From Mycetocola tolaasinivorans (GTDB lineage Bacteria; Actinomycetota; Actinomycetes; Actinomycetales; Microbacteriaceae): a stretch of 64,000 nt of DNA. Made by a program: the position numbers and the translations under genes. This document shows positions 1 to 64,000 of this stretch, in pieces. The notes beneath the pieces are model-generated. The model ran no database searches. It was given only the letters and a program-made list of their open reading frames with translations, and was not told the origin of the DNA. The stretch is taken from contig NZ_RCUX01000006.1 in NCBI RefSeq assembly GCF_003667565.1, positions 124,001-188,000 on the forward strand. Direction: 5' to 3'. How positions within the stretch are numbered: the stretch's first letter is position 1; the number at the start of each line of letters is the position of its first letter.

Positions 1-1000
1 TGGCGGAGAATGCCTCGGTCCACTCCTCGATCGGGTAGACGCCGCCGAGCACCAGGTCGGTGCGCAGCTTTCCCTCCCCGAACAGTCGGAGGACGTTTTC
101 CCATGTGCTCCAGGTGTGGGAGTAGCAGCCGTACAGCGTGACGGCCTTCTTGACGAGCGGGTCGAGGGTGAAGCCCAGCGGCTGCGGCCCCCATCCGACC
201 TTGGCGATGGCTCCGCCGGGACGGACGAGCTCCATGCTCTGCTGTAGGGCGGGGCTCACGCCGGTGGCGTCCACTACGAGGTCGGCACCAAAGCCGTCGT
301 GCAGGGTGGCGATGAGCTCCGCCGGGTTTTCCTGGGAGATATTGACCACGTGGGTGGCACCGAGTTCGCGGGCGATCTGCAGACGGTGAGTGTCGACATC
401 GGTTCCGAGGATCACGGTGGTGGCAGCGCCGCTGAGGATCGCCACCTGGAGTGCGAGGATGCCGATGGCTCCGGCGCCCTGAATGACCACGAGATTGCCG
501 GGGGAGACTCGGGCTCGCTCGACTACCGCGTTATAGGCCACCGCGAAGGGTTCGGTCATGGCGGCGGTCGTGAAGCTCACGCCCGCGGGGATGCGGTGCA
601 AAACCCGGGGTTCGGCGATCAGGTACTCGGCCATGGCTCCGTCACGCTTGAGGCCATAGCCCTCGCGGTGCGGGCAGAGGTTGTAGCGTCCGCTCAGACA
701 CAGGGCGCACTCGCCACAGATGCTCGCGGCGGTTTCGCAGACGACTCGGTCGCCGATGTTCCAGCCCTCAACGCCCGCGCCGATGGCATCGATGATGCCC
801 GCGGACTCGTGTCCGAGGGTGACCGGAAGGGTGCCCTTCGAGCTGGCGCTCTGTGAGTTATGCCACATGTGGATGTCTGATCCGCACACCCCAACGGTGT
901 GCACGCGTACCCGAACGGTCCCGGCCTCGGGAGTGGGTACCGGCCGCTCCCGGATCTCCACCGCATCCTGCTCCCAGGCGTATTTAACCAGCGCCTTCAT
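1..1000 (-). CDS. Zinc-dependent medium-chain alcohol/polyol dehydrogenase (3' end cut by the window)
   Basis: Translating the minus strand from the ATG at 1000 gives 333 uninterrupted codons that run off the left edge. Visible features are the catalytic-zinc region (VCGSDIH with Cys39; GHES with His64 and Glu65), four cysteines of a structural-zinc lobe (CGECALC and a later C) and a Rossmann loop (GAGAIG). This is the sorbitol/threonine/idonate dehydrogenase-like branch of the MDR superfamily, which oxidises a secondary alcohol of a polyol or sugar acid with NAD(P). An in-frame ATG lies at 1030, but AAGGAAA sits just before 1000, so 1000 is preferred. It is divergent from the isomerase operon at 1159 and probably shares its substrate. 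The exact substrate cannot be read from sequence. Confidence 0.88.
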   Translation of the reverse strand, partial: MKALVKYAWEQDAVEIRERPVPTPEAGTVRVRVHTVGVCGSDIHMWHNSQSASSKGTLPVTLGHESAGIIDAIGAGVEGWNIGDRVVCETAASICGECALCLSGRYNLCPHREGYGLKRDGAMAEYLIAEPRVLHRIPAGVSFTTAAMTEPFAVAYNAVVERARVSPGNLVVIQGAGAIGILALQVAILSGAATTVILGTDVDTHRLQIARELGATHVVNISQENPAELIATLHDGFGADLVVDATGVSPALQQSMELVRPGGAIAKVGWGPQPLGFTLDPLVKKAVTLYGCYSHTWSTWENVLRLFGEGKLRTDLVLGGVYPIEEWTEAFSA

Positions 1001-1113
1001 CGGCGTTTCCTTCCGCTCGTGTTTCGTCATTGAAACGGCCCGTCGGTGGGCCGCGATAGTCGGCAATTCGTTAACATTCTAACCATTATTTGTGGCGTAA
1101 CGATCAACTTTGA

Positions 1114-1135
1114 GTGATAGTGTTCTAAATATCAC
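1114..1135. promoter_or_regulatory. Inverted repeat GTGATA-N10-TATCAC between divergent catabolic operons
   Basis: The 158-bp gap between the dehydrogenase (start 1000) and the isomerase operon (start 1159) is AT-rich relative to its surroundings. It contains a perfect 6-bp inverted repeat with a 10-bp spacer. The position suits an operator controlling one or both operons. The cognate regulator is unknown; the DeoR protein at 6910-7728 is one candidate. Confidence 0.4.
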
Positions 1136-1158
1136 GAAATTTCAATGAGGAGACACCC

Positions 1159-2112
1159 GTGAGAATCTCAGCTTTCCCCAAAGGCGACCTGGGCGCAATC
1201 GTTCAGACCCGCACAAAGTCCGTATACGAGTGGATCACCGAGGCGCAGACCCTCGGGGTTGACGGTTTGGAGCTCCACACCGGCTTTCTTCCCAATACCG
1301 CCCCCGAGCACGTACGCCGCCTCGGCGACGCGATTGCCACCGCCGGATTCGAGGCGCCCATGATGTGCGCCTCCCCGGACTTCACCCACCCGGATGCCGA
1401 TCAGCGCCGCCGAGAGATCGACGCTCACGCCGACTATATGCGCGTCACCCGCGAGATCGGTGGTGCGGGTGCCACCTGCCGCGTCCTGAGCGGGCAGGCC
1501 CACCCCGGAGTCTCCCGCGCGCAGGGGATCGACTGGGCGGCCGAAGCCATCACCGAGCTGCTGCCCCTCGCCCGCGAGCTCGACATCGTGCTCGCGATCG
1601 AGAACCACTACAAGGCGAGCACCTGGGCGTACCCTGAGTTTGCCCAGCGCCCCGATGTTTTCCTCGACCTGGTGGAGCGCATCCCGGACCGCGTGAACTT
1701 CGGTGTTCAGTTTGACCCCTCGAACGCCCTGGTGGCCGGGGTAGACGCCGCCGACTTCCTCGAGATCGTGATTGACCGCGTGGTCACCATGCAGGCATCG
1801 GACCGCTTCCTCGCCCCCGGCGCGAACCTCGAGGACCTCCGCCAGGCAGATGGCACGATTGGCTACTCGCCCGATCTCAAGCACGGCGTCATCGGTGAGG
1901 GCCTGAACAACTACGATCGCATCTTTGCGACGCTCGCGAGCAACGGCTATGACGGCTGGATCAGCATCGAGGACGGGGTGAACGGCCTCGACGAGATGCG
2001 TGCCTCGGCCGATTTCCTCCGTGACGCCCGCGATCGCTGGTTTGGTGGCTCCACCGCCGTCCACGTGCGTGCCCACGAGGCCGCGCGGCAGGCTCTCGAA
2101 TTCATCGACTAG
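1159..2112 (+). CDS. Sugar phosphate isomerase/epimerase, xylose-isomerase-like TIM barrel
   Basis: 317 residues starting at GTG 1159, preceded by GAGGAG. The protein shows the AP-endonuclease-2/xylose-isomerase-like barrel pattern: a metal-ligand Glu in LAIENH (about residue 148), Asp in FDPSN (about 186) and a C-terminal Glu in SIEDG. Family members isomerise or epimerise sugars, keto-acids or inositol derivatives with a divalent metal; hydroxypyruvate isomerase and IolE/IolI are relatives. It is the first gene of a four-gene rightward operon. The substrate is not identifiable, but a decarboxylase of the 3-keto-gulonate-phosphate family follows, so a sugar-acid pathway is likely. Confidence 0.85.
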   Translation: MRISAFPKGDLGAIVQTRTKSVYEWITEAQTLGVDGLELHTGFLPNTAPEHVRRLGDAIATAGFEAPMMCASPDFTHPDADQRRREIDAHADYMRVTREIGGAGATCRVLSGQAHPGVSRAQGIDWAAEAITELLPLARELDIVLAIENHYKASTWAYPEFAQRPDVFLDLVERIPDRVNFGVQFDPSNALVAGVDAADFLEIVIDRVVTMQASDRFLAPGANLEDLRQADGTIGYSPDLKHGVIGEGLNNYDRIFATLASNGYDGWISIEDGVNGLDEMRASADFLRDARDRWFGGSTAVHVRAHEAARQALEFID

Positions 2113-2182
2113 GCGCTTTCCGCCACCCCCGGGCACCCGCCCGCTATCCGCTCCGTCACCACACCCAACGAAGGGACCCCCT

Positions 2183-2911
2183 GTGACCACCTCCATTCGC
2201 GGCCTCGCCCGCACCGACCTGACCCACGGCATCGTTCAGGTTTCGCTCGACCTCAAGACACTGCCCGATGCCCTGCGCATGGCCACCATCGCCGTGGAAG
2301 CCGGGGCCGACTGGCTCGAAATCGGCACCCCACTCGTGATGTCCGTGGGCACCGACGCCGTGCGTGCGCTGCGCCGAGAGTTCCCGAACCACCCCCTGAT
2401 CGCCGACCTCAAGATCATGGACGGCGGCTACGGTGAGGCCGCCATGTACGCCGAGGCCGGCGCGGACGCCGTGGTCGTGATGGGCCGTGCCCACGATGCC
2501 ACGGTGCAGCGCGTTTGCCAGGCCGGTGAAGACTTCGGTCTGCTCGTCATGGGTGACGATATGGGTGCTTCCGATCGGATCGCGGAGGCCGCGCGGCTCG
2601 AGGCACTGGGTGTCGGCATGGTGCTGCACCACATCGGGCACGATCACCGCAGCATGCACCCCGAGCTGGGGCTCTCCCCGCTGACCGACCTGGCGGGGAT
2701 CGTGGCCGCCACCACCGTGCCGATTCAGGCCGTGGGCGGGCTCTCCATTGACCAGGCCGTGAGCTGCCCCACCGTGGGTGCGGGTGTCGTGGTGTTTGGT
2801 GCCCCGCTCGCCATCGATGACGAGACCTCGTTTACGATCCCCGAGGGCGATATGCCCCGGGTGCTCGGCGAGGCCATCGCCCGCGTTCACGCAACCCCGG
2901 TGGCCCGATGA
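2183..2911 (+). CDS. 3-hexulose-6-phosphate synthase / 3-keto-L-gulonate-6-phosphate decarboxylase family
   Basis: 242 residues from GTG 2183, with AAGGGA upstream; longer in-frame starts would lie inside the previous gene. It is a single (beta/alpha)8 barrel of the orotidine-5'-phosphate decarboxylase suprafamily. The diagnostic D-x-K-x-x-D motif (DLKIMD, residues 75-80) is intact, with a Glu in LEIGTP (46) and Asp in SLD (23). Family enzymes decarboxylate 3-keto-L-gulonate-6-P (UlaD/SgbH) or condense formaldehyde with ribulose-5-P (HPS). The neighbouring isomerases and the absence of a PHI partner favour sugar-acid decarboxylation over formaldehyde fixation. It overlaps the next gene by ATGA. 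Confidence 0.86.
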   Translation: MTTSIRGLARTDLTHGIVQVSLDLKTLPDALRMATIAVEAGADWLEIGTPLVMSVGTDAVRALRREFPNHPLIADLKIMDGGYGEAAMYAEAGADAVVVMGRAHDATVQRVCQAGEDFGLLVMGDDMGASDRIAEAARLEALGVGMVLHHIGHDHRSMHPELGLSPLTDLAGIVAATTVPIQAVGGLSIDQAVSCPTVGAGVVVFGAPLAIDDETSFTIPEGDMPRVLGEAIARVHATPVAR

Positions 2912-3288
2912 GTGTGACCTTCGCTCGGCTCCATCACGCCACCTTCACCCACCCCGTGGGGGCGGAGGACGAGGCGCGTGCCTTCTACTCCGGCATCCTC
3001 GGTCTGGCAGAGGTGCCCAAGCCCGCGACGATGCGCCCGATCGGGTGCTGGTTCCGCACCGACGGCATCGAGATTCACGGGCTCCCGGACCCGGACTTTA
3101 CCCCGCACACGGTGGGGCATCCGGCCATCCTGGTGGACAACCTGGACGAGCTGATGCGTCGCCTCGATGCGCACGGTGTGGCCTACACCGAGGATGACCG
3201 TTTCCCGGGGCACCGCCGATTCCACACCGCGGATGCCTTCGGAAACACCCTGGAGTTTCTGCAGGCCGAGAACGAGGAGCAGCGATGA
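2908..3288 (+). CDS. VOC (glyoxalase/bleomycin-resistance) superfamily protein
   Basis: 126 residues, one pair of beta-alpha-beta-beta-beta units typical of the VOC fold. Likely metal ligands are His in LHHATF near the N-terminus, His in VGHPAIL in the middle and Glu in TLEFLQ near the end. The family includes glyoxalase I, methylmalonyl-CoA epimerase, dioxygenases and sugar-acid isomerases. It sits between a decarboxylase and a TIM-barrel isomerase with 4-base overlaps on both sides, so it is translationally coupled and probably acts on a pathway intermediate, for instance as an epimerase. The reaction is not known. Confidence 0.78.
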   Translation: MSVTFARLHHATFTHPVGAEDEARAFYSGILGLAEVPKPATMRPIGCWFRTDGIEIHGLPDPDFTPHTVGHPAILVDNLDELMRRLDAHGVAYTEDDRFPGHRRFHTADAFGNTLEFLQAENEEQR

Positions 3289-4298
3289 CGCACCCGGTGA
3301 CCCTTTTTACCGCCCAGTGGGCAGACCTTCCCTTCGAGGAGGTGGCACGTCTCGCGTCCGAGTGGGGGTACGACGGGCTTGAGATCGCGTGCAAAACGCA
3401 GCACCTCGACGTGGACCGTGCGTTGGAGGACGAGGAGTATCTGAACTCCCGTCGCGACATTCTGGATCGCTACGGGCTCGGAGTCTGGGCCCTCTCCAAC
3501 CACGCACAGGGCCAGGTGATCTGCGATGATCCGCTGGACTTCCGACACGAGGGCATCGTGGGGCCGCGCACCTGGGGTGACGGGGACACCGACGGCGTGC
3601 GTGCGCGCGCTAGCGAGCAGATGAAGCGCACCGCCCGGGTGGCACGAAAGCTCGGAGTGGATACCGTTACCGGCTTCACCGGATCGAAGATCTGGCGCTA
3701 CCTGGCGATGTACCCACCCGTGCCGGCCGCGGTGATTGACGACGGCTACCAGGACTTCGCCGACCGGTGGAATCCCATCATGGACGTCTTCGATGGCGAG
3801 GGCGTGCGCTTTGCCCTTGAGGTGCACCCCAGCGAGATCGCCTACGACTACTGGACCACCAAGCGCACGCTGGAGGCCATTGATCACCGCGGTGCCTTTG
3901 GCCTGAACTGGGACCCCAGCCACATGATGTGGCAGGACGTGGACCCGGTGACATTCATCCTCGATTTTGCCGATCGGATCTACCACGTGGACTGCAAGGA
4001 CACCGTGATCCGACCCCGGGATGGGCGCGGGGGACGCCTGGGGTCGCACCTGGCCTGGGGCGATCAGCGCCGCCCCTGGGACTTTGTCTCGGCGGGGCAC
4101 GGGGACGTTCCGTTTGAGCGTGCCTTCCGAGCGCTCGATTCGATCGGCTACACCGGCCCGATCTCCATCGAGTGGGAGGACTCCGGGATGAGCCGGCTCC
4201 ACGGGGCCCCCGAGGCGCTCGCGCACGTGCGATCGCTGCTCTGGGAGCGGCCCACGGCAGCCTTCGACTCGGTGTTCACCCAGCGCGAGAGCGACTAG
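3285..4298 (+). CDS. Second TIM-barrel sugar isomerase/epimerase of the operon
   Basis: 337 residues, ATGA-coupled to the VOC gene. It has the xylose-isomerase-like barrel with metal-site residues in FALEVHPSE, LNWDPSHM, HVDCKD and ISIEWED. It differs clearly from the paralogue at 1159, with an extra region rich in Trp and Asp around residues 90-150, so the two probably catalyse different steps. It is similar in layout to IolE/IolI-like and UlaE-like proteins. It is the last gene of the rightward operon and is followed by a strong hairpin. Confidence 0.84.
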   Translation: MTHPVTLFTAQWADLPFEEVARLASEWGYDGLEIACKTQHLDVDRALEDEEYLNSRRDILDRYGLGVWALSNHAQGQVICDDPLDFRHEGIVGPRTWGDGDTDGVRARASEQMKRTARVARKLGVDTVTGFTGSKIWRYLAMYPPVPAAVIDDGYQDFADRWNPIMDVFDGEGVRFALEVHPSEIAYDYWTTKRTLEAIDHRGAFGLNWDPSHMMWQDVDPVTFILDFADRIYHVDCKDTVIRPRDGRGGRLGSHLAWGDQRRPWDFVSAGHGDVPFERAFRALDSIGYTGPISIEWEDSGMSRLHGAPEALAHVRSLLWERPTAAFDSVFTQRESD

Positions 4299-4312
4299 GC
4301 GCGCACGTATAG

Positions 4313-4366
4313 ACACACACGAGCGGGGCGGTGAGGAAATCTCCTCACCGCCCCGCTCGTGTGTGT
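4313..4366. terminator. Bidirectional terminator hairpin, 24-bp perfect stem
   Basis: A perfect 24-bp inverted repeat with a 6-base loop (aaatct) lies between two convergent genes, the isomerase ending at 4298 and the aldehyde dehydrogenase ending at 4370. It starts with an ACACACAC arm and contains GAGCGGGGCGGTGAGG. It can terminate both operons; neither side has a long U tract. Confidence 0.85.
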
Positions 4367-4369
4367 GCC

Positions 4370-5794
4370 CTAGGGCTTGAACACCACGAGCTTGTGCTGC
4401 ACGAGCTCGTGGATCGCGTACTTCACGCCCTCGGTGCCCTGGCCCGAGCCCTTGACCCCGCCATAGGGCATCTGGTCGGCGCGGAACGAGGGTGGCATGT
4501 TGATCAGAACGCTGCCGGCCTCGGCGGTGCGCGCGTAGTGCATCGCCTCGGCCAGGTCCGCCGTGTAGAGCGCGGTGTTCAGCCCGTACTCCGAGGCGTT
4601 GACCCGGGAGATACCCTCGGCCACATCCGTGACGGCAATCACGCTGAGCACGGGTCCGAAGGCCTCCTCGCAGACGATGGCCGCGCTGTCCGGGGCATCC
4701 GCGAGGAGGGTCGGAGTGAGCACCCCGGCGCGCACCTCACCGCCCACCAGCACGCGGGCACCCTCGGTAACCGCGCGGGTAATGCTCTCGTGTAGGCCGT
4801 CGGTGGCAGCGGGAGTGATCATCGGGCCCACGAGGGTCTCCTCTCGGTAAGGGTCACCCACCGGTGCCGCCGCGAAGCGGGTCTGAAGCTCCGCGACCAG
4901 CTGATCATAGCGCTCCCTGACGACGTACAGCCGCTGCAGTGAGACACAGGCCTGACCGGAGTTCGACAGCGCCGCGGTGACCGCGTCAGCGGCCGCACGG
5001 GGCACATCGGCGCTCGCCCCCACCACCATCGCGGTGTTGGAACCGAGCTCCAGGACGTGCAGCTTGCGCGGCGAGCGTGCCTTGAGCTCCCACCCGACCC
5101 TGCTCGATCCGGTGAAGGTGATCACGGCCACCCGATCATCGGCGATCCACTCATCCACGATGGTTCCCGCCGAGCCGGTGACGAGATTGACCCGACCGGC
5201 GGGGAGTCCCGCCTCGGTCAGTACCTCGATCAGGGCACCGGCAACCAGCACCGCCTTATCGGAGGGTTTGAGCACCACGGCGCAGCCCGCCGCGAGGGCC
5301 GGTGCCACCTTGTGCAGCACCAGGTTTAGCGGGAAGTTGAACGGCGTAATCGCGGCCACGATGCCGCGTGGTTCGGCGAGGGTGAAGGCCATGGTGCCCG
5401 CCCCGGCGGCGGTGGCATCCAGGGCAACCGTCTCGGTGGGAAGGCGTCGCGCCTCCTCGGCCGCCCAGCCGAGGGTTTCCACCGCGCGTCCCACCTCGCC
5501 GCGGGCCGCCGTGATCGGCTTGCCCGTTTCGGCGGTGATGAGCGTGGCAAACTCCTCCGCGCGGGCGGCGATTCCGGCCGCGGTGCGGGCAAGAATTGCC
5601 GCGCGCTCGGGCACCGGTAGCGGGGTGTCGAGTGCCCGAGCCGCAGCATCCACGGCGGCTCCGGCCTGCCCGGCTCCGGCAATCGCGACGGAACCGATTT
5701 CCGTCCCGTTCCAACGATCGAGCACCGGTCGCGACGATGCCCCGGCGACCCACTCGCCGTCCAGGAACAGCAGCTGATCTCGGCGCGCGCTCAT
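4370..5794 (-). CDS. NAD(P)-dependent aldehyde dehydrogenase
   Basis: 474 residues, normal family length. Visible motifs are ITPFNFPLN and KPSDKA of the cofactor site, FTGSSRVG, the general base Glu in LELGSN and the catalytic Cys in NSGQACVS. The usual ELGG is ELGS and is followed by NTAMVV, as in subfamilies that oxidise lactaldehyde, glyceraldehyde-3-P, succinate semialdehyde or sulfolactaldehyde. It is the last gene of the eight-gene leftward operon and overlaps the upstream dehydrogenase gene by ATGA. The expected role is oxidation of the aldehyde released by the upstream aldolase (inference). Confidence 0.88.
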   Translation of the reverse strand: MSARRDQLLFLDGEWVAGASSRPVLDRWNGTEIGSVAIAGAGQAGAAVDAAARALDTPLPVPERAAILARTAAGIAARAEEFATLITAETGKPITAARGEVGRAVETLGWAAEEARRLPTETVALDATAAGAGTMAFTLAEPRGIVAAITPFNFPLNLVLHKVAPALAAGCAVVLKPSDKAVLVAGALIEVLTEAGLPAGRVNLVTGSAGTIVDEWIADDRVAVITFTGSSRVGWELKARSPRKLHVLELGSNTAMVVGASADVPRAAADAVTAALSNSGQACVSLQRLYVVRERYDQLVAELQTRFAAAPVGDPYREETLVGPMITPAATDGLHESITRAVTEGARVLVGGEVRAGVLTPTLLADAPDSAAIVCEEAFGPVLSVIAVTDVAEGISRVNASEYGLNTALYTADLAEAMHYARTAEAGSVLINMPPSFRADQMPYGGVKGSGQGTEGVKYAIHELVQHKLVVFKP

Positions 5795-6888
5795 CGGGTG
5801 CCTCCGCTGATGACCTCGGGCTCGCTAAAGCGAGCTGCCAGGGCGCGAATCTGCGAGATGACCTCGGCGGTCATCTGTTCGGTGGTTGCGGTACCGCCGA
5901 GGTCGCGGGTGCGCACGCCCGCGGCGAGGGCCGCTTCAAACGCCGCCTCGAGGTGGGCGGCCGCCCGCGGCGCCCCCAGCTGGTTCAACATCATCGCACC
6001 GCTCCAGATCTGACCAATCGGATTTGCGATGCCCTTCCCCGCAATGTCCGGGGCCGAGCCGTGTACCGGCTCAAACATCGACGGATGCCTTCCCTCGGGG
6101 TTGAGGTTTGCGCTCGGCGAGAGCCCAATGGAGCCCGCCACGGCACCGGCCAGGTCCGAAAGAATGTCCCCAAACAGGTTTGAGGCCACGATCACGTCGT
6201 AGTCCCAGGGGTGCAGGACGAGGCTGGCGGAGAGCGCATCGATCAGCTCGCTGCGCAGGGTCAGGCCCGGGTACTCGGCAAGTGTCTCGGCCACAATCTC
6301 ATCCCAGAACGGCATCGAGTGGATGATGCCGTTGCTCTTGGTGGCCGAGGTGACCCGGCCGCTGCGGGTGGTGGCGAGCTCCGCGGCAAACCGCGCCGCA
6401 CGGCTCACCCCGTGGCGGGTGAACAGGGCCTGCTGCATTGCGGCCTCCTGCGGCAGCCCGCGATAGGCACGGCCACCCACCTCCGAGTACTCGCCCTCGT
6501 TGTTCTCGCGGACCAGCACGAGGTCGATCGGCCGCTCATCGCGCAGTACCGAGGGAACCCCGGGAAGGGTGCGCACGGGGCGCAGGTTGATGTACTGCTC
6601 AAACTCCCGACGAATCGGGATCAGCAGTCCCCACAGTGTCTCCACATCGGGGATATCGGGTACCCCCACGGCACCTAGGAAAATGGCCGAGTGGGTACTC
6701 AGGGTTTCCAGGCCGTCAACCGGGAGCATCCGGCCGGTGGCGCGGAAGTGATCCGAGCCCCAGTCGAGGTGGTTCCAGTCCAGGCTCAGATCGTGGATCT
6801 GGGCGATCTCATCCAGGCAGCTAATCGCTGCGGGCATGACCTCGGTGCCGATGCCGTCCCCGGCAATTACGGCGATAGTGTGTTTCAC
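5791..6888 (-). CDS. Isocitrate/isopropylmalate-type beta-decarboxylating dehydrogenase, tartrate/D-malate dehydrogenase-like
   Basis: 365 residues. It has the family N-terminus (IAVIAGDGIGTEV), the substrate Arg region (RPVRTLPGVPS), LVRENNEGEYS, the catalytic Lys in ATKSN, the metal-binding Asp in VIVASNLFGDILSD and EPVHGSAPDIAGKG. The ENNEGEYS and GGRAYRG features point to the tartrate dehydrogenase/D-malate dehydrogenase branch rather than LeuB or Icd. These NAD- and metal-dependent enzymes oxidise 2-hydroxy-diacids, often with decarboxylation. Its place in a sugar operon with a kinase and aldolase is unusual. It overlaps the downstream aldehyde dehydrogenase start by ATGA. Confidence 0.86.
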   Translation of the reverse strand: MKHTIAVIAGDGIGTEVMPAAISCLDEIAQIHDLSLDWNHLDWGSDHFRATGRMLPVDGLETLSTHSAIFLGAVGVPDIPDVETLWGLLIPIRREFEQYINLRPVRTLPGVPSVLRDERPIDLVLVRENNEGEYSEVGGRAYRGLPQEAAMQQALFTRHGVSRAARFAAELATTRSGRVTSATKSNGIIHSMPFWDEIVAETLAEYPGLTLRSELIDALSASLVLHPWDYDVIVASNLFGDILSDLAGAVAGSIGLSPSANLNPEGRHPSMFEPVHGSAPDIAGKGIANPIGQIWSGAMMLNQLGAPRAAAHLEAAFEAALAAGVRTRDLGGTATTEQMTAEVISQIRALAARFSEPEVISGGTR

Positions 6889-6909
6889 GTTTTCCTCCGC
6901 GCATGGCGC

Positions 6910-7728
6910 TTAATCCTGTGCTGCCGGAACACCGGCAGATACCGTGACGACGTCAATCTCGTGGCTCTCGAGCATGCGCGCGTAGTCCTCCGAGAGGCCG
7001 TCGTCGATGATGATGCGATCGATCTCGCCCCAGTCGCAGATCTTGACCATGGCCGAGATCTCAAACTTCGAGGAGTCGGCGAGCAGCACAACGCGCTCGG
7101 CAACCTCGATCAGGGCGCGCTTGGTGATCGCGTCGAAACCGTTTCCGCAGAAGGCACCGCGCTCGCTCAGGCCACTCGCGGCCAGAAACAGCGTGCCGAT
7201 CTGCAGGTTGGAGATGGCGGCCAGGGTGGCCGGACCATCAAAGGAGAGTGATTCCGGGTGCAGGGTGCCGCCGAGGCAGATGACCTCCGCACCGGCGTTG
7301 CCGATCATGGCGGAAATCACCGGGAACGAGTGTGTGACGACCTGCAGGTTGCGGTCGGTGGGCAGCAGCGCGGCCATTTCCTTCGTGGTGGTCCCGGCAT
7401 CGATCGCGATGACCGAGTCCTGCTCCACCATCTGCAGTGCACGTTCGGCGATGGCCGTCTTGGCCGCGCCCATCTTCAGGTCGCGGAACTGGAAGTCACT
7501 GCCCTTGAGGTCGCTGCGGGTCAGGGATCCCACACCGCCGCGGAAGCCGCGAACCCGGCCCTGCTCGCTCAGGCGTAACACGTCACGCCGGATCGTCATC
7601 TCGGAGACCGCGAACGCCCGCGAGAGCTCGGCGATCGTGCAGTAGCCCTGTTCGGAGATGAACTGGACTAACCGATCACGACGTTCGGGTGCCGAGGTGT
7701 AGCGGAAGTTCTCTTCGATCTGCGACAT
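6910..7728 (-). CDS. DeoR/GlpR-family transcriptional regulator of the sugar operon
   Basis: 272 residues. The N-terminal winged helix ends in the classic DeoR signature (SRAFAVSEMTIRRDVLRL). The C-terminal DeoR sensor domain has AIDAGTTTKEMA and the usual D-rich end (LLADSSKF, IIIDDG). Such proteins usually repress until a phosphorylated sugar binds, which fits the kinase and aldolase encoded just upstream. It lies inside the operon, so it is probably co-transcribed and autoregulated. The likely operator is the inverted repeat at 12937-12958. Confidence 0.9.
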   Translation of the reverse strand: MSQIEENFRYTSAPERRDRLVQFISEQGYCTIAELSRAFAVSEMTIRRDVLRLSEQGRVRGFRGGVGSLTRSDLKGSDFQFRDLKMGAAKTAIAERALQMVEQDSVIAIDAGTTTKEMAALLPTDRNLQVVTHSFPVISAMIGNAGAEVICLGGTLHPESLSFDGPATLAAISNLQIGTLFLAASGLSERGAFCGNGFDAITKRALIEVAERVVLLADSSKFEISAMVKICDWGEIDRIIIDDGLSEDYARMLESHEIDVVTVSAGVPAAQD

Positions 7729-7757
7729 GATTTGCTCACTTTCCTATTGCGAAGACT

Positions 7758-8654
7758 CTAGGCCCCAATCGCGTCGGCAACGATGTCCGTCAACTCCTGC
7801 AGGCGGCGTGTTGACCGATCACGAAGCCCGACGCGCGGGTCGGGGGTGGATACGGTATCGGACCAGATTGCTCGACCGGCCAGGAACCCGCGTGCCCCAC
7901 CGCGGCAGGCCTCGCGGACCGCATCCGCAAAGTCCTCAAGGGCGACCCCATTCGACAGTACAACCCAGGGGCCGTCCACCGCCGCCGTCACACGCTCAGA
8001 TTCCTGTCTGACTGCCGAGACATCGCCCGGTACATACCCCGGGACCTCGCCCTTATAGATGCTGCCACCCAGGGCGGAGAGCTCGCGCGCGGCGGCCACG
8101 ATTGCCTCGTGTCGCTCGGCGTGGCTGGGCCAGTCGCCATCATCATCCGGCCGCACGATACCCTCCACCAGGCTGGCGACGCCCGCGCGCTCGGCGAGAT
8201 CCACGAAGTCGCGAACCAGCGCGGCGCGCTCCTCGATCCCGCGGCCCGGGTGCCAGATCACCAGGAGCTTGATCGCCACGGCACCCACGTGCTGGATGAA
8301 GTCGACGGTGGCCTCGGAGTCGAGGGTGGTGTTGATGACGGCGCGGCCTGCGGGCTGTTCGAGCACGTCGACGGCCAGGATGAGTCCGCGGTCTGACGCC
8401 AGGTTCTCGGGGCGATCGGTGGTGACCGCAAACGGACGATCCAGCAGGATCCCGGAGGCGTGGGCGGAGAGAAGCTCGATCGCGTCCGCCTTGAACCCAC
8501 GCAGTGTCTCGTCGGTCACGGGGGTGCCGTCCGCCTGGGCAGGGAACATGCGACGCAGGGATTCGCGCTGATCCAGGGCGAGCATCGTGTACCCGCCGCT
8601 CGGGGACTCCAGGGGTTCCAGGAGGGTCCGGGTCGCGGACTGGTTATCGGTCAT
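7758..8654 (-). CDS. Class I aldolase, YihT/LacD family (ketose-1-phosphate or related aldolase)
   Basis: 298 residues. The N-terminal SGGYTMLALDQRESLRRMF, the central IKLLVIW and the C-terminal GFLAGRAIWSD closely follow, as I remember it, E. coli YihT (6-deoxy-6-sulfofructose-1-phosphate aldolase); tagatose-1,6-bisphosphate aldolase LacD is a more distant relative. Lys201 in SIYKGEVPGY is the expected Schiff-base lysine. YihT has EPVVRP where this protein has EGIVRP. The gene start overlaps the end of the PfkB kinase gene by 11 nt, so kinase and aldolase are coupled. It probably cleaves a phosphorylated ketose to dihydroxyacetone phosphate plus an aldehyde; the substituent on carbon 6 is unknown. 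Confidence 0.84.
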   Translation of the reverse strand: MTDNQSATRTLLEPLESPSGGYTMLALDQRESLRRMFPAQADGTPVTDETLRGFKADAIELLSAHASGILLDRPFAVTTDRPENLASDRGLILAVDVLEQPAGRAVINTTLDSEATVDFIQHVGAVAIKLLVIWHPGRGIEERAALVRDFVDLAERAGVASLVEGIVRPDDDGDWPSHAERHEAIVAAARELSALGGSIYKGEVPGYVPGDVSAVRQESERVTAAVDGPWVVLSNGVALEDFADAVREACRGGARGFLAGRAIWSDTVSTPDPRVGLRDRSTRRLQELTDIVADAIGA

Positions 8655-9594
8655 GATTCTCCAATTCGATGGTGGTGGAATCGGTCGCGCTCAGGGCAGC
8701 GGCCGAGTGAAAATCCGTGGTGGTGGCGAGGAACTCGATGGTGGCTTCACGGGTGGGAATGGCGCTTCGCCCATCCAGTCCGCGGCAGGAGAGGGCGGCG
8801 ACCGCGTTTGCCCGGCGCGTGGCCTCGCTCAGCGGGAGCCCCTCAACGAGACCCGCTAGGAGGGCACCGTGGAAGACGTCACCCGCGCCCATGGTGGAGG
8901 TGATGGCCACCGTGAAACCGGGAACGAGGTGTACCCCTTCCGCATCTCGGACGTAGGCACCGTCGCCGCCGGCGGTCGCGACGGTGTGGGTTGCTCCCGC
9001 GGCATGAGCGGCCTGCAACGCCTCGGGAATTTTCCCCGGGAAGCTGCCCAGCAGCGCCGTCTCGGTGGGAGCGTAGAGGCTCACTCCGGTGAGATCGAGA
9101 TCCGGAATGGGATTGCCCGCGTCGATGCTGAGGTGCGCCGCGCTGGGCCGCGCGAGAAGTGCCGCCCGCACCGGAGCATATCCGGTCTGATCCACGTGGA
9201 TCCAGGCAGACACGTCGGTGGGAATGTGGGCGGGATCCGGCACCGCCGAGGGGGTGGTGATGATGGTTCGGGTGGGGCTGTCGGCGGGAATGATGATGAG
9301 GCTCTCGCAGGTGCGATGACCCGCGCGCACCTCCACCCAGTCCACGTTGACGCCCTCGGCAGCGAGCCCCGAGACCACCCGATGGCCCACGGGGTCATCC
9401 CCGACGACACCGCAAAATCCCACCCGGATCCCCTGACGGGCGAGGGCCACCGCCGCCGTTGCCGCCGGGCCCCCTCCGGCATGAACGAAGGGATCGGTGA
9501 GAATCCGCTGATCGCGCCCGGGCATGGTCGCCGCCCGCGCAATGGTATCCGCGGTGGCCGAACCCACACACAAAACGTCGAGCAGGGTGCCCAC
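8644..9594 (-). CDS. PfkB-family carbohydrate kinase
   Basis: 316 residues from a GTG start two bases after the upstream permease stop. It has the ribokinase-fold signatures: the early glycine-rich substrate region (AGGGPAATAAVALARQG) and the C-terminal anion-hole motif with the catalytic Asp (STMGAGDVFHGA, a variant of DTxGAGD with Ser in place of Asp). It is presumed to phosphorylate a ketose before cleavage by the adjacent aldolase, as YihV does for sulfofructose. The substrate is not determined by sequence. Confidence 0.87.
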   Translation of the reverse strand: MGTLLDVLCVGSATADTIARAATMPGRDQRILTDPFVHAGGGPAATAAVALARQGIRVGFCGVVGDDPVGHRVVSGLAAEGVNVDWVEVRAGHRTCESLIIIPADSPTRTIITTPSAVPDPAHIPTDVSAWIHVDQTGYAPVRAALLARPSAAHLSIDAGNPIPDLDLTGVSLYAPTETALLGSFPGKIPEALQAAHAAGATHTVATAGGDGAYVRDAEGVHLVPGFTVAITSTMGAGDVFHGALLAGLVEGLPLSEATRRANAVAALSCRGLDGRSAIPTREATIEFLATTTDFHSAAALSATDSTTIELENHDR

Positions 9595-9596
9595 GG

Positions 9597-10439
9597 CTAC
9601 TTCACCGCCCCGGCGGTCAGACCGGCAACGAGGTACTTCTGCAGGAACATGAAGCCCACCACGATCGGGACGCTGACTACGAGCGAGGCCGCCATGATCT
9701 GGCTCCAGTACACGTTGGTCTCGGTCGCGTATGCCTGTAACCCCACCGAGAGGGTTCTGGTTGTGGAGTTTGTCATCTGCGACGCAAAGAGGATTTCACC
9801 CCAGGCGGTCATGAAGGAGTAAATTGCGACGGCGATGATGCCGGGGCGCGCGGCCGGAACGATGATGCGGAACAGTGCACCGATCGCGGTGGTGCCATCC
9901 ACGCGGGCGGCCTCGTCGAGGTCCCGGGGAATGCCGTTCATATAGCTCGTGAGCATCCAGATGGAGAATGGCAGGGTGAAGGTCAGGTACGTGATGATCA
10001 GGCCCGGAAGGGTCTGGTAGAAGAACGTGATGCCCAGCGTCTTGTCGAGGTTCACAAAGATGATGAACAGCGGCAGGAGGAACAGCACTCCGGGGAACAT
10101 CTGGGTCGACAGGATCACACCCGAGAACGCACCGCGACCACGGAACCGGTAGCGGGACAGGGCATAGGACGAGAAGATCGCGATGATCACGCTGAACAAG
10201 GTCGCGGCGAGGCTCACGATGAGGCTGTTGCCAAAGTAGTGGGCCAGCGGCACCGTCTTCCAGATGTCGATGAACGGCTGGAACGTAAGATTTCGCGGCC
10301 ACCACTGGAAGGCCCCCTGCACATCCACCTCGGGCTTCATGGCCGAGGTGATCATGACGTACAGCGGAACCACGGTGAAAACGACGAGCGGTACGAGGAC
10401 CACCCAGCGGAAAATACGGAAGGAGATTTGCTCACGCAT
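9597..10439 (-). CDS. Sugar ABC transporter permease, MalG type
   Basis: 280 residues with six predicted membrane helices; the first follows residue 10. The cytoplasmic EAA loop (RDLDEAARVDGTTAIGALF) that contacts the ATPase is clear, and the protein ends with the typical AGAVK-type tail of CUT1 permeases. Its start overlaps the end of the partner permease gene by 8 nt. It forms the import channel with 10432-11460. No ATP-binding gene is present in this operon. Confidence 0.93.
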   Translation of the reverse strand: MREQISFRIFRWVVLVPLVVFTVVPLYVMITSAMKPEVDVQGAFQWWPRNLTFQPFIDIWKTVPLAHYFGNSLIVSLAATLFSVIIAIFSSYALSRYRFRGRGAFSGVILSTQMFPGVLFLLPLFIIFVNLDKTLGITFFYQTLPGLIITYLTFTLPFSIWMLTSYMNGIPRDLDEAARVDGTTAIGALFRIIVPAARPGIIAVAIYSFMTAWGEILFASQMTNSTTRTLSVGLQAYATETNVYWSQIMAASLVVSVPIVVGFMFLQKYLVAGLTAGAVK

Positions 10440-11460
10440 CGCGGTTCACCTTTCGGTTGATCAGGGCCCAGACCCCGGAGACGAGCACCAGGAAGAGCAT
10501 CAGCAGAACGGACATTGCCGAACCGAGACCGAAGTTCCAGTTGATGAAGGAACGGCCATAGATATTGATGGTGAGGAGGTTTGCTGAGTCCGGTGGTACC
10601 GCGCCAAACAGAACGAAGGGTGTATTGAACTCACGGAATGTCCAGAGGGTCAGCAGGAGAATCAGGACGGCGTTGATCGGCCGCATCATGCCGAATGTGA
10701 TGTGACGGATCTGCTGCCAGATGCTCGCCCCATCGATCTCGGCGGCCTGGTAGACGTCCTCGGGGATCGACTGCATTCCGGCCATCAGCATCAGGAAGGC
10801 GAAGGGCCACTGCTGCCAGATGGCCACAACCACCATCGACCCGAACGCGTTGTCACCGATCAGCCAGAATGGTGCCTCATCGAAGATTCCGAGTCCGTTG
10901 ACCAGAACCTCGTTGAGCAGGCCGTTGTCGCGCTGCAGGATGAACTTCCAGGTGATGATGCCCGCGTAGGCCGGAAGAGCGTAGGGAATGAGGAAGAGGG
11001 TGCGCAGGAGTCCGCGCCCGCGGAAGCTGCGCTGAAGCACCAGGGCGGCGGACATGCCGAAGATAAAGGAAACCCCCACCACCAGAATGGTGAACCCGAT
11101 GGTGGTGCCAAAGGACTGCAGGAGCTGCTTGCCCTGTGAGGTGTCAAAGCTGAGGGACGCCGAGTAGTTTCCGAGGCCCGCGAACGGCGCCTCGGACCAG
11201 TTGGTGATGTAGAACTGGGTGAGCTCGATAAAGCTCATCCAGAATCCCACGATCATGGGGATCACGTGGATCAGGAGCTCCATGATGACGGCGGGCAGGA
11301 TCAGCAGGTACGGCGTTGCCCGGGTCCAGGTGAACCACCGCTTCTTCGTGGGGCCTCCCGGCTTTCCGGCTGCCGGCCGGGAGCGTTTCGGGGCGGGTGT
11401 GTTCGCCCCGCTCCCGGTGCGGGCGGGGCGAGGGGCCTGCCCGACGGTTGATGTTTCCAT
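10432..11460 (-). CDS. Sugar ABC transporter permease, MalF type
   Basis: 342 residues. A basic, Pro/Gly-rich cytoplasmic N-terminus of about 45 residues precedes six predicted membrane helices. The EAA loop reads EDVYQAAEIDGASIWQQI. The first helix pair and the long periplasmic segment match the MalF side of CUT1 importers. It is the second gene of the operon and is separated from the binding-protein gene by a 12-bp hairpin, which may lower permease expression relative to the binding protein. Confidence 0.93.
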   Translation of the reverse strand: METSTVGQAPRPARTGSGANTPAPKRSRPAAGKPGGPTKKRWFTWTRATPYLLILPAVIMELLIHVIPMIVGFWMSFIELTQFYITNWSEAPFAGLGNYSASLSFDTSQGKQLLQSFGTTIGFTILVVGVSFIFGMSAALVLQRSFRGRGLLRTLFLIPYALPAYAGIITWKFILQRDNGLLNEVLVNGLGIFDEAPFWLIGDNAFGSMVVVAIWQQWPFAFLMLMAGMQSIPEDVYQAAEIDGASIWQQIRHITFGMMRPINAVLILLLTLWTFREFNTPFVLFGAVPPDSANLLTINIYGRSFINWNFGLGSAMSVLLMLFLVLVSGVWALINRKVNRDA

Positions 11461-11516
11461 GGTGTCTCCTAGACCGCGGGGGTACCCCGGGTCGGGTGCT
11501 CAGTCGTGGGGAAGGG

Positions 11517-11544
11517 GCCGGGGTCTCGTTGCCGAGACCCCGGC
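11517..11544 (-). terminator. Intercistronic hairpin after the binding-protein gene
   Basis: A perfect 12-bp stem (GCCGGGGTCTCG) with a TTGC loop lies just 3' of the binding-protein stop and before the first permease. No U tract follows, so it probably acts as a partial terminator or an mRNA 3'-stabilising element rather than a full stop. Confidence 0.6.
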
Positions 11545-11551
11545 GGGGGTG

Positions 11552-12856
11552 CTACTTGGTGGAGCCCATCTTCTGCTCGGCCTCATCGAGGGCCTTGCGC
11601 ACGGTGTCGGTGGTGATGGTTCCACCGGTGGCGGCCTGTGCGATCAGCGAGACCACAGCGCCGCCTACGTTGGCCTGGAACGCCTGCACACCGGGGACCA
11701 GCGGGAGGGGCTTGGAGAAGTCGGTCAGGATCTCGGTCCAGGTGTTGAGCAGCTCGGTGTCCTCGGTGAATCGGCCCTCAACGCCGGTGACCACGGGGAG
11801 GGAGGTGTAGGCCTTGTTGAGGATGGCCTGCTCCTCATCGCTGGTGAGGAACTTCACAAACTCGAGAGCGGCGTCGACGTTCTTGCTGCTCTTGAAGATG
11901 GAGATGTTGGTGCCGGCGACGAAGCTACCGATCTTGTCGCCCCCCACGGGAGCGGGAATCGGCACGACGCCGTACTGGTCTTCGGTCATGCCGTTCTGGG
12001 CGAGCACGTTGCCGGAGGAGGTCTGGGCCATGTACATGGCGGCATCGCCACGGGCGAAGTCCCCGGCCGCCTGAGCGCCCTCGGTGTACTGAGCGACGCT
12101 GGGGTTCACGACCTTGTCGGTGGCCAGGAGATCAACGTACTGCTTCACCCCGGCGACCATGCCGTCGGAGGTGAAGGTGGGCTTGCCGGCCTTGTCGAAG
12201 GCGGAGCCGCCGTTCTGGGCACCGAAGATGAAGGCCATGTGCATGCTGGCGTTTACGGTGCCACCGGGGATCACAATGCCGTACTTTCCCGTGGAGGCGT
12301 CGGTGAGTGCGGTGGCCGCACTCACGAGCTCCTCCCAGGTAGCGGGCGGGGTGAGGCCCTTATCGGCGAAGGCCTTCTTGTTGTAGTACAGGCCGTAGAC
12401 CTGGCTATAGAGGGGGATCGAGGTGGGGGTTTGTCCCTCGGCACCGGTGGTGGCGAAGGAGCTCTTGATGAAGCGGTCCTTGCCGCCGATCTTGTCGAGT
12501 GCGGCGTCATCGAAGGGGAAGAACGCACCGGTGGACTGGAAGGTCACGGCGTTCGTGTTTCCAATGTTGATGACGTCGGGTCCCTGACCGCTGACCGCCG
12601 CGGCGAGCGTGTTGTTGGTGAGGTCGGACCACGGGACAACCTCAAGCTTGACCTTGATACCGGTCTGCTTTTCGAACTTCGCAATTTCGGGCTTCAGGAT
12701 CTCGGCATCGTTGTCGAGGCTGGCACCCTGATTGCTTGCCCAGTACGTGATTGTTTTGACCTCGGCGTCGGTTCCGCCGGGCTCCGAGCTGCAGGAGGTC
12801 AGGCTGGCGGCTAGAACGATGGCCGTGATGCCGGCCGTGAGGATTCTGATCTTCAT
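11552..12856 (-). CDS. Extracellular sugar-binding lipoprotein of an ABC importer
   Basis: 434 residues from ATG 12856, with AGGGAGAG just upstream; a longer in-frame reading to 12985 lacks a ribosome site and would bury the signal peptide. The N-terminus is a lipoprotein signal (MKIRILTAG, hydrophobic stretch, lipobox LTSC). The mature part is a family-1 solute-binding protein (YWASNQGASLDN, VPWSDL, YTEGAQAAGDFARGDAAMY). It captures the sugar outside the membrane for the two permeases that follow. It is the first gene of the leftward operon. Confidence 0.93.
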   Translation of the reverse strand: MKIRILTAGITAIVLAASLTSCSSEPGGTDAEVKTITYWASNQGASLDNDAEILKPEIAKFEKQTGIKVKLEVVPWSDLTNNTLAAAVSGQGPDVINIGNTNAVTFQSTGAFFPFDDAALDKIGGKDRFIKSSFATTGAEGQTPTSIPLYSQVYGLYYNKKAFADKGLTPPATWEELVSAATALTDASTGKYGIVIPGGTVNASMHMAFIFGAQNGGSAFDKAGKPTFTSDGMVAGVKQYVDLLATDKVVNPSVAQYTEGAQAAGDFARGDAAMYMAQTSSGNVLAQNGMTEDQYGVVPIPAPVGGDKIGSFVAGTNISIFKSSKNVDAALEFVKFLTSDEEQAILNKAYTSLPVVTGVEGRFTEDTELLNTWTEILTDFSKPLPLVPGVQAFQANVGGAVVSLIAQAATGGTITTDTVRKALDEAEQKMGSTK

Positions 12857-12936
12857 TGAACGTCTCTCCCTAGTAGGTGGCAGGAAAGACGGGTGGTAAC
12901 GCCTCTCCTTCGAGTGTTGCTTTGAAACAGTACAAC

Positions 12937-12958
12937 ATGTTTGATCCCAAACAAACAT
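12937..12958. promoter_or_regulatory. Operator-like nested inverted repeat upstream of the sugar operon
   Basis: ATGTTTG-N8-CAAACAT is a perfect 7-bp inverted repeat 80 bp before the binding-protein start. Nested within it is GTTTG-ATCC-CAAAC. The surrounding 12930-13070 is markedly AT-rich for this genome and serves two divergent genes (12856 leftward, 13106 rightward). DeoR-type repressors often bind T-rich repeats of this kind, so it is the best candidate operator for 6910-7728. Confidence 0.5.
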
Positions 12959-13105
12959 AATTTGGAAAATATTGTGAACTCTCACTCATTTTTTGATGGT
13001 TGCGAGGGAGAAAAGCGGAAATATGTTGTGAAAATGTGTGTTTTGGGGTCTCGGTTGTCGCTTACCGTCATTGAGGCGTGATGCGCCGCCCGATAGGGTG
13101 AGGGC

Positions 13106-13768
13106 ATGACGCTGCTGACCCCGATTGCCCTGCGCGGCGTGCTGTTCGATATGGATGGCACCCTCGTGGATTCCACCGAGTTCATCGAGTTCGCCTGGGC
13201 GAGCTGGGCCCAGGACTTCGGTGTGGAGACGCCGCCGCTCGAGCGACGCCACGGACGCCCCGCGCGCGACATCATCTCCGAAACCCTTCCGCCGGAGCTC
13301 TTCGATCAGGCGTTCGAGCGCCTCGAGTGGTGGGAAACCCGGCCGGATGCCGTGGTCACCGCCCGCCCCGGCGTGCACGAGCTGATCGCTCAGCTTGGCG
13401 ACATCCCCTGGACGGTCGTGACCTCCGCCACCCGCCCCGTCGCGCTGGCACGCCTGATCGCCGCGGGCATTCCCGTGCCGGACACCATGGTGACCGCGGA
13501 GGCCGTGCGCCTCGGCAAGCCCGATCCGGAACCCTTCGTGACCGGAGCCACCCGACTGGGCCTCGATCCGCGCACCTGCTTCGCCGTGGAGGACGCCGAG
13601 GCCGGAGTGCGCGCGGCCGTGGGAGCCGGATGCATCACACTGGCCACCACCGGAGACCCGGCAGAACGCGAGCTGCTAGCCCCGCTGGCACACGCCGTGC
13701 GCTCGGACCTCGCCGGGGTGTGCATCGAAACCGGCACGGCCGGATTCCGGGTCCACCTGCCCGAGTAG
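13106..13768 (+). CDS. HAD-superfamily sugar phosphatase
   Basis: 220 residues with all HAD motifs: nucleophile DMDGT (residues 15-19), Ser/Thr motif II (VVTSAT), Lys in RLGKPDPEPF and motif III VEDAEAGV. The cap lies between motifs I and II, as in the beta-phosphoglucomutase/2-deoxyglucose-6-phosphatase/glycerol-3-phosphatase group. It is divergent from the sugar operon, so it may dephosphorylate accumulating sugar phosphates. A -10 box TAGGGT ends 6 nt before the ATG, which implies a leaderless mRNA. Confidence 0.87.
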   Translation: MTLLTPIALRGVLFDMDGTLVDSTEFIEFAWASWAQDFGVETPPLERRHGRPARDIISETLPPELFDQAFERLEWWETRPDAVVTARPGVHELIAQLGDIPWTVVTSATRPVALARLIAAGIPVPDTMVTAEAVRLGKPDPEPFVTGATRLGLDPRTCFAVEDAEAGVRAAVGAGCITLATTGDPAERELLAPLAHAVRSDLAGVCIETGTAGFRVHLPE

Positions 13769-13820
13769 GGTCTCACCCCCATCGCTTTCATTGATGCGTG
13801 CTCCGTGTTAGCGTTGATAC

Positions 13821-14531
13821 ATGGATCATCGAGCCCGCATTATCGACGTCACCGCGCGTCTGCTCGCCGACTCACCCACCGGCGAGGTCTCCACCCGCGC
13901 GGTGGCCGAGGCGGCGGGCGTACAGCAGCCCACCCTCTACCGGCTCTTCGGCGATAAGGACGGCCTGATCGCCGCAACCATCGCCGCCGCCTTCGAGGCC
14001 TACCTCGGCGGCAAGCGCGCGGCCGAGCCCGGCCCGGACCCGGTCGCGGACATCCGTGCGGGCTGGGATCGCCACACCGAGTTCGCGCTGGCCCACCCGG
14101 CGCTCTACCGTCTCACCCTGCGCGGCGGAACGGACACCCCCGACGGCGCGCTCGCCGAAGCCTACGCCCTCCTGCACGCGCTCGTGCTGCGCGCCGACGC
14201 CCTCGGACGCCTCCGCATCGACCCCGAACACGCGACCCGCACCATCATGGCGGCCAACACCGGCATCGCACTGGCCCTCGTCACGCGTCCCGAGGTTCAT
14301 CCAGACCCCGCGATCTCCGCAATAGTGCGTGATGTCACACTTGCTGGCGTGTGTACCGACGCACCGCTTCCGGGCAGCGATCCGGTCATCGCTGCGGCAT
14401 CCACCCTCGCCAGTGCGCTCACCGCCGGGCCCGCCGAGGCCGCCGAAACCGGCACCTCCGAGACGGCGGCCCGATTCACCCCCGCCGAGCGCGCGCTCCT
14501 CGGCGAATGGCTGGGACGGCTCGGCGCATGA
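13821..14531 (+). CDS. TetR-family transcriptional regulator
   Basis: 236 residues. The N-terminal HTH (STRAVAEAAGVQQPTLYRLFGDKDGLI) is canonical; the ligand domain carries a TetR C-terminal fold with an Ala-rich tail. The -10 box TAGCGT lies 6 nt before the ATG, indicating leaderless transcription. The small SH3-like protein that follows overlaps by ATGA and is presumably co-expressed. The target is unknown. Confidence 0.88.
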   Translation: MDHRARIIDVTARLLADSPTGEVSTRAVAEAAGVQQPTLYRLFGDKDGLIAATIAAAFEAYLGGKRAAEPGPDPVADIRAGWDRHTEFALAHPALYRLTLRGGTDTPDGALAEAYALLHALVLRADALGRLRIDPEHATRTIMAANTGIALALVTRPEVHPDPAISAIVRDVTLAGVCTDAPLPGSDPVIAAASTLASALTAGPAEAAETGTSETAARFTPAERALLGEWLGRLGA

Positions 14532-14770
14532 TCGGCAACGAGGCCGTCGCATTCCTGCGCACCGTGGGCGAGGGCGACCGCGTCGTCGTGCGCTATCGGC
14601 TGCCCGATGGCAGCGCCACCGATGCCCTCGGCTGGTATCTCCGGGCGGACGACACCCACATCGCGATCGCGACCAAGCGGGGCCTCGAAACCGTGGCCTT
14701 CGCGACGGTTATCGCGGCCAAGCAGGTGCCACCGCCCCCGCCCCCACGCGAACGCCGCACCCCGGCATAG
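14528..14770 (+). CDS. Small stand-alone SH3-like protein
   Basis: 80 residues, ATGA-coupled to the TetR gene. The sequence GDRVVVRYRLPDG, ALGWYLRADD, IAIATKRGLETV and VIAAKQVPP resembles the beta-barrel domain that precedes the acetyltransferase domain in mycobacterial Rv0428c-like GNAT proteins. Here the domain stands alone with a polyproline end. A GNAT gene follows at 15398 but in a separate unit. The function is not known. Confidence 0.7.
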   Translation: MIGNEAVAFLRTVGEGDRVVVRYRLPDGSATDALGWYLRADDTHIAIATKRGLETVAFATVIAAKQVPPPPPPRERRTPA

Positions 14771-14791
14771 GGGCCAGCAGTACTCGCGAGC

Positions 14792-15301
14792 CTATGCGCC
14801 CTCGGTGGAGGCGAGTAGCGTGATGCGCTCGGCCAGGTAGGAGTCCAGCGGCAGGGTCGCGGCATCAGAGCCGGGGGCCCAGCGCACGTGCGGGGTCTCT
14901 CCCCGAAGAACCAGCACGCCATCGGAGTCCCGCAGTGCGTTTGGCTCGAGATCCACCGGGGTCCAGCCGAGGTTGATCACCGTGCCCGATGCGATCTTCG
15001 CGCGCTGGGCAGCCTGGCGATACTCGCGTCTCTGCTCGGCAAGCACCGACTGGTGCCCCGGCCAGCCGGGCTCACTCGCGCGCACAACCTCACCGGTTTC
15101 ATAGACGTCGCCATCCGGCCCGAGCAGCAGGCTGCCGAGCCGCCATACCTCGCCAATCGGCAGGATGGCCGCGCGACGGGGCACCAGAAGGCGCGTGTGC
15201 GCGGGTACAAACTCCGCACGAAGCTCCGGCGCGGTGCCGTGCGCGCGCAGCGCCGCCACCGCGTCCGCGAGAATCGCGGCGGTCTGAGGGTGCGCGCTCA
15301 T
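14792..15301 (-). CDS. Conserved hypothetical protein
   Basis: 169 residues starting at ATG 15301, with GGAAGG upstream. The sequence is mixed alpha/beta, with LLVPRRAAILPIGEVWRLGSLLLG and a C-terminal DSYLAERITLLAS. No signal peptide, membrane helix or catalytic motif is visible. A longer in-frame reading would overlap the divergent GNAT gene and is less likely. Function unknown. Confidence 0.65.
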   Translation of the reverse strand: MSAHPQTAAILADAVAALRAHGTAPELRAEFVPAHTRLLVPRRAAILPIGEVWRLGSLLLGPDGDVYETGEVVRASEPGWPGHQSVLAEQRREYRQAAQRAKIASGTVINLGWTPVDLEPNALRDSDGVLVLRGETPHVRWAPGSDAATLPLDSYLAERITLLASTEGA

Positions 15302-15397
15302 GGGGCCCTTCCGGGGATGGATCCGAGAAAATCGATAGGGATATCGTCCCACGGAACCCGATTCGATTCGTCGCCTCGCCGCCGCTACGCTCGGGGT

Positions 15398-15880
15398 ATG
15401 TCCAGCACAACGTTTGCCTCGATTGATCCGCGCGATCCGCTCGCCCTGTCGGTGCTCACCTCGTACTTCACCGAGGTGGCCGATCGTTGGGAGGGCGCCA
15501 GCGCCGATCCGGCCTGGCTCCAGCAGACCCTGAATGGCCCCGAAGTGGCGCTGCTGCAGGGCACCGGCGGAGACCTGGTGATCGCCCGTCGCGGCGAGAG
15601 CATCGTGGGCTGCGGCGGCGTGCGCTGGATCGACTACGACACCGCGGAGCTCACCGCGGTGTACACCTTTCCGTCCGCGCGTGGGGCGGGGATCGGCACG
15701 GATATCGTGACCGAGCTCGAACGTCGTGCCCGACTGACCGGCCGTCACACCGTGCGGCTGGATACCCGCGAGGACCTCGTCGAAGCGCGTGCCCTCTATG
15801 CCGGTCTCGGATATGCTCCGGTACCCGCCTTCAATACGGATCCCTACGCGCAGATCTGGCTCGCAAAGTCGCTCGCCTAG
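15398..15880 (+). CDS. GNAT-family N-acetyltransferase
   Basis: 160 residues. The acetyl-CoA-binding motif A is visible as ARGAGIGTDIVTELERRA, with the later LDTREDLVEARALYAGLGY typical of GNAT motif B. It probably acetylates a small molecule or a peptide N-terminus. The start is fixed by a -10 box TACGCT exactly 6 nt before the ATG (leaderless). It is divergent from the hypothetical gene ending at 14792. Confidence 0.87.
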   Translation: MSSTTFASIDPRDPLALSVLTSYFTEVADRWEGASADPAWLQQTLNGPEVALLQGTGGDLVIARRGESIVGCGGVRWIDYDTAELTAVYTFPSARGAGIGTDIVTELERRARLTGRHTVRLDTREDLVEARALYAGLGYAPVPAFNTDPYAQIWLAKSLA

Positions 15881-16068
15881 TAGTCGCGCGGGCGCGGTGA
15901 CCGCGGCGAAACCGCCGCCCCAACGTGCCCCGTTTGCGGGTGTGAAAATCGGAATCGGCGAATGTAGGCTGGCGGCGGGGGCGTCGGGCCGGCACTTGTG
16001 GGTCCTTCACTGGAAGCAGAAACCGGAAGGAGACTGCGCTGATCCGCCTGTCCGCCCGCCTGCCGCGC

Positions 16069-18645
16069 GTGCTTCTTACCCGCGCCGCCCTCGTCCCGCG
16101 CCTCGACCGAGCAGGGCTCGTCCTCATTGACGCCCCGCCCGGATCCGGCAAAACCACCCTCGTCGCGCAGTGGTCGGCCGCGCATCCGGCCCTCTCCGGC
16201 GTGTGGTTCGGTGCCAGCCGCACCGAAACCCGCGCCCAGTTCTGGGAGGGTCTCCACCTGCTGCTCACCGCCCGCCAGCGCATTAGCGCGCCCGGTTCCT
16301 TTTCGCGAGAGGGCCTAATCCGCTGGTTTGGTTTGCTCGGCGAGCAGTGCGTGGTGCTGCGCGATGCCCACCGGGTAACCGACCCGGAGATCCTCGAAGA
16401 CATCGTGCGGATCCTGCGTGCGTGCCCCAACATTCGCTTCATCGCCTACGGCAACGGCCTCGACGCCCTGCACCAGCGTGCCGCCGGTGCCGGCCTCGAA
16501 CACGAGATCCTCAGATCCACCGACCTGCGGCTGACACGGGCGGAGACAGAGGGCTATTTTTTGCTCCTCGGGGTACCCGACCCGGCGGCCCTCGCGGACG
16601 AGGTCGACGAAACCCTGGACGGCACCTTCCACCGACTGCGCGCGGCGGCGGCGACGCACGGGGCCGAACCCGCGCTCGAGGGGCCGCCCGCGAACGATGC
16701 GGAGACCGACTCTGTCTTTGACCGCCATCTGGCCGTTGTCCGTCACGAACTACACTCGGACGTCTCCTATGCGCGCTTTCTGGCGCTCGGGCTTCCCGAT
16801 GAGCTTCCCGAGGGCCTCATCGCCGCGGTGATCGAGGGGGATGCCGGGGTACACGGATGCATTCCCGACCTGCTCACGATCGGCGTGTACGGCCCGGACG
16901 CCCGCCCGCTCGCCAGCCTCAACCGGGTACCGCTGGCGCTGGGCCCACAGCTGCGGGCCAGACTGACCGCCGAGCTGCGTGAGGTGTTTCCGGTCGCGCA
17001 CGGCCAGGCGGCGCGGCGAATCATCCGCTGGAAGATGCGAAACGGCTACCCCGCCGAGGCGCTGATGCGTGCGGTGGCGATCGATGATCTCGCGCTCGCC
17101 AGTGAGGTGGTGTGGCGCAACTTCGGACCGCTGATGAGTCGGCACGGCTCCGTGGTTGCCCGAAGCCTGCGCCGGATCCCGCTGCGCGAGATCCGCCGGT
17201 TTCCGGTGCTGTGCCTCACCCTCGCACTGGTGTACAACTCGAGCGGGCTGACCCGCCTGCGCGCGGTCGAGTACTTCGGCCTCGCGCTGACCGGCGGCCG
17301 CGAGAGCCTGCAGACCGCCGCGCTCAACGAGCGTGCGCTGCTCCTGGCGATGCAGTCCAGCGCGAACCGGGTGATCGGCCGATACGGGCCGGCACTAGCC
17401 ACCGCACGAACCGCTGACGACATCATCCGGTCCCTGCCGCTCGATGCGCGGGAGGCCCTGGGTCTCGTGATTCCCGTACTCGGCGCACACCTCGCGATCA
17501 CGCTGCACGCCTGCGGGCACAGCGCCCAAGCACTCGAAATGCTCGGCACCGCATTCATCGAAACGAGTTCGGAGGTGCCCGAGGATCGCGCCCACGTGCT
17601 CGCCCTCATCGCCGGCATTTCGGCTTTCCGCGGGGAGTATGTGCGGGCAAAGCAGGCGCTGGCCCGGCTGGACGAGATGGGCCCACTGGCCGTGCAAAAC
17701 CGCGTGTATCTGAGCACCCATGAGGCCGCGGCCCGGGCGATCCTCGCGCTGGAAGCGGGCCATCCCGAGGCGGCGGTTGAGCTTCTGGCTGAGTACCGCG
17801 ACGAGGTCGAAACCAGCGAACACTGGCCGGTCATCGTCGAGCCGCTGGCCCTGGCCGAGCTCTTTCTCGGGTTGCGGGTGGCCGCCACAATCCGCCTGGA
17901 TACCCGTCTGGGGGATGAACGGCAGCCGCCGATCTCCCCGGTGCAGCGTGCGCGGCTCGTGAGCCTGCGCGCCGATCTCGAGCTCTACGGTGGCAACCTT
18001 GCGCGAGCCGACTGGTTTGCGGCATCGCTGCCCCTACAGGATCCCGCCACCGTGCTGTTTCGTGCCCGGCGCGAGCTGGCGGCCGGCAACGATCAGCGCT
18101 GCTCGGTGCTCCTGACCGACCTCGATTTCGAGCGAATGCCGCCGCGATCGCGCGCACTCGCGCACCTCCTCATCGCGGCCTGCACGATTCACGCCGATGA
18201 TGCCCGATTAAGCCTCGACGCGCTCGAGGCCGCGGTCGCGATCCTCGAGGAGCAGCAGCTCGCCCTTCCGCTGTTGCACATTCCGCCGGCCAGGCTCGAT
18301 GAGCTCGAGGCGCTCGCACACACGCAGGGACGAATCCTGCTCGCACACACCCTCGCCGCGCGGCGAAACGGCCTCCCGAACCCCTGGGAATCGGCGCCGG
18401 AACAGGTCAACCTGACGGTGCGTGAGCGGCTAGTATTGCGCCACCTCGCCCACGGACTGAGCGCCGCCGAAATCGCCCGCGCCCTCACCGTCTCTCTCAA
18501 CACGGTCAAGACGCAGTCCCGTTCGGTGTATCGCAAACTCGGCGTGAGCAGCCGAAACGATGCGGTTGCCCGCGCCGCCCGGCTCGGACTGATTCGCGAA
18601 CCCGCCCTCTCACGTACCGCACTGCAGGGTGCGGACGACATCTAG
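16069..18645 (+). CDS. Large LuxR/MalT-like ATP-dependent transcriptional regulator
   Basis: At least 858 residues. The N-terminal Walker A is APPGSGKTT (residues 22-30), followed by a STAND-type ATPase region, then a long helical repeat region (about 350-780) and a C-terminal LuxR HTH (LTVRERLVLRHLAHGLSAA onward, with SLNTVKTQSRSVYRKLGVS). Such proteins bind ATP and an inducer and then activate promoters. The GTG at 16069 has no ribosome site, whereas a CTG at 16039 in the same frame follows GGAAGGAG at the right distance; translation may start there and add 10 residues. No target genes are evident nearby. Confidence 0.88.
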   Translation: MLLTRAALVPRLDRAGLVLIDAPPGSGKTTLVAQWSAAHPALSGVWFGASRTETRAQFWEGLHLLLTARQRISAPGSFSREGLIRWFGLLGEQCVVLRDAHRVTDPEILEDIVRILRACPNIRFIAYGNGLDALHQRAAGAGLEHEILRSTDLRLTRAETEGYFLLLGVPDPAALADEVDETLDGTFHRLRAAAATHGAEPALEGPPANDAETDSVFDRHLAVVRHELHSDVSYARFLALGLPDELPEGLIAAVIEGDAGVHGCIPDLLTIGVYGPDARPLASLNRVPLALGPQLRARLTAELREVFPVAHGQAARRIIRWKMRNGYPAEALMRAVAIDDLALASEVVWRNFGPLMSRHGSVVARSLRRIPLREIRRFPVLCLTLALVYNSSGLTRLRAVEYFGLALTGGRESLQTAALNERALLLAMQSSANRVIGRYGPALATARTADDIIRSLPLDAREALGLVIPVLGAHLAITLHACGHSAQALEMLGTAFIETSSEVPEDRAHVLALIAGISAFRGEYVRAKQALARLDEMGPLAVQNRVYLSTHEAAARAILALEAGHPEAAVELLAEYRDEVETSEHWPVIVEPLALAELFLGLRVAATIRLDTRLGDERQPPISPVQRARLVSLRADLELYGGNLARADWFAASLPLQDPATVLFRARRELAAGNDQRCSVLLTDLDFERMPPRSRALAHLLIAACTIHADDARLSLDALEAAVAILEEQQLALPLLHIPPARLDELEALAHTQGRILLAHTLAARRNGLPNPWESAPEQVNLTVRERLVLRHLAHGLSAAEIARALTVSLNTVKTQSRSVYRKLGVSSRNDAVARAARLGLIREPALSRTALQGADDI

Positions 18646-18960
18646 ATCGAGCAAGATCCCCACGGTATGGGTGAAGCCGGGGGTGAAAAGAAACTCGATT
18701 TTCGCTCGAAATCCTGAGCTCGGTTAGCCTGGTCCAGGATCTTCCACCCCCTGGGACGATCGTCCCCACCTCGGACCCGAACATCCGAGGTGGGGACTGC
18801 CCCCCCCGCGACTCTGTCCGCTTGTTCCGTCTCTGGGCCCGAACATTCGAGGTGGGGGCTGCCCCCGAGGTCTCGGCGTTTGTCCCGGCTCGGCGCGTAG
18901 GAGCTGGCTAGGATGGCCAAACCAGCGTCGCGCGCTGGTGCCACCGCCAAGGAGAACCCC
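18646..18960. repeat. 315-bp gap with an imperfect GC-rich direct repeat, a 14-bp hairpin and a promoter
   Basis: The gap holds a perfect hairpin at 18762-18797 (14-bp stem GTCCCCACCTCGGA, 8-base loop) and an overlapping 14-bp palindrome GGGACGATCGTCCC at 18753-18766. Part of the hairpin (CCCGAACATYCGAGGTGGGG and a following CCCCC run) recurs at 18838-18866 without its left arm, 62 bp downstream. A -10 box TAGGAT at 18909-18914 would give a short leader for the next gene. No coding region is supported. Confidence 0.6.
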
Positions 18961-20538
18961 ATGTCCGAACGTGACCCCATCCCCCCGGTTTCCCCCGCTG
19001 CGCCCGCGCTGCACTCCGACCGCTCCGGGGCCGCTCCCGTCCCGCGCGATGCCCGCCATGCACGCGCGACCCCGGAGGACGTCCTGCCCGGTGCCCGCGC
19101 CTCCCACGATTTCCGGGTCGACCTCGAGCGCATCCGCTTCTCCCCGTATTTTTCTCGGCTCTCTGCCGTAACCCAGGTGGTGCCCCAGGCCACCAGCGGC
19201 CCGGTTATCCACAACCGACTGACCCACTCGATCAAGGTCACCGCGGTGGCGCGTGAGATCGCCGTGGCCCTGCTCTATACCGATGAGAAAACCCGCGCGA
19301 CCATCGATGCTCTCGGCGGTTGCGACCCCGTGGTGGTGCAGGCCGCCGCGAGCGCCCACGACCTCGGACACCCGCCGTTTGGACACCTGGGCGAGCAGGT
19401 GCTCGACCGCGTGGGTCGTGAGCGGCTGGGGCTCGCCGAGGGGTTCGAGGGCAATGCGCAGACGCTGCGGATCCTCGCCGAGCTCGACACCCACGGTGCC
19501 GCCCAGCCCGGCCTGAACCTCACCACCGCCGTGCGGGCGGCGGTGCTCAAGTATCCGTGGACTCGCCTCGAATGGGCGAGCTCACACACCGATCTCCCCC
19601 CGCACGAGCGGCCGCGCGGTGCCGGGGCCCCGATCTCGACCGGCGCACACAAGTTCTCGATTTACTCCCTGCACGCGCGCGAGGCCGAGGCCGTGCGCGC
19701 CGCGTATCCGGCCATTGCGCCGTGGCAGCAGACGGTGGAGTGCTCGATCATGGACATCGCCGATGACATCGCCTACTCGCTGCACGACCTCGACGACTTC
19801 TACCGTGCGGGTGTGCTGCAGCACGCCACGGTATCGGCCGAGCTGCGCTCCTGGCTGCGTGGCCGGGCCGAACTGAGCGGCCTTGCCGACGGCGAGATCG
19901 CCGCGCATCCGCGGGTGCCCGGATACCGGCTTGAGGCGCTGCGCCGCCACCTGCTGACTCGCGATGGCTGGATCGCCGACGACGAGGCGTTTGGCAATGC
20001 GGTGGACCGGGTGGCCGAGGAACTCGTCGACGGCTTGCTCGCGGTGCCCTTCGACGGCGGAATCGCCAGCGAGCGTGAACTCTCGGCGTTTATCCGACGC
20101 TGGCTGGATCGCTTCCAGGCCTCGATCGTGGTGGAGGCCAACCCGCACGTACGCAGCGGCCACATTCGGCTCGCGACCCAGGCCTGGCACGACGTCATGG
20201 TGCTGAAATTTGTCCACACGCGTTTTGTGCTCGAGAATCCGGATCTTGCGACGACCCAGCGCGGGCAGGCTCGCCTGGTGGAATCCCTCGTGGTGGGGCT
20301 CGACGAGTGGCTGCGGGACCCCGATGATTCCTCGCGCGCCCCGCGTCGCCTCCTCGAACAAGTGGAGGAGGCGACCGAGAGCTATCACGAGCTGCGTCGA
20401 GAGGATCCGACGCGCCTGATCGGCGATTCGGATGATGCGAGCCTCGCCCGCCGCGGTCGCGGCCGCGCGGTCATCGACTACGTGGCCTCGCTCACCGATG
20501 CCCAGGCGCAGTCGGTGACGGCGCAGCTGGGCCGCTAG
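18961..20538 (+). CDS. dgt: dGTPase-like HD-domain triphosphohydrolase
   Basis: 525 residues from ATG 18961, chosen because AAGGAGAA precedes it and because the in-frame ATG at 18913 lies within a -10 box. The HD metal site is visible: His in NRLTHSIKV, HD in SAHDLGHPPFGHLGEQ and Asp in IMDIADDIAYS. The family hydrolyses dGTP or other dNTPs to the nucleoside and triphosphate. The N-terminal 40 residues are Pro/Ala-rich and probably disordered. The hairpin and repeat region upstream may influence expression. Confidence 0.9.
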   Translation: MSERDPIPPVSPAAPALHSDRSGAAPVPRDARHARATPEDVLPGARASHDFRVDLERIRFSPYFSRLSAVTQVVPQATSGPVIHNRLTHSIKVTAVAREIAVALLYTDEKTRATIDALGGCDPVVVQAAASAHDLGHPPFGHLGEQVLDRVGRERLGLAEGFEGNAQTLRILAELDTHGAAQPGLNLTTAVRAAVLKYPWTRLEWASSHTDLPPHERPRGAGAPISTGAHKFSIYSLHAREAEAVRAAYPAIAPWQQTVECSIMDIADDIAYSLHDLDDFYRAGVLQHATVSAELRSWLRGRAELSGLADGEIAAHPRVPGYRLEALRRHLLTRDGWIADDEAFGNAVDRVAEELVDGLLAVPFDGGIASERELSAFIRRWLDRFQASIVVEANPHVRSGHIRLATQAWHDVMVLKFVHTRFVLENPDLATTQRGQARLVESLVVGLDEWLRDPDDSSRAPRRLLEQVEEATESYHELRREDPTRLIGDSDDASLARRGRGRAVIDYVASLTDAQAQSVTAQLGR

Positions 20539-20565
20539 CGGGCCGGGATCCGCTCCGCCCCATTG

Positions 20566-21060
20566 CTAGTGCGCGGCGGTGCCCGGGGTGTAGTGTCCCG
20601 GCACCATGCGGGTGGCAACGCCAAAACGGTTGAAGGCGTTGATTGCGACGATGGCACCGATGAGGTGCACCAGCTCGGTTTCGGTGAAGACCGCGGCCGC
20701 GCGGGCATACACGGCGTCGGGAACAAAGCCGTCGGTGAGGACGGTCACGGCCTCGGTGAGTTCGATGGCGGCAACCTCGCGTGCGGTGTAGAAGTGCTCC
20801 GATTCGGTCCACGCGGTGAGCTGAATGATCCGCTCCACGGTTTCTCCCGAGGCCAGGGCGTCCTTGGAGTGCATATCGACGCAGAACGCGCAGTGGTTGA
20901 TCTGTGAGGCGCGGATCTTCACGAGGTTGAGCAGGGCGGTGTCGAGGCCGGCACCGGATACCGAGTCCAGGCGGACGAGGGCACGGAAGATCTCGGGTGC
21001 ATGTGCGCTCCAGTCGGTGCGGGGCGTGTGCTCGGGCATCAGGGGCTGGGCGGTGGTCAT
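20566..21060 (-). CDS. Carboxymuconolactone decarboxylase/AhpD-like peroxidase
   Basis: 164 residues starting at ATG 21060 with AAAGGA upstream. The CMD/AhpD core is clear: IRASQINHCAFCVDMHSKDA carries the CxxC redox pair and the following His. AhpD-like proteins reduce peroxides or regenerate peroxiredoxins. It is divergent from a MocR regulator 82 bp away, which is the standard arrangement for a regulated target, so it may act on a pyridoxal- or peroxide-related stress. Confidence 0.86.
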   Translation of the reverse strand: MTTAQPLMPEHTPRTDWSAHAPEIFRALVRLDSVSGAGLDTALLNLVKIRASQINHCAFCVDMHSKDALASGETVERIIQLTAWTESEHFYTAREVAAIELTEAVTVLTDGFVPDAVYARAAAVFTETELVHLIGAIVAINAFNRFGVATRMVPGHYTPGTAAH

Positions 21061-21142
21061 GGGGAGTCCTTTCACTGGGGCGCAGTGCGCCGTGTTCCCC
21101 TCACGTTACGCACCGTGCGGTCCGGGAGTAAGATCCATTTCT

Positions 21143-22573
21143 ATGGAAGAAACGCAGACCACTTTGGGGGCGCGTACCGCCGGGATCGCCGGGATCGATC
21201 TGCACCTCGACCTCGCCGGGGCGGGTGTGCGGGCCGGGCTGACCGCCGCGCTGCGCGAGGCCATCGCCTCCGGCCGGCTTGCCCCGGGCACCCGGCTCCC
21301 CGCCTCACGCGCCCTCGCGGCCGATCTCGGAATCGCTCGCAGCAGCGTCACCGAGTGCTATGCGGAGCTGGTGGCCGAGGGGTGGCTGGTCGCGCGTCAG
21401 GGCTCGGGCACGCGGGTGGCGGCCCGAGCCGCGGCACCCGTTCCGGCTATGCCCGCGGTACCGCCGCGTCGAGACACCGGGGCGGGTCTCGTTCCCGGTG
21501 CCGCGAACTTCGCCGAGTTTCCGCGTACCGCCTGGCTCGCAGCTGCTCGGCGGGCGCTCGCGGCGGCACCGCACTCCGCATTCGGATACGGAGATCCGCT
21601 CGGAAGCATGGAACTCAGGGTGGCACTCGCCGAATACCTGGCTCGTGTGCGCGGCGTGCGAGCGGATCCCGGCCGCATCATCATCACCGCGGGATTCCAT
21701 GATGCGCTGGGCATCGTGTCCCGCGCCCTGCGCACCCGCGGGGCCACGGTTTTTGCCGCCGAAACCTTCGGGCTGGGGTTCTATCGTCAGCTCCTGAGCG
21801 GGGAGGGCGTGCGCCTCACAAATCTGGAGGTGGATGCCCTCGGTGCGCGAGTTGACGACCTCTCCCTGCTGCCGACGGCCGATCGGCCCGCCGCGGTACT
21901 CCTCACCCCCTCGCATCAGTTCCCGACGGGTGTGGTTCTCTCCCCGGAGCGGCGCAGCGCGGCCATCACCTGGGCTCGGGAGAACGCGGCGGTGATCCTC
22001 GAGGACGACTACGATGGCGAGTTCCGCTACGACCGTCGGCCGGTGGGCGCGCTCCAGGGTCTCGACCCCGAGCACGTCGTGTATTTCGGTACCACCAGCA
22101 AGTCGCTCGCCCCCGCCCTGCGGGTGTCCTGGATGGTGGTGCCCGAGCATCTGCTTGCCGATGTGGCCGCGGCGAAGGGGCGGGTGGAAACCGTGAGCGT
22201 CCTGGAACAGCTCACGCTCGCGGAGTTCATCACCTCCGGGGCGTTTGATCGCCACGTGCGCCTGCGTCGCCAGAGTTACCGTCGTCGCCGCGATCAGCTC
22301 GTGACCGCGCTCGCCGATGCCGCCCCCGATGTACGCGTCAGCGGTGTTGCCGCGGGGCTCCAGGCGGTAATCGAGCTGCCGGCCGGATCGGAGGGGCGCG
22401 TTCTCCTGGCCGCCCGCTCCCGCGGGGTAATGGTGAGTGGTCTCTCCGAGTTCCGGCACGGAGGCCCGGAAACCTGGGCCCCCGCGCGGGACGGACTCGT
22501 GGTCAACTTCTCCGCGGTCTCCGATGCGGTCTGGGATTCGGCGCTCGCGGAGCTGTGCCGGGTGCTGCCCTAA
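21143..22573 (+). CDS. MocR-family (GntR HTH + aminotransferase fold) transcriptional regulator
   Basis: 476 residues. The N-terminal GntR winged helix (LPASRALAADLGIARSSVTECYAELVAEGWL) is fused to a class I aminotransferase domain. The PLP lysine is in YFGTTSKSLAPALRVSW and the ring-stacking Asp region is LEDDYDGEFRY. MocR proteins use PLP or an amino-acid adduct as effector; PdxR is one example. A -10 like TAAGAT lies 8 nt before the ATG. The divergent AhpD-like gene is the probable target. Confidence 0.9.
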   Translation: MEETQTTLGARTAGIAGIDLHLDLAGAGVRAGLTAALREAIASGRLAPGTRLPASRALAADLGIARSSVTECYAELVAEGWLVARQGSGTRVAARAAAPVPAMPAVPPRRDTGAGLVPGAANFAEFPRTAWLAAARRALAAAPHSAFGYGDPLGSMELRVALAEYLARVRGVRADPGRIIITAGFHDALGIVSRALRTRGATVFAAETFGLGFYRQLLSGEGVRLTNLEVDALGARVDDLSLLPTADRPAAVLLTPSHQFPTGVVLSPERRSAAITWARENAAVILEDDYDGEFRYDRRPVGALQGLDPEHVVYFGTTSKSLAPALRVSWMVVPEHLLADVAAAKGRVETVSVLEQLTLAEFITSGAFDRHVRLRRQSYRRRRDQLVTALADAAPDVRVSGVAAGLQAVIELPAGSEGRVLLAARSRGVMVSGLSEFRHGGPETWAPARDGLVVNFSAVSDAVWDSALAELCRVLP

Positions 22574-22734
22574 TTCTTGTGGCCGTCAGGCGCGCTCGTG
22601 TCCCCCGTTTGATTGGTTTGGTGGCCCCAGTTTGACGAAGATGCGGCGTGTTCGGTCGGGCGATTCGAGAATCCCTGGGAGCTTCACTAGCCTCGGACAG
22701 GATTTCTCCGCGCCCGAACGCGAGTGAAATCAGC

Positions 22735-22769
22735 ATAATCGCGCCCGGACGTAGCCGTGCCGCGATTAT
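22735..22769. repeat. Inverted repeat ATAATCGCG-N17-CGCGATTAT
   Basis: Two perfect 9-bp arms with a 17-bp spacer lie in the 239-bp gap between the MocR gene and the first HNH nuclease gene, 44 bp before the latter. The position suits an operator for the nuclease gene; it could also be a weak hairpin. Confidence 0.35.
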
Positions 22770-22812
22770 TGCCAAGACTGCGCGTGAGTGACGCGCGAAA
22801 GGACCCTGCGTA

Positions 22813-24183
22813 ATGCCCGAAAATGCCCGTCGGACGCTCATGCCGAGCACGGTAATCGTCTCCGGAATCGTTGCCATGTTGGTGATTGTCGGCTTCGGGA
22901 CACGAGGGGCCGTCGGCGCGCTGATCATGCTTGCCATTGCGGGCCTTTTTACGGGTCTCTATGTTGCCCTTACGGGTCGTCGAAGCTGGGCGCGCCTCCC
23001 GGGGAATCGGCGCATGGGTGTACTCGTCCTTGCTGCGAGCATGGTCATGTTTATCATCGGCGGTTCGCTCCTGCCACGTGGATCTAGTTTGGCGGAAAGC
23101 CCGCCCGCGGATTTCGCGGGCACCGCATCTTCCGATGCTTCGGCGTTGAGTATCGCGCTGAGCTTTCCAGAGGACTTTGAACCCGTTGGATCGGCGAGGG
23201 GGCTTTTGGATACCCTTGAGATTCGTACAAAGGCCTGGCAGCCTGCTTTTGAAGGTGTTGAACAGTTTGGTATCGCAGAGCCACGTCCACAGGCCGGGAC
23301 CGAGAGCCTAACTGACCCCTACACCGGAGAGCAGTTGGCTGCCACCGGAAGTAAGAAGTCTGACCTGGTTGTGGACCACGTGGTTTCCCTAAAGAACGCG
23401 TGGCAGACCGGAGCACAGGAGCTGACCCCGGAGCGACGCGCACTGTTCGCCACAGATCCGCTCAACCTTGCCACGATCAGCGCCGAAGTACACCGCAAGA
23501 AAGCGGGATCCGATGCGGACCAATGGATGCCAACGTCCCCTGAGCGCGAGTGCGCCTATGTTGCACGCCAGGTTTCGATAAAGGCCGTATACGGTCTCTG
23601 GGTGACGGCTCGTGAGCGGGCCGTATTTGTCGAGACTCTTGAGCGGTGCCCGGCTCAGAATGCAGTTCAGTCCTCTATCGCCCAGAGTCAACCGCGGCCA
23701 CTTCCCGAACCTGATCCAATTCCGACTACCGCATCTGATGAGTCAACGGTTGTACCAGCTCCATCGGTGAGGCAACAGCAGGCTCCCTCATCTAAGCCCG
23801 ATGTACCATCTGCGCCGGCTAAGCCTGCTGCTCCGCCTGCGCCGGCTAAGCCTGCTGCTCCGCCTGCGCCGGCCAAGCCTGCTGCTCCGCCTGCGCCGGC
23901 CAAGACTGCTGCTCCGCCCGCTCCTGCCCCGGCAGCAACCAAACCCGCAGTGCCCGCAGTGCCCTCAGTTCCCGCGGTGCCGCCTGCACCTGCACCTGCA
24001 CCTGCACCTCCGGCTCCTCCTGCACCAGCTCCGCCCAAATATGAGCCGGTGCCGCCGTCGGGAGGCACCGTGCGCCCTGGGTCATTCTGCACGCCAGCCG
24101 GGGCAACCGGATACACCGTGAAGGGGACTCCGATGGTGTGTGGCGTGGCAAAGGGCGGACGTCTGCGCTGGATCTCCCGCTAG
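22813..24183 (+). CDS. Membrane-anchored HNH nuclease-family protein with a Pro/Ala repeat tail
   Basis: 456 residues. Three predicted membrane helices (about 12-28, 34-53, 68-87) precede a domain of the DUF1524/HNH family: DPYTG (168-172), DHVVSLKNAWQTGAQ with Asp188-His189, and DPLNL. The region that in the neighbouring paralogue holds GCDTRND and a cysteine is missing, and the NSQK position reads HRKK, so activity is uncertain. Residues 280-425 are low-complexity PAKPAAPPA-type repeats; the end (CTPAGATGY, MVCGV, RLRWIS) is a small Cys-containing wall-associated motif. GC content is lower than in neighbours. Confidence 0.8.
   Translation: MPENARRTLMPSTVIVSGIVAMLVIVGFGTRGAVGALIMLAIAGLFTGLYVALTGRRSWARLPGNRRMGVLVLAASMVMFIIGGSLLPRGSSLAESPPADFAGTASSDASALSIALSFPEDFEPVGSARGLLDTLEIRTKAWQPAFEGVEQFGIAEPRPQAGTESLTDPYTGEQLAATGSKKSDLVVDHVVSLKNAWQTGAQELTPERRALFATDPLNLATISAEVHRKKAGSDADQWMPTSPERECAYVARQVSIKAVYGLWVTARERAVFVETLERCPAQNAVQSSIAQSQPRPLPEPDPIPTTASDESTVVPAPSVRQQQAPSSKPDVPSAPAKPAAPPAPAKPAAPPAPAKPAAPPAPAKTAAPPAPAPAATKPAVPAVPSVPAVPPAPAPAPAPPAPPAPAPPKYEPVPPSGGTVRPGSFCTPAGATGYTVKGTPMVCGVAKGGRLRWISR
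23812..23919 (+). repeat. Four tandem 27-bp repeats within the HNH-protein gene
   Basis: Four in-frame copies of a 27-bp unit starting GCGCCGGCTAAGCCTGCTG encode APAKPAAPP-type blocks. Units 1 and 2 are identical and units 3-4 differ at a few positions. Such tracts change copy number by slippage, altering the length of the extracytoplasmic linker. Confidence 0.85.
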
Positions 24184-24205
24184 CCGCGGATACCGCGATT
24201 CCCAT

Positions 24206-24237
24206 CCACGAGCCACCGAAGCGTCGGTGGCTCGTGG
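24206..24237. terminator. Terminator hairpin between the two HNH genes
   Basis: A perfect 14-bp stem (CCACGAGCCACCGA) with the loop AGCG sits 22 bp after the first HNH stop codon. It separates the two nuclease genes into different transcripts or attenuates read-through. Confidence 0.8.
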
Positions 24238-24293
24238 TCTGATGGTATTGGGCGACCCCGCGCTCCACTCATCGTTTAACCAGAGGAAATTCA

Positions 24294-25112
24294 GTGCCTT
24301 CGCGTCGCCCAACTCGCCCGTCTGCCAGCCCTGCCCGTCGTCGCCGCGCCTCCCCGCGCACGGCCGCGCTGCTGTCAATTCCCGCGCTGATTCTCGCGCT
24401 GATCGTCGGGGCGCTCTCGCTCGGCGAAACCGAGGCCGGGCCGGTACCCAGCGCGCCCGCAAGCATCCCGGTTCCCTCCGCGGGCGCCGGGGGCGGCGAA
24501 GACACCTTCCCCGCGGGGTTTGTCTCCGCGGGGCTGGCGAGCGACGTGCTGGCCAAAATCCCCGTGCGCGGTCGTGCGCCCGGCACCGGTTATGACCGCG
24601 TGGCCCGCTTCGGTACCGCCTGGTTTGACGTCGAGAAAAATGGGTGTGATACCCGCAACGACATCCTCGCGCGCGATCTCACCGCCGTCGAAACCCGCGG
24701 CGGCTGCCGGGTGCTCTCCGGCGTGCTGAACGACCCCTACACCGGTACCGAGATCCACTTCGAGCGCGGGGAAAAGACCTCGATGGCGGTGCAGATCGAC
24801 CACGTGGTGGCGCTCAAGAACGCCTGGCAGACCGGCGCGCAGGCGCTCACCGACGATCGCCGCCGCGAGCTCGCCAACGACCCGATCAACCTCCTCGCCG
24901 TGGACGGCCCCACTAACTCCCAGAAGGGAGATGGCGATGCCGCCACCTGGCTGCCGCCGCGGCGTGCCTCCTGGTGCGGATACGCGGCCCGGCAGGTTTC
25001 CGTCAAGGCCGCCTACGGCCTCTGGATGACCGCCGCCGAACACGACCGGATCGGTCAGATCCTCGAATCCTGCCCCAGCCAGGAGGCCGCACGCTCCCCG
25101 CTCGCGGGATAA
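24294..25112 (+). CDS. Secreted HNH endonuclease (DUF1524 family)
   Basis: 272 residues from GTG 24294, preceded by AGAGGA. A basic N-terminus and one hydrophobic segment (about 24-42) suggest a signal peptide or anchor. The full family pattern is present: GCDTRNDILARDL (118-130), a Cys at 138, DPYTG, IDHVVALKNAWQTGA with Asp169-His170, DPINL and NSQKGDGDAATWLPP with Asn208. It should be an extracellular nuclease, possibly for nutrient DNA or competition. It is a paralogue of the gene just upstream; no immunity gene is recognisable. Confidence 0.88.
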   Translation: MPSRRPTRPSASPARRRRASPRTAALLSIPALILALIVGALSLGETEAGPVPSAPASIPVPSAGAGGGEDTFPAGFVSAGLASDVLAKIPVRGRAPGTGYDRVARFGTAWFDVEKNGCDTRNDILARDLTAVETRGGCRVLSGVLNDPYTGTEIHFERGEKTSMAVQIDHVVALKNAWQTGAQALTDDRRRELANDPINLLAVDGPTNSQKGDGDAATWLPPRRASWCGYAARQVSVKAAYGLWMTAAEHDRIGQILESCPSQEAARSPLAG

Positions 25113-25119
25113 ATAAACA

Positions 25120-25153
25120 TACACAAGAAGTATTGCGCAAGAGTTCTTGTGTA
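25120..25153. promoter_or_regulatory. 34-bp near-perfect palindrome, operator of the ArsR-MFS operon
   Basis: TACACAAGAA-gta-TTGCGCAA-gag-TTCTTGTGTA is symmetrical apart from the two 3-base connectors. It ends 11 bp before the regulator ATG and overlaps the presumed -10 (AATGCT, 6 nt before the ATG). The outer 10-bp arms and the central TTGCGCAA could bind two regulator dimers. It is the probable autoregulatory operator. Confidence 0.75.
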
Positions 25154-25164
25154 ATGCTGGGTGC

Positions 25165-25746
25165 ATGACCGATCAGACCTCCCCGCGCACCGACGCCGCA
25201 GCACTGCGCGTGCTCGCGCACCCCACCCGGATTCGGCTACTCGCCCTGCTGCGCGAGCACGGCCCGCAAACGGCCGCGCTCCTCGCCGACCGGGTAGACG
25301 AGGCACCGGGCACCCTGAGCTATCACCTGACCCGGCTCGCCGAGGCCGGGTTTATCGAACCCGCGCCCGAGGCGGGCACCGACCGACGCGAACGCTGGTG
25401 GCGGGCCCGACACGAGCTGACCACGTGGAAAGACTCCGAGCTGCTTGACGACCCCGAGCGTCGCGCGGCGGCCCGTGAGTTCCAGGGCCTCATCGGACAG
25501 TTCTACGCGAGCCAGTACGCCGCCTACGTCGACTCGATGCCGCAGCTCGACACCGAGTGGGTGGATGCCGCCACCTCGGGAGACCGAATTCTGCGCCTGA
25601 CCGCGGCCGAGCTGGGCGAGCTGGGTGCCGAACTGAACGATCTGCTCGCGCGCTGGAGTGCGCGCAGCGAGGCACACGTGTCGGGTGACGACGCCGAAAG
25701 GGTGTTCGTGCTTGCCCAGGCGTATCGCAAACCCGCAACGTCCTGA
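25165..25746 (+). CDS. ArsR-type winged-helix regulator
   Basis: 193 residues from ATG 25165. The DNA-binding part (LRVLAHPTRIRLLALLREHG, then PGTLSYHLTRLAEAGFIE) is of the ArsR/HTH_20 type. The longer C-terminal half is helical and lacks the metal-binding CxC of classical ArsR/SmtB, so it probably senses a small molecule. Its stop overlaps the MFS transporter start (TGATG), so it very likely controls that exporter through the 34-bp palindrome upstream. Confidence 0.88.
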   Translation: MTDQTSPRTDAAALRVLAHPTRIRLLALLREHGPQTAALLADRVDEAPGTLSYHLTRLAEAGFIEPAPEAGTDRRERWWRARHELTTWKDSELLDDPERRAAAREFQGLIGQFYASQYAAYVDSMPQLDTEWVDAATSGDRILRLTAAELGELGAELNDLLARWSARSEAHVSGDDAERVFVLAQAYRKPATS

Positions 25747-27026
25747 TGGGTGAATCGCGGAGTCGAATCCGGCTCTCCCTGGGCGCGCTGCTCGGGAGCC
25801 ACGTGCTCTCGCGCACCGGCAATGTGGTCACGCTCTTCGCGATTCCCTTCTCGGTCCTCGCCCTGGGCGGTGGCCCCATCGACGTGGGGCTCGCGGCGTT
25901 TGTCGCCACGGCACCGGTGATTCTTGGTGGCCCACTCGGCGGTGTCCTCGTTGATCGCGTCGGCTATGTGCGTGCCAGCGTGGTTGCAGATATCGTGAGC
26001 GGAGCCACCATTGCCCTCATCCCGATTCTGGCGGTCACGGTGGGGTTGCCCTTCCCCGTGCTCCTCACCCTGGTGTTTCTCGGCGGCCTGCTCGATACGC
26101 CGGGGGAGACCGCGCGCCGTGTGATGCTGCCGCAGATCTCCACGGCCGCGGGGATTCGGCTTGAACGCTCGGTGGGGTTCCTCGATGCGAGTACCCGGCT
26201 CTCCTCCCTGCTGGGCGCACCCGCGGCGGGGCTCTTGATTACGGCGCTCGGAGCGTATCCCGCGCTCACGGTCACGGCGGTGACCTTTACACTCTCGGCG
26301 CTGATGACCGGTCTCTGGGTGCGAATGCCGGGATCCGCGGAACCGCTCGAAGCCCCGCAGAATCCGGAAGGCTACTGGCAGGATCTCCGCGCGGGGTTCG
26401 CCTTCGCGGTGCGGGACCCACTGCTTCGACTCATCGTGGCCATGGTGCTCATCACTAACCTGCTGGATGCCGCCCGCATCAACACCCTACTACCGCTGTA
26501 CGCGACCGAGTATCTGAACGGACCAGCCGCGCTGGGCCTGGTGCTCGGGGTCTTCGGCGGCGGTGCCCTGGTGGGCTCGCTCACGTTTGGGTTCTTTGCC
26601 CACCGGATGCCGCGGCGAATAACGCTCGCCGTGTGTTTCACGATCGCGGGCGGCCCCTCGCTCGTGGTTCCGGCGCTGGGGCTGGGGCTCGAATGGATGG
26701 CGCCGGCCGCGGCGATCTCCGGGCTCGCCGCGGGGGCCGTGAACCCGATCCTCGGTGCGGTGCAGCTCGAACGCATCCCCGTGCACATGCGCGGGCGGGT
26801 GTATGGGCTGATCACCGCCGGTGCCTGGGCGGGGATCCCCCTCGGCGGCCTCCTGGGCGGAGTTTCGGCGAGTGTCATCGGGGTGACCGCGACGTTCGGC
26901 GTGATCGCCGTGATCTACACCCTCGCGACGCTCTGGCCGCTCACCGGTGGAAACTGGCGGCTCATGGAGCGCTCGCGGATCGCTCCGGGAGAGGACCCAC
27001 CCGCGAGCGCGCCCCGGGTCGACTAG
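25746..27026 (+). CDS. MFS efflux transporter
   Basis: 426 residues with about 12 predicted membrane helices. It opens with LGALLGSHVLSRTGNVVTLFAIPF and has the loop 2-3 pattern GGVLVDRVGYVRASV, typical of the macrolide/drug-efflux group of the major facilitator superfamily. It is translationally coupled to the ArsR-type regulator. The substrate is unknown; a toxic compound is likely. Its end overlaps the convergent galE gene by 4 bp. Confidence 0.88.
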   Translation: MGESRSRIRLSLGALLGSHVLSRTGNVVTLFAIPFSVLALGGGPIDVGLAAFVATAPVILGGPLGGVLVDRVGYVRASVVADIVSGATIALIPILAVTVGLPFPVLLTLVFLGGLLDTPGETARRVMLPQISTAAGIRLERSVGFLDASTRLSSLLGAPAAGLLITALGAYPALTVTAVTFTLSALMTGLWVRMPGSAEPLEAPQNPEGYWQDLRAGFAFAVRDPLLRLIVAMVLITNLLDAARINTLLPLYATEYLNGPAALGLVLGVFGGGALVGSLTFGFFAHRMPRRITLAVCFTIAGGPSLVVPALGLGLEWMAPAAAISGLAAGAVNPILGAVQLERIPVHMRGRVYGLITAGAWAGIPLGGLLGGVSASVIGVTATFGVIAVIYTLATLWPLTGGNWRLMERSRIAPGEDPPASAPRVD

Positions 27027-27982
27027 GCTGCCGGGCTCGCGCTCCAGGCGCTCTCGACCATCTGTGCGAGCGTGTGTCGCATCTTCCAGTCGAGGTCTCG
27101 TGCCGCGGCGGTGCCGTCGGCCACGATGCGGTCGGGGTCACCGGCGCGGCGCGGGCCGATCACCGGATCGAAAGCGATGCCGGTCACGCGGGCCATCTCG
27201 TCCATGATCTGCTTGACCGAGAGGCCGTCGCCGCTGCCGAGGTTGTAGACCGGCTGCAGGGCGGTGCCGGCCTCCAGCGCCTGTGCCGCGGCCACGTGCG
27301 AGTGCGCGAGGTCGGCCACGTGCACGTAGTCGCGCACGCAGGTGCCATCCGGGGTGTTGTAGTCGGTGCCGTTGATGCGTGGGGTCTTGCCCGCGCGCAG
27401 GGCACCGATCACGAGGGGGAACAGGTTGTGCGGGCTGGCATCCCAGAGCCCCGGCTCACCGGAACCCACCACGTTGAAGTAGCGCAGGCTCACGTGCGTG
27501 ATCCCCGCGGCCGCGGCCTGGTCGCGCAGCAGCCACTCGCCGATGAGCTTGGATTCTCCGTAGGGCGATTCCGGGGTCGTGGCGGTGGCCTCGGTCACGA
27601 GATCGGTGTGCGGGGTGCCGTACACCGCGGCGCTCGAGGAGAACACGATGCGTGTGATGCCGAGCTCGGCCATGACCTCGAGGACCGTCACGGTACCGGT
27701 CACGTTCTGCGTGTAGGTGTGCAGCGGGCGCTCGACCGACACCCCGGCAAACTTGTATCCGGCAACGTGAATGACGCCGGTAACGCCGTGGCGCACCATA
27801 ACCTCGCGGAGGGTCTCACGATCCAGAATATCGCCGTGCTCAAACGCGATTCCCGCGGGTACAAACTCGGGGATTCCGGTCGAGAGGTTGTCGTAGACAA
27901 CGGCGGTGAGCCCCGCGTCGCGCAGGGCGCGCACAACGTGCGCACCAATGTATCCGGCACCGCCGGTTACGAGCCAGGTCAT
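27023..27982 (-). CDS. galE: UDP-glucose 4-epimerase
   Basis: 319 residues. NAD-binding GGAGYIGAHVV at the N-terminus, FSSSAAVYG with the catalytic Ser, YGESK with the Tyr-Lys pair, then RYFNVVGSGEPGLWDASPHNLFP and VRDYVHVADLA, all diagnostic of GalE. It interconverts UDP-galactose and UDP-glucose in the Leloir pathway and in wall-sugar synthesis. It is ATGA-coupled to the upstream DeoR gene and divergent from galTK. Confidence 0.94.
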   Translation of the reverse strand: MTWLVTGGAGYIGAHVVRALRDAGLTAVVYDNLSTGIPEFVPAGIAFEHGDILDRETLREVMVRHGVTGVIHVAGYKFAGVSVERPLHTYTQNVTGTVTVLEVMAELGITRIVFSSSAAVYGTPHTDLVTEATATTPESPYGESKLIGEWLLRDQAAAAGITHVSLRYFNVVGSGEPGLWDASPHNLFPLVIGALRAGKTPRINGTDYNTPDGTCVRDYVHVADLAHSHVAAAQALEAGTALQPVYNLGSGDGLSVKQIMDEMARVTGIAFDPVIGPRRAGDPDRIVADGTAAARDLDWKMRHTLAQMVESAWSASPAA

Positions 27983-28782
27983 GGGGTCTCCTTGAGGGGT
28001 GTGGGGTTGTCGGCAATGAGGACGCTGTCAATCGATTCGGCGAGGCGTAGACGGGCCGCCTCCGGCAGCCCGGCATCGCTCAGGAAAATATCGGCCGCCC
28101 CGAGCTCGGCGATCTGGCAGAGCCCGGTCACGCCCCACTTGTGGTGATCGGCGATGACCACCACGCTCGCCGCGGCATCGAGGAAGGCCCGGTTTGTTTC
28201 GGCCTCAAGCATGTTGGGCGTGGTCAGGCCGCCCTCGGGGCTCACCCCGTGCACACCCAGGAAGCAGACGTCCACGCGGAGCGCGCGCAGTGTGGCCACG
28301 GCGAACGGGCCGACCAGGGCGTCGGAGGGGGTACGGATCCCGCCCGTCAGAATCACCGTCTGCGAGGTGCCGCCCTCGTCAAAGACCGCGGCGATGCGCG
28401 GGGAGTTGGTCACCACGGTGAGATCGGGCACCTGGGTCAGGATGCGGGCCAGGGCGTGCGTCGTCGTGCCGGCATTGAGCGCGACCGACATGCCGGGCTG
28501 CACCCGGGTGGCCGCGAGTCGGGCGATCTGTTCCTTCTCGGTGGCGGCGATCCCGAGGTTGTGGGCAAACCCGGGCTCGCTCGAGGTGGTGCCGCCGGGG
28601 AGGGTCGCGCCGCCGTGGGTCTTGACGAGGTCTCCGCGCTCGGCGAGATTTCCGAGGTCTCGACGCACGGTCATTTCGGAGACCGCGAGCTCGGCCGCGA
28701 GGGTGGTCACGCGCACCTGGCCGTCGCGGCGCAGGCGCTCGAGGATGTGGCTGTGCCGCTGGGGTGGGAGCATCTCGGTCAT
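27979..28782 (-). CDS. DeoR-family regulator of galactose genes
   Basis: 267 residues. The N-terminal HTH carries the DeoR signature (LAAELAVSEMTVRRDLGNLAERGDLVKTHGGA, cited in part) and the sensor domain has ALNAGTTTHALA and FLGVHGVSPEGGLTT. Its position, co-transcribed with galE and divergent from galTK, makes it the probable galactose-pathway repressor. It is clearly distinct from the second DeoR protein at 6910-7728. Confidence 0.9.
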   Translation of the reverse strand: MTEMLPPQRHSHILERLRRDGQVRVTTLAAELAVSEMTVRRDLGNLAERGDLVKTHGGATLPGGTTSSEPGFAHNLGIAATEKEQIARLAATRVQPGMSVALNAGTTTHALARILTQVPDLTVVTNSPRIAAVFDEGGTSQTVILTGGIRTPSDALVGPFAVATLRALRVDVCFLGVHGVSPEGGLTTPNMLEAETNRAFLDAAASVVVIADHHKWGVTGLCQIAELGAADIFLSDAGLPEAARLRLAESIDSVLIADNPTPLKETP

Positions 28783-28850
28783 GGGGCCTCGGTGGGTCGT
28801 GGTGCGCGAACGCGATGTGCGAATGTGTTAATTATGCCCGGGATTCGACC

Positions 28851-28880
28851 TTGCATCAAGTTCATTTGTGTGATTATGAT
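28851..28880 (+). promoter_or_regulatory. galTK promoter TTGCAT-N18-TATGAT
   Basis: A sigma-70-like promoter lies 35 bp before galT within the 132-bp divergent region. T-rich sequence around and after the -10 (GTTTTTGTTCGAATAAG) is a plausible DeoR operator. The -35 and -10 boxes are at 28851-28856 and 28875-28880. Confidence 0.55.
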
Positions 28881-28914
28881 CGTTTTTGTTCGAATAAGAA
28901 GGGCAAAGGCGCAC

Positions 28915-30078
28915 ATGACCACTCACGGTGTCACATACCGCACCCACCTCGCCGATGGGCGAGAACTCCTGTATTTCACCGATTTTGGAACGGTGCAGGA
29001 GACGCCGCCGGCGGACTCGCGTGACCTCCCGCCGCGCCCCGGCGCCGAGCAGGGCGGCGCAACCATGCGGTTCGATCCGCTGCGCGGAGACTGGATCGCC
29101 TTCGCCGCCCACCGCCAGGGCCGCATCTACCTGCCGCCGACCGACCTCTGCCCGATCTGCGCCAGCCGCCCCGGACACGCGACCGAGATTCCCGCCGCCG
29201 AATACGACGTCGTAGCGTTCGAAAACCGCTTCCCATCGTTTGGCCCCGAGCCCGCGGTCGTTGATCTCACCCCCGCGCTCGGTGCCGTGCGCCCCGCCGC
29301 CGGTCGATGCGAGGTCGTGGTCTTCGGCTCGGATCACGACGCCTCGCTCAGCCAGATGCCCCCGCAGCGCATGCGCACCATTGTGGGTGCCTGGGCACAG
29401 CGCACCGCGGAACTGCGCGCGACCGAGGGCGTCGAGCAGGTCTTTGCGTTCGAAAACCGTGGCGCGCAGATCGGCGTGACCCTGCACCATCCGCACGGCC
29501 AGATCTACGCCTACCCGTTCGTGACCCCCACCACCCGGCTGCTGCTGGGGCAGGCCGCCGCACACCGTGAACGCACCGGCGCCAACCTCTTCGCCGACAT
29601 CCTGGCATTCGAGCACCATGCCGGTGAGCGCGTGATCGAGCGCGGCGAGCACTTTACCGCGTTTGTGCCCTTTGCCGCCCGGATGCCCATCGAGGTCCAC
29701 CTCTACCCGCACCGTCACGTGGGCAACCTCGATGAGCTGACCGAGGGGGAGCGCGATGAGCTGGCCGACATGTACCTGCGCCTGCTCCGCGGCATCGACG
29801 GGCTCTATGATGATCCCACCCCGTACATCTCGGCCTGGTTCCAGGCACCCAGCACGCACCCGGACCGCGGGGAGATGCGCCTGCACCTGCAGATCACCTC
29901 GCCGCGGCGCGCGGTCGATAAGCTCAAGTACCTGGCCGGTTCGGAGGCCGCCATGGGCGCGTTCATCGGCGATGTCATTCCCGAGGAGACCGCCGCCCGG
30001 CTCCGCGCGACCCCCGCGTATGCCGGCACCGCATCCGGCATCGACACCACCACGGATTCCGAGGGAGAGCCCGCATGA
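28915..30078 (+). CDS. galT: Galactose-1-phosphate uridylyltransferase
   Basis: 387 residues from ATG 28915; upstream in-frame codons would run through the divergent regulator. Zinc-site cysteines are in LCPICASRPGHA, FENRFPSF binds substrate and the active-site HPHGQ occurs in LHHPHGQIYAYP. The N-terminal THLADGRELLYFTD is typical of actinobacterial GalT. It converts galactose-1-P and UDP-glucose to UDP-galactose and glucose-1-P. It overlaps galK by 4 bp. Confidence 0.95.
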   Translation: MTTHGVTYRTHLADGRELLYFTDFGTVQETPPADSRDLPPRPGAEQGGATMRFDPLRGDWIAFAAHRQGRIYLPPTDLCPICASRPGHATEIPAAEYDVVAFENRFPSFGPEPAVVDLTPALGAVRPAAGRCEVVVFGSDHDASLSQMPPQRMRTIVGAWAQRTAELRATEGVEQVFAFENRGAQIGVTLHHPHGQIYAYPFVTPTTRLLLGQAAAHRERTGANLFADILAFEHHAGERVIERGEHFTAFVPFAARMPIEVHLYPHRHVGNLDELTEGERDELADMYLRLLRGIDGLYDDPTPYISAWFQAPSTHPDRGEMRLHLQITSPRRAVDKLKYLAGSEAAMGAFIGDVIPEETAARLRATPAYAGTASGIDTTTDSEGEPA

Positions 30079-31247
30079 CCCCCGACGCACTGAGCGCCGC
30101 ATTCACCGACCGCTTCGCCCTCGCCCCGGCCGGCATCTGGAGCGCGCCGGGACGGGTGAACCTCATCGGCGAACACACCGACTACAACGCCGGCTTTGCG
30201 CTGCCCTTTGCGATCGAGGCGCGCGCGTACGTGGCCGTCCGCCCCACGGACGATGACGAACTGGCGTGCGCCACGACCTTCGGAGACGAGGAGGCGGCAC
30301 CCACCGTACGGCTCTCTCGGACTGAGCTCGCCGCGGATTCGAGCGCCTTCGCCGGTGCCGGCGGATGGGCACGCTACCTCGCCGGGGTCGCCTGGGCCTT
30401 CGATCGTCGCGGAATCACCGTGCCCGGTCTGCGGGTGCTGCTGCACTCCGACGTGCCCGTGGGCGCCGGACTGTCCTCCTCGGCCGCGGTGGAGTGCGCG
30501 CTGGCCATCGCCCTCAACGAGCTCACCGAGGCAAACCTCGACCGCACCGAACTCGTACAGATCTGTCACGAGGCCGAGAACAACTTTGTGGGTGCCCCCA
30601 CCGGGATCCTCGATCAGTCGGCCTCGCTGCTGTCCGTCGCGGGTTCCGGAATCTTCCTCGACTGCCGGGACCGCACCACCCGCCCGGTGCCGCTGGATCT
30701 GGCGGCGCACGGGCTCGCCCTGCTGATTATCGACACCCGTGTCACCCACGCGCACGAGAGTGGGGGATACCGTGACCGCGTGGCCTCCTGCGTGCGTGGC
30801 GCGCGGCTGCTCGGAGTCGAGACCCTGCGCGAGGTTGATCTCGCCCTGCTTGCCGCCCGTGCCGAAGACCTCGATGAGGAGACCCTGCGCCGCGTGCGCC
30901 ACATCGTGACCGAGAACGCCCGGGTTGAGGAGACCGTGGGCCTGCTCGACGCGGGTCTGCTCGATCAGATCGGGCCGATCCTCACCGCGAGCCACGCCTC
31001 GATGCGGGACGACTACGAGATCTCCAGCTCCGAGCTCGACGCGGCCGTGGAGGCCTCGCTGCGGGCCGGCGCGATCGGTGCGCGGATGACCGGTGGCGGG
31101 TTCGGGGGCTCGGCGATCGCGCTCGTTGCCGCCGAGGGCACCGACGCGGTGCGCGCGGCCGTCCGCGAGGGCTTCGCATCACGGGGCTGGGCGGAACCTC
31201 GGATTTACGAGACCGTTCCCGGGCCCGGGGCACACCGCGATATCTAG
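30075..31247 (+). CDS. galK: Galactokinase
   Basis: 390 residues with all GHMP kinase signatures: the galactose-binding GRVNLIGEHTDYN near residue 25, the ATP motif PVGAGLSSSAAVE, the base-region GILDQSAS and the C-terminal GARMTGGGFGGS. It phosphorylates galactose at C1. It is ATGA-coupled to galT, completing galE/galT/galK in this locus; no dedicated galactose transporter is adjacent. Confidence 0.95.
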   Translation: MTPDALSAAFTDRFALAPAGIWSAPGRVNLIGEHTDYNAGFALPFAIEARAYVAVRPTDDDELACATTFGDEEAAPTVRLSRTELAADSSAFAGAGGWARYLAGVAWAFDRRGITVPGLRVLLHSDVPVGAGLSSSAAVECALAIALNELTEANLDRTELVQICHEAENNFVGAPTGILDQSASLLSVAGSGIFLDCRDRTTRPVPLDLAAHGLALLIIDTRVTHAHESGGYRDRVASCVRGARLLGVETLREVDLALLAARAEDLDEETLRRVRHIVTENARVEETVGLLDAGLLDQIGPILTASHASMRDDYEISSSELDAAVEASLRAGAIGARMTGGGFGGSAIALVAAEGTDAVRAAVREGFASRGWAEPRIYETVPGPGAHRDI

Positions 31248-31295
31248 TTCGAGCGCTCCCGGCGAGCCAGGGATCACCGGGGTTACACTGTGCTC

Positions 31296-32108
31296 ATGAC
31301 CGAGCACGCACCCATCGCCGGGCTCACCGGCTGGACCAGCACACCGTTCACCGCGGCCGACATCACCCACGACGTGTTTGAGCGTGGCGAGGGGCCGGGT
31401 GTGGTGCTGCTCCCCGAGATTCCCGGCATGACGCCCGAGGTGATGGGGTTTGCCACCCACCTCGTGGAGGCCGGTTTTCACGTGGCGATCCCCTCCCTGT
31501 TTGGAACGCCCGGTCGCCCGGCGAGCACCGGATACCTGGTGTCCGCCGTCGCGAAGATGTGCGTCTCCACGGAGTTTCGGGCGTTCGCCGTGGGGGCGCA
31601 CCGGCCGGTGGCCGACTTCGTGCGGGCCCTCGCGGCGAATCTGGATGCCCGCACCCCGGGCCCGGGCGTCGGCGTTATCGGAATGTGCTTCACCGGCGGT
31701 TTCGCCCTGGCTGCGGCCACATCGACCAGCGTGCTGGCGGCCGTGATGAGTCAGCCCGCCGCACCCTTCCCGGTGAGTCGGGCACGACGAATCGACCCCA
31801 CGATGTCGCCGGATGAGCTCGCACGCGTGGCCGAGCGGGCGGCCGCCGGTTCGGTGTGCGCGCTGGGCCTGCGCTTCAGCGAGGACGGCACCGTGCCGCG
31901 CGAACGCTTCGCGACGATCGAGGCGGCCCTCGGCGACGCCTTCGACGTGATCGAGCTCGACTCCTCCCCGGGTAACCCCGGCGGGTTTTCCCGCGGGGCT
32001 CACTCGGTGCTCACGGGTGAGGTGCGCGAGGTTCCTGGGCATCCAGCCGCGGCGGCGCGCGAGCGCACGGTGGAGTTCCTGCGCACCCGGCTCACACCGG
32101 CGGCCTAG
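31296..32108 (+). CDS. Dienelactone hydrolase-family protein
   Basis: 270 residues of the alpha/beta-hydrolase fold. The nucleophile motif is GMCFTGGFAL, giving the Cys of dienelactone hydrolases; the Asp and His ligands are probably in the RFSEDGTVP and REVPGHPAAA regions. A GTG lies 6 nt earlier, but the -10 box TACACT ends 6 nt before ATG 31296, so leaderless initiation at 31296 is preferred. The natural substrate is unknown. Confidence 0.86.
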   Translation: MTEHAPIAGLTGWTSTPFTAADITHDVFERGEGPGVVLLPEIPGMTPEVMGFATHLVEAGFHVAIPSLFGTPGRPASTGYLVSAVAKMCVSTEFRAFAVGAHRPVADFVRALAANLDARTPGPGVGVIGMCFTGGFALAAATSTSVLAAVMSQPAAPFPVSRARRIDPTMSPDELARVAERAAAGSVCALGLRFSEDGTVPRERFATIEAALGDAFDVIELDSSPGNPGGFSRGAHSVLTGEVREVPGHPAAAARERTVEFLRTRLTPAA

Positions 32109-32146
32109 CCGGCCCGGGCCTGGGGTGCGGCCGTCGCGAGGCGCGG

Positions 32147-32827
32147 CTACAGCAGCGAGCGGATCAGTTCCTCGGGGGTCTGCCGGGCCGCGGCCGCGCG
32201 GCTCAGCAGGCGCGCGTGGGTGTCGGCATCGAGGCTCAGGGTGAGGCTTACCGGAGCGGGGGTATCGTCCCAGTCGAACAGGCCGGGCTGGGCCGCGTCC
32301 GCCGAGGCCTCCTCAAACGTGACGGCACGCGGGGTGGCCGCGGTGTGTGCGCGATCCCCGCCGGCACCCGTCCAGCCGGGGCCCGAGGGTACCTCGCTAC
32401 GGTTCTGATACGCGGTGGACACCGCGCGTGCCCGAGCATCGGCCGCCTCGTTCAGCGGGTGGTTAGCGTGCCCCTTGACCCACTCAAAACGGTAGCGCCG
32501 GCCCTGCAACGCCTCGTCGATCTGCTGGAGCTGTTCCACGTTGAGAACGGGCTTACCATCGGCCTTGCGCCAGCCCTTGCGCTTCCACCCCGGCATCCAC
32601 TTCGTCACCGAGTTGATCACGTACTGGCTGTCGCAGAGGATGAGCAGGTCATCATCGAGGTGCGCGGTCGCACGCAGGAGTTCCAGGACCGCCTGCAGCT
32701 CACCCTGGTTGTTGGTGGCGTGAGGCCAGCCGCCCGCCGCCCAGCAGTTATCGTCTACGTACCAGGCCCATCCGGCCGGGCCGGGGTTGCCGAGGGCCGA
32801 TCCGTCTGCGGCGGCGATGATGGTCAT
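32147..32827 (-). CDS. rnhA: Ribonuclease HI with a C-terminal extension
   Basis: 226 residues from ATG 32827 (AGGGAG upstream). The catalytic DEDD residues are visible: Asp8 (AADGSALGNPG), Glu43 (NNQGELQAV), Asp66 (LCDSQYVINS) and Asp130 (NEAADARAR). It cleaves RNA in RNA:DNA hybrids. Canonical RNase HI ends near residue 150; here about 75 more residues follow, ending in SLTLSLDADTHARLL and TPEELIRSLL, which resembles a ribbon-helix-helix or CopG-like segment. Confidence 0.9.
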   Translation of the reverse strand: MTIIAAADGSALGNPGPAGWAWYVDDNCWAAGGWPHATNNQGELQAVLELLRATAHLDDDLLILCDSQYVINSVTKWMPGWKRKGWRKADGKPVLNVEQLQQIDEALQGRRYRFEWVKGHANHPLNEAADARARAVSTAYQNRSEVPSGPGWTGAGGDRAHTAATPRAVTFEEASADAAQPGLFDWDDTPAPVSLTLSLDADTHARLLSRAAAARQTPEELIRSLL

Positions 32828-33107
32828 GTGGGGCTCCCTGCGGGCGGGTGATGGATCCGCCGGTATCCAGTCTGCCAGAGCCCTCGGATATTCCTCCCGG
32901 GGCGCGTCGTCGAGCCGGCGGGCGAGGGCCAGCACCGGTGACTGAATATCCTCCGAGTGCGCGGTACCAAAAGCGTCAACGCCCGGAGAAAACCGGCCCC
33001 GGTCGGTCACACTGGGATTACGCCATTAAGAGTCCGCGATGTGCGTCCTCGAGTGGTGCCCTCAGGCGAGGGCATGGGGATGATCCAGCGGCGAACGGGA
33101 AAAGGGC

Positions 33108-33788
33108 ATGAGCGGGCTGATCTACTTCTCCGGTGAAACCGGGGCTACGCGGGTCTTCATCCAGCGCCTCGGGATCGCCGCCCTGCGTATTGGCGAGGGC
33201 GAGCACGAACGCCCGGCCATCGTCTCCGAGCCCTTCGTCCTGATCACACCCACGTATGGCTCGGGTGCCGACCACGCCGCGATCCCGCGTGAGGTGCGAG
33301 CCTTTCTCATGCGGGCCCGAAACTACCGTCAGCTGCGCGGCGTCATCGGTACCGGTGAACGCTCCTACGGGTACGCCTTTAGCCTGGCCAGCAGGCTCCT
33401 GTCCGACCAGTTCGCCGTGCCCGAGCTCTATCGTCTCGAGGGCTCGGGCACCGAGCAGGACGTCCGCGCCGTGCGGGCAATTCTCCTCGGTGAGCAGACA
33501 CCGGATATGCGGCCGGGTTCTGCCCCCGCCCCTGCCGTGGCCCCCGCTCCCGTGGCTCCCGTTCCTGCCTCGGCACCCGCCCCCGCATTGGCTCCCGCTC
33601 CGCCACCGCCGCCGGCACCCGTTCCGGCGGCCCCCGAGTCGCGCCGCGCTCGCCGCTCCCGCCAGGAGGCACCCGCCGAGCCGTGGATCCAGCAGGCGTC
33701 GACGCCACCGGCGCACGGCGCTCACGCGGCGGAGAAACCCGCCGCCCCCGCTACGCGGCGATCGCGGCGTGCGGATCGTGAGCGGTGA
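33108..33788 (+). CDS. NrdI-like flavodoxin domain with a long Pro/Ala/Arg tail
   Basis: 226 residues. The first 130 resemble NrdI, the flavodoxin that activates the dimanganese class Ib ribonucleotide reductase: LIYFSGETGATRVFIQRLG (phosphate loop), EPFVLITPTYGSG, VRAFL, LRGVIGTGERSYGYAF and VPELYRLEGSGT. The rest is Pro/Ala-rich, then Arg-rich and probably disordered. No nrdE, nrdF or nrdH is nearby. The 3' end overlaps the convergent ABC ATPase gene by 38 bp. It may be NrdI itself or a specialised relative. Confidence 0.72.
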   Translation: MSGLIYFSGETGATRVFIQRLGIAALRIGEGEHERPAIVSEPFVLITPTYGSGADHAAIPREVRAFLMRARNYRQLRGVIGTGERSYGYAFSLASRLLSDQFAVPELYRLEGSGTEQDVRAVRAILLGEQTPDMRPGSAPAPAVAPAPVAPVPASAPAPALAPAPPPPPAPVPAAPESRRARRSRQEAPAEPWIQQASTPPAHGAHAAEKPAAPATRRSRRADRER

Positions 33789-34452
33789 GCACACCATCCG
33801 ACATCACCAGCACCTGATCCATTCGCGCCAGGTGCGAGCGATCGTGGGTTACCAGAAGCGTTGAGGTGCCGCGATCGCGCGTGAGCTCGAGGATGAGCGT
33901 GATGATCTCCTGGCCGCGTGCGTGGTCAAGGGCGCTCGTGGGCTCGTCCACAATCAGCACCCGCGGGTCGTTCATGAGCGCCCGTGCGATGTTCACACGC
34001 TGTCGCTGGCCACCCGAGAGCTGGTGCGGCCGCTTGTTCTCGTGGCCCGCGAGGCCCACCCGGGCAAGCAGCGCGCGGGCACGCTCGCGGGTCTCGGCGC
34101 GGGCCGCACGGCTGTGACCGTCGAGCTCGTTCATCACCGCGAGCTGATCGAGTGCGGTGAGCGCGGGCAGGAGGTTTGACTGCTGAAACACGATGCCGAT
34201 GTGCTCGCGCCGCACCGCCGTGGCCTCGGCTGGGGAGAGCCCCATCAGATCAACCCCGGCCACGTGCACCGCGCCCGAGTCGGGCTGGATCAGGGCAGAA
34301 GCCACGGCGAGAAGGCTTGACTTTCCCGACCCCGACGCGCCAATAATGGCCGTGATGCTGCCGGGCGGAACGGTCAGGGACGCGTGATCCACCGCGGTGA
34401 CGGTGCGCTCGCCATCGGGGAAGGTGAGGGTGACATCGTTGAGTTCAATCAT
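33751..34452 (-). CDS. ABC transporter ATP-binding protein, MacB/LolD type
   Basis: 233 residues with Walker A GASGSGKSS, Q-loop VFQQSNLLPALTA, signature LSGGQRQRV, Walker B LIVDEPTSAL and H-loop LVTHD. It pairs with the FtsX-like permease encoded just upstream (34474-35565). Such pairs export or extract peptides, lipids or antibiotics. The adjacent divergent two-component system probably regulates the pair. Confidence 0.92.
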   Translation of the reverse strand: MIELNDVTLTFPDGERTVTAVDHASLTVPPGSITAIIGASGSGKSSLLAVASALIQPDSGAVHVAGVDLMGLSPAEATAVRREHIGIVFQQSNLLPALTALDQLAVMNELDGHSRAARAETRERARALLARVGLAGHENKRPHQLSGGQRQRVNIARALMNDPRVLIVDEPTSALDHARGQEIITLILELTRDRGTSTLLVTHDRSHLARMDQVLVMSDGVLTAHDPHAAIAA

Positions 34453-34473
34453 GGGAGTACCTTTCGGGAGGGA

Positions 34474-35565
34474 TTAGCGGGGGGCACCGAGGGCGGCGAG
34501 GGGATCGCTGCGCAGCACCGGGCGAAGCGCGAATGCGCCGCCGATGAGGCCCAGGATGATGAGGCCGAGCGCGGGCAGGGCGATCGTGGCGGGGCTCAGC
34601 ACGAAGGGCACCGCGGATCCGGCGAGAAGACCGAGCCCGATCGTCGCGAGCATGCCCACCCCGACCCCGGCGAGCAGCACCACGAGAGCTTGCCCGAGGG
34701 TGTCGCGAACCAGGCGTCCGGTGCGCGCCCCCAGAGCCTTGAGCACGGCAATATCGGGTGCTCGCTGAATGGTCCAGACGGTGAAGAACGCGCCGATCAC
34801 GAGCGCCGAGATGCCAAACAGCATGCCCACGATGAGCAGCAGCGAGCCAATCTCGGAGCGGAACGACTCGATCGAGAGCAGCGCGGGCAGGGGAGCCCGC
34901 GAGGCCGTGTGGGCGGCGGCATCGATGGCGTCCGGCTGCGCGGCATCGGTGAGGGAAACCGCGAGCACGGTGGCCCAGGCGGGCTGACCGCCACGGGCCA
35001 TCGCCTCCTGCCAGTCAGGCAGGGTGAGCCACGCCACCGAGGAGTGCGCGTACCAGGCGTCATCGATCACCGCCGAGACGCGAAGGTCGAGGCCGAATGC
35101 CCCGACGGTGGCACCGGTGCTCACACCCAGGGTCTTCGCGACCGAGGTGCCCAGCACGATCTCGCCGGAGTGAGGCCCGGGCACACCCTCGGGGAGGAGC
35201 GTGTGCGTGCCGGCGCTCGAGACTCCGAACAGGGCGGCGGGGGAGCGGCGCTCGCCCGCGCTCAGCCGGGTCTGGCTGATCCCCAGCGGTTCAGCGGTGT
35301 TCACCCCCGCGGCATCGGACCAGGTGGAGGCCTGCTCGGGGGTGATCGAGGAGTCGCCGAAGCTGGGGTCGGATTCGCCGTGTGCGGGGGCTGAGAATAC
35401 GATCCGGTCGGCACCGAGGCCCATCACCGCCGAGACATTCTGACCGGCGAGCCCCGCGGTGAGACCGGTGAGGAATCCCACCAGGATCGTGATCAGCGCC
35501 ACGACCGAGCCGATCAGGACAAAACGGCCGCGGGCAAACCTGATTTCGCGCCAGGCTACAAACAT
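34474..35565 (-). CDS. FtsX/MacB-like ABC transporter permease
   Basis: 363 residues. One membrane helix follows the N-terminus (FVLIGSVVALITILVGFLTG), then a large extracytoplasmic domain (about 45-235) and three C-terminal helices, the standard layout of MacB/LolC-type permeases. GGAAGGAA precedes the ATG. With the ATPase at 33751 it forms an exporter likely involved in envelope stress or antimicrobial-peptide resistance. It is divergent from the sensor kinase gene. Confidence 0.9.
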   Translation of the reverse strand: MFVAWREIRFARGRFVLIGSVVALITILVGFLTGLTAGLAGQNVSAVMGLGADRIVFSAPAHGESDPSFGDSSITPEQASTWSDAAGVNTAEPLGISQTRLSAGERRSPAALFGVSSAGTHTLLPEGVPGPHSGEIVLGTSVAKTLGVSTGATVGAFGLDLRVSAVIDDAWYAHSSVAWLTLPDWQEAMARGGQPAWATVLAVSLTDAAQPDAIDAAAHTASRAPLPALLSIESFRSEIGSLLLIVGMLFGISALVIGAFFTVWTIQRAPDIAVLKALGARTGRLVRDTLGQALVVLLAGVGVGMLATIGLGLLAGSAVPFVLSPATIALPALGLIILGLIGGAFALRPVLRSDPLAALGAPR

Positions 35566-35755
35566 GGGGTTCCTTCCGAGACGCCGGGGCTACGCAGACG
35601 CGCAGCCAACCGGCACAATTGGTGCTGATTCCAGCCTCGCGGAGGGCGCGGAAACGGGCATCGGCCGGGTGGGTGTACTCCGCGGAATAGGGATGATTGT
35701 GGGTTACACCTTTTGAGGGATACCCGGTTGCGAGCGGGCGGATTAGGCTGTGAGT

Positions 35756-36937
35756 ATGGTCCGCTCCGCCGACGGACCGGTGTCTGCGGCGCTGCGCACC
35801 GGCCTGCACCTGCTCTTCGTCTCACTCGCCCTGTTCGTGATGATCCGGGCCGCCTTTCGCGAGGGCCCGGAACCGATCATCGCAGCGGCGCTCGCCGCGG
35901 CATTCCTGATCTGGTACCTGCTCGGTGCCTGGTGGGGTCGCGCGGATCAGCGCGGTTCCCGCATTGTGATGTGGCTGAGCGTGCTCACCCTCCTGTGGAT
36001 CGGCATGATTCTCGTGAGTCAGGACGCCGCCTACCTCTCATTCCCGCTGTTCTTTCTGTTTCTCGCGCTGCTTGAGCGCACGGCGGCGCTCCTGTGCGTG
36101 GCGCTCACCAGCGCCGTCTCCATCGTCGCGATCGGGCTCCACGGCGGTTTCAGCGCCCCGGGCATCATCGGGCCGCTGATCGGCGCGGTCATCGCGGTGG
36201 CGATCGGGCTCGGCTATCGCGAGCTTCAGCGTGAGGCCGCGCGCCGCGAAGCCCTGATCGAGGAGCTGATCTCCACCCGCGTGCGCCTCGCCGAAACCGA
36301 GCGGGAAGCCGGCAAGCTGGCCGAGCGTGAGCGGCTGGCCCGCGATATTCACGACACCGTCGCCCAGGGGCTTGCGAGCATCGGGCTGCTGCTGCACGCG
36401 GCAGAGCGCGCGGCCGAGACGGATCCCGCGACCGCGGTCACCCACGTGCGTCGCGCCCGGGATGCCGCGGCGCTCGCGCTCACCGAAACGCGGGGGCTGA
36501 TTGATGAGCTCGCCCCGCCCGCGATCACCGGCGCGAGCCTCGCCGAGGCCCTCACCCGGCTCGCCGAAAACACCGCACAGCAGGCGGGTATCGTGGTGGA
36601 GTTTCACACCGATGGCGAACCGGAACCGCTCAGCACGGTGGTGAAGACCGGCCTGCTGCGCATCGGCCAGAGCGCCCTTGCAAACGTGGTGCAGCATGCC
36701 GGGGCGACCCGCGCGGATATCAGCCTGAGCTATCTGCCGGGCGAAACCATCCTCGACATCGTGGATAACGGCTGCGGGTTTGATCCGGCCGACCTCGGTG
36801 AGCGTACCGTAGGCGGTTCGTTTGGCATCGTGGCGATGCGCGCAAGAATTGCCGAGCTCGGTGGCACACTCGTGGTGGAGAGCACACCGGGGGATGGCAC
36901 CACGGTGACCGTCAGATTTACGGGGGAGGGCGCATGA
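35756..36937 (+). CDS. NarL-type sensor histidine kinase
   Basis: 393 residues from ATG 35756; TAGGCT ends 6 nt before it, favouring leaderless initiation over the GTG at 35750. Five or so membrane helices occupy residues 14-152, with little outside the membrane. A short coiled coil leads to the HisKA_3 dimerisation box ARDIHDTVAQG (His199) and the HATPase_c region ends with DNGCGFDP and GSFGIVAMRARI. Membrane sensing of an envelope signal is likely. It is coupled by ATGA to its response regulator. Confidence 0.92.
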   Translation: MVRSADGPVSAALRTGLHLLFVSLALFVMIRAAFREGPEPIIAAALAAAFLIWYLLGAWWGRADQRGSRIVMWLSVLTLLWIGMILVSQDAAYLSFPLFFLFLALLERTAALLCVALTSAVSIVAIGLHGGFSAPGIIGPLIGAVIAVAIGLGYRELQREAARREALIEELISTRVRLAETEREAGKLAERERLARDIHDTVAQGLASIGLLLHAAERAAETDPATAVTHVRRARDAAALALTETRGLIDELAPPAITGASLAEALTRLAENTAQQAGIVVEFHTDGEPEPLSTVVKTGLLRIGQSALANVVQHAGATRADISLSYLPGETILDIVDNGCGFDPADLGERTVGGSFGIVAMRARIAELGGTLVVESTPGDGTTVTVRFTGEGA

Positions 36938-37569
36938 GCGAACCGATTCGCGTGGTGATGGCCGATGATCATCCGATCGTGCGCGCCGGTCTCGCGGCGG
37001 TGCTCGGCACAGCCGCGGATATCGAGGTGGTCGCCGAGGCCGCCTCGGTGGCGGAGGTGCTCGCGGTGGTCAACCGTTTTGCTCCCGATCTCGTGCTGCT
37101 CGATCTCAACTTTGGTTCCGGCCTCACCGGCATCGACGCCACCCGCGAGCTTGCGAAGCAGGAGAAGCCGCCGCGCGTGCTGATCCTTACGAACTACGAC
37201 TCCGATGCGGATATTCTCGGGGCGATCGAGGCCGGGGCGGCCGGATATTTGCTGAAGGATGCCCCGCCGGAGGATCTCCTCAGCGCGATTCGTCAGGCCG
37301 TGCGCGGGCACACGGTGCTGGGCCCCGCCGTTGCGGGCCGCCTGGTCGCGCGGGTGAACGAGCCGCAGCAGTCGCTCAGCGCTCGCGAAATTGAGGTGCT
37401 TACGCTGGCCTCAGAGGGCCAGGGAAACCGCGACATCGGCCGGGTTTTGCACATCAGCGAGACCACGGTGAAGTCTCACCTCGCGCACATCTTCAGCAAG
37501 CTCGGTGTGAACAACCGTCAGCAGGCGGTGCTCGCGGCGCAGCGCGGCGGGTTTATTCGCCGGATGTAG
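36934..37569 (+). CDS. NarL/LuxR-type response regulator
   Basis: 211 residues. The receiver domain has the acidic pair in MADDHPIVRAG, phospho-acceptor Asp57 (VLLDLNFG) and Lys in YLLKDAP; the C-terminal LuxR HTH reads LSAREIEVLTLASEGQGNRD and ISETTVKSHLAHIFSKLGV. It is the partner of the kinase at 35756 and probably controls the divergent MacB-like exporter. Its 3' end overlaps the convergent photolyase gene by 17 bp. Confidence 0.93.
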   Translation: MSEPIRVVMADDHPIVRAGLAAVLGTAADIEVVAEAASVAEVLAVVNRFAPDLVLLDLNFGSGLTGIDATRELAKQEKPPRVLILTNYDSDADILGAIEAGAAGYLLKDAPPEDLLSAIRQAVRGHTVLGPAVAGRLVARVNEPQQSLSAREIEVLTLASEGQGNRDIGRVLHISETTVKSHLAHIFSKLGVNNRQQAVLAAQRGGFIRRM

Positions 37570-38983
37570 TCGGTGTGGTTTCCTCGCGTGCCCGATAGGC
37601 GGCGAGGGCGGCCTCGCGCGAGCGGGCAAGATCAACGATCGGTGCCGGGCGCAGCTCGTCCTGGGGTACCCAGCGGCGAACATATTCGCCGTTGGGATCG
37701 AACTTTTTGCGCTGAAGCTCGGGATTGAAGATGCGGAAGTACGGGGCCGCATCGGCGCCGCTGCCGGCCACCCACTGCCAGTTGAACGGGTTCGCGGCGG
37801 GGTCGGCATCCACCAGGGTGTCCCAGAACCACTCCTCGCCCACCCGCCAGTGCTGCAGCAGGTTCTTGGTGAGGAGGGAGGCCACGACCATGCGCACGCG
37901 ATTGTGCATGGTGCCGGTCTGCCAGAGCTCGTTCATGCCGGCGTCGACGAGGTCGATGCCGGTGGTGCCGGTCTGCCAGGCGCGGATCAGCGCCGGATCG
38001 GGTTCGGGCCACGGGAACCCGGCGAAGCTGGGTCGCCAGGGGAGGGTGGCGAGATCCGGGAAATGGACGAGCTGATAGTGGGCGAACTCGCGCCAGCCCA
38101 GTTCGCTGAGGAAGGATGCGCCGTGGCCGGGGTGGGTGCGTCGATGGGCGTCCACCGCGTGCCAGATGTGCGACACCGTGATTTCGCCGAAGACGAGGTG
38201 CGGGGAGAGCCGGGAGGTGACGCGGCGGTCCGGACGGTCACGAAGATCGGGGTAGTCGCCGAGATCCTCGTCGAGGAAGTCCCCGAGCCGTTCGTGTGCG
38301 CACCGTTCGCCCGGGTTCCAGAGGTCTTCCCACCCCGCGGCCCAGTCGGGGGCGGTGGGGCGCAGGCCGAGTGCCGCGAGGGCGCGGGCGAAAGCATCGG
38401 GATTCGTAGTTTGCGGGGCACGTGCCGGGGCCGGGACGGGCAGGCTCGCGCGCGGCGGCTGGCGCATGAGGTCGTCCTGGGCGCGACGCCAGAACGGCGT
38501 GAACACGGTGTAGGGGCGGCCTTCGCCGGTGCGCAGGCCGGGGTCAACCAGGAGGTCGGGCGGGGAAACCCGCAGGGAAATCCCGCCGGGAACCATCGCC
38601 AGGGCTTCCCGGACGGCCTCGTCGATCTCGCGCTCGGCCGCGCCGGGCCGAGCCGTGGCGTACACCCGGGTGGCGCCGGTTGCCCGCGCGAGGTCACGCA
38701 GGTGCGCGACCGAATCGCCGGTGCGGATCTCCAGGGGAATCCCGAGATCCGCGAGGTCGCTCGCGAGGCGTTCGAGGCTGCCGTGTAGCCACCAGCGGGA
38801 GGCTCCGCCGATCGGGCGCAGCCCGGGCTCGTCGAGGACGAAGACCGCGCGGACGCGGTCGCACTCGGCGAGGGCGCGGCTGAGTGCCGGGTGATCGCCG
38901 ACACGAAGATCGCGTCGGAACCAGACGATGCCGGTACGGCCGCCCGGCTCGGTGTCCGTGATGGTTGCTTCTGGGTTAGTCAT
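37553..38983 (-). CDS. phrB: Deoxyribodipyrimidine photolyase (class I CPD)
   Basis: 476 residues. The N-terminal photolyase domain starts at VWFRRDLRVGDHPAL; the FAD domain contains GWREFAHYQLVH, TGIDLVDAGMNELWQTG, MHNRVRMVVASLLTKNL and WQWVAGSGADAAPYFRIFNP. The enzyme repairs UV cyclobutane dimers with blue light. It is the last gene of a three-gene unit with a small membrane protein and a MarR regulator, overlapping the MarR gene by 8 bp. Confidence 0.94.
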   Translation of the reverse strand: MTNPEATITDTEPGGRTGIVWFRRDLRVGDHPALSRALAECDRVRAVFVLDEPGLRPIGGASRWWLHGSLERLASDLADLGIPLEIRTGDSVAHLRDLARATGATRVYATARPGAAEREIDEAVREALAMVPGGISLRVSPPDLLVDPGLRTGEGRPYTVFTPFWRRAQDDLMRQPPRASLPVPAPARAPQTTNPDAFARALAALGLRPTAPDWAAGWEDLWNPGERCAHERLGDFLDEDLGDYPDLRDRPDRRVTSRLSPHLVFGEITVSHIWHAVDAHRRTHPGHGASFLSELGWREFAHYQLVHFPDLATLPWRPSFAGFPWPEPDPALIRAWQTGTTGIDLVDAGMNELWQTGTMHNRVRMVVASLLTKNLLQHWRVGEEWFWDTLVDADPAANPFNWQWVAGSGADAAPYFRIFNPELQRKKFDPNGEYVRRWVPQDELRPAPIVDLARSREAALAAYRAREETTPTTSGE

Positions 38984-39410
38984 CGGACTCGGGGCAGCGC
39001 AGCTTCTCGGTCAGGGCAAAGAGCGCCTCGATTTCCTCGGCGCTGAGCGCTCCTCCCACGATGAATTCGATCGTGCGCATGTGAGCGCGCGCGACCGGAC
39101 GGTAGGCGGCAAACCCCTCCTCGGTGAGGGCGATGATCATGCCACGGCGGTCGTCGGGGTCGGGATCCTTGGTGACAAAGCCCTCACCGGTGAGCTTGTC
39201 GATCAGCCGGCTTACGCTCGGCTGGCTGAGTAGCACGAGACGGTTGAGGTCGCGCAGTTTTGCGGCGCGATTGGGCTGGCGTGACAGCGTAAACATCACG
39301 TCGTACTCGTTCATGGTGAGTCCGCCCATGGGAAAGTCTTCGCCGAGACGACGCATGATGCCCACCTGCGCACGGAAGAGTGACTCCCAGGCTTCGACCG
39401 CGCCGCTCAT
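38976..39410 (-). CDS. MarR-family regulator
   Basis: 144 residues. The winged helix (AAKLRDLNRLVLLSQPSVSRLIDKLTGEGFV) and wing (DPDDRRGMIIALTEEG) are standard MarR. It overlaps the genes on both sides, so it is co-expressed with photolyase and the small membrane protein. Autoregulation, and perhaps control of photolyase, is likely; the ligand is unknown. Confidence 0.9.
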   Translation of the reverse strand: MSGAVEAWESLFRAQVGIMRRLGEDFPMGGLTMNEYDVMFTLSRQPNRAAKLRDLNRLVLLSQPSVSRLIDKLTGEGFVTKDPDPDDRRGMIIALTEEGFAAYRPVARAHMRTIEFIVGGALSAEEIEALFALTEKLRCPESDD

Positions 39411-39700
39411 GCTGATTCCGCCGGGGTGGAACCTCCGGGGGCATCATCGGTGATGACCACCGGAGGCGTGCCCGAGCGAATCAGCGAGCGATACAGCAGC
39501 ACCATGCCCCAGAGGGAAGCGCTGAGCCCGGCCAGGACGGTGCCGATGCCGATGGGTAGCAGGAACCAGGGGCCCTGGAGGATGCCCAGCACGAGGAGGA
39601 GTACGCCGACCGCGGTGACCAGCAGGCCGCCGCCGAAACACGCGGCTCCGAGAACCGTGAGGGCGCGGACATCGCGGGCGGCTTCGGCGGTCGTGTTCAT
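39407..39700 (-). CDS. Small two-helix membrane protein
   Basis: 97 residues from ATG 39700. Two hydrophobic segments (LTVLGAACFGGGLLVTAVGV onward to about 45, and FLLPIGIGTVLAGLSASLWG) flank a short loop; the C-terminus is polar. A -10 box TACTCT lies 6 nt before the ATG, so the mRNA is leaderless and drives the membrane protein-MarR-photolyase unit. Function unknown. Confidence 0.75.
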   Translation of the reverse strand: MNTTAEAARDVRALTVLGAACFGGGLLVTAVGVLLLVLGILQGPWFLLPIGIGTVLAGLSASLWGMVLLYRSLIRSGTPPVVITDDAPGGSTPAESA

Positions 39701-40084
39701 GCATCCAGAGTACCGTGTGACCGCCCACTTGGTATCGGTCCCTGGTGAGGGGCCGGGGGAATGGACAAGGGCCGATCGTAGAGGCGTACGATCGGCCCTT
39801 CCCCTTGCACCAAGAGTGTCCTGCAATCACATGTGCGTTTCGTCGTCACAGCAAAACTTCGAACGCAGTACGAATATATAACATCCCGGTAACGATTACC
39901 AGGGTTTTTGTGATCATGAAACTGAGAGTTTTCTGTGTGCGAAATTTCAGCGGAAATCCGGGGTCTCCGAGGGGGCACGCGAGAAAAACAATGGATATCC
40001 ACTGATTGGCGAGGTTTGGGGTCACAATGGGTTCCATGCCCGATGCTTTCGCACACGGGCGCCCAGAGAGCGAGGGGAACGCGG
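39701..40084. other. 384-bp divergent gap with a 14-bp hairpin; possible small RNA
   Basis: Between the leftward small-membrane-protein gene and the rightward AI-2E gene lies AT-rich sequence without a supported gene. A perfect hairpin (AAGGGCCGATCGTA, loop GAGGCG) occupies 39767-39800. Neither flanking gene ends here, so the hairpin terminates nothing annotated. On the minus strand a TATATT box near 39883-39890 lies about 90 nt before it, which would give a small RNA of roughly 100 nt; this is conjecture. Confidence 0.35.
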
Positions 40085-41224
40085 ATGAAAAAGAAGGTTG
40101 CCGGCACCGCCCAGGTACCGCGCGAGCGGGCCGCGGGAGACGTGGGGCTGCACCGCGAGGTGGGCGGAGGCTCCGGCGTTCACGTCAACGCATTCAGGAT
40201 CGGCCTGGTCGGCACCCTGGGTGTGCTGATTGCGCTGCTCCTCGGCGGAATTGTGACCCAGCTCAGCACGGTGCTGATCTACATCGGGATCGCGCTCTTC
40301 CTCGCGCTGGGTCTCGACCCGCTGGTCTCCTGGCTCGAGAAGAGAATGCCGCGGCCGGCGGCCATCGCCGCCGTCGTCCTGGCCGTGATCGGTGCGTTCA
40401 TCGGTCTGCTCTTTGCGGTGATCCCGCTGCTGGTGGAGCAGTTCTCCAATTTTATTCGCGACTTCCCCGGCATCGCCGCGGACTTCCAGCGCAACGACCT
40501 TGTGCTGCAGGTACAGCAGCTCCTGGGCGACTCGGTCAACATCAATCAGGTAATCAAGGGCGTGACGGACTTCCTGGGTGACCCGAAGAACCTGGTGGCG
40601 ATCGGTGGCGGCATCGCCCAGGTTGGCGCGGGTGTGGCCAGCGGCATCACCGGCCTGATCATCGTGCTGATCCTGACCCTGTACTTCATGGCCTCGCTGC
40701 GGTCGATGAAGCAGGCCGTCTACCGCTTCATTCCCGCCTATCAGCGCACCGGTTTCGCAAAGATCTCGGAGGACATCACCGGTGCCGTGGGCCGCTACGT
40801 GGTGGGGCAGGTATCGCTGGCGCTCATCAACGGCGTTCTCAGCCTCATTCTGTTCAGCATCATTCAGGCACCGCTGCCCTTCCTGCTGGCGTTCTTCGCG
40901 TTCCTCGGATCGCTGATCCCGCTCGTGGGTACCCTGAGTGCATCGGTGCTAAACACGCTGATCTGCCTGTTTGTGGACCCCACCCTGGCGATCATTTCGG
41001 GAATCTACTACCTGATCTACCTCCAGGTGGAGGCCTACGTGATTTCACCGCGCATCATGAGCCGCGCGGTGGCGGTGCCCGGCGCAATGGTCGTGATCGC
41101 GGCGGTGGCCGGGGGCAGCATCGGCGGTATCCTCGGTGCACTCGTGGCGATCCCGGTGGCGGCCTCGGTTATCATCATCGTGCAGAAGGTGGTCTGGCCG
41201 CGACAGGATCGCAAGGTCGCATAG
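40085..41224 (+). CDS. AI-2E family (UPF0118) membrane transporter
   Basis: 379 residues from ATG 40085 with AGGGGAA upstream. About eight membrane helices, with the family pattern LGLDPLVSWLEKRMPRPAAI, GGGIAQVGAGVASGITGL, GRYVVGQVSLALINGVLS and YYLIYLQVEAYVISPRIMSR. Family members export AI-2-like signals, Na+/H+ or other solutes, so the substrate is open. A strong terminator follows at 41248. Confidence 0.9.
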   Translation: MKKKVAGTAQVPRERAAGDVGLHREVGGGSGVHVNAFRIGLVGTLGVLIALLLGGIVTQLSTVLIYIGIALFLALGLDPLVSWLEKRMPRPAAIAAVVLAVIGAFIGLLFAVIPLLVEQFSNFIRDFPGIAADFQRNDLVLQVQQLLGDSVNINQVIKGVTDFLGDPKNLVAIGGGIAQVGAGVASGITGLIIVLILTLYFMASLRSMKQAVYRFIPAYQRTGFAKISEDITGAVGRYVVGQVSLALINGVLSLILFSIIQAPLPFLLAFFAFLGSLIPLVGTLSASVLNTLICLFVDPTLAIISGIYYLIYLQVEAYVISPRIMSRAVAVPGAMVVIAAVAGGSIGGILGALVAIPVAASVIIIVQKVVWPRQDRKVA

Positions 41225-41247
41225 CCAAACCCTCGTCGTGATACCGA

Positions 41248-41288
41248 AGATCCGGGCCGCTCACAGTGTGTGTGAGCGGCCCGGATCT
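41248..41288. terminator. Terminator hairpin after the AI-2E gene
   Basis: A perfect 17-bp stem (AGATCCGGGCCGCTCAC) with a 7-base loop lies 24 bp after the AI-2E stop and 40 bp before the end of the convergent gene at 41328. It is likely to serve both directions. Confidence 0.85.
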
Positions 41289-41327
41289 CGGTGTGAGGCC
41301 GACTCCGCTGGCCCCCTTCTCTCGGGG

Positions 41328-41792
41328 CTATTCCGACTGGGGTGGCTCGGTGCTAGCTGCCCCTCCGGAAGTGACCTCGGCGGCGCTCGGAAGTACCGCC
41401 CGGGTGGCGGCGACCAGGGCGATGCCCAGTCGGTGGGCGCTCTCGGGGGTGAGCGTGAGGTGGGCTCCGAACTCGTCGGAGTGGATCGCGATCAGGGCTT
41501 CGTCCAGTCGCGTGTGATGTTCGAGGATGAGATCGAGCGTCACGGCGTAGAGCTCCGCTGTGGCTTCACCGCGCACAACGGTAGCAACCTCGGCGAGCCA
41601 GCGCGGCTCGGTCTCCGCCCCGAGCGTACGCGGGTCGGGTAGGCCCGAGTCGGGGATGTGAATCGTGGGTGGCGTGGATGCGGATGGGCTGGCACCCGGC
41701 CCGGAGGGGCCCGGTGTGGCTCCCGGCGAGAGCCAGTGGGGCTCTGCCTCGGAGGGCGTTGATCGTTGCGGATGGAAGTGGGCTGTTTTCAT
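41328..41792 (-). CDS. Hypothetical protein with a Pro/Ser-rich N-terminus
   Basis: 154 residues, AAGGGA before the ATG. Residues 1-60 are Pro/Ser/Gly-rich and probably disordered; residues 62-135 form a compact helical segment (EPRWLAEVATVVRGEATAELYA, cited in part; HHTRLDEALIAIHSDEFGAHL). No known domain is recognised. It lies downstream of a small XRE regulator in the same direction. Confidence 0.6.
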   Translation of the reverse strand: MKTAHFHPQRSTPSEAEPHWLSPGATPGPSGPGASPSASTPPTIHIPDSGLPDPRTLGAETEPRWLAEVATVVRGEATAELYAVTLDLILEHHTRLDEALIAIHSDEFGAHLTLTPESAHRLGIALVAATRAVLPSAAEVTSGGAASTEPPQSE

Positions 41793-41894
41793 CGGTGGGT
41801 CCCTTCACCGGCACGCTCACACTCTAACCGCACCCTCGGACATCGCCCCGGCCCCGAGGGGGTCGGTCGATCGAGGGGCGCGGCGAAGACGGAT

Positions 41895-42173
41895 CTAGCG
41901 GTCGCTGAGATCTGGTGGCGGGCTGGGGAGCAGCCGTTCGATGGGTACGCCGAGTACCTGACAGAGTGCGAGGACGTTCTGAAGCGATGGATTTGCCGAG
42001 GTACCCGGGCGCGACTCGCCCTTTTCGAACTTTTGATAGGTGTAGCGACTGATCCCGGCGGCGACCGCCACTTCTTCCTGACTGAGCCCGCGGCTAATGC
42101 GGAGCTCACGAAGTGAGGCACCCAGGCTATTCGCGTACTGTGACCAGCTCGGTGTGTCGGCGTTGAATTCCAT
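41895..42173 (-). CDS. XRE-family HTH regulator
   Basis: 92 residues. The Cro/CI helix-turn-helix is clear: LRELRISRGLSQEEVAVAAGI followed by YTYQKFEKGESRPGTSANPSL. The first 20 residues are a short extension. No toxin partner is adjacent; the next gene in the same direction is the hypothetical protein at 41328. The target is unknown. Confidence 0.85.
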   Translation of the reverse strand: MEFNADTPSWSQYANSLGASLRELRISRGLSQEEVAVAAGISRYTYQKFEKGESRPGTSANPSLQNVLALCQVLGVPIERLLPSPPPDLSDR

Positions 42174-42297
42174 ACATCCAGCATGGAAGCGATTGTGTCA
42201 GGCGTGCGCCATATGCGTGTGACAATCTCCTGTGAATCCTGTGTGTCTCCAGAATCCAGGTATCACATTATTCTGCCGCACGTGGGGCAGTCGACGC

Positions 42298-43071
42298 CTA
42301 GAAGAGGTCGGGGCTCGGTGCCGATGCGTAGCGGATGGTGACGTCTGCGTGGCGGTCGAAGCGGTAACCGACGCCGCGAACGGTACGCACGATGTCCTCG
42401 TAGCGGTCGAGCTTTGCGCGCAGGCGACGGATGTGAACGTCGATGGTGCGCTCGTTCGGAGCGGTCTCTTCGTCCTCGGGGTTCCACAGGGCACCGATCA
42501 GCTCGGCGCGATCCACGGTGCGGCCCTCGCGCAGCACGAGGTACTGCAGCAGCTCGAACTCCTTGAAGGTGAGCGAGACGGCCGAGTTGTCAAGCGCGAG
42601 GCGCTTGCGGGAGAGGTCGATCACGACGCCGGCGTGTGCGCGGTCGAACTCGCCGGTGGCGGTCTCCTCGGCGTCACGGTGGCGGGCCAGGGCGGCGGGC
42701 TCCTGCAGGGCGAGGCGGACCACGTCGATGTCGCGGCCACCGGCACCGGCCGGGGCGAGGGCAACGGCGGCGTAGGTTTCGGAGGCCGGTGCGATCTGGG
42801 CGGCGAGGTCCTTCAGGGCCTGGACAACCTGGCCGAGGCTCGAGCCATCGGCGAGGGCCTTGGCCTCATCGAGGCCGACGTAGAGAACGAAACCGCGTGC
42901 CTCGGTGCCCTCGGGAACCGAACGCAGACGCGGGCCGGCCGGAGCGGCGGGTGCGGCGGCAACCGGTGCGGCTGCCGGAACGGCGGTGGCTGCGGTGGTG
43001 CGGCCGGCGGTGAGTACGGCGGCGGTGCGCTCGGCTGCGGTGCGGGTGGAGGAGATGGTGGCGATCGACAT
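42298..43071 (-). CDS. Winged-helix (OmpR/PhoB-type) regulator lacking a receiver domain
   Basis: 257 residues. The C-terminal PhoB-type winged helix is complete (LTFKEFELLQYLVLREGRTV, DRAELIGALW, NERTIDVHIRRLRAKL, VRTVRGVGYRF). Residues 10-50 are Ala/Thr/Pro-rich; residues 55-130 form an unrecognised domain (RGFVLYVGLDEAKALADGSS). There is no phospho-acceptor receiver. The gene has an unusually long (~290 nt) structured leader with a small Cys/Met-rich ORF, suggesting post-transcriptional control. Confidence 0.87.
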   Translation of the reverse strand: MSIATISSTRTAAERTAAVLTAGRTTAATAVPAAAPVAAAPAAPAGPRLRSVPEGTEARGFVLYVGLDEAKALADGSSLGQVVQALKDLAAQIAPASETYAAVALAPAGAGGRDIDVVRLALQEPAALARHRDAEETATGEFDRAHAGVVIDLSRKRLALDNSAVSLTFKEFELLQYLVLREGRTVDRAELIGALWNPEDEETAPNERTIDVHIRRLRAKLDRYEDIVRTVRGVGYRFDRHADVTIRYASAPSPDLF

Positions 43072-43368
43072 GATGAGTCCTTAGAAGTACGGGTGTCGAC
43101 GGGATCCGGGGCAGTGGCCTCAGCGGGCTCCGTTTCGACGGGTGTGTTGTGATGGGGTCCGGGACGACGATCGGAAGGTCGTTCCGGTGGAGTCGCGTAG
43201 ATACGCTCCGGGTCTCAACGCTGCGTTTTTCGCAGCGGAGACATGCTGACTGCTAGCGGACTAGCGGCACATTCGACAACACATGACGGTCTCACGGGGC
43301 ATCATCATGCCCACAGTCCCATGAGACTCGAAGGAGCTCTGGGTACACGCGAAATCAGTCATATGCCG
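43072..43368 (-). promoter_or_regulatory. ~290-nt structured 5' leader of the winged-helix regulator
   Basis: No full-size gene lies here. From the promoter at 43369-43397 the transcript would contain a hairpin at 43297-43312 (GGGCAT-catg/atg loop), the mini-ORF 43261-43308, then a hairpin at 43212-43242 (GTCTC + CGCTGCG, loop AAAAA, two-base bulge). A second tiny ORF (ATG TCT CCG ... TGA, nine codons, MSPLRKTQR) overlaps this last hairpin. The layout resembles an attenuator. Confidence 0.55.
43261..43308 (-). CDS. Candidate leader peptide MMMPRETVMCCRMCR
   Basis: A 15-codon ORF in the leader of the winged-helix regulator gene: three ATG codons in a row, then PRETV, then M-C-C-R-M-C-R and TAG. 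Five of 15 residues are Met and three are Cys, clustered before the stop, as expected for a peptide whose translation senses Cys or Met supply. A GTG at 43314 could add two residues. No strong ribosome site precedes it; part of the start lies in a 6-bp hairpin. Not proven to be translated. Confidence 0.45.
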   Translation of the reverse strand: MMMPRETVMCCRMCR

Positions 43369-43397
43369 ATTATGCCCAGAGCGAAGGGCGCTGTCAA
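43369..43397 (-). promoter_or_regulatory. Consensus promoter TTGACA-N17-CATAAT
   Basis: On the minus strand, TTGACA (43397-43392) and CATAAT (43374-43369) are separated by exactly 17 bp, close to the sigma-70 consensus. It directs transcription toward the winged-helix regulator, with a start expected near 43362. Confidence 0.75.
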
Positions 43398-43420
43398 CCG
43401 ATTACCCCCGATTGGGGGGA

Positions 43421-43455
43421 CAAAAAACGGCGGCACCGAAAATCGGTGCCGCCGT
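43421..43455 (-). terminator. Rho-independent terminator of upp
   Basis: On the minus strand a 13-bp perfect stem (ACGGCGGCACCGA, loop of three bases) is followed directly by TTTTTTG, a classic intrinsic terminator. It lies 31 bp after the upp stop codon and just before the promoter of the next leftward gene. Confidence 0.93.
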
Positions 43456-43485
43456 GGGCCCGAGCCGAGTGCTCGGGACGAAGTG

Positions 43486-44118
43486 TTAGACCAGGCCGTA
43501 CAGGCGGTCGCCCGCGTCACCCAGACCGGGAACGATGTAGCCGTGGTCGTCCAGGCGCTCGTCAACGGTGCCCAGCACGAGCTTGACGTCGCGGCCCTCG
43601 GTGAGCTTCTCCAGCGCGGCCACGCCCTCGGGAGCGGCGAGCAGGCAGATGGCGGTGACGTCATCCGCACCGCGGTCAAAGAGGAACTCGATGGCGGCGC
43701 CGAGCGAACCACCGGTTGCGAGCATCGGGTCGAGCACGAAGCACTGACGGCCCGAGAGGTCGTCCGGCAGGCGCTCGGCGTAGGTCTTGGGCTCGAAGGT
43801 CTCCTCGTCCCGCAGCATGCCGAGGAATCCGACCTCCGCGGTCGGGAGCAGCTTAACCATGCCCTCAAGCATGCCGAGACCGGCGCGCAGAATGGGGACC
43901 ACGAGCGGACGCGGCGAGCTGATCGCGAGCCCGGTAGTGGTGGTGACCGGGGTCTCGATCTCGACAGCCTCGGTGCGGACCTCGCGGGTCGCCTCGTACG
44001 CGAGCAGGGTCACCAGCTCCTCGGTGAGGGACCGGAAGATCGGCGACGGGGTGGTCTTGTCTCGCAGGACCGTCAGTTTGTGGGTGATCAGTGGGTGATC
44101 GGCTACGTGCACTCGCAT
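43486..44118 (-). CDS. upp: Uracil phosphoribosyltransferase
   Basis: 210 residues, the usual length. Diagnostic segments are [34 protein letters not shown], the PRPP loop [16 protein letters not shown] and the C-terminal uracil-binding [16 protein letters not shown]. It salvages uracil to UMP with PRPP. It is divergent from tadA and ends in an intrinsic terminator. Confidence 0.96.
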
Positions 44119-44153
44119 ACTGTTAACAATACCTGGGTGAAGGGAACTTGGCG

Positions 44154-44639
44154 GTGGCGATGAGTGTGCGCACGGAAGACGAGCGGCTGATGGGGCTTGC
44201 CCTGGAGCAGGCGCGCCGGACGACGGCGAGTGCGGACGTTCCCGTGGGTGCGGTTCTCGTCGATTCCACGGGTGCGGTGGTGGCCACCGGATACAACCTG
44301 AAAGAGGCTCGCCACGACCCCACCGCTCACGCCGAAATCGAGGCGATCCGGGCGGCGACGGCCCTGCGCGGTGACTGGCAGCTGCGCGACCTCACCCTGG
44401 TAGTAACCCTGGAACCCTGCATCATGTGTGCGGGCGCTATTCTGGCGGCCCGCATCCCGCGCGTCGTGTTTGGTGCCTGGGAGGATAAGGCCGGTGCCGC
44501 GGGCAGCGCGTTTGACCTGCTGCGGGATCGCCGGCTGGCCCACCGCGCGGAGGTGCTGGGTGGAGTGCGCGAGGCCGAGTGTGCGGCGATCCTGGTCGAG
44601 TTTTTCCGCGAGACGCTCGCGAGCCCGAGCGAAATCTAG
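44154..44639 (+). CDS. tadA: tRNA-specific adenosine deaminase
   Basis: 161 residues if started at GTG 44154, which is 7 nt after AGGGAA; ATG 44160 is an alternative. The zinc and catalytic site is complete: HAEIEAIR with the proton-shuttle Glu and PCIMCAGA. The enzyme converts the wobble A34 of tRNA-Arg to inosine. It is divergent from upp and its end overlaps the convergent CDF transporter by 4 bp. Confidence 0.93.
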
Positions 44640-45571
44640 ACCGCGGGGGTGTGGGGCACGCGCTCGCGATCCACGTCCGGCTCGAGATAGATAACGCGGG
44701 CCATGGGCTCGGCCGTGCGGATGCGCGCCTCGATCGCGTTGATGCTTTCGGAGACCTCGGCGACGGTCCGGGCAGGGTCCACGGCGATCTTGGCCGCGAC
44801 CATGATTTCCTCGGGCCCCAGGTAGAGGGTCTTGAGGTGGATGATGCGTTCGGCCTCGGGCCCGGCAACGATCGCCTCACGAATGGCCGTGGCCTGCTCG
44901 ACCGTTGCCCCCTCTCCCACGAGGAGGCTCTTGGTTTCGACGCCGAGCACGATCGCGACCAGCACGAGCAGCGTACCGATGGCCAGGGTGCCGATGGCGT
45001 CCCAGGTGGCGTTGCCGGTAATCACGGTGAGGCCGACGCCGAGGAACGCGAGCACCAGGCCGATCAGGGCGGCAACATCCTCCAGAAGCACCACGGGGAG
45101 CTCGGGGGCCTTTGCGCGGCGGATGAACTGGATCCATGACTGGGTGCCACGGGTGTGGTTGGACTCCCGAATCGCGGTGCGCAGCGAGAAGCCCTCGAGC
45201 CCGATCGCCACGGTGAGGACCACCATCGGCAGCCACCACATTTCGAGTTCGTGCGGGTGGGTCAGCTTATTGATGCCCTCATAGATCGAGAACACGCCAC
45301 CCACGGAGAACAGGATGATCGAGACCACGAACGCGTAGACGTAGCGCTCGCGTCCGTACCCAAACGGGTGCTCCTCATCGGCAAGACGCCGCGACTTGCG
45401 ACCGCCCAGGAGGAGAAGGAGCTGATTGCCCGAGTCGGCGAGCGAGTGCACGCCCTCGGCGAGCATCGAGGCTGAGCCCGAAAAGAACCAGGCGATGAAC
45501 TTGGTCAGCGCAATACCGACGTTCGCCAGCAGCGCGGCGATGATTGCGCGATTTCCGCCCTGAGTGCTCAT
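44636..45571 (-). CDS. Cation diffusion facilitator transporter
   Basis: 311 residues with about six membrane helices. The metal site is recognised in ASMLAEGVHSLADSGNQ (helix 2, with H-x-x-x-D) and in PVVLLEDVAALIGLVLAF (helix 5), followed by a cytoplasmic domain (TLYLGPEEIMVAAKIAVD). It exports divalent metals, probably Zn2+, Mn2+ or Co2+, against protons. The motif style is nearest to the SLC30A9-like branch. Metal specificity is not certain. Confidence 0.9.
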   Translation of the reverse strand: MSTQGGNRAIIAALLANVGIALTKFIAWFFSGSASMLAEGVHSLADSGNQLLLLLGGRKSRRLADEEHPFGYGRERYVYAFVVSIILFSVGGVFSIYEGINKLTHPHELEMWWLPMVVLTVAIGLEGFSLRTAIRESNHTRGTQSWIQFIRRAKAPELPVVLLEDVAALIGLVLAFLGVGLTVITGNATWDAIGTLAIGTLLVLVAIVLGVETKSLLVGEGATVEQATAIREAIVAGPEAERIIHLKTLYLGPEEIMVAAKIAVDPARTVAEVSESINAIEARIRTAEPMARVIYLEPDVDRERVPHTPAV

Positions 45572-45670
45572 TTATGTCTCCTGCCAGATGGATGAGACAA
45601 ATACTAGTCCTCCGATGTGTCCCGGGTGCAAAAATCATTGCGCGGGTACTGACGTGTTGCGTCAGTAGCG

Positions 45671-46942
45671 TCAGGAAAGGTCGATGACCGTGCGGTCCCC
45701 GTCTGAAAGCGCGCGGATTCGCTCGAGGTTGGGGTCGTCGAATGTGCGGGCCCAGTTGTTGAGGGAGTCGAGGTTGGCGCCCTCGGAAACGGCCACTTCT
45801 CGCCAGCTCGCCACGGCGGCCGCTATTTCCCGCGCGCGTTCCACGGCTCGTGATCGGGTCAACCGGAAGTCAGCTGAGTGCTCAATGAGCGCTCTTACAT
45901 CGCGATCGCCGGGGTCACCCCCGGGTGTCAGCGGCGTATCTGATGTGCCGGAGCGCGCGGGATTGACGTCAAATGCCGGGGAAAGCCGCCATCCACGGCC
46001 GATCCGCAGGATCCCATGATTGCGCATATGATCGTCGATGTTGTTGACCAGTGCGGCAAATATGGCGCGGGAAAACATCTCCGCTGCATCGGCCGTGGGA
46101 TGCGCGGAGACATGCGCAATCTCGCGGGCCATCGTGGTGTAGTCGACGTGCTGATGATCAACCAACTGGAGCAGGGTGCGAACGCTCTGGAAGGGAATGC
46201 GCTTGTCGCCGACCCGATCAAAGCGATCGGTGAGAAATATCGATCGTTCGGAATCGAGCGGAAGCACTCGAGAGGGCTGAACGCGAATGCCCGCACGCCG
46301 CTGAAGAACCATGGTGATGTGTTCCCACAGGTGAAGGTCCCCGACGTCTGAAGTCTTCGGGAACTTGGCCAGCACCATGTTCCCGTCGGGGCCACTCACC
46401 CATGCCTTTGGTTGTGCCCCGCCGGGTGAGGATCCCGCGCCCAGGAGCAGATCGTGTTCCGAATCAATCTCACCGGAATCCACAAAGCGTTGGGCGGCAC
46501 GGGCAAGCTTTTCCAAATCGGTGAGCCCGGCCCCGGAGGTGCGCGGCGAGAGAAAACCATCATCGTCGGAGAATCGAAGCGCGCCCTGGCGGGTGTGATC
46601 GGGGACCAGGAGGAGGCGCGTGGCGGGAGTCATTCGCGGTGTGGGGAGGCCGTCGCGCAGGGCATCAAGCTGAGCCTGTCGAGCGAGGAGCTTGTTTCCC
46701 CAGGCGTCGGGTGTGGCGTCCTCAAACGCACCAAAGGTGGTTCGGCCATTCCTCGGCCGCTGAACGCCACGGGTCAGGGGAAGATCGGGGGAAATCGCGA
46801 ATCCCATGGTGTTCGCTAGCCACTCCGTCGAGTAGCTAAAGCTCTGGTCTTCTAGTCCATTGATCGGGTGCGTGGTGATCGTGAGTGTGCCGGCGAGTGA
46901 GTTGTCCACCCAGACGGTGACGATGCGAGCCGGCGGATTCAT
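45671..46942 (-). CDS. hipA: HipA-family kinase toxin
   Basis: 423 residues. The Ser-containing P-loop-like region (GAGSSPGGAQPKAWV), the ATP-site Lys in LAKFP, the catalytic NNIDDHMRNHGIL (Asp and Asn) and the metal Asp in SPAFDVNP are all present, so the kinase appears intact. HipA phosphorylates glutamyl-tRNA synthetase or other targets and causes dormancy. It is coupled by ATGA to the upstream hipB gene. Base composition is a little more AT-rich than that of neighbours. Confidence 0.92.
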   Translation of the reverse strand: MNPPARIVTVWVDNSLAGTLTITTHPINGLEDQSFSYSTEWLANTMGFAISPDLPLTRGVQRPRNGRTTFGAFEDATPDAWGNKLLARQAQLDALRDGLPTPRMTPATRLLLVPDHTRQGALRFSDDDGFLSPRTSGAGLTDLEKLARAAQRFVDSGEIDSEHDLLLGAGSSPGGAQPKAWVSGPDGNMVLAKFPKTSDVGDLHLWEHITMVLQRRAGIRVQPSRVLPLDSERSIFLTDRFDRVGDKRIPFQSVRTLLQLVDHQHVDYTTMAREIAHVSAHPTADAAEMFSRAIFAALVNNIDDHMRNHGILRIGRGWRLSPAFDVNPARSGTSDTPLTPGGDPGDRDVRALIEHSADFRLTRSRAVERAREIAAAVASWREVAVSEGANLDSLNNWARTFDDPNLERIRALSDGDRTVIDLS

Positions 46943-47217
46943 TCGGGGCCTCGCCCCACGCGCCTGCGGTTCAGCTGGCCGGCGCGAGCCTGGCCGAGAT
47001 CGGTGCGGAGGGGATTGACGGCGTCGATGAGACGGTCATCGATGCCGAGCACGCTCATCACCGCGATGAGTGTGGAGACGCGTGCGCCTCGGCCCTGTTC
47101 GAGGCGCACCAGGGTGGCGCGGGAGATTCCGGCGCGTTCGGCCACGAGTTCCTGGGGGAGATCGAGGATGATGCGCCACTGCTGGAGGAGCGCACCAAGC
47201 TGCTCTTCGCTGTCCAT
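46939..47217 (-). CDS. hipB: HipB-family XRE antitoxin
   Basis: 92 residues from ATG 47217, with AGGTGG 5 nt upstream; two GTG codons just before are less well placed. HTH: LPQELVAERAGISRATLVRLEQG. It binds HipA and represses the operon. The AT-rich region 47220-47285 upstream holds two TTATA-containing near-repeats (TTATACAC and TTATAAAC on the minus strand), the probable operator. Confidence 0.9.
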   Translation of the reverse strand: MDSEEQLGALLQQWRIILDLPQELVAERAGISRATLVRLEQGRGARVSTLIAVMSVLGIDDRLIDAVNPLRTDLGQARAGQLNRRRVGRGPE

Positions 47218-47311
47218 AAGCACCACCTAATGTATCGTTTATAAGCCATTAACGTACTTAGTGTATAACTTTGTTTACATTAAAGATAGAACTGGAGCCG
47301 GCAACTAGGAA

Positions 47312-47803
47312 CTAGGTGGGCGGGGTGGGCCGGCGGAAGGTATCGCGCATATGGTCGGAGTCGAGGTAGTCGGCCACGCCGATCAGGATGAGGCTGAAGA
47401 TGATCTGCTCGGTGATCATCCAGACCGGGTAGAACCCGGGAATGGCCGCGAGCACGAGTGTGACCACCGGGAAGATCTTGCTGAACAGGCGCAGTCGCGA
47501 GTAGCCCCAGGCCCAGCCGAGCTGCGCGCGCCAGGAGAAGTAGAACAGCGTCGCGGTCATGCCGAGAACAACCACGCTGCGGGTCCAAACCGAGAGGGGA
47601 ACGTGTTCGCCGCGGCCCAGGAGTACCAGCGCAATCACCACGGCCGCGATGCCGAGGAGCAGTTCGATCAGCAGCAGGATCGTGACGGCTCGGAACGCGC
47701 GGACCGTGCGTGGGTGGGCGCGCGCCTCCTCGGAGATCCGTTCGGAGGCGCGGGATCCCCCGGCGATGCGGTCCAGGCGAAGCAGCAGCGGCTCGAGTTT
47801 CAT
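47312..47803 (-). CDS. Membrane protein of unknown function
   Basis: 163 residues with about four predicted membrane helices (about 40-62, 72-90, 105-122, 126-144). It has a charged N-terminus and a conserved-looking WRAQLGWAWGYSRLRLFSKIF between helices. The start is supported by a -10 box TACCCT 6 nt before the ATG (leaderless). It is divergent from proC. No domain recognised. Confidence 0.75.
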   Translation of the reverse strand: MKLEPLLLRLDRIAGGSRASERISEEARAHPRTVRAFRAVTILLLIELLLGIAAVVIALVLLGRGEHVPLSVWTRSVVVLGMTATLFYFSWRAQLGWAWGYSRLRLFSKIFPVVTLVLAAIPGFYPVWMITEQIIFSLILIGVADYLDSDHMRDTFRRPTPPT

Positions 47804-47869
47804 GGTCCCAGGGTAAACCGATTGTCGCCACGCGGGCCGGAGCGCGCACCGCGGATTTAGGATGGGGGA

Positions 47870-48712
47870 ATGACCAGCACGAACGCACCCCGCATCGCCT
47901 TCCTCGGTACCGGTTCGATGGGCGGGGCGATCCTGTCCGGCCTCGTGGCCTCCGGCGCCACCGCCACGAGCCCGGTGACCGCGACCAACCGCACCCCGGA
48001 AAAGGCCGCGGCCCTGTCTCAGCTGGCCGGCGTGACCGGTGTCGCGCTGAATGACAACCCGGAGGGCAACCGCGAGGCCGCTGCCGAGGCCGACATCATT
48101 CTGATCGGTGTGAAGCCCGGCATGGTTCCCGACCTCCTCGCCGAGATTGCCCCGGCCGTGAAGCCCGGTGCGATCGTCGTGAGTCTCGCTGCGGGCGTGA
48201 CCATCGCCACGTTTGAGTCGATCCTGCCCGCACAGGCGATCGTGGTGCGCTCGATGCCGAACACTCCGGCAGTGGTGGGCCGTGCGGTCACCGGCATCGC
48301 CCCGGGCACCCGCGCCGATGCGGCCGCGATGTCCGCCGTGCGTGCGGTCTTTGAGACCGTGGGTGATGTCCTCGAGGTGGAGGAGGGTCGCATCGACGCC
48401 CTGAGCACCATCTCCGGATCCGGCCCCGCCTACGTCTTTGCGCTGATCGAGGCGCTCACCGTGGCCGCGATCGAGAAGGGCTTCACCTCGGAGGAGGCGG
48501 ATCTGCTGGTGCAGGGCACCTTCCGCGGGGCCACCGAGCTGCTCGCCGCGTCCTCCGAAACACCCACCCAGCTGCGCATCAACGTGACGAGCCCGGGCGG
48601 CACCACCGAGCGCGCTCTCGCGGTGATGGGCGAGGCCGGTCTCGACCAGGTGTTTATCCGCGCGACGGACGCCGCCCTGGCCCGAGCCACGGAGCTCGCC
48701 GCCGGAAACTAG
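47870..48712 (+). CDS. proC: Pyrroline-5-carboxylate reductase
   Basis: 280 residues. NAD(P)-binding FLGTGSMGGAILSGL at the N-terminus, VGVKP-type IGVKPGMVPDLL, VRSMPNTPAVVG and the C-terminal signature ISGSGPAYVFALIEALTVAA, then TSPGGTTERALAVM. It completes proline synthesis. The mRNA is leaderless (TAGGAT, 6 nt, ATG). Its stop abuts the end of the convergent cueP gene with no gap. Confidence 0.95.
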   Translation: MTSTNAPRIAFLGTGSMGGAILSGLVASGATATSPVTATNRTPEKAAALSQLAGVTGVALNDNPEGNREAAAEADIILIGVKPGMVPDLLAEIAPAVKPGAIVVSLAAGVTIATFESILPAQAIVVRSMPNTPAVVGRAVTGIAPGTRADAAAMSAVRAVFETVGDVLEVEEGRIDALSTISGSGPAYVFALIEALTVAAIEKGFTSEEADLLVQGTFRGATELLAASSETPTQLRINVTSPGGTTERALAVMGEAGLDQVFIRATDAALARATELAAGN

Positions 48713-49315
48713 CTAGCTGAGCTGCATCGTGGTGAGGCAGGTCGGGTCTTCGGAGCCGGTGGCAATCTCGGTGCTGGCGGATTTGCCGTCCTGAGTGATG
48801 GTGAGCGTGCCGGTGATGTCTCGGGGCAGCCAGATGCCGACAAAGCCGTTTTCGTTGGTGCGTGTTTTCTCCGAAACGATCGTCTCGCCGGATTCCGTCG
48901 TGACCGTGATCGACACGTCGGCGTCTCCCAGCTCGCCCAGGCAGGTGGTGAGGCTGTGGAAGTAGCAGTCGTGCGAGGTGCCCACGTACGGGGCGACCGA
49001 GAGGTAGAACTCGTCCTTCGGCATGGGGAGTTGGGTGGTCTTGCCGGACTGCTCCGAGAGAAGGAGAGAATCGGGGCGGATCGACGCCATCAGGTCCCGC
49101 GGCCGCTTGTCGAGCGCGGTGTGTTCGAGCTTTTCGATCACGCCGCGGGCATCCATCCCCTCGAGGCCGTGTGCGGCGAGCATGCCCTGAGCGGTGCTCG
49201 CGTCGGGTGCTGCCGAGGGGGCGCTGCCCTCCGCGCTACAGCCGGCCAAGCCGAGAGTGAGTGCGAGCAGCATCGGGGCGGCGGTGAGGGCAAGCTTTCT
49301 GGTGTGCGTCGACAT
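48713..49315 (-). CDS. cueP: CueP-family metal-binding lipoprotein
   Basis: 200 residues. A lipoprotein signal ends in the lipobox LAGC (hydrophobic stretch 8-24). The mature part carries the CueP hallmarks: CYFHSLTTCLGEL with two Cys and a His, and NGFVGIWLPRD. CueP binds copper outside the cytoplasm and supports copper and oxidative-stress tolerance. No copper pump or CueR is adjacent. A -10 box TAGCGT lies 6 nt before the ATG. Confidence 0.87.
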   Translation of the reverse strand: MSTHTRKLALTAAPMLLALTLGLAGCSAEGSAPSAAPDASTAQGMLAAHGLEGMDARGVIEKLEHTALDKRPRDLMASIRPDSLLLSEQSGKTTQLPMPKDEFYLSVAPYVGTSHDCYFHSLTTCLGELGDADVSITVTTESGETIVSEKTRTNENGFVGIWLPRDITGTLTITQDGKSASTEIATGSEDPTCLTTMQLS

Positions 49316-49396
49316 ACCCTAACGCTAACGAATGCCCACCCGGTCGCGACAGCGGCAGGTCGGAGGGTGATGCCGCCCCTGTCGGTTTTGGGGTGG

Positions 49397-49780
49397 CTAG
49401 CTGGCCCGTGCGAGTTGCTGAATTCGCTGGTAGGAGAGCCCGAGGAGCGTGCCGGCCTCGCTCTGTGAGAGCTGAGCCTCGTGAAGGAGACTGCGAACCG
49501 CTTCGCGTCTCAGCGCTGCGGCGCGCCTGCTGGCCCGCTCGCTTTCGGCCTGCAGGCGAGCGGCCTCGTCCCATGCTTCTTGGACGGAATTTGGCATTTC
49601 GATGCTCACGGAAACCCTCGCCTCGCCCTCCTCGAGATCAAGCAGCGCCATGACGATCCCATCGGCCATCGTCTGAATCTCGCGGATGCTTCGTGCCTGT
49701 GTCACGGCGTCGATTTCGGGGATGGTGATGATCCACCATTTTCCCTCACGTCGTGCCGTTGCCTCGTAGATCTGTGCCAC
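49397..49780 (-). CDS. hicB: HicB-family antitoxin
   Basis: 127 residues from GTG 49780, 14 nt after the hicA stop. The N-terminal half is the HicB fold (IYEATARREGKWWIITIPEID, cited in part, followed by ADGIVMALLDLEE). A coiled segment rich in Ala/Arg/Glu leads to a C-terminal HTH (LSQSEAGTLLGLSYQRIQQLA). It neutralises HicA and represses the pair by binding the palindrome at 50011-50047. Confidence 0.85.
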   Translation of the reverse strand: MAQIYEATARREGKWWIITIPEIDAVTQARSIREIQTMADGIVMALLDLEEGEARVSVSIEMPNSVQEAWDEAARLQAESERASRRAAALRREAVRSLLHEAQLSQSEAGTLLGLSYQRIQQLARAS

Positions 49781-49794
49781 GGTGATCCGCCCCT

Positions 49795-50004
49795 CTATCG
49801 CCAGCCGGCGGGTGTGTCTGGCAGTTTCTTGATGACCTGACGCACAACACCGGGTGAGACCGTGCCGTGCGTGGGAATGGCAACGGAGTCTGAGCCATCG
49901 GGGGATCCCCACACGTTGTGTCCGCCCTTGCTGCTCAGGAGAAACCACCACTCGGAGGCAAGGAAACGCTCGAGAACCCGCTGTTTGACTTCCCTGACCA
50001 TCAT
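49795..50004 (-). CDS. hicA: HicA-family mRNA interferase toxin
   Basis: 69 residues, typical size. The HicA pattern is seen in VLERFLASEWWFLLSSKGGH, followed by VWGSPDGSDSVAIPTHGTV and VVRQVIKKL; the second His (PTHG) matches the catalytic His of dsRBD-fold mRNA interferases. First gene of the hicAB pair. The 37-bp inverted repeat ends 7 bp upstream of the ATG. Confidence 0.88.
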   Translation of the reverse strand: MMVREVKQRVLERFLASEWWFLLSSKGGHNVWGSPDGSDSVAIPTHGTVSPGVVRQVIKKLPDTPAGWR

Positions 50005-50010
50005 CGTACG

Positions 50011-50047
50011 CTATCCCCCCCTTGTGGGTCCACACAAGGGGGGATAG
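50011..50047. promoter_or_regulatory. Inverted-repeat operator upstream of hicA
   Basis: CTATCCCCCCCTTGTG and CACAAGGGGGGATAG form a near-perfect palindrome with one extra C in the left arm and a 6-base centre. It lies directly before the hicA start, where the HicB antitoxin would bind to autoregulate the pair. Confidence 0.7.
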
Positions 50048-50106
50048 TGGGTGTAATTCCTGAGTGCCCGGACGTATGGGGTGTTTTGCCGAGCGCCCAA
50101 CACAAA

Positions 50107-50141
50107 ACGGCGGGGTCGGAGACAATCTCCGACCCCGCCGT
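50107..50141 (-). terminator. Terminator of metE
   Basis: A 14-bp perfect stem (ACGGCGGGGTCGGA, 7-base loop) lies 11 bp after the metE stop; on the minus strand it is followed by TTTTGTG, a short U tract. Confidence 0.88.
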
Positions 50142-50151
50142 GGTGCACTAC

Positions 50152-52464
50152 CTAGGCGCTGAGCGACTCGCGTACGGTGCGGGTCGCGGCGAGGATGTTG
50201 CGCAACGAGTCGACGGTCTCGTCATAGCCGCGGGTCTTCAGACCGCAGTCCGGGTTGACCCAGACCTGACGCTGCGGGATCGAACCCAGCGCGGTCTGGA
50301 GCAGCTCGGTGACTTCATCCACGCTGGGAACGCGCGGCGAGTGGATGTCGTAGACGCCCGGCCCGATGCCGCGGCCGAAGCCCGAACGCTCGATGTCCGA
50401 CACAACCTCCATCTTGGAGCGGGCCGCCTCGATGGAGGTGACATCGGCGTCCAGAAGGTTGATGGCGTCGATCACCACACCGAATTCCGAGTAGCAGAGG
50501 TGGGTGTGGATCTGGGTTTCCTTGGCCACACCCGCGGTGGAGAGGCGGAAGGATCCCACCGACCACTCGAGGTAGGAGGGCTGGTCGGCGAGCTTCAGCG
50601 GCAGCAGCTCGCGCAGCGCGGGCTCGTCCACCTGGATGATGCCGATGCCGGCGGCCTCGAGGTCGGCGATCTCGTCGCGCAGGGCGAGGGCCACCTGGTT
50701 GGCGGTGTCGGCCAGCGGCTGGTCATCGCGCACGAAGCTCCAGGCGAGGATCGTGACCGGGCCGGTGAGCATGCCCTTGACCGGCTTGGCGGTCAGCGAC
50801 TGGGTGAAGGTCGACCAGTCGACGGTGATCGGTGCCGGACGCGAGACGTCGCCCCACAGCAGCGACGGGCGGGTACAGCGGCTGCCGTAGCTCTGCACCC
50901 AGCCGAGCTCGGTGACGGCGAAACCGTCGAGGTTCTCGGCGAAGTACTGAACCATGTCGTTGCGCTCGGGCTCGCCGTGCACGAGGACGTCGAGGCCGAT
51001 CTCCTCCTGCAGGTCGACCACGCGACGGATCTCGTCCTCCATCGCGCCGCGGTACTCGGCCTCGGTGATCTCACCGCGGGCAAAGCGGGCACGCTCACGG
51101 CGGATGTCACCGGTCTGCGGGAACGAACCGATCGTGGTGGTCGGCAGCGGCGGGAGGCCGAGGGCGGCGTCCTGCGCGGCCAGGCGCTCGGTGTACTCGC
51201 CGCGGGTGAAGTCGGCGTTGGTCAGCCCGGCGGCACGCTCGCGCACGGCACCGTCACGGACACCGGGTGCCGAGTGGCGGTCTGCCAGCGCGGCGGTGGC
51301 CTCGGCCAGCTCGGCCGAGATGGCGGCGGGGCCCTCGGCCAGGGCGGTGGCGAGCAGGGAGATCTGGCCGACCTTCTGGTCGGCGAACGCGAGCCAGGAG
51401 ACCAGGCGCGGGTCGAGCTTGGTCTCGACGGTGACGTCCTGGGGCACGTGGAACAGGCTGGTCGAGCTCGATACCGCGACGTTCGGGCTGAGCGCGCGCA
51501 GGCTGTCGAGGGTTTCCCAGGCACCGGCGAGGTCGCCGCGCCAGATGTTGTGGCCGTCGATCACGCCGCCGACGATGGTCTTTTCGGTGGTGAAACCGGC
51601 GGGGACGGCGCCGCGGACGAGGTCCACACCGATGGCCTCGACCGGGCTGTTCAGCAGCACCGGCAGGGCGTCGCCGAGGTCGTTGTAGGGGGCGGCCACG
51701 AAGATCTGCGGGCGGTCGCTCTCGCCGCCGAGCACCTCGGTGGCACGGGCGGCGGCGGCCAGCAGCTCGGCGCGGGGCACCTCGATACTCTCGCTCACGA
51801 GGGCCGGCTCATCCAGCTGAACCCACTCGGCACCGGCGGCGCGCAGGGCCGACAGCAGCTCCGCATAGACGGGCAGGAGGTCGTCGAGGCGCGAGATTGG
51901 GGTGAAGCCCTCGGGGGCGTCCACCGCGGGCTTGGCGAGGGCCAGCAGGGTGACCGGGCCGACGATGACGGGGCGGGTGACGAAGCCCTGTTCGCGAGCC
52001 TCGATGACCTCGTCTACCAGGCGACGCGAGGCGAGGTGAAACTTCGTGTCCGGCCCGATCTCGGGCACGAGGTAGTGGTAGTTCGAGTCGAACCACTTGG
52101 TCATCTCGGCGGGCACATCCGCACCCTCACCGCGGGCGATGGTGAAGTAGCCGGCGAGGTCGACGGTGCCGTCCTCGGCCACGAGACGCTCAAAGCGGGT
52201 GGGAATCGCACCCACGGTGACGGCGGCGTCGAGTACCTGGTCGTAGTAGCTGAAGGCCTCGGGAATCGAGGAGTCTTCGCGGCCGAGGCCCAGCGAGGCC
52301 AGGCGCTCGCGGGTGCCGGCGCGCAGTTCGCGCGAGGTGGCCTCGAGCTCTTCGGCGGTGGTCTTGCCGGCCCAGAAGGCCTCAACCGCGCGCTTCAGCT
52401 CACGGCGCGGACCGATCCGCGGGTAGCCGAGGATGGTGCCGGTGGGGAACGGTGTGTGGGTCAT
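50152..52464 (-). CDS. metE: Cobalamin-independent methionine synthase
   Basis: 770 residues, full length. It has the N-terminal barrel start GYPRIGPRRELKRAVEAFWAG, cited in part, and a C-terminal catalytic barrel with the zinc ligands in VHGEPERNDMV (His), HTHLCYSEF (His and Cys), and the late NPDCGLKTR (Cys). It methylates homocysteine with 5-methyl-tetrahydrofolate triglutamate. It is translationally coupled (ATGA) to metF, which supplies the methyl donor. Confidence 0.96.
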   Translation of the reverse strand: MTHTPFPTGTILGYPRIGPRRELKRAVEAFWAGKTTAEELEATSRELRAGTRERLASLGLGREDSSIPEAFSYYDQVLDAAVTVGAIPTRFERLVAEDGTVDLAGYFTIARGEGADVPAEMTKWFDSNYHYLVPEIGPDTKFHLASRRLVDEVIEAREQGFVTRPVIVGPVTLLALAKPAVDAPEGFTPISRLDDLLPVYAELLSALRAAGAEWVQLDEPALVSESIEVPRAELLAAAARATEVLGGESDRPQIFVAAPYNDLGDALPVLLNSPVEAIGVDLVRGAVPAGFTTEKTIVGGVIDGHNIWRGDLAGAWETLDSLRALSPNVAVSSSTSLFHVPQDVTVETKLDPRLVSWLAFADQKVGQISLLATALAEGPAAISAELAEATAALADRHSAPGVRDGAVRERAAGLTNADFTRGEYTERLAAQDAALGLPPLPTTTIGSFPQTGDIRRERARFARGEITEAEYRGAMEDEIRRVVDLQEEIGLDVLVHGEPERNDMVQYFAENLDGFAVTELGWVQSYGSRCTRPSLLWGDVSRPAPITVDWSTFTQSLTAKPVKGMLTGPVTILAWSFVRDDQPLADTANQVALALRDEIADLEAAGIGIIQVDEPALRELLPLKLADQPSYLEWSVGSFRLSTAGVAKETQIHTHLCYSEFGVVIDAINLLDADVTSIEAARSKMEVVSDIERSGFGRGIGPGVYDIHSPRVPSVDEVTELLQTALGSIPQRQVWVNPDCGLKTRGYDETVDSLRNILAATRTVRESLSA

Positions 52465-53387
52465 GCGTATTCCTTTTCGGGGACGTAGAGACCGGTCTCG
52501 CGCAGGACGCGCAGTACGGCCGGGTGTTGGTTGAAGGTATAGAGGTGAAGGCCGCTGGCGCCGCCGTTCAACAGGGAGTGGCTGAGGCTCACGGCGTGAT
52601 CCACGCCGACCTCAAACTGGGCCTCGGGCGAGCCCTGGGCCTCCAGCTTTCGCAGCAGCTCAAGGGGGAGCTTCTCATCGGTGAGCTGGACGATGCGGTG
52701 CAGGCGTTCCGGGCTGAGCACGGGCATGATCCCCGGGAGGATCCGCATCGTGATCCCCGCGGCGCGCGCCTGATCCACAAAGCGTAGGTAGTCTTCGGGG
52801 TCGAAGAACAGCTGGGTGATCGCCAGGTTTGCGCCGGCGGCCTCCTTGGCCAGCAGGGTGTCGAGGTCCTGCGACACCGAGCGCGAGCGGGGGTGACCGT
52901 TGGGGAACGCGGCGACGGCGATCGTGACCTTGGGCTGCGGACGCACCTGGGTGCCGCGCGGGAATCCGGCCAGCGGAGGCTGCACAAACTGGGCTTTTTC
53001 CGCGCGAATGCGGTGGATGAGCTGCACCAGCTCACCGGCGCTGCCGAGATCGCCGAGGAAGTTCTCGCCCTCCTTGGCTCCCACCGGGGGATCCCCGCGC
53101 AGCGCGAGGAACTTCGTGATGCCGGCGTCGAGGAACTCGTGGATCATCGCCGAGGCCTCGGCATAGGAGGAGCCCACGCAGGTGAGGTGCGCCATGGCAT
53201 CCACCCCGCCCGCGCGCAGCTGCTGCAGGACGCGCAGCGAGCGGTCGGTGGTGGTACCGCCCGCGCCGTAGGTCACCGAGATGAATTCGGGACTCGACGC
53301 CACCAGGTGCGCGAGAGACACCTCGAGCGCATCGGCCGCGGCGGCCGATCTGGGTGGGTAAAGCTCAAATGAAAAGGTAGTAGCCAC
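52461..53387 (-). CDS. metF: Methylenetetrahydrofolate reductase
   Basis: 308 residues from GTG 53387, with AAGGAG 6 nt upstream. FAD barrel motifs are visible: SFELYPPRS near the N-terminus, SVTYGAGGTTTDRS, HLTCVGSSYAE, LALRGDPPVG and QLFFDPEDY. It reduces 5,10-methylene-THF to 5-methyl-THF for MetE. The region upstream carries repeats and alternative hairpins that probably mediate regulation by sulfur or methionine supply. Confidence 0.95.
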   Translation of the reverse strand: MATTFSFELYPPRSAAAADALEVSLAHLVASSPEFISVTYGAGGTTTDRSLRVLQQLRAGGVDAMAHLTCVGSSYAEASAMIHEFLDAGITKFLALRGDPPVGAKEGENFLGDLGSAGELVQLIHRIRAEKAQFVQPPLAGFPRGTQVRPQPKVTIAVAAFPNGHPRSRSVSQDLDTLLAKEAAGANLAITQLFFDPEDYLRFVDQARAAGITMRILPGIMPVLSPERLHRIVQLTDEKLPLELLRKLEAQGSPEAQFEVGVDHAVSLSHSLLNGGASGLHLYTFNQHPAVLRVLRETGLYVPEKEYA

Positions 53388-53446
53388 ACCTATCTCCTTG
53401 GGGAAAATTTTCGGTGGGGCGGATACCGGGCTCGGTGCTCGCTCCG

Positions 53447-53540
53447 GGCATCGTCAGGCGATGCCGTGAACCCGAGACTAACAACGGCATTGCGCGAAAA
53501 GCCGGAGTATTACGGCAGGTTTCCTCCGGGTGTTACGGCA
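53447..53540 (-). promoter_or_regulatory. metFE upstream control region: direct repeats and mutually exclusive hairpins
   Basis: On the minus strand TGCCGTAACACCCGG (53540-53526) and TGCCGTAATACTCCGG (53517-53502) are direct repeats 23 bp apart, typical of regulator boxes. Downstream, ATGCCGT/ACGGCAT (53461-53467 with 53484-53490) and GGCATCG/CGATGCC (53447-53453 with 53459-53465) share the same bases, so only one of the two hairpins can form. No known riboswitch consensus was recognised. Confidence 0.5.
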
Positions 53541-53662
53541 TGTGTCAATCGGGAATTCTGGTTGACGTTTTGGCGCGTTCGTGGTGCATTTAACGCGTGC
53601 GGTTTTTGGACACACTCGGGCTCCCCGAACCCCGCAATCGCACGCTCAGGACAGGAGACATC

Positions 53663-54121
53663 ATGACCGGAATCACCCCGGGCAGCATCGAGATCGATCG
53701 ATTCTTTGCCGCCTCACCCGCCGAGGTCTTTGAGGCCTGGACCACCCCCGAACACTTCTCCCGCTGGTTTGGTGGCTCCTCGGTCGAGGTGCCGCTGGAT
53801 CAGCTCGACTTTGCCCCCGAGATCGAGGGATCCTGGACCGCCACGATGGTGCTGCCGGACGGCAATGCGATCCACTGGGCCGGAGACTTCCTCGAAATCG
53901 TTCCCAACGAGCGTTTCGTGTTCACCCTGACGGACAATCCTGAATCCCCGGAGCGCGCGGCCGTGGTTGTCACGCTCACCGAGGCCACGGAGGACGGCGT
54001 CGAGGGTACCCGCCTGCACTTTACCCAGGAGACCCCGGGGTTCGCCCCGGAACAGCAGGAGGCAGCGCTCGCCGGCTGGCAGGCATTCCTCGATGAGCTG
54101 ATCGTCGCGGATCAGATCTAG
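53663..54121 (+). CDS. SRPBCC/AHSA1-family protein
   Basis: 152 residues from ATG 53663, with AGGAGA upstream. The START-like fold with the AHSA1 pattern is seen in FFAASPAEVFEAWTTPEHFSRWFGG, cited in part, and in the C-terminal GTRLHFTQETPGF and GWQAFLDEL. The family binds small hydrophobic ligands or acts with Hsp90-like partners; the role here is unknown. It is divergent from metF. Confidence 0.86.
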   Translation: MTGITPGSIEIDRFFAASPAEVFEAWTTPEHFSRWFGGSSVEVPLDQLDFAPEIEGSWTATMVLPDGNAIHWAGDFLEIVPNERFVFTLTDNPESPERAAVVVTLTEATEDGVEGTRLHFTQETPGFAPEQQEAALAGWQAFLDELIVADQI

Positions 54122-54159
54122 CGCGCGGGAGCACGGCAGTGACGCCTGGCCACAGAAGA

Positions 54160-54195
54160 AGAGCGGGGCACCGGAACCATCCGGTGCCCCGCTCT
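54160..54195. terminator. Bidirectional terminator hairpin
   Basis: A perfect 15-bp stem (AGAGCGGGGCACCGG, loop of 6) lies between the convergent SRPBCC gene and the alkylhydroperoxidase-domain gene ending at 54221. On the plus strand it is followed by CATCT, so there is no long U tract. Confidence 0.8.
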
Positions 54196-54220
54196 CATCT
54201 CTGGGCTGCGATGCGGAGCA

Positions 54221-54841
54221 CTAGCGCGCCGCCGGCAGCTCCGGCTCGCCGAGGGACAGCATGAGGCGGTTGGCCCAGTTGAAGAAGGCGGCACCGTGCA
54301 GGGTGTCGGCGATCTCGAGGTCATCAAGGCCCGCGGCGCGCAGGGCATCGAGGTGGGCCTGGGAGAGCGCAACGGGGGTGTCGGTCAGGGCGACCGACGC
54401 CTCGAGGATGGCCTCCCAGCGGGCATCCTGTGCGGAGTCCACGCCGTCGGCGAGTACGCGATCCACGTCCTCCGCACGGCCGGACTGCTGCACTGCGAAT
54501 CGCGAGTGCACCGAGGCACAGAAGATGCAGCCGTTGCTGCGCGAGGCACCCACGGCCGAGAGCTCGCGGTCGGCGCGGGGCAGACCGGAGTCGGTGTTGT
54601 AGAAGATGTCGTTGTCGGTGGCGGTGCGGGCGCGCAGGGCCTCCGGGTCGCGCACGAGCAGGCGGAAGTATGGCATCTTCGCGCGGTTCTTATCCACCAG
54701 CGCGACGAGGTGCTCCTCGGTCAGCTCATCCTCGGGGATGGGCTGGATCCACGGCACCCAGCCGAGGCCCTCGCGGGTGAACACCTCGGGGGCGCGCAGG
54801 CCCGGGTAGGTGAGGACGTGTCCGAATGCGCTCTCGGTCAT
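54221..54841 (-). CDS. Alkylhydroperoxidase domain protein (Avi_7169-type)
   Basis: 206 residues. The AhpD/CMD core has ASRSNGCIFCASVHSRFA with the CxxC pair; the N-terminal FTREGLGWVPWIQPIPEDEL is typical of the Avi_7169-type subfamily found next to a CMD protein and a luciferase-like monooxygenase. It is the last gene of that trio and overlaps the CMD gene by ATGA. It probably removes peroxide or an oxidised by-product of the monooxygenase (inference). Confidence 0.84.
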   Translation of the reverse strand: MTESAFGHVLTYPGLRAPEVFTREGLGWVPWIQPIPEDELTEEHLVALVDKNRAKMPYFRLLVRDPEALRARTATDNDIFYNTDSGLPRADRELSAVGASRSNGCIFCASVHSRFAVQQSGRAEDVDRVLADGVDSAQDARWEAILEASVALTDTPVALSQAHLDALRAAGLDDLEIADTLHGAAFFNWANRLMLSLGEPELPAAR

Positions 54842-55491
54842 GCGTGGGCTCCTACGGTTTCGGAACGGTCGATGGTGACGATGTCGCCGGTGGTGGCCGG
54901 GTCCTGGGCCAAAAGGCGCAGGCCGGCGACAAGGCGAAGCTGGAAGGTGAGGAACGCGATTAGCTGCGAGATCACCACGATGGAGGTCTCGTTCCAGCCG
55001 GAGTCCAGCAGCGCCTGCAGTGCGGCGGCGCTTGCCTCACGGGGGCGGAACACCAGCAGGTGTGCGTGCTCCAGCGCGGCCGACAGCGGGGCACCGAGCG
55101 CGGCACGGTCGGCCTCCGGCACGGTGAACCGAACGCCCTCGGTGTTCTCCTCGGCCAGGGCGGCGGAGGGGTAGTGACCGAACGGGCCGGAGGCCGCGGC
55201 CGCCGCGGCGAGGGAGTCGATGCGGCCGGCCAGGTGGGCGTCGAGCTCGGTGAGGCGCTCGCGGTAGTACGCGGCGGTCTGCGGCTCGGCGCTGATCGCG
55301 GTCACGAATGCGGCAATCGCAAAGCGGTCGGCGGGGGAGACATCCCCGGTGTGGGCCGGTTCGAGCAGGGCCGCGAAGCTCGCCTGGGCGTTTGCGCGTG
55401 CCTCGGGGCGACGGGCGCGTACCCGGTCCACCGGAGAGCCGGGGGTGATCCCGGCGAGATGATCAATCAGATCCGGTACGGGCTGAGTCAT
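54838..55491 (-). CDS. CMD domain protein (Avi_7170-type)
   Basis: 217 residues from ATG 55491. It has a CMD/AhpD-like fold with DRFAIAAFVTAISAEPQTAAYY and WNETSIVVISQLIAFLTFQLRLVAGL, but no CxxC pair, as is usual for the Avi_7170-type partner. It is coupled to the alkylhydroperoxidase-domain gene and follows the monooxygenase by 49 bp. It may form a complex with its CxxC partner (inference). Confidence 0.8.
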   Translation of the reverse strand: MTQPVPDLIDHLAGITPGSPVDRVRARRPEARANAQASFAALLEPAHTGDVSPADRFAIAAFVTAISAEPQTAAYYRERLTELDAHLAGRIDSLAAAAAASGPFGHYPSAALAEENTEGVRFTVPEADRAALGAPLSAALEHAHLLVFRPREASAAALQALLDSGWNETSIVVISQLIAFLTFQLRLVAGLRLLAQDPATTGDIVTIDRSETVGAHA

Positions 55492-55540
55492 ACGGGGGTT
55501 CCTTTCGGGGTGGATCGCGGATGCGAACGGTGGGGCGAAG

Positions 55541-56575
55541 CTAAGACAGCGCGGGCTCGGGAGAGGGAGCGGGGGCCTCGGCCGCCCAGCCCAGGGCGGG
55601 CGCGACCCGGGTGGCGACCAGCTCGATCGAGCGCAGGATGAACTCGTGCGGGGGATCCACCGAGTGCACCTGGAACACCAGGTCGGTGGCACGCTCCAGC
55701 ACGGGATCCGCGGCGAGCGATTCGGTGACCTCTTCCGGGGTGCCGAGGTGCACGTCGAACTCGGTGATGAGCTCGGGCAGGGTGTCGCCGAGCACGATCT
55801 GTCCGGCCGCACGGAACTGGGCGGCGGCGCGGCGCAGTCCCACCTCGGCAAAGCGCAGCGCGGTGCGCCGGTCATCGGCCACGAACACGGTGCGGGCACC
55901 CGAGATGCGCGGGGCTACCCCGGCCGGCAGTGCCTCGAGGTAGGCGTCGACGATGGGGTTTTGGATCTCGGCGAGTGAGAGGTTCGGGGTGCGTGGGGAG
56001 CGCTGCTGGGTGCGCGAGAGCAGGAGTCCGTCGCCGGCCCGCCCGGCCCGTGTTCCGCCCGTGGGGGAGAACGTGGCCTGCCAGAGCGCCTCGATCAGGC
56101 GCGGAGCGGGCGGCGAAATCCGGTTGCGGTTGCGGCCCAGCGGTTCACCCGCGAGTGCCTGACGGAGTACCTGGAGCTGCGCGGCGAAGTCGCGGGAGCG
56201 GTCGGCCGGGTTGCGCCCAAACGTCGCGAAGGCGCTGGGGGTGCCTCCGCTGCCAACACCGAGCTCCAGGCGACCGCCCGAGAGGAGGTCGAAGGTCGCG
56301 GCGTCCTCCGCCACACGCACGGCGTTTTCGAGCGGGAGGGTGACGATGCCGGTACCGAGGCGGATGCGGGTGGTGTGCGCGGCCGCGTGTGACAGAAACA
56401 CAAACGGGCTGGGCAGTCCGCCCTCGTGCGGGTTGAAGTGGTGCTGGGCCACCCATGCCGAGTCGTATCCGAATGCCTCGGCGTGCACGATCTGCTCGAT
56501 CGCGAGCCGGAGGCGCTCGCCGGAGCCCACCTGGTCAAGTACCCGGGTAAAAAAGCCGAGTTTCTTCGAGCTCAC
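55541..56575 (-). CDS. FMN-dependent luciferase-like monooxygenase (KPN_01858-type)
   Basis: 344 residues from GTG 56575, with GGTGAGAA upstream. TIM-barrel bacterial-luciferase family: [29 protein letters not shown], cited in part, [24 protein letters not shown], cited in part, and [14 protein letters not shown]. Such FMNH2-dependent enzymes attack C-S or C-N bonds or alkanes. With two AhpD/CMD proteins it forms a recurring trio of unknown substrate. Here it lies among methionine and sulfur genes, which suggests a sulfur-containing substrate. Confidence 0.87.
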
Positions 56576-56601
56576 GCGTTCTCACCTCGAATCTCTGACA
56601 T
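56572..56601 (-). CDS. Candidate nine-residue leader ORF before the monooxygenase
   Basis: ATG 56601 follows AAGGGGAA at 5 nt and encodes MSEIRGENA; its TGA overlaps the GTG start of the monooxygenase (GTGA). The good ribosome site and the stop-start overlap suggest translational coupling by a short peptide ORF, or a remnant of a lost gene. Translation is not proven. Confidence 0.4.
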
Positions 56602-56818
56602 GTGGTTCCCCTTCACTTCGATCTGCCGTGGGTCCGTCCACGATCGAAACGGGGAGGCCCACAGGCTGCGGAGTCAGCCTAGGAGCGGGCGTTCCTCGAA
56701 TCGACAAACATAAAGAATTGCGACGGCAGATGAACGCGTATGACGGAGTGGGGAATGAAGATTTCCGACTGTTACTTACCGGGTGACCGGGTGGGGCATG
56801 CGCGAGTAGCGTGGCCAC

Positions 56819-58132
56819 ATGTCAGCGCACACAGGTTCCCCCTCATTCGGTTTCGAGACCCGGCAGATCCACGCCGGTGAGATTAACGATGCCGAAACCA
56901 CCGCCCGGGTGACCCCGATCTATCAGACCGCGGGATACCGATTCGCGAGCTTCGATGACGGCGAGGAGCGCTTCGCCGGGGCGAGTAGCCGCCGCGCATA
57001 CTCGCGCAACGACAACCCCACAAACATCGTGGCGGCCAAGCGCATCGCCGACCTGGAGGGTGGCGTGGATGCCGTGCTCGTGGGCAGCGGCCAGGCGGCC
57101 ATTGCGGTCACGCTGTTTGCGCTGGCGCAGACCGGCGATCACATCCTCGCCACCACCAACCTCTACGAGGGCACCCGCGAGATGTTCCGCACCTCGCTGG
57201 CCCGGCAGGGCCTGAGCGTCGAGTACGTGCCCGCCGATGCGCCGGCCGAGGTATGGCGTTCAAAGGTGACCGAGCGCACCCGCGCGATCTACACCGAGAC
57301 CATCCCCAATCCGCTGGGTGACGTGGTGGATATCGCGGCGCTCGCCGACATCGCGCACGCGGCCGGTGTGCCGCTGATCGTGGACTCCACGGTCGCGACC
57401 CCCTATCTCTGTCGTCCCATCGAGTGGGGTGCCGACATCGTGATTCACTCGACCTCGAAGTGGCTTGCGGGCCACGGATCGGTCATCGGCGGCGCGATCA
57501 TCGACGGCGGCACGTTCGACTGGGAGGCCAACGCCGACCGCTTTCCGCACCTCACCACCTCACCGCGGCCGGGTGTGGGCTCGGCGGTCGAGCGCTTCGG
57601 TGCCGGGGCATACCTCGGGTTCCTGCGCACCGTGACCATCCTGGAGTACGGCCCGACCGTGCCGCCCACCTCCACCTTCCTGCTGCTGCAGGGCATCGAA
57701 ACCCTCTCGCTGCGGATGGAACGCCACGTGGACAACGCCGTTGCCGTCGCACGCGCGTTTGAGGGCCACGCGGCCCTGCGCCAGATTCACTACCCGGGCC
57801 TTGAAAGTAGCCCGTACTATCCGCTCACCCAGAAGTACCTCCCGCGCGGAGCGGGATCCATCGTCTCGTTTGACCTCGCCGGGGGCCGCGACGCCGCCCG
57901 GGTCTTCATCGACGCCCTCGAACTCGTGACCCCGATGACCCACATCGGCGATGTCCGCTCGCTGGCCATCCACCTGGGCTCCACCATTCACGCGAAGCTC
58001 ACCGAGGAGGAGCGCCTGGCCGTGGGCATCACGCCGGGCCTCGTGCGCCTCTCCATCGGCATCGAGAGCGCCGGCGACATCATCGCCGACCTCGGCCACG
58101 CGCTGGACGCGGTCACGGCGGCGGGGTACTAG
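56819..58132 (+). CDS. O-acetylhomoserine aminocarboxypropyltransferase-like PLP enzyme
   Basis: 437 residues of the Cys/Met metabolism PLP family. FETRQIHAGEIND at the N-terminus, YSRNDNPTNIVAAKRIADLEGG, cited in part, VDSTVATPYLCRPIEWGADI, cited in part, and the PLP lysine in HSTSKWLAGHGSVIGG match MetY (O-acetylhomoserine sulfhydrylase) better than MetB. It makes homocysteine from an activated homoserine and sulfide, or acts on other thiols. The mRNA is leaderless (TAGCGT, 6 nt, ATG). It is divergent from the monooxygenase trio. Confidence 0.9.
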   Translation: MSAHTGSPSFGFETRQIHAGEINDAETTARVTPIYQTAGYRFASFDDGEERFAGASSRRAYSRNDNPTNIVAAKRIADLEGGVDAVLVGSGQAAIAVTLFALAQTGDHILATTNLYEGTREMFRTSLARQGLSVEYVPADAPAEVWRSKVTERTRAIYTETIPNPLGDVVDIAALADIAHAAGVPLIVDSTVATPYLCRPIEWGADIVIHSTSKWLAGHGSVIGGAIIDGGTFDWEANADRFPHLTTSPRPGVGSAVERFGAGAYLGFLRTVTILEYGPTVPPTSTFLLLQGIETLSLRMERHVDNAVAVARAFEGHAALRQIHYPGLESSPYYPLTQKYLPRGAGSIVSFDLAGGRDAARVFIDALELVTPMTHIGDVRSLAIHLGSTIHAKLTEEERLAVGITPGLVRLSIGIESAGDIIADLGHALDAVTAAGY

Positions 58133-58290
58133 CGCGCGCACTGGCTCCCAGACTCTGGTGCGAGGGAACCAGCGCGTTTTCTGTCGCATTAATTGCGATG
58201 CGTGTACCAGGGGTGTGTGGGACCGCCGATCCCGATACCCTGGGAGGCAGGTGCCCTCCGCGTGCGAGGTCACCAGAGGGGGGAGACACC

Positions 58291-58569
58291 ATGGGCGTGC
58301 TATCGGAATGGGTGGGCTACGCCTTTTGGGCGCTGCTCGCCGCCGCGCTCATCGTGACGATCAGTCGCGCTGTTGTGCAGCGAAAGCGCCGGGGCGTGCG
58401 CGACGCGCTGTTGCCGTTTGCCGATGCTTCCGCCGTGCAGTCTCGAGCAATGGGCTGGGCACCCGCGGCGCAGGAACACCCCGAGGAGGCTGCCACCGAT
58501 AACCGGGCCCACAGCCTGATCGAGGGCGACGTGGATCGCGACGACCGCGGGGCAGCCGGCCAAGCCTAA
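58291..58569 (+). CDS. Small single-helix membrane protein
   Basis: 92 residues from ATG 58291, preceded by AGGGGGGAGA. One membrane helix (about 5-28, YAFWALLAAALIVTISRAVV) is followed by a polar, acidic C-terminus (EEAATDNRAHSLIEGDVDRD). Function unknown. Confidence 0.65.
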   Translation: MGVLSEWVGYAFWALLAAALIVTISRAVVQRKRRGVRDALLPFADASAVQSRAMGWAPAAQEHPEEAATDNRAHSLIEGDVDRDDRGAAGQA

Positions 58570-58591
58570 CCGGTGTGGCTGAGCAGCACGC

Positions 58592-58837
58592 TTAGGCGGA
58601 TGCCCGGCCCTCTGATCGTGCGGAACCTGCGAGGTGCGACACGATGATGACGGCCGACATCGCGAAGCTCAGGCCCGCAAGTAGCGCGTACACGATCACG
58701 TGGTCGAGCCCGGAGGTCAGGATCGAGAGCAGTGCGAGCGCGATGGGCACCGCGACCGGATAGGGCATGCGCTGCGGCGAAGCGCGCAGGAGGATCGGGA
58801 CGATCGCGGCGCACAGGGCGAGGAATCCGATCATCAT
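58592..58837 (-). CDS. Small two- or three-helix membrane protein
   Basis: 81 residues; an ATG pair at 58837 and 58834 makes the start ambiguous. Hydrophobic stretches at about 2-18, 27-42 and 46-68 with short loops suggest a membrane protein. It lies upstream of, and in the same direction as, the C-S lyase gene, and converges on 58291-58569. Function unknown. Confidence 0.6.
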   Translation of the reverse strand: MMIGFLALCAAIVPILLRASPQRMPYPVAVPIALALLSILTSGLDHVIVYALLAGLSFAMSAVIIVSHLAGSARSEGRASA

Positions 58838-58893
58838 TCGAGGTGCTCCGTTCGCGGTGTGTGGCGGGTGGCGGTACCGGGGTTCGTGGCGGC

Positions 58894-60057
58894 CTAGGCG
58901 GCTACCAGCGCGGTAGCCGCGGCAATGCGCTCCACCGCGGCGCGCAGCACATCGGGGTCGCAGGCGAGGTTGATCCGGGCGAAACCACGGCCCGAATCCC
59001 CGTAGGTGTGCCCGGCGTTCAGCGCGACACGGGCGTGGGTGATCAGGAAGGCGGCGGGGTCATCACCGAGTCCGAGCGAGCGCAGATCGAGCCATCCGAG
59101 ATAGCTGGACTGCGGGCGAACATAGGTGGCTCCGGGGAGGTACTGCTCAAAGAGTGAGGCGAGGAGGCGGTCGTTCTCGACGATCTTGGTGACGGTGTCG
59201 TCCAACCAGTCGGTACACGAGAAGGCCACGGTGTTGGCGTGCACGCCGAGGATGCTGGCCCGACAGGCCACCTCCTCGGGGAAACGATCCACGAGCTCGG
59301 TGGTGCGCTCATCGCCGGCAATCACCAGCGCGCACTTCGCCCCGGCGAGGTTCCAGCCCTTGCTGCCCGAGGTCACCGTGACCGCCGAGGCACCGTGCTC
59401 GCCGGCGACGGCGAGGAACGGGGTAAACGGGTGGCCCGGATGCGCGAGCGGGCCGTGCACCTCATCGCTGATCACCAGCACGCCGTAGCGTGCGGCCAGG
59501 GCGGCCACGGCGGCCAGCTCGTCCCGGGTGTGCACGATCCCGATCGGGTTGTGCGGGTTGCACAGCAGGAAGGCATCGGCACCGGCGGCAAACGCGGCCT
59601 CGATGCCGGGGATGTCCAGCGTCCAGGTGCCCGCGGTCTCAATCAGCGGTACCTCGATGCGTTCGTGGCCGGCCTCCTCAACCAACTCGTAGAACGGCGG
59701 ATACACCGGCGGTGTGATGACCACGTTCGCGGCGGCGGGCAGCCCGTAGCGCAGCGTCTCGACGATGCCCACGCTCACATCCGTGGCGATACGCACACGA
59801 TCGGCATCCGGCGTCCAGCCCCAGCGCTCGGTCGAGAAGCGGGTGAAGGCGGCGGTTAGCGGGCCGGGGCCATCAACATAGCCGAGGTCCGATGCCCCAA
59901 TTCGCGCGATCAGCTCGGCGGTAATGGGGGCCGCGACGGGGTAGTCCATCTCGGCAACAAACAGCGGGAGGACGTCGGCCGGATAACGGGTCCACTTGAT
60001 CGAGGAGCGTGCTTCGCGAAGCTGCGCCACCGGATCACTCGAGTGCTGATTGTTCAT
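58894..60057 (-). CDS. MalY/PatB-type C-S lyase (class I/II aminotransferase fold)
   Basis: 387 residues from ATG 60057. KWTRYPADVLPLFVAEMDYP, LLCNPHNPIGIVHTRDEL, VISDEVHGPLAHPGHPFTPF and the PLP lysine in TVTSGSKGWNLAGAK are diagnostic of the MalY/PatB cystathionine beta-lyase group rather than classic aminotransferases. It cleaves cystathionine or other cysteine S-conjugates to a thiol, pyruvate and ammonia. With MetY and MetFE it fits the local sulfur amino-acid theme. An array of GTCAY boxes lies just upstream. Confidence 0.9.
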   Translation of the reverse strand: MNNQHSSDPVAQLREARSSIKWTRYPADVLPLFVAEMDYPVAAPITAELIARIGASDLGYVDGPGPLTAAFTRFSTERWGWTPDADRVRIATDVSVGIVETLRYGLPAAANVVITPPVYPPFYELVEEAGHERIEVPLIETAGTWTLDIPGIEAAFAAGADAFLLCNPHNPIGIVHTRDELAAVAALAARYGVLVISDEVHGPLAHPGHPFTPFLAVAGEHGASAVTVTSGSKGWNLAGAKCALVIAGDERTTELVDRFPEEVACRASILGVHANTVAFSCTDWLDDTVTKIVENDRLLASLFEQYLPGATYVRPQSSYLGWLDLRSLGLGDDPAAFLITHARVALNAGHTYGDSGRGFARINLACDPDVLRAAVERIAAATALVAA

Positions 60058-60101
60058 GCATCTCAGGATGCGCCCGGCACCCCCGGGCCGTCCAGAGCCC
60101 C

Positions 60102-60150
60102 CGTCATGCAACGTCACGCAGGCGTGACTTTTTGCGTCATGAAGCGTCAT
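60102..60150. promoter_or_regulatory. Array of five GTCAY boxes upstream of the C-S lyase gene
   Basis: GTCATGCA, GTCACGCA, GTCATGAA and GTCATCC occur on the plus strand at 60103, 60113, 60136 and 60146, in two pairs with a 10-bp period. A reverse copy (GTGAC, 60124-60128) makes GTCACGC-AG-GCGTGAC a perfect inverted repeat with the second box. The array lies 45-93 bp before the C-S lyase start and suggests cooperative regulator binding. Confidence 0.6.
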
Positions 60151-60186
60151 CCGGCGGCCGCACACGCGCCGCCGAAATGGGAAAGA

Positions 60187-60858
60187 CTAAGAGCCGAGCG
60201 CCGCGAAACGCTCGATATCCGCCGAGGTGCCCGAGACGATCACGAGGTCGTGATTCGAGACCACGGTGTTCGCCGTCGCATACGTAAACGGCTTGCCCGG
60301 TGACTTCACACCCACCACCGTGATGTTGTACTTGGTGCGCACACCCGATTCGTCGAGGCTCATCCCGCGAATCGGCTTCGGCGGGTACATCTTCACCAGC
60401 GCAAAGTCATCATCGAACTGAATGAAGTCGAGCATCCGCCCGCTCACCAGGTGCGCGGTGCGCTCCCCGGCCTCGGCTTCGGGATAGATCACGTGATTCG
60501 CACCCACCCGGGCCAGGATCTTGCCGTGCGACTGCGAGACTGCCTTCGCCCAGATCTGCGGCACCTTGAGGTCCACCAGGTTGGCGGTAATCAGCACGCT
60601 CGCCTCGATGGAGGAACCCACGGCCACCACGGCGATCGAGAAGTCCTGCGCGCCGATCTGCTTGAGCGCCTCGATATTGCGGGCATCGGCCTGCACGGTG
60701 TGCGTCACCCGATCCGACCACTTCTGCACCAGCTCCATGTCGGTGTCGATCGCGAGCACCTCGCGGTCGAGGCGATCAAGCTCGCCCGAGCACGCGGCCC
60801 CAAACCGGCCGAGACCGATCACGAGTACCGGCGCATCGTGTTTGATCCGATCTACCAT
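60187..60858 (-). CDS. ktrA: KtrA/TrkA-type potassium-channel regulatory subunit
   Basis: 223 residues. RCK_N domain with the nucleotide-binding VIGLGRFGAACSGELDRL and acidic strand end LAIDTD; a C-terminal RCK_C domain follows residue 140 (ISGMSLDE-like RGMSLDESGVR, ITVVGVK). It binds NAD(H) or ATP/ADP and gates the KtrB-type pore encoded immediately upstream (25-bp gap). Together they take up K+. Confidence 0.92.
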   Translation of the reverse strand: MVDRIKHDAPVLVIGLGRFGAACSGELDRLDREVLAIDTDMELVQKWSDRVTHTVQADARNIEALKQIGAQDFSIAVVAVGSSIEASVLITANLVDLKVPQIWAKAVSQSHGKILARVGANHVIYPEAEAGERTAHLVSGRMLDFIQFDDDFALVKMYPPKPIRGMSLDESGVRTKYNITVVGVKSPGKPFTYATANTVVSNHDLVIVSGTSADIERFAALGS

Positions 60859-60882
60859 CGAGTCACCTGTCCTTCCGGGGCC

Positions 60883-62301
60883 CTAGCCCACGATTGGGCG
60901 CTCTTCCGGGCGCCTATAGAGTTTAGAGCTTGTCGACGCCGCCACGGCCGCCGCGAGCGTGACCGTACCCACGCGGCCGAGCAGCATCGTGATGGCCAGC
61001 ACGTATTTTCCGGGGTCACTGAGCATCTCGGTCACACCGGTGGACAGCCCCACGGTGCCAAACGCCGAAACCACATCGAAGAGCACGTCCTCGAGCGGAG
61101 CCTTGGTCATCTGCAACAGGATGATGGTCGAGACCGCGACGATCGCCGCCCCCCAGAACACCACCGACAGCGCAACCCGCACCACGTCCTGCGGAATGCG
61201 CCGGCCGAAGGCCTCCATGTCCGGGTTACCCTTGGCCTCCGCCCAGGCGGCCAGGAACAGCACCGCCAGGGTCGTCACCTTGATCCCGCCCGCGGTGGAT
61301 GCCGAGCCGCCACCGATGAACATCAGCATCGAGGCCACCAGCTTGCTCGACCCGTTCAAATCCTCAATATTGATCGCGTTAAACCCGCCCGACCGCGTCA
61401 TCACCGACAGGAAGAACGATTGGAACGCCGTATCACCCGCGTTCATTCCGCCCAGGGTCTTGCGGTTATCGAACTCCAGGAGCGTAAACACGATCGCGCC
61501 CGCCACCACCAGAATCAGCGTGGTCACGATGGTCAGCTTCGCGTGCAGCGGCAGCTTCCGCGGCGAAAACAGGTGGCGACGCAGCGCAAAAATCACCGGG
61601 AACCCCAGCGCCCCGAGAAACACCCCCACCGCCAGAATGCCGAGGAAGAAGTAGTCGTTACTAAAGCTGCCGAGCCCCGCCGCATTCGGCGTAAACCCCG
61701 TATTTGTAAATGCCATCGCCGAGTAGTAAAAACTCTGCCAGGCCGCCGTCCCCGGATCCACACCATCCACCAGCATGCGCGGAAACAGCAGCAGCGCCAC
61801 CGCCCCCTCGATCACCAGCAGGCTGGTAGCCACCGTGAGCAGCAGGCCACCAATCTCGCCAAGCCGGATCGCCTGCCCCTCGGCCACCGGACCGTGATGC
61901 ATGCGCATCGGGTTTGTATCCCCGGCCGCAATCAGCTTTGCGCGCAGACCCAGCTTGCGAGAAATGATCATTCCGAGGATCGACGCGAGGGTCAACACGC
62001 CGACGGCGCCGATCTGCACCCCGACATACACAAATACATTTCCGGCGGCCGACCAGTGCGTCGACATGTCCACCGTGGACAACCCGGTTACACAGATTAC
62101 CGAGACCGCGGTGAACAGCGCGTCCACGAGCGGGGTCACCTCACCCGAGGCCTGCGCGATCGGCAGCGAAAACAACAGCGTAAACACCAGGATCAGGCCG
62201 GTAAACACGCCAATCGCGAAGCGCGAGGGGGAGTGCCCAATCGCCGTGTTCCAGACCTCCTTGACCCGGGCAAAGCCGGTCACAGCGGTCCGTTGCGCCA
62301 C
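60883..62301 (-). CDS. ktrB: KtrB/TrkH-type potassium uptake pore subunit
   Basis: 472 residues from GTG 62301, chosen because GGGGAGGAAAAC precedes it; an ATG at 62364 is possible but has no ribosome site. Four M1-P-M2 repeats are visible with selectivity-loop glycines in CVTGLSTVD, FTNTGFTPN, TRSGGFNAIN and GTVGLSTGV; the gate-loop region is SASTAGGIKVTT. It transports K+ (with Na+ in some members) under control of the downstream RCK protein. Confidence 0.92.
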   Translation of the reverse strand: MAQRTAVTGFARVKEVWNTAIGHSPSRFAIGVFTGLILVFTLLFSLPIAQASGEVTPLVDALFTAVSVICVTGLSTVDMSTHWSAAGNVFVYVGVQIGAVGVLTLASILGMIISRKLGLRAKLIAAGDTNPMRMHHGPVAEGQAIRLGEIGGLLLTVATSLLVIEGAVALLLFPRMLVDGVDPGTAAWQSFYYSAMAFTNTGFTPNAAGLGSFSNDYFFLGILAVGVFLGALGFPVIFALRRHLFSPRKLPLHAKLTIVTTLILVVAGAIVFTLLEFDNRKTLGGMNAGDTAFQSFFLSVMTRSGGFNAINIEDLNGSSKLVASMLMFIGGGSASTAGGIKVTTLAVLFLAAWAEAKGNPDMEAFGRRIPQDVVRVALSVVFWGAAIVAVSTIILLQMTKAPLEDVLFDVVSAFGTVGLSTGVTEMLSDPGKYVLAITMLLGRVGTVTLAAAVAASTSSKLYRRPEERPIVG

Positions 62302-62398
62302 GTTTTCCTCCCCGGAACAGAAAAAATACAGCCCCGGATTCGTGCAATGCCGGGTGCTAGTCATGGTATCCCGTCCGCGGACTGAGTAGCCTGGGGAC

Positions 62399-62848
62399 AT
62401 GGCAGACATTTTCGACGTGATCGCGGACGCCACCCGGCGCGATATTCTCAACCTCCTGCACGAGCGCAGCCAGGCCGAGACCGGCACGGGTGATCGGGGT
62501 ACGAGCGTCTCCGAAATCGTGGCCGCGCTCGGCCTCAGCCAGCCCACCGTGTCCAAGCACCTCAAGGTGCTGCGCGAGGCAAACCTCGTCGCCGTGCGCG
62601 AGGAGGGGCAGCACCGCTACTACAGTCTCTCTCCCGACCCCCTCGAAGACATCGAGGACTGGCTGCTCCCGCTCCTCGGCGGCGAAGCCGTCACCGAGGA
62701 CGTCCTCGCACTCGCCGCCACCCTGCCCCAGCAGGCCCGCCAGGTGGCCGACGCCATCGGCCAGGCCGCCGCGGCCGGCACCCACCGCGTCGAGTCCGCC
62801 GTCCAGGCCGTCGTCAAGAAGCTGGGCGGGCACAAGGGCCCCGAATAG
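62399..62848 (+). CDS. ArsR-type winged-helix regulator
   Basis: 149 residues. MADIFDVIADATRRDILNLL and LGLSQPTVSKHLKVLREANLVAVREEG, cited in part, are ArsR/SdpR-like; no metal-binding cysteines. A flexible segment (residues 25-37) is inserted in the HTH and an Ala-rich helical tail follows. TAGCCT lies 6 nt before the ATG (leaderless). It is divergent from ktrBA, which it may regulate; this is a guess from position. Confidence 0.86.
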   Translation: MADIFDVIADATRRDILNLLHERSQAETGTGDRGTSVSEIVAALGLSQPTVSKHLKVLREANLVAVREEGQHRYYSLSPDPLEDIEDWLLPLLGGEAVTEDVLALAATLPQQARQVADAIGQAAAAGTHRVESAVQAVVKKLGGHKGPE

Positions 62849-62963
62849 GCCCCAAACCCGGCGCGTACGCGCGCCGCCCCAGAATCGGGTACACTAACCT
62901 GAGGTATTTTTAAGCTGGCCGTGGCTCTCGCGTCCTCTGCCCAATCTTTATGTGAGGTCCTAC

Positions 62964-63062
62964 ATGGGTTCTGTTATCAAGAAGCGCCGCAAGCGTATGT
63001 CGAAGAAGAAGCACCGCAAGCTGCTTCGTAAGACTCGTCACCAGCGCCGCAACAAGAAGTAG
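62964..63062 (+). CDS. 30S ribosomal protein bS22 / AURKAIP1-COX24 domain protein
   Basis: 32 codons encoding [20 protein letters not shown], then [12 protein letters not shown]: an extremely basic peptide matching the actinobacterial bS22-type (AURKAIP1/COX24 domain) ribosomal protein. GAGGT precedes the ATG. A leader of about 60 nt follows a -10-like TACACT near 62890. Two identical terminators lie downstream, as expected for a highly expressed short mRNA. Confidence 0.93.
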
Positions 63063-63078
63063 ACGCAACGCGCCAGTA

Positions 63079-63121
63079 AGCGCCCTCCCATTCGGGACGG
63101 CGCTTTTTGGCGTTAACGGCG
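63079..63121 (+). terminator. Intrinsic terminator of bS22, first of two identical copies
   Basis: AGCGCC-C-TCCC-ATTC-GGGA-C-GGCGCT folds into a stem with one C/C mismatch and is followed by TTTTT. The whole 43-base segment recurs exactly at 63145-63187. Confidence 0.9.
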
Positions 63122-63144
63122 ACTTCGCGAGGTGTGTCGGAGCC

Positions 63145-63187
63145 AGCGCCCTCCCATTCGGGACGGCGCTTTTTGGCGTTAACGGCG
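63145..63187 (+). terminator. Second, identical 43-bp terminator copy
   Basis: Exact duplicate of 63079-63121, starting 66 bp later and followed by a further partial echo (GGCGCTTTTTGG). It should act as a back-up terminator before the glutaredoxin gene at 63242. Confidence 0.88.
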
Positions 63188-63241
63188 CTTTTTGGTGACT
63201 TTGTCGAGCATAAGTAAGCACGAAAGGGTTAGTCTGAAATC

Positions 63242-63502
63242 ATGACGACGATCGCACTGACACTGATTGGAAAGCCCGGCTGCCACCTCTGCGAAGACGC
63301 CCGAGACACCGTCAACCAGGTGGCCGCGGAGTACGCCGATCGCGCGAATATTACGGTGGAAGAACTCTCCATCCTTGACGATCCCGAGCTGCACGCCCGA
63401 CACTGGGAAGAAATCCCCGTGCTGCTCGTTAACGGTAAGCAGCACACGTACTGGCGGGTCGACCCGACCCGCCTGCGTCAGGCGCTTCAGGCGGCCCTCT
63501 AG
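63242..63502 (+). CDS. Glutaredoxin-family protein
   Basis: 86 residues of the thioredoxin fold (DUF836/glutaredoxin-like). The redox pair is KPGCHLCEDA near residue 13, and the cis-Pro is in EEIPVLLVNGK. The -10 box TAGTCT lies 6 nt before the ATG (leaderless). It may act in mycothiol- or thioredoxin-linked thiol reduction; the partner is unknown. The Dabb gene follows in the same direction 61 bp on. Confidence 0.9.
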   Translation: MTTIALTLIGKPGCHLCEDARDTVNQVAAEYADRANITVEELSILDDPELHARHWEEIPVLLVNGKQHTYWRVDPTRLRQALQAAL

Positions 63503-63563
63503 CCCCTCGGAGCACCGCACCGCATCCGCTCCGGGAAACCGGGGCACACCCTCAAGGAGAATC

Positions 63564-63866
63564 ATGGCCGTTCGCCACTTTGTCACCTGGAAGCTTGCCG
63601 CCGAAGACGCCGCCACCCGCGCCGCAGACGCCGAGGGCATCCGCACCAACCTCGAATCCCTCGTGGGCGTCGTCCCCGGTCTGCGCTCGCTCGAGGTGCG
63701 CGCAAACACCCTCTACCCCGAGAACAACTGGGACATCATCCTGATCTCCGAACTCGACGACGCCGAGGCGCTGGCCGCCTACCAGGTGCACCCCGCCCAC
63801 CTCGAGGTCGTCGAATTCGTGAAGCCGCGCGTCGGCGATCGCGCCTCCATCGACTTCGAGGTCTAA
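63564..63866 (+). CDS. Dabb-family (dimeric alpha/beta-barrel) stress-responsive protein
   Basis: 100 residues from ATG 63564, with AAGGAGA upstream. The Dabb pattern is clear: VRHFVTWKL at the start, NLESLVGVVPGLRSLEV, DIILISELDDAEALAAY and VHPAHLEVVEFVKPRV. Proteins of this family form small dimers; function is usually unassigned, though some are oxygenases or cyclases. A hairpin follows at 63877. Confidence 0.9.
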   Translation: MAVRHFVTWKLAAEDAATRAADAEGIRTNLESLVGVVPGLRSLEVRANTLYPENNWDIILISELDDAEALAAYQVHPAHLEVVEFVKPRVGDRASIDFEV

Positions 63867-63876
63867 AACGCACCCG

Positions 63877-63907
63877 CCGCACGAGGGGTCATTTGGCCCC
63901 CGTGCGG
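63877..63907 (+). terminator. Terminator hairpin after the Dabb gene
   Basis: CCGCACG-A-GGGG pairs with CCCC-CGTGCGG across an 8-base loop (one bulged A). It lies 10 bp after the stop codon. The last 90 bp of the window hold only a TACTAT -10-like box (63931-63936) and a small CCCAGA-ACG-TCTGGG hairpin (63953-63967) of whatever follows. Confidence 0.75.
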
Positions 63908-64000
63908 GGGTCACGCGCTTCGGGGACGTTTACTATGCTGTGAGCGGCGGTACCCAGAACGTCTGGGATGCAGGCAATCGCATTCCTCGGGAGGGTAGCA

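Follow-up and report, generated by a model that had tools for sequence, protein, structure and literature searches.

Results

An eight-gene operon and a linked module

In the window, by which we mean the whole 64,000-nucleotide stretch of Mycetocola tolaasinivorans DNA analysed here, eight minus-strand genes form an operon in the order SBP-P1-P2-kinase-aldolase-DeoR-TDH-ALDH, from the SBP start at 12856 to the ALDH stop at 4370. SBP (11552-12856) encodes a lipoprotein-type sugar-binding protein (PF01547, SBP_bac_1), and P1 (10432-11460) and P2 (9597-10439) encode ABC importer permeases, UgpA-like (89 bits) and MalG-like (124 bits), respectively, both under the NCBIfam cut-off. These genes are followed by KIN (8644-9594), a proposed PfkB-family ketose 1-kinase; ALD (7758-8654), a class I DHAP-forming aldolase of the DeoC/LacD family with Lys201; a DeoR-family regulator (6910-7728; PF00455 and PF08220); TDH (5791-6888), a proposed decarboxylating D-malate dehydrogenase (Iso_dh); and ALDH (4370-5794), a proposed malic semialdehyde dehydrogenase (Aldedh, PF00171). 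The successive intergenic gaps of 91, -8, 2, -11, 29, 21 and -4 nucleotides show the pattern expected of one transcription unit; a promoter and terminator scan gave no signal clearly exceeding shuffled sequence. An earlier note on this DNA had described this operon, and all eight genes were confirmed at the given positions, but it left out a linked module comprising XI1, HPS, GLO, XI2, ZnDH and two Gfo genes. Near DNA matches on plasmids were limited to two partial Arthrobacter matches.

The left window edge cuts the minus-strand module gene ZnDH (1-1000), a zinc alcohol/polyol dehydrogenase. Its best NCBIfam match is scyllo-inosose 3-dehydrogenase (226 bits, cut-off 450), with threonine dehydrogenase at 223 and 222 bits, and its orthologues (69-80% identity) lie inside the XI1/HPS module of ten loci. 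The plus strand carries XI1 (1159-2112), a xylose-isomerase-like TIM barrel (PF01261) for which a fold search recovered only the broad isomerase/epimerase family, the nearest fold being the isomerase Art22 (Z 29.9); HPS (2183-2911), a member of the hexulose-6-phosphate synthase/orotidine decarboxylase superfamily (PF00215; PRK07028 at 160 bits, under cut-off), whose nearest solved structure is a 3-hexulose-6-phosphate synthase; GLO (2908-3288), a glyoxalase-family protein (PF00903); and XI2 (3285-4298), a xylose-isomerase-like protein of the SCO6571/keto-glucal hydratase type (2zds, E 7.7e-151) that also matches the 2-hydroxy-3-keto-glucal hydratase 8ro4 (E 1.4e-36). The two Gfo genes, GFO1 and GFO2, are situated beyond the left window edge and, over parts of their length, show 22-34% identity to the Gfo genes found in sulfo-EMP clusters. 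The XI1/HPS/ZnDH/Gfo module co-occurs with the operon, and XI1 with ALD.

Kinase and aldolase are related to YihV and YihT

The closest solved structure to KIN is that of the sulfofructose kinase YihV (7ag6, E 1.6e-31), and the closest to ALD is that of YihT (1to3, E 1.7e-56), in line with the kinship proposed in the earlier note. The ALD model (pLDDT 95.3) has a TM score of 0.89 to 1to3. Lys201, which had been named as the Schiff-base lysine, aligns with the YihT lysine, and D28, K129, E164, K201 and R261 are all invariant across the 25 aligned aldolases. In our second aldolase tree, a quick one without bootstrap, the window aldolase fell into a clade of 26 rows (SH-aLRT 94), separate from the YihT clade of 10 rows (94). 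For this tree the distant rows L023-L027 were omitted and L059 was trimmed to 300 residues; the kinase tree contains L021 twice. Aldolase columns differing between the clades were compiled, and no pocket was readable from them.

The earlier note had expected sulfonate pocket residues to decide the substrate, which was not borne out. The window kinase lacks K27, N109 and R138, which we take to be the sulfonate-binding residues of YihV, but so does the kinase of L016, a locus that also has a YihS homologue (59%), and the criterion was therefore dropped. Position 136 of the kinase is Q in 17/18 sequences, versus H in 5/5 of the sulfo-EMP type. YihT-like aldolases also adjoin FGGY kinases in L020 and L049, the latter together with a GH127 arabinofuranosidase, and an iolC-annotated kinase in Rhodococcus, so membership of this family does not by itself mean that the substrate is a sulfo-sugar. 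KIN matches the IolC model TIGR04382 at 94 bits (cut-off 300), and ALD is under cut-off for all four tagatose-aldolase models (TIGR01232, 37 of 432 bits; PRK12858, the best, 122 of 184).

The operon differs from known sulfoglycolysis

Searches with Salmonella YihS, YihQ, YihU and TauE (tblastn, E 1e-5) gave no match in the window or in 18 kb upstream, in agreement with the reported absence of the isomerase, sulfoquinovosidase and reductase. YihT and YihV matched only the aldolase and the kinase, and YihW matched three DeoR genes, one of them that of the operon. The YihS family (PF07221) had no match in this genome (93% complete) or in G149, G415 and G114, a weak one in G130 and strong ones in the sulfo-EMP controls G058 and G052; it was absent in three of the four operon-bearing relatives.

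With sulfo-EMP, including its Arthrobacter variant, the operon shares a PfkB kinase, a class I YihT-like aldolase, a DeoR regulator, an ABC importer and an aldehyde dehydrogenase, but it has neither a YihS-family isomerase nor a nearby TauE homologue, its aldolase belongs to a separate clade, its ALDH is of another type (33-37% identity to sulfo-EMP cluster ALDHs) and a TDH is added. In Arthrobacter sulfo-EMP clusters, an aldehyde dehydrogenase replaces the reductase and YihQ is missing (PMC8873060). The enzyme complement called wrong in the earlier note is therefore unusual only in the TDH and the missing isomerase. The operon is not known sulfoglycolysis, and the claim that its pathway lies outside known sulfo-EMP stands, given the absent YihS family and the separate aldolase clade.

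TDH and ALDH form a putative malate-yielding tail

TDH scores 483 bits against TIGR02089, over the cut-off of 470, and 472 against the sister model NF006048, below its cut-off of 501. It shares 51% identity with E. coli DmlA, and all nine malate-site and metal residues checked, whose roles we assume from isopropylmalate dehydrogenase, are identical in 21/21 TDH rows. DmlA-type enzymes take D-malate; tartrate or isopropylmalate can also serve as substrate for TDH-like enzymes. The nearest solved structure to ALDH is moss ALDH21, presumably a succinic-semialdehyde enzyme; R103 and R438, which we take to correspond to its carboxylate-binding R121 and R457, are kept in 18/18 window-type ALDHs. The best NCBIfam matches of ALDH are lactaldehyde dehydrogenase (399 of 650 bits) and sulfoacetaldehyde dehydrogenase, both under cut-off. 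The residues of ALDH and TDH are consistent with the earlier suggestion that DHAP and an aldehyde are formed and that the aldehyde is oxidised to an acid, which in turn is decarboxylated.

A precedent for such a pair is known from carnitine breakdown, in which an aldehyde dehydrogenase and a D-malate dehydrogenase convert malic semialdehyde to pyruvate and CO2 (PMC11353897). The beta-decarboxylating dehydrogenase of this pathway in A. baumannii is 49% identical to the window TDH, whereas the ALDHs are just 33% identical, and the carboxylate residues R166, R284 and S447 of the A. baumannii enzyme are H, S and R in the window ALDH. Carnitine is the source of malic semialdehyde in that pathway; in the one proposed below, a sugar aldolase would release it.

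The gene set recurs in actinobacteria and in Cereibacter

The operon core was found again in 24 actinobacterial loci whose aldolases belong to a single clade; TDH is present in 21/24 and ALDH in 19/24. Gene presence and absence were scored with tblastn; our homemade gene caller misplaces genes. Three rows were removed before counting: L058, from the same record as L015, and L080 and L081, which coincide in position with L033 and L041. L051, almost identical to L044, contributes to the totals of 24 loci and 21 TDH rows but not to that of 18 ALDH rows. Five of six fetched genome regions were examined. TDH or ALDH was absent near five of the 24 loci (L015, L028 or L035 or L031, L029, L039), TDH in three and ALDH in five. 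The stretches around L050 and L059, two more aldolases from the 26-row clade, likewise had no TDH, and KIN was not found at L041. The gene set spans several actinobacterial families, and Cereibacter sphaeroides has it in a version built from different members of these enzyme families, a recurrence indicating that the operon is not a chance assembly.

The Cereibacter plasmid couples YihV/YihT-like enzymes with an ALDH and TDH pair. Its kinase is 48% identical to YihV and keeps K27 and the match to R138; its aldolase, 46% identical to YihT, falls inside the YihT clade; and its TDH is 50% identical to the window TDH. The ALDH shares 51% identity with its counterpart in the A. baumannii carnitine operon and 57% with a rhizobial SSADH and has residues common to the ALDHs of sulfo-EMP clusters, and malic semialdehyde is thus not singled out as its substrate.

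Discussion

The sequence itself establishes the enzyme families, gene linkage, catalytic and carboxylate-site residues and absence of the YihS family. We propose, with a probability of about 0.45, that the operon imports and degrades a sugar, or a derivative of one, by way of a C7 keto-acid that yields DHAP and D-malic semialdehyde and, from the latter, pyruvate and CO2. For the substrate, its stereochemistry and all reactions, we infer the following scheme. The ketose would be the D-configured CH2OH-CO-(CHOH)3-CH2-COO-, with the carboxylate one carbon past C6, a carboxylate isostere of 6-deoxy-6-sulfofructose. KIN would phosphorylate C1, and ALD would cleave C3-C4 via Lys201 to give DHAP and D-malic semialdehyde (3-hydroxy-4-oxobutanoate), which ALDH would oxidise to D-malate and TDH would oxidatively decarboxylate to pyruvate and CO2, leaving nothing to excrete. 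A D-configured C5 gives D-malate, the substrate that DmlA-type enzymes take. The linked module (XI1, HPS, XI2, ZnDH, GFO1 and GFO2) may make the ketose from the imported compound, and in the group C and Cereibacter versions, which are self-contained, it may come from a polyol-like acid via ZnDH. In a possible variant with OH at C6, the products would be tartaric semialdehyde and tartrate. Of the sulfo, deoxy and carboxylated ketoses originally considered, the carboxylated one is favoured, probably deoxy at C6.

The C7 keto-acid reading draws on the DmlA likeness of TDH, with its over-threshold TIGR02089 match and conserved site residues; on the kinship of ALDH to ALDH21 and its two conserved arginines; on the carnitine precedent and the Cereibacter cluster; on the frequency of TDH and ALDH among the loci and the lack of a nearby TauE homologue; and on the relatedness of KIN and ALD to enzymes handling a ketose with an anion on a C6 CH2. 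Counted against it are the loci without TDH, ALDH or KIN, the breadth of TDH-like substrates, the NCBIfam matches of ALDH, its low identity to the A. baumannii enzyme with differing carboxylate residues, and the ambiguous substrate of the Cereibacter ALDH. Our literature search also found no natural C7 acid of the proposed kind, and we know of none. Nor did it find a description of this pathway in the literature searched, most subscription papers being outside its reach.

A neutral ketose (hexulose, pentulose or 6-deoxyhexulose) could instead be cleaved to DHAP plus glyceraldehyde, glycolaldehyde or lactaldehyde, with ALDH giving glycerate, glycolate or lactate and TDH serving another carbon source. 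The lactaldehyde dehydrogenase match, the sub-threshold tagatose-bisphosphate aldolase matches of ALD and the loci without TDH or ALDH agree with this, but TDH is tied to ALD in most loci and a neutral aldehyde would not need the two arginines, which makes it unlikely. We regard as distinctly improbable a sulfo-sugar route in which the aldolase releases sulfolactaldehyde, ALDH forms sulfolactate and TDH, treating this as a malate analogue, forms sulfopyruvate. The missing YihS family, the separate aldolase clade, the low ALDH identity, kinase position 136 and the lack of a nearby TauE homologue argue against it, even though the solved neighbours of kinase and aldolase are YihV and YihT and a YihT-clade aldolase stands beside TDH in Cereibacter, with a kinase matching K27 and R138.

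The substrate might also be a C6 acid, a hexuronate or 5-ketoaldonate, phosphorylated on the CH2OH adjacent to its ketone. Cleavage would give DHAP and tartronate semialdehyde, by analogy with the action of IolC and IolJ on the 2-deoxy compound, and ALDH and TDH would go on to handle tartronate. The IolC match of KIN, the Rhodococcus gene neighbourhood and the top score of ZnDH as scyllo-inosose dehydrogenase point this way, but tartronate lacks a carboxylate beta to its carbinol, which makes TDH-family decarboxylation chemistry impossible, and we give this route very little credence. The myo-inositol tail shares a kinase followed by a DHAP-forming aldolase acting on a keto sugar acid, and we take the proposed ketose to be a one-carbon homologue of 5-dehydro-2-deoxygluconate; its aldolase, however, is of another family, and we presume that it ends in malonate-semialdehyde decarboxylation where the window has ALDH and TDH. 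The tagatose-6-phosphate pathway (LacC/LacD) has in LacD an enzyme whose fold is related to that of the aldolase (22-24% identity among the chains listed), but the tagatose-aldolase models remain under cut-off and the operon lacks a sugar-phosphate importer.

If the C7 keto-acid reading is right, the operon represents a new branch of kinase-aldolase sugar pathways ending in D-malate, supplies a function for some orphan tartrate/D-malate dehydrogenases, cautions against labelling every YihT/YihV homologue sulfoglycolytic and points to an as yet unseen C7 sugar acid. Still more tentatively, we suggest a 'carboxyglycolysis', a natural pathway mirroring sulfoglycolysis on C7 sugar acids with D-malate as a true sugar-catabolic intermediate, in actinobacteria and in an alphaproteobacterium with YihV/YihT-clade enzymes; this would imply an overlooked natural pool of C7 sugar acids. 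Malic semialdehyde is obtainable enzymatically from carnitine, so the pathway could be tested with few purified enzymes. It is also testable in a laboratory model, as C. sphaeroides 2.4.1 records contain the Cereibacter aldolase and TDH at 100% identity.

Organization and conservation of the operon

The operon described in the earlier note was confirmed: eight genes run on the minus strand from 12856 down to 4370, with intergenic gaps of -11 to 91 bases, and encode an SBP, two permeases (P1 and P2), a PfkB kinase (KIN), a DeoC/LacD aldolase (ALD), a DeoR regulator, a tartrate/D-malate-type dehydrogenase (TDH) and an aldehyde dehydrogenase (ALDH). Convergent to it, on the plus strand at 1159-4298, lies a linked module of XI1, HPS, GLO and XI2. 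ZnDH starts at the left window edge, and beyond it, outside the window, are two Gfo/Idh/MocA genes (GFO1 and GFO2), followed on the opposite strand by a third Gfo gene, a third XI gene and an SMP30-like gene, these three assigned by eye.

A scan of named genomes yielded 32 loci. In group A (L028, L029, L031-L036 and L039, together with L030 on a short contig; L033 starts within P1), the order was SBP-P1-P2-KIN-ALD-DeoR-(TDH)-(ALDH), then XI2-(GLO)-HPS-XI1 and ZnDH-GFO1-GFO2, an arrangement found in Streptosporangiaceae, Micromonosporaceae, Jiangellaceae, Nakamurellaceae and others. Group B (L015, L037, L038, L040, L041 and L056) retained ALD-DeoR with different transporters, KIN being present in five of six loci (none was found in L041) and TDH and ALDH likewise in five of six (L015 lacked them); L015, L038 and L056 additionally carried XI1 plus genes of the GH2 type and the SDR family, one member having been tested for each family. 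Group C (L042, L044, L047 and L051) was a short version consisting of a transporter, KIN, ALD, DeoR, ZnDH, TDH and ALDH. Among 24 loci (the window, 20 other loci of its aldolase clade and L077-L079), TDH was present in 21 (missing in L015, L029 and L039) and ALDH in 19 (missing in L015, L028, L031, L035 and L039); in L032, ALDH was separate from the operon and adjoined a second DeoR gene. TDH was not found in the stretches of L050 and L059, Pseudomonadota rows that join the clade in a larger aldolase tree.

Co-occurrence with the linked module

Across 394 evenly sampled genomes of the class, six had ALD matches of at least 55% identity and five had XI1 matches of at least 70% identity, all within the six with ALD (hypergeometric chance 8e-11); because two genome pairs share a genus, independent events are fewer than counted. 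The operon and the module were ~17 kb apart in genome G415 and 1.6 Mb apart in G114. Against strict coupling, G254 had ALD without XI1, and five loci from one family of small genomes (L116-L120), which we take to be freshwater actinobacteria, carried an HPS-ZnDH-XI1 set at 43-55% identity, accompanied in four of the five by an SDR-like gene, with no ALD match in their stretches. These sets probably represent a separate keto-sugar pathway. XI2 grouped with SCO6571 and 2-hydroxy-3-keto-glucal hydratase, HPS grouped with 3-hexulose-6-phosphate synthase, and XI1 fell in a broad isomerase/epimerase family; these relationships suggest that keto-sugar chemistry may lie upstream of the ketose substrate.

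Comparison with sulfoglycolysis

The best solved relatives of ALD and KIN were YihT and sulfofructose kinase, respectively. The ALD model (pLDDT 95.3) superposed on YihT with a TM of 0.89 and also matched the Paracoccus sulfohexulose-1-phosphate aldolase (26-27% identity). In the aldolase tree, window-type ALDs formed a 26-row clade (SH-aLRT 94) apart from the 10-row YihT clade (94). The window-type kinases of groups A and B likewise formed a 19-row clade (91), separate from that of the sulfo-EMP-type kinases (95; six rows, five distinct), and group C kinases fell outside both. The YihV residues K27, N109 and R138 failed to discriminate between the two kinase types; position 136 was Q in 17/18 window-type kinases versus H in 5/5 of the sulfo-EMP type. 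PF07221, the YihS family, was absent from the window genome and from G149, G415 and G114, matched weakly in G130 and strongly in G058 and G052, the genomes of loci L016 and L021. The sulfo-EMP example L016 carries a YihS homologue (59%) and a Gfo gene that shares 62% identity with its counterpart in an Arthrobacter cluster, where TauE is annotated as well. The operon does not correspond to known sulfoglycolysis. Of the features for which the earlier note considered the enzyme complement wrong, the missing sulfoquinovosidase and the ALDH are already known: according to PMC8873060, the sulfo-EMP pathway of Arthrobacter relies on an aldehyde dehydrogenase and has no gene for a sulfoquinovosidase. 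GH188 is described in PMC11465081.

YihT-like aldolases also lie beside FGGY kinases in L049, L020, L054 and L046 (kinase tested in L049 and L020), accompanied in L049 by a GH127 arabinofuranosidase, possibly as another kinase-aldolase pathway.

TDH, ALDH and the aldolase product

TDH passed the TIGR02089 cut-off (483 bits against 470), fell under that of the sister model NF006048 (472 versus 501 bits) and shared 51% identity with the protein annotated as dmlA in E. coli. R93, R103, R127, Y134, K184, D217, D241, D245 and W86, whose roles we assume from isopropylmalate dehydrogenase, were identical in DmlA and in 21/21 TDHs of these loci; in the enzymes of Cereibacter and rhizobia, W86 is replaced by H. 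The closest solved structure to ALDH was moss ALDH21, nearly tied with uncharacterised enzymes. We take ALDH21 to be a succinic-semialdehyde enzyme using R121 and R457, and matching arginines were present in 18/18 window-type ALDHs; the ALDHs of sulfo-EMP clusters, Cereibacter and A. baumannii have another, GabD-type pair. Counting against a semialdehyde reading, the window ALDH shares only 33% identity with that of A. baumannii and does not have its residues, and its best NCBIfam match, lactaldehyde dehydrogenase, was under the cut-off. The A. baumannii region (L138) contains ALDH and TDH, and its remaining operon genes were recognised by eye. In the reconstitution reported in PMC11353897, malic semialdehyde dehydrogenase acting together with a beta-decarboxylating D-malate dehydrogenase yielded pyruvate and CO2.

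A plasmid of Cereibacter sphaeroides carries genes annotated, in order, as DeoR, SBP, two permeases, UgpC, zinc dehydrogenase, succinate-semialdehyde dehydrogenase, tartrate dehydrogenase, aldolase and sugar kinase. Identity is 48% between its kinase and YihV, 46% between its aldolase and YihT, and 50% between its TDH and that of the window. Its ALDH shares 51% identity with the A. baumannii ALDH, 43-48% with those of sulfo-EMP clusters and 57% with a rhizobial SSADH. Two different kinase-aldolase pairs are therefore coupled to two different semialdehyde/D-malate-type tails, and we regard this coupling as the best evidence for malic (or tartaric) semialdehyde being the product of the aldolase. 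Because the Cereibacter aldolase sits within the YihT clade, the separation of the clades is not an absolute argument against sulfo-sugars.

We consider the operon a coherent pathway, with a carboxylated C7 ketose as its likeliest substrate. DHAP and a carboxylate-bearing C4 semialdehyde as products would imply a C7 ketose acid. The CH2-COO- end of this acid would have the same place and charge as the CH2-SO3- of sulfofructose, which would explain the recruitment of YihV and YihT relatives. A D-configured C5 of the ketose would give D-malate, of which the TCA cycle makes no direct use. The substrate, the D-malate product and the recruitment rationale are deduced. The interpretation in the earlier note is supported in part and made more specific: of its candidate ketoses the carboxylated one is favoured, within a coherent pathway distinct from known sulfoglycolysis. 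The pathway was not found in the literature searched, which covered few subscription papers.

Other observations

By gene names, TDH-ALDH pairs occur in clusters resembling (hydroxy)ectoine breakdown in two rhizobia and one Phyllobacterium (L126, L127 and L131), where TDH might act on a hydroxylated C4 diacid. The window also contains a HipA-like kinase gene (45671-46942) and, at 22813-24183, encodes a protein that matches the GmrSD C-terminal domain. Upstream of the window, at 8548-11068 of L060, a mannitol-dehydrogenase-family gene and a PfkB kinase gene lie beside a DeoR gene, as judged by eye, and are perhaps a polyol operon.
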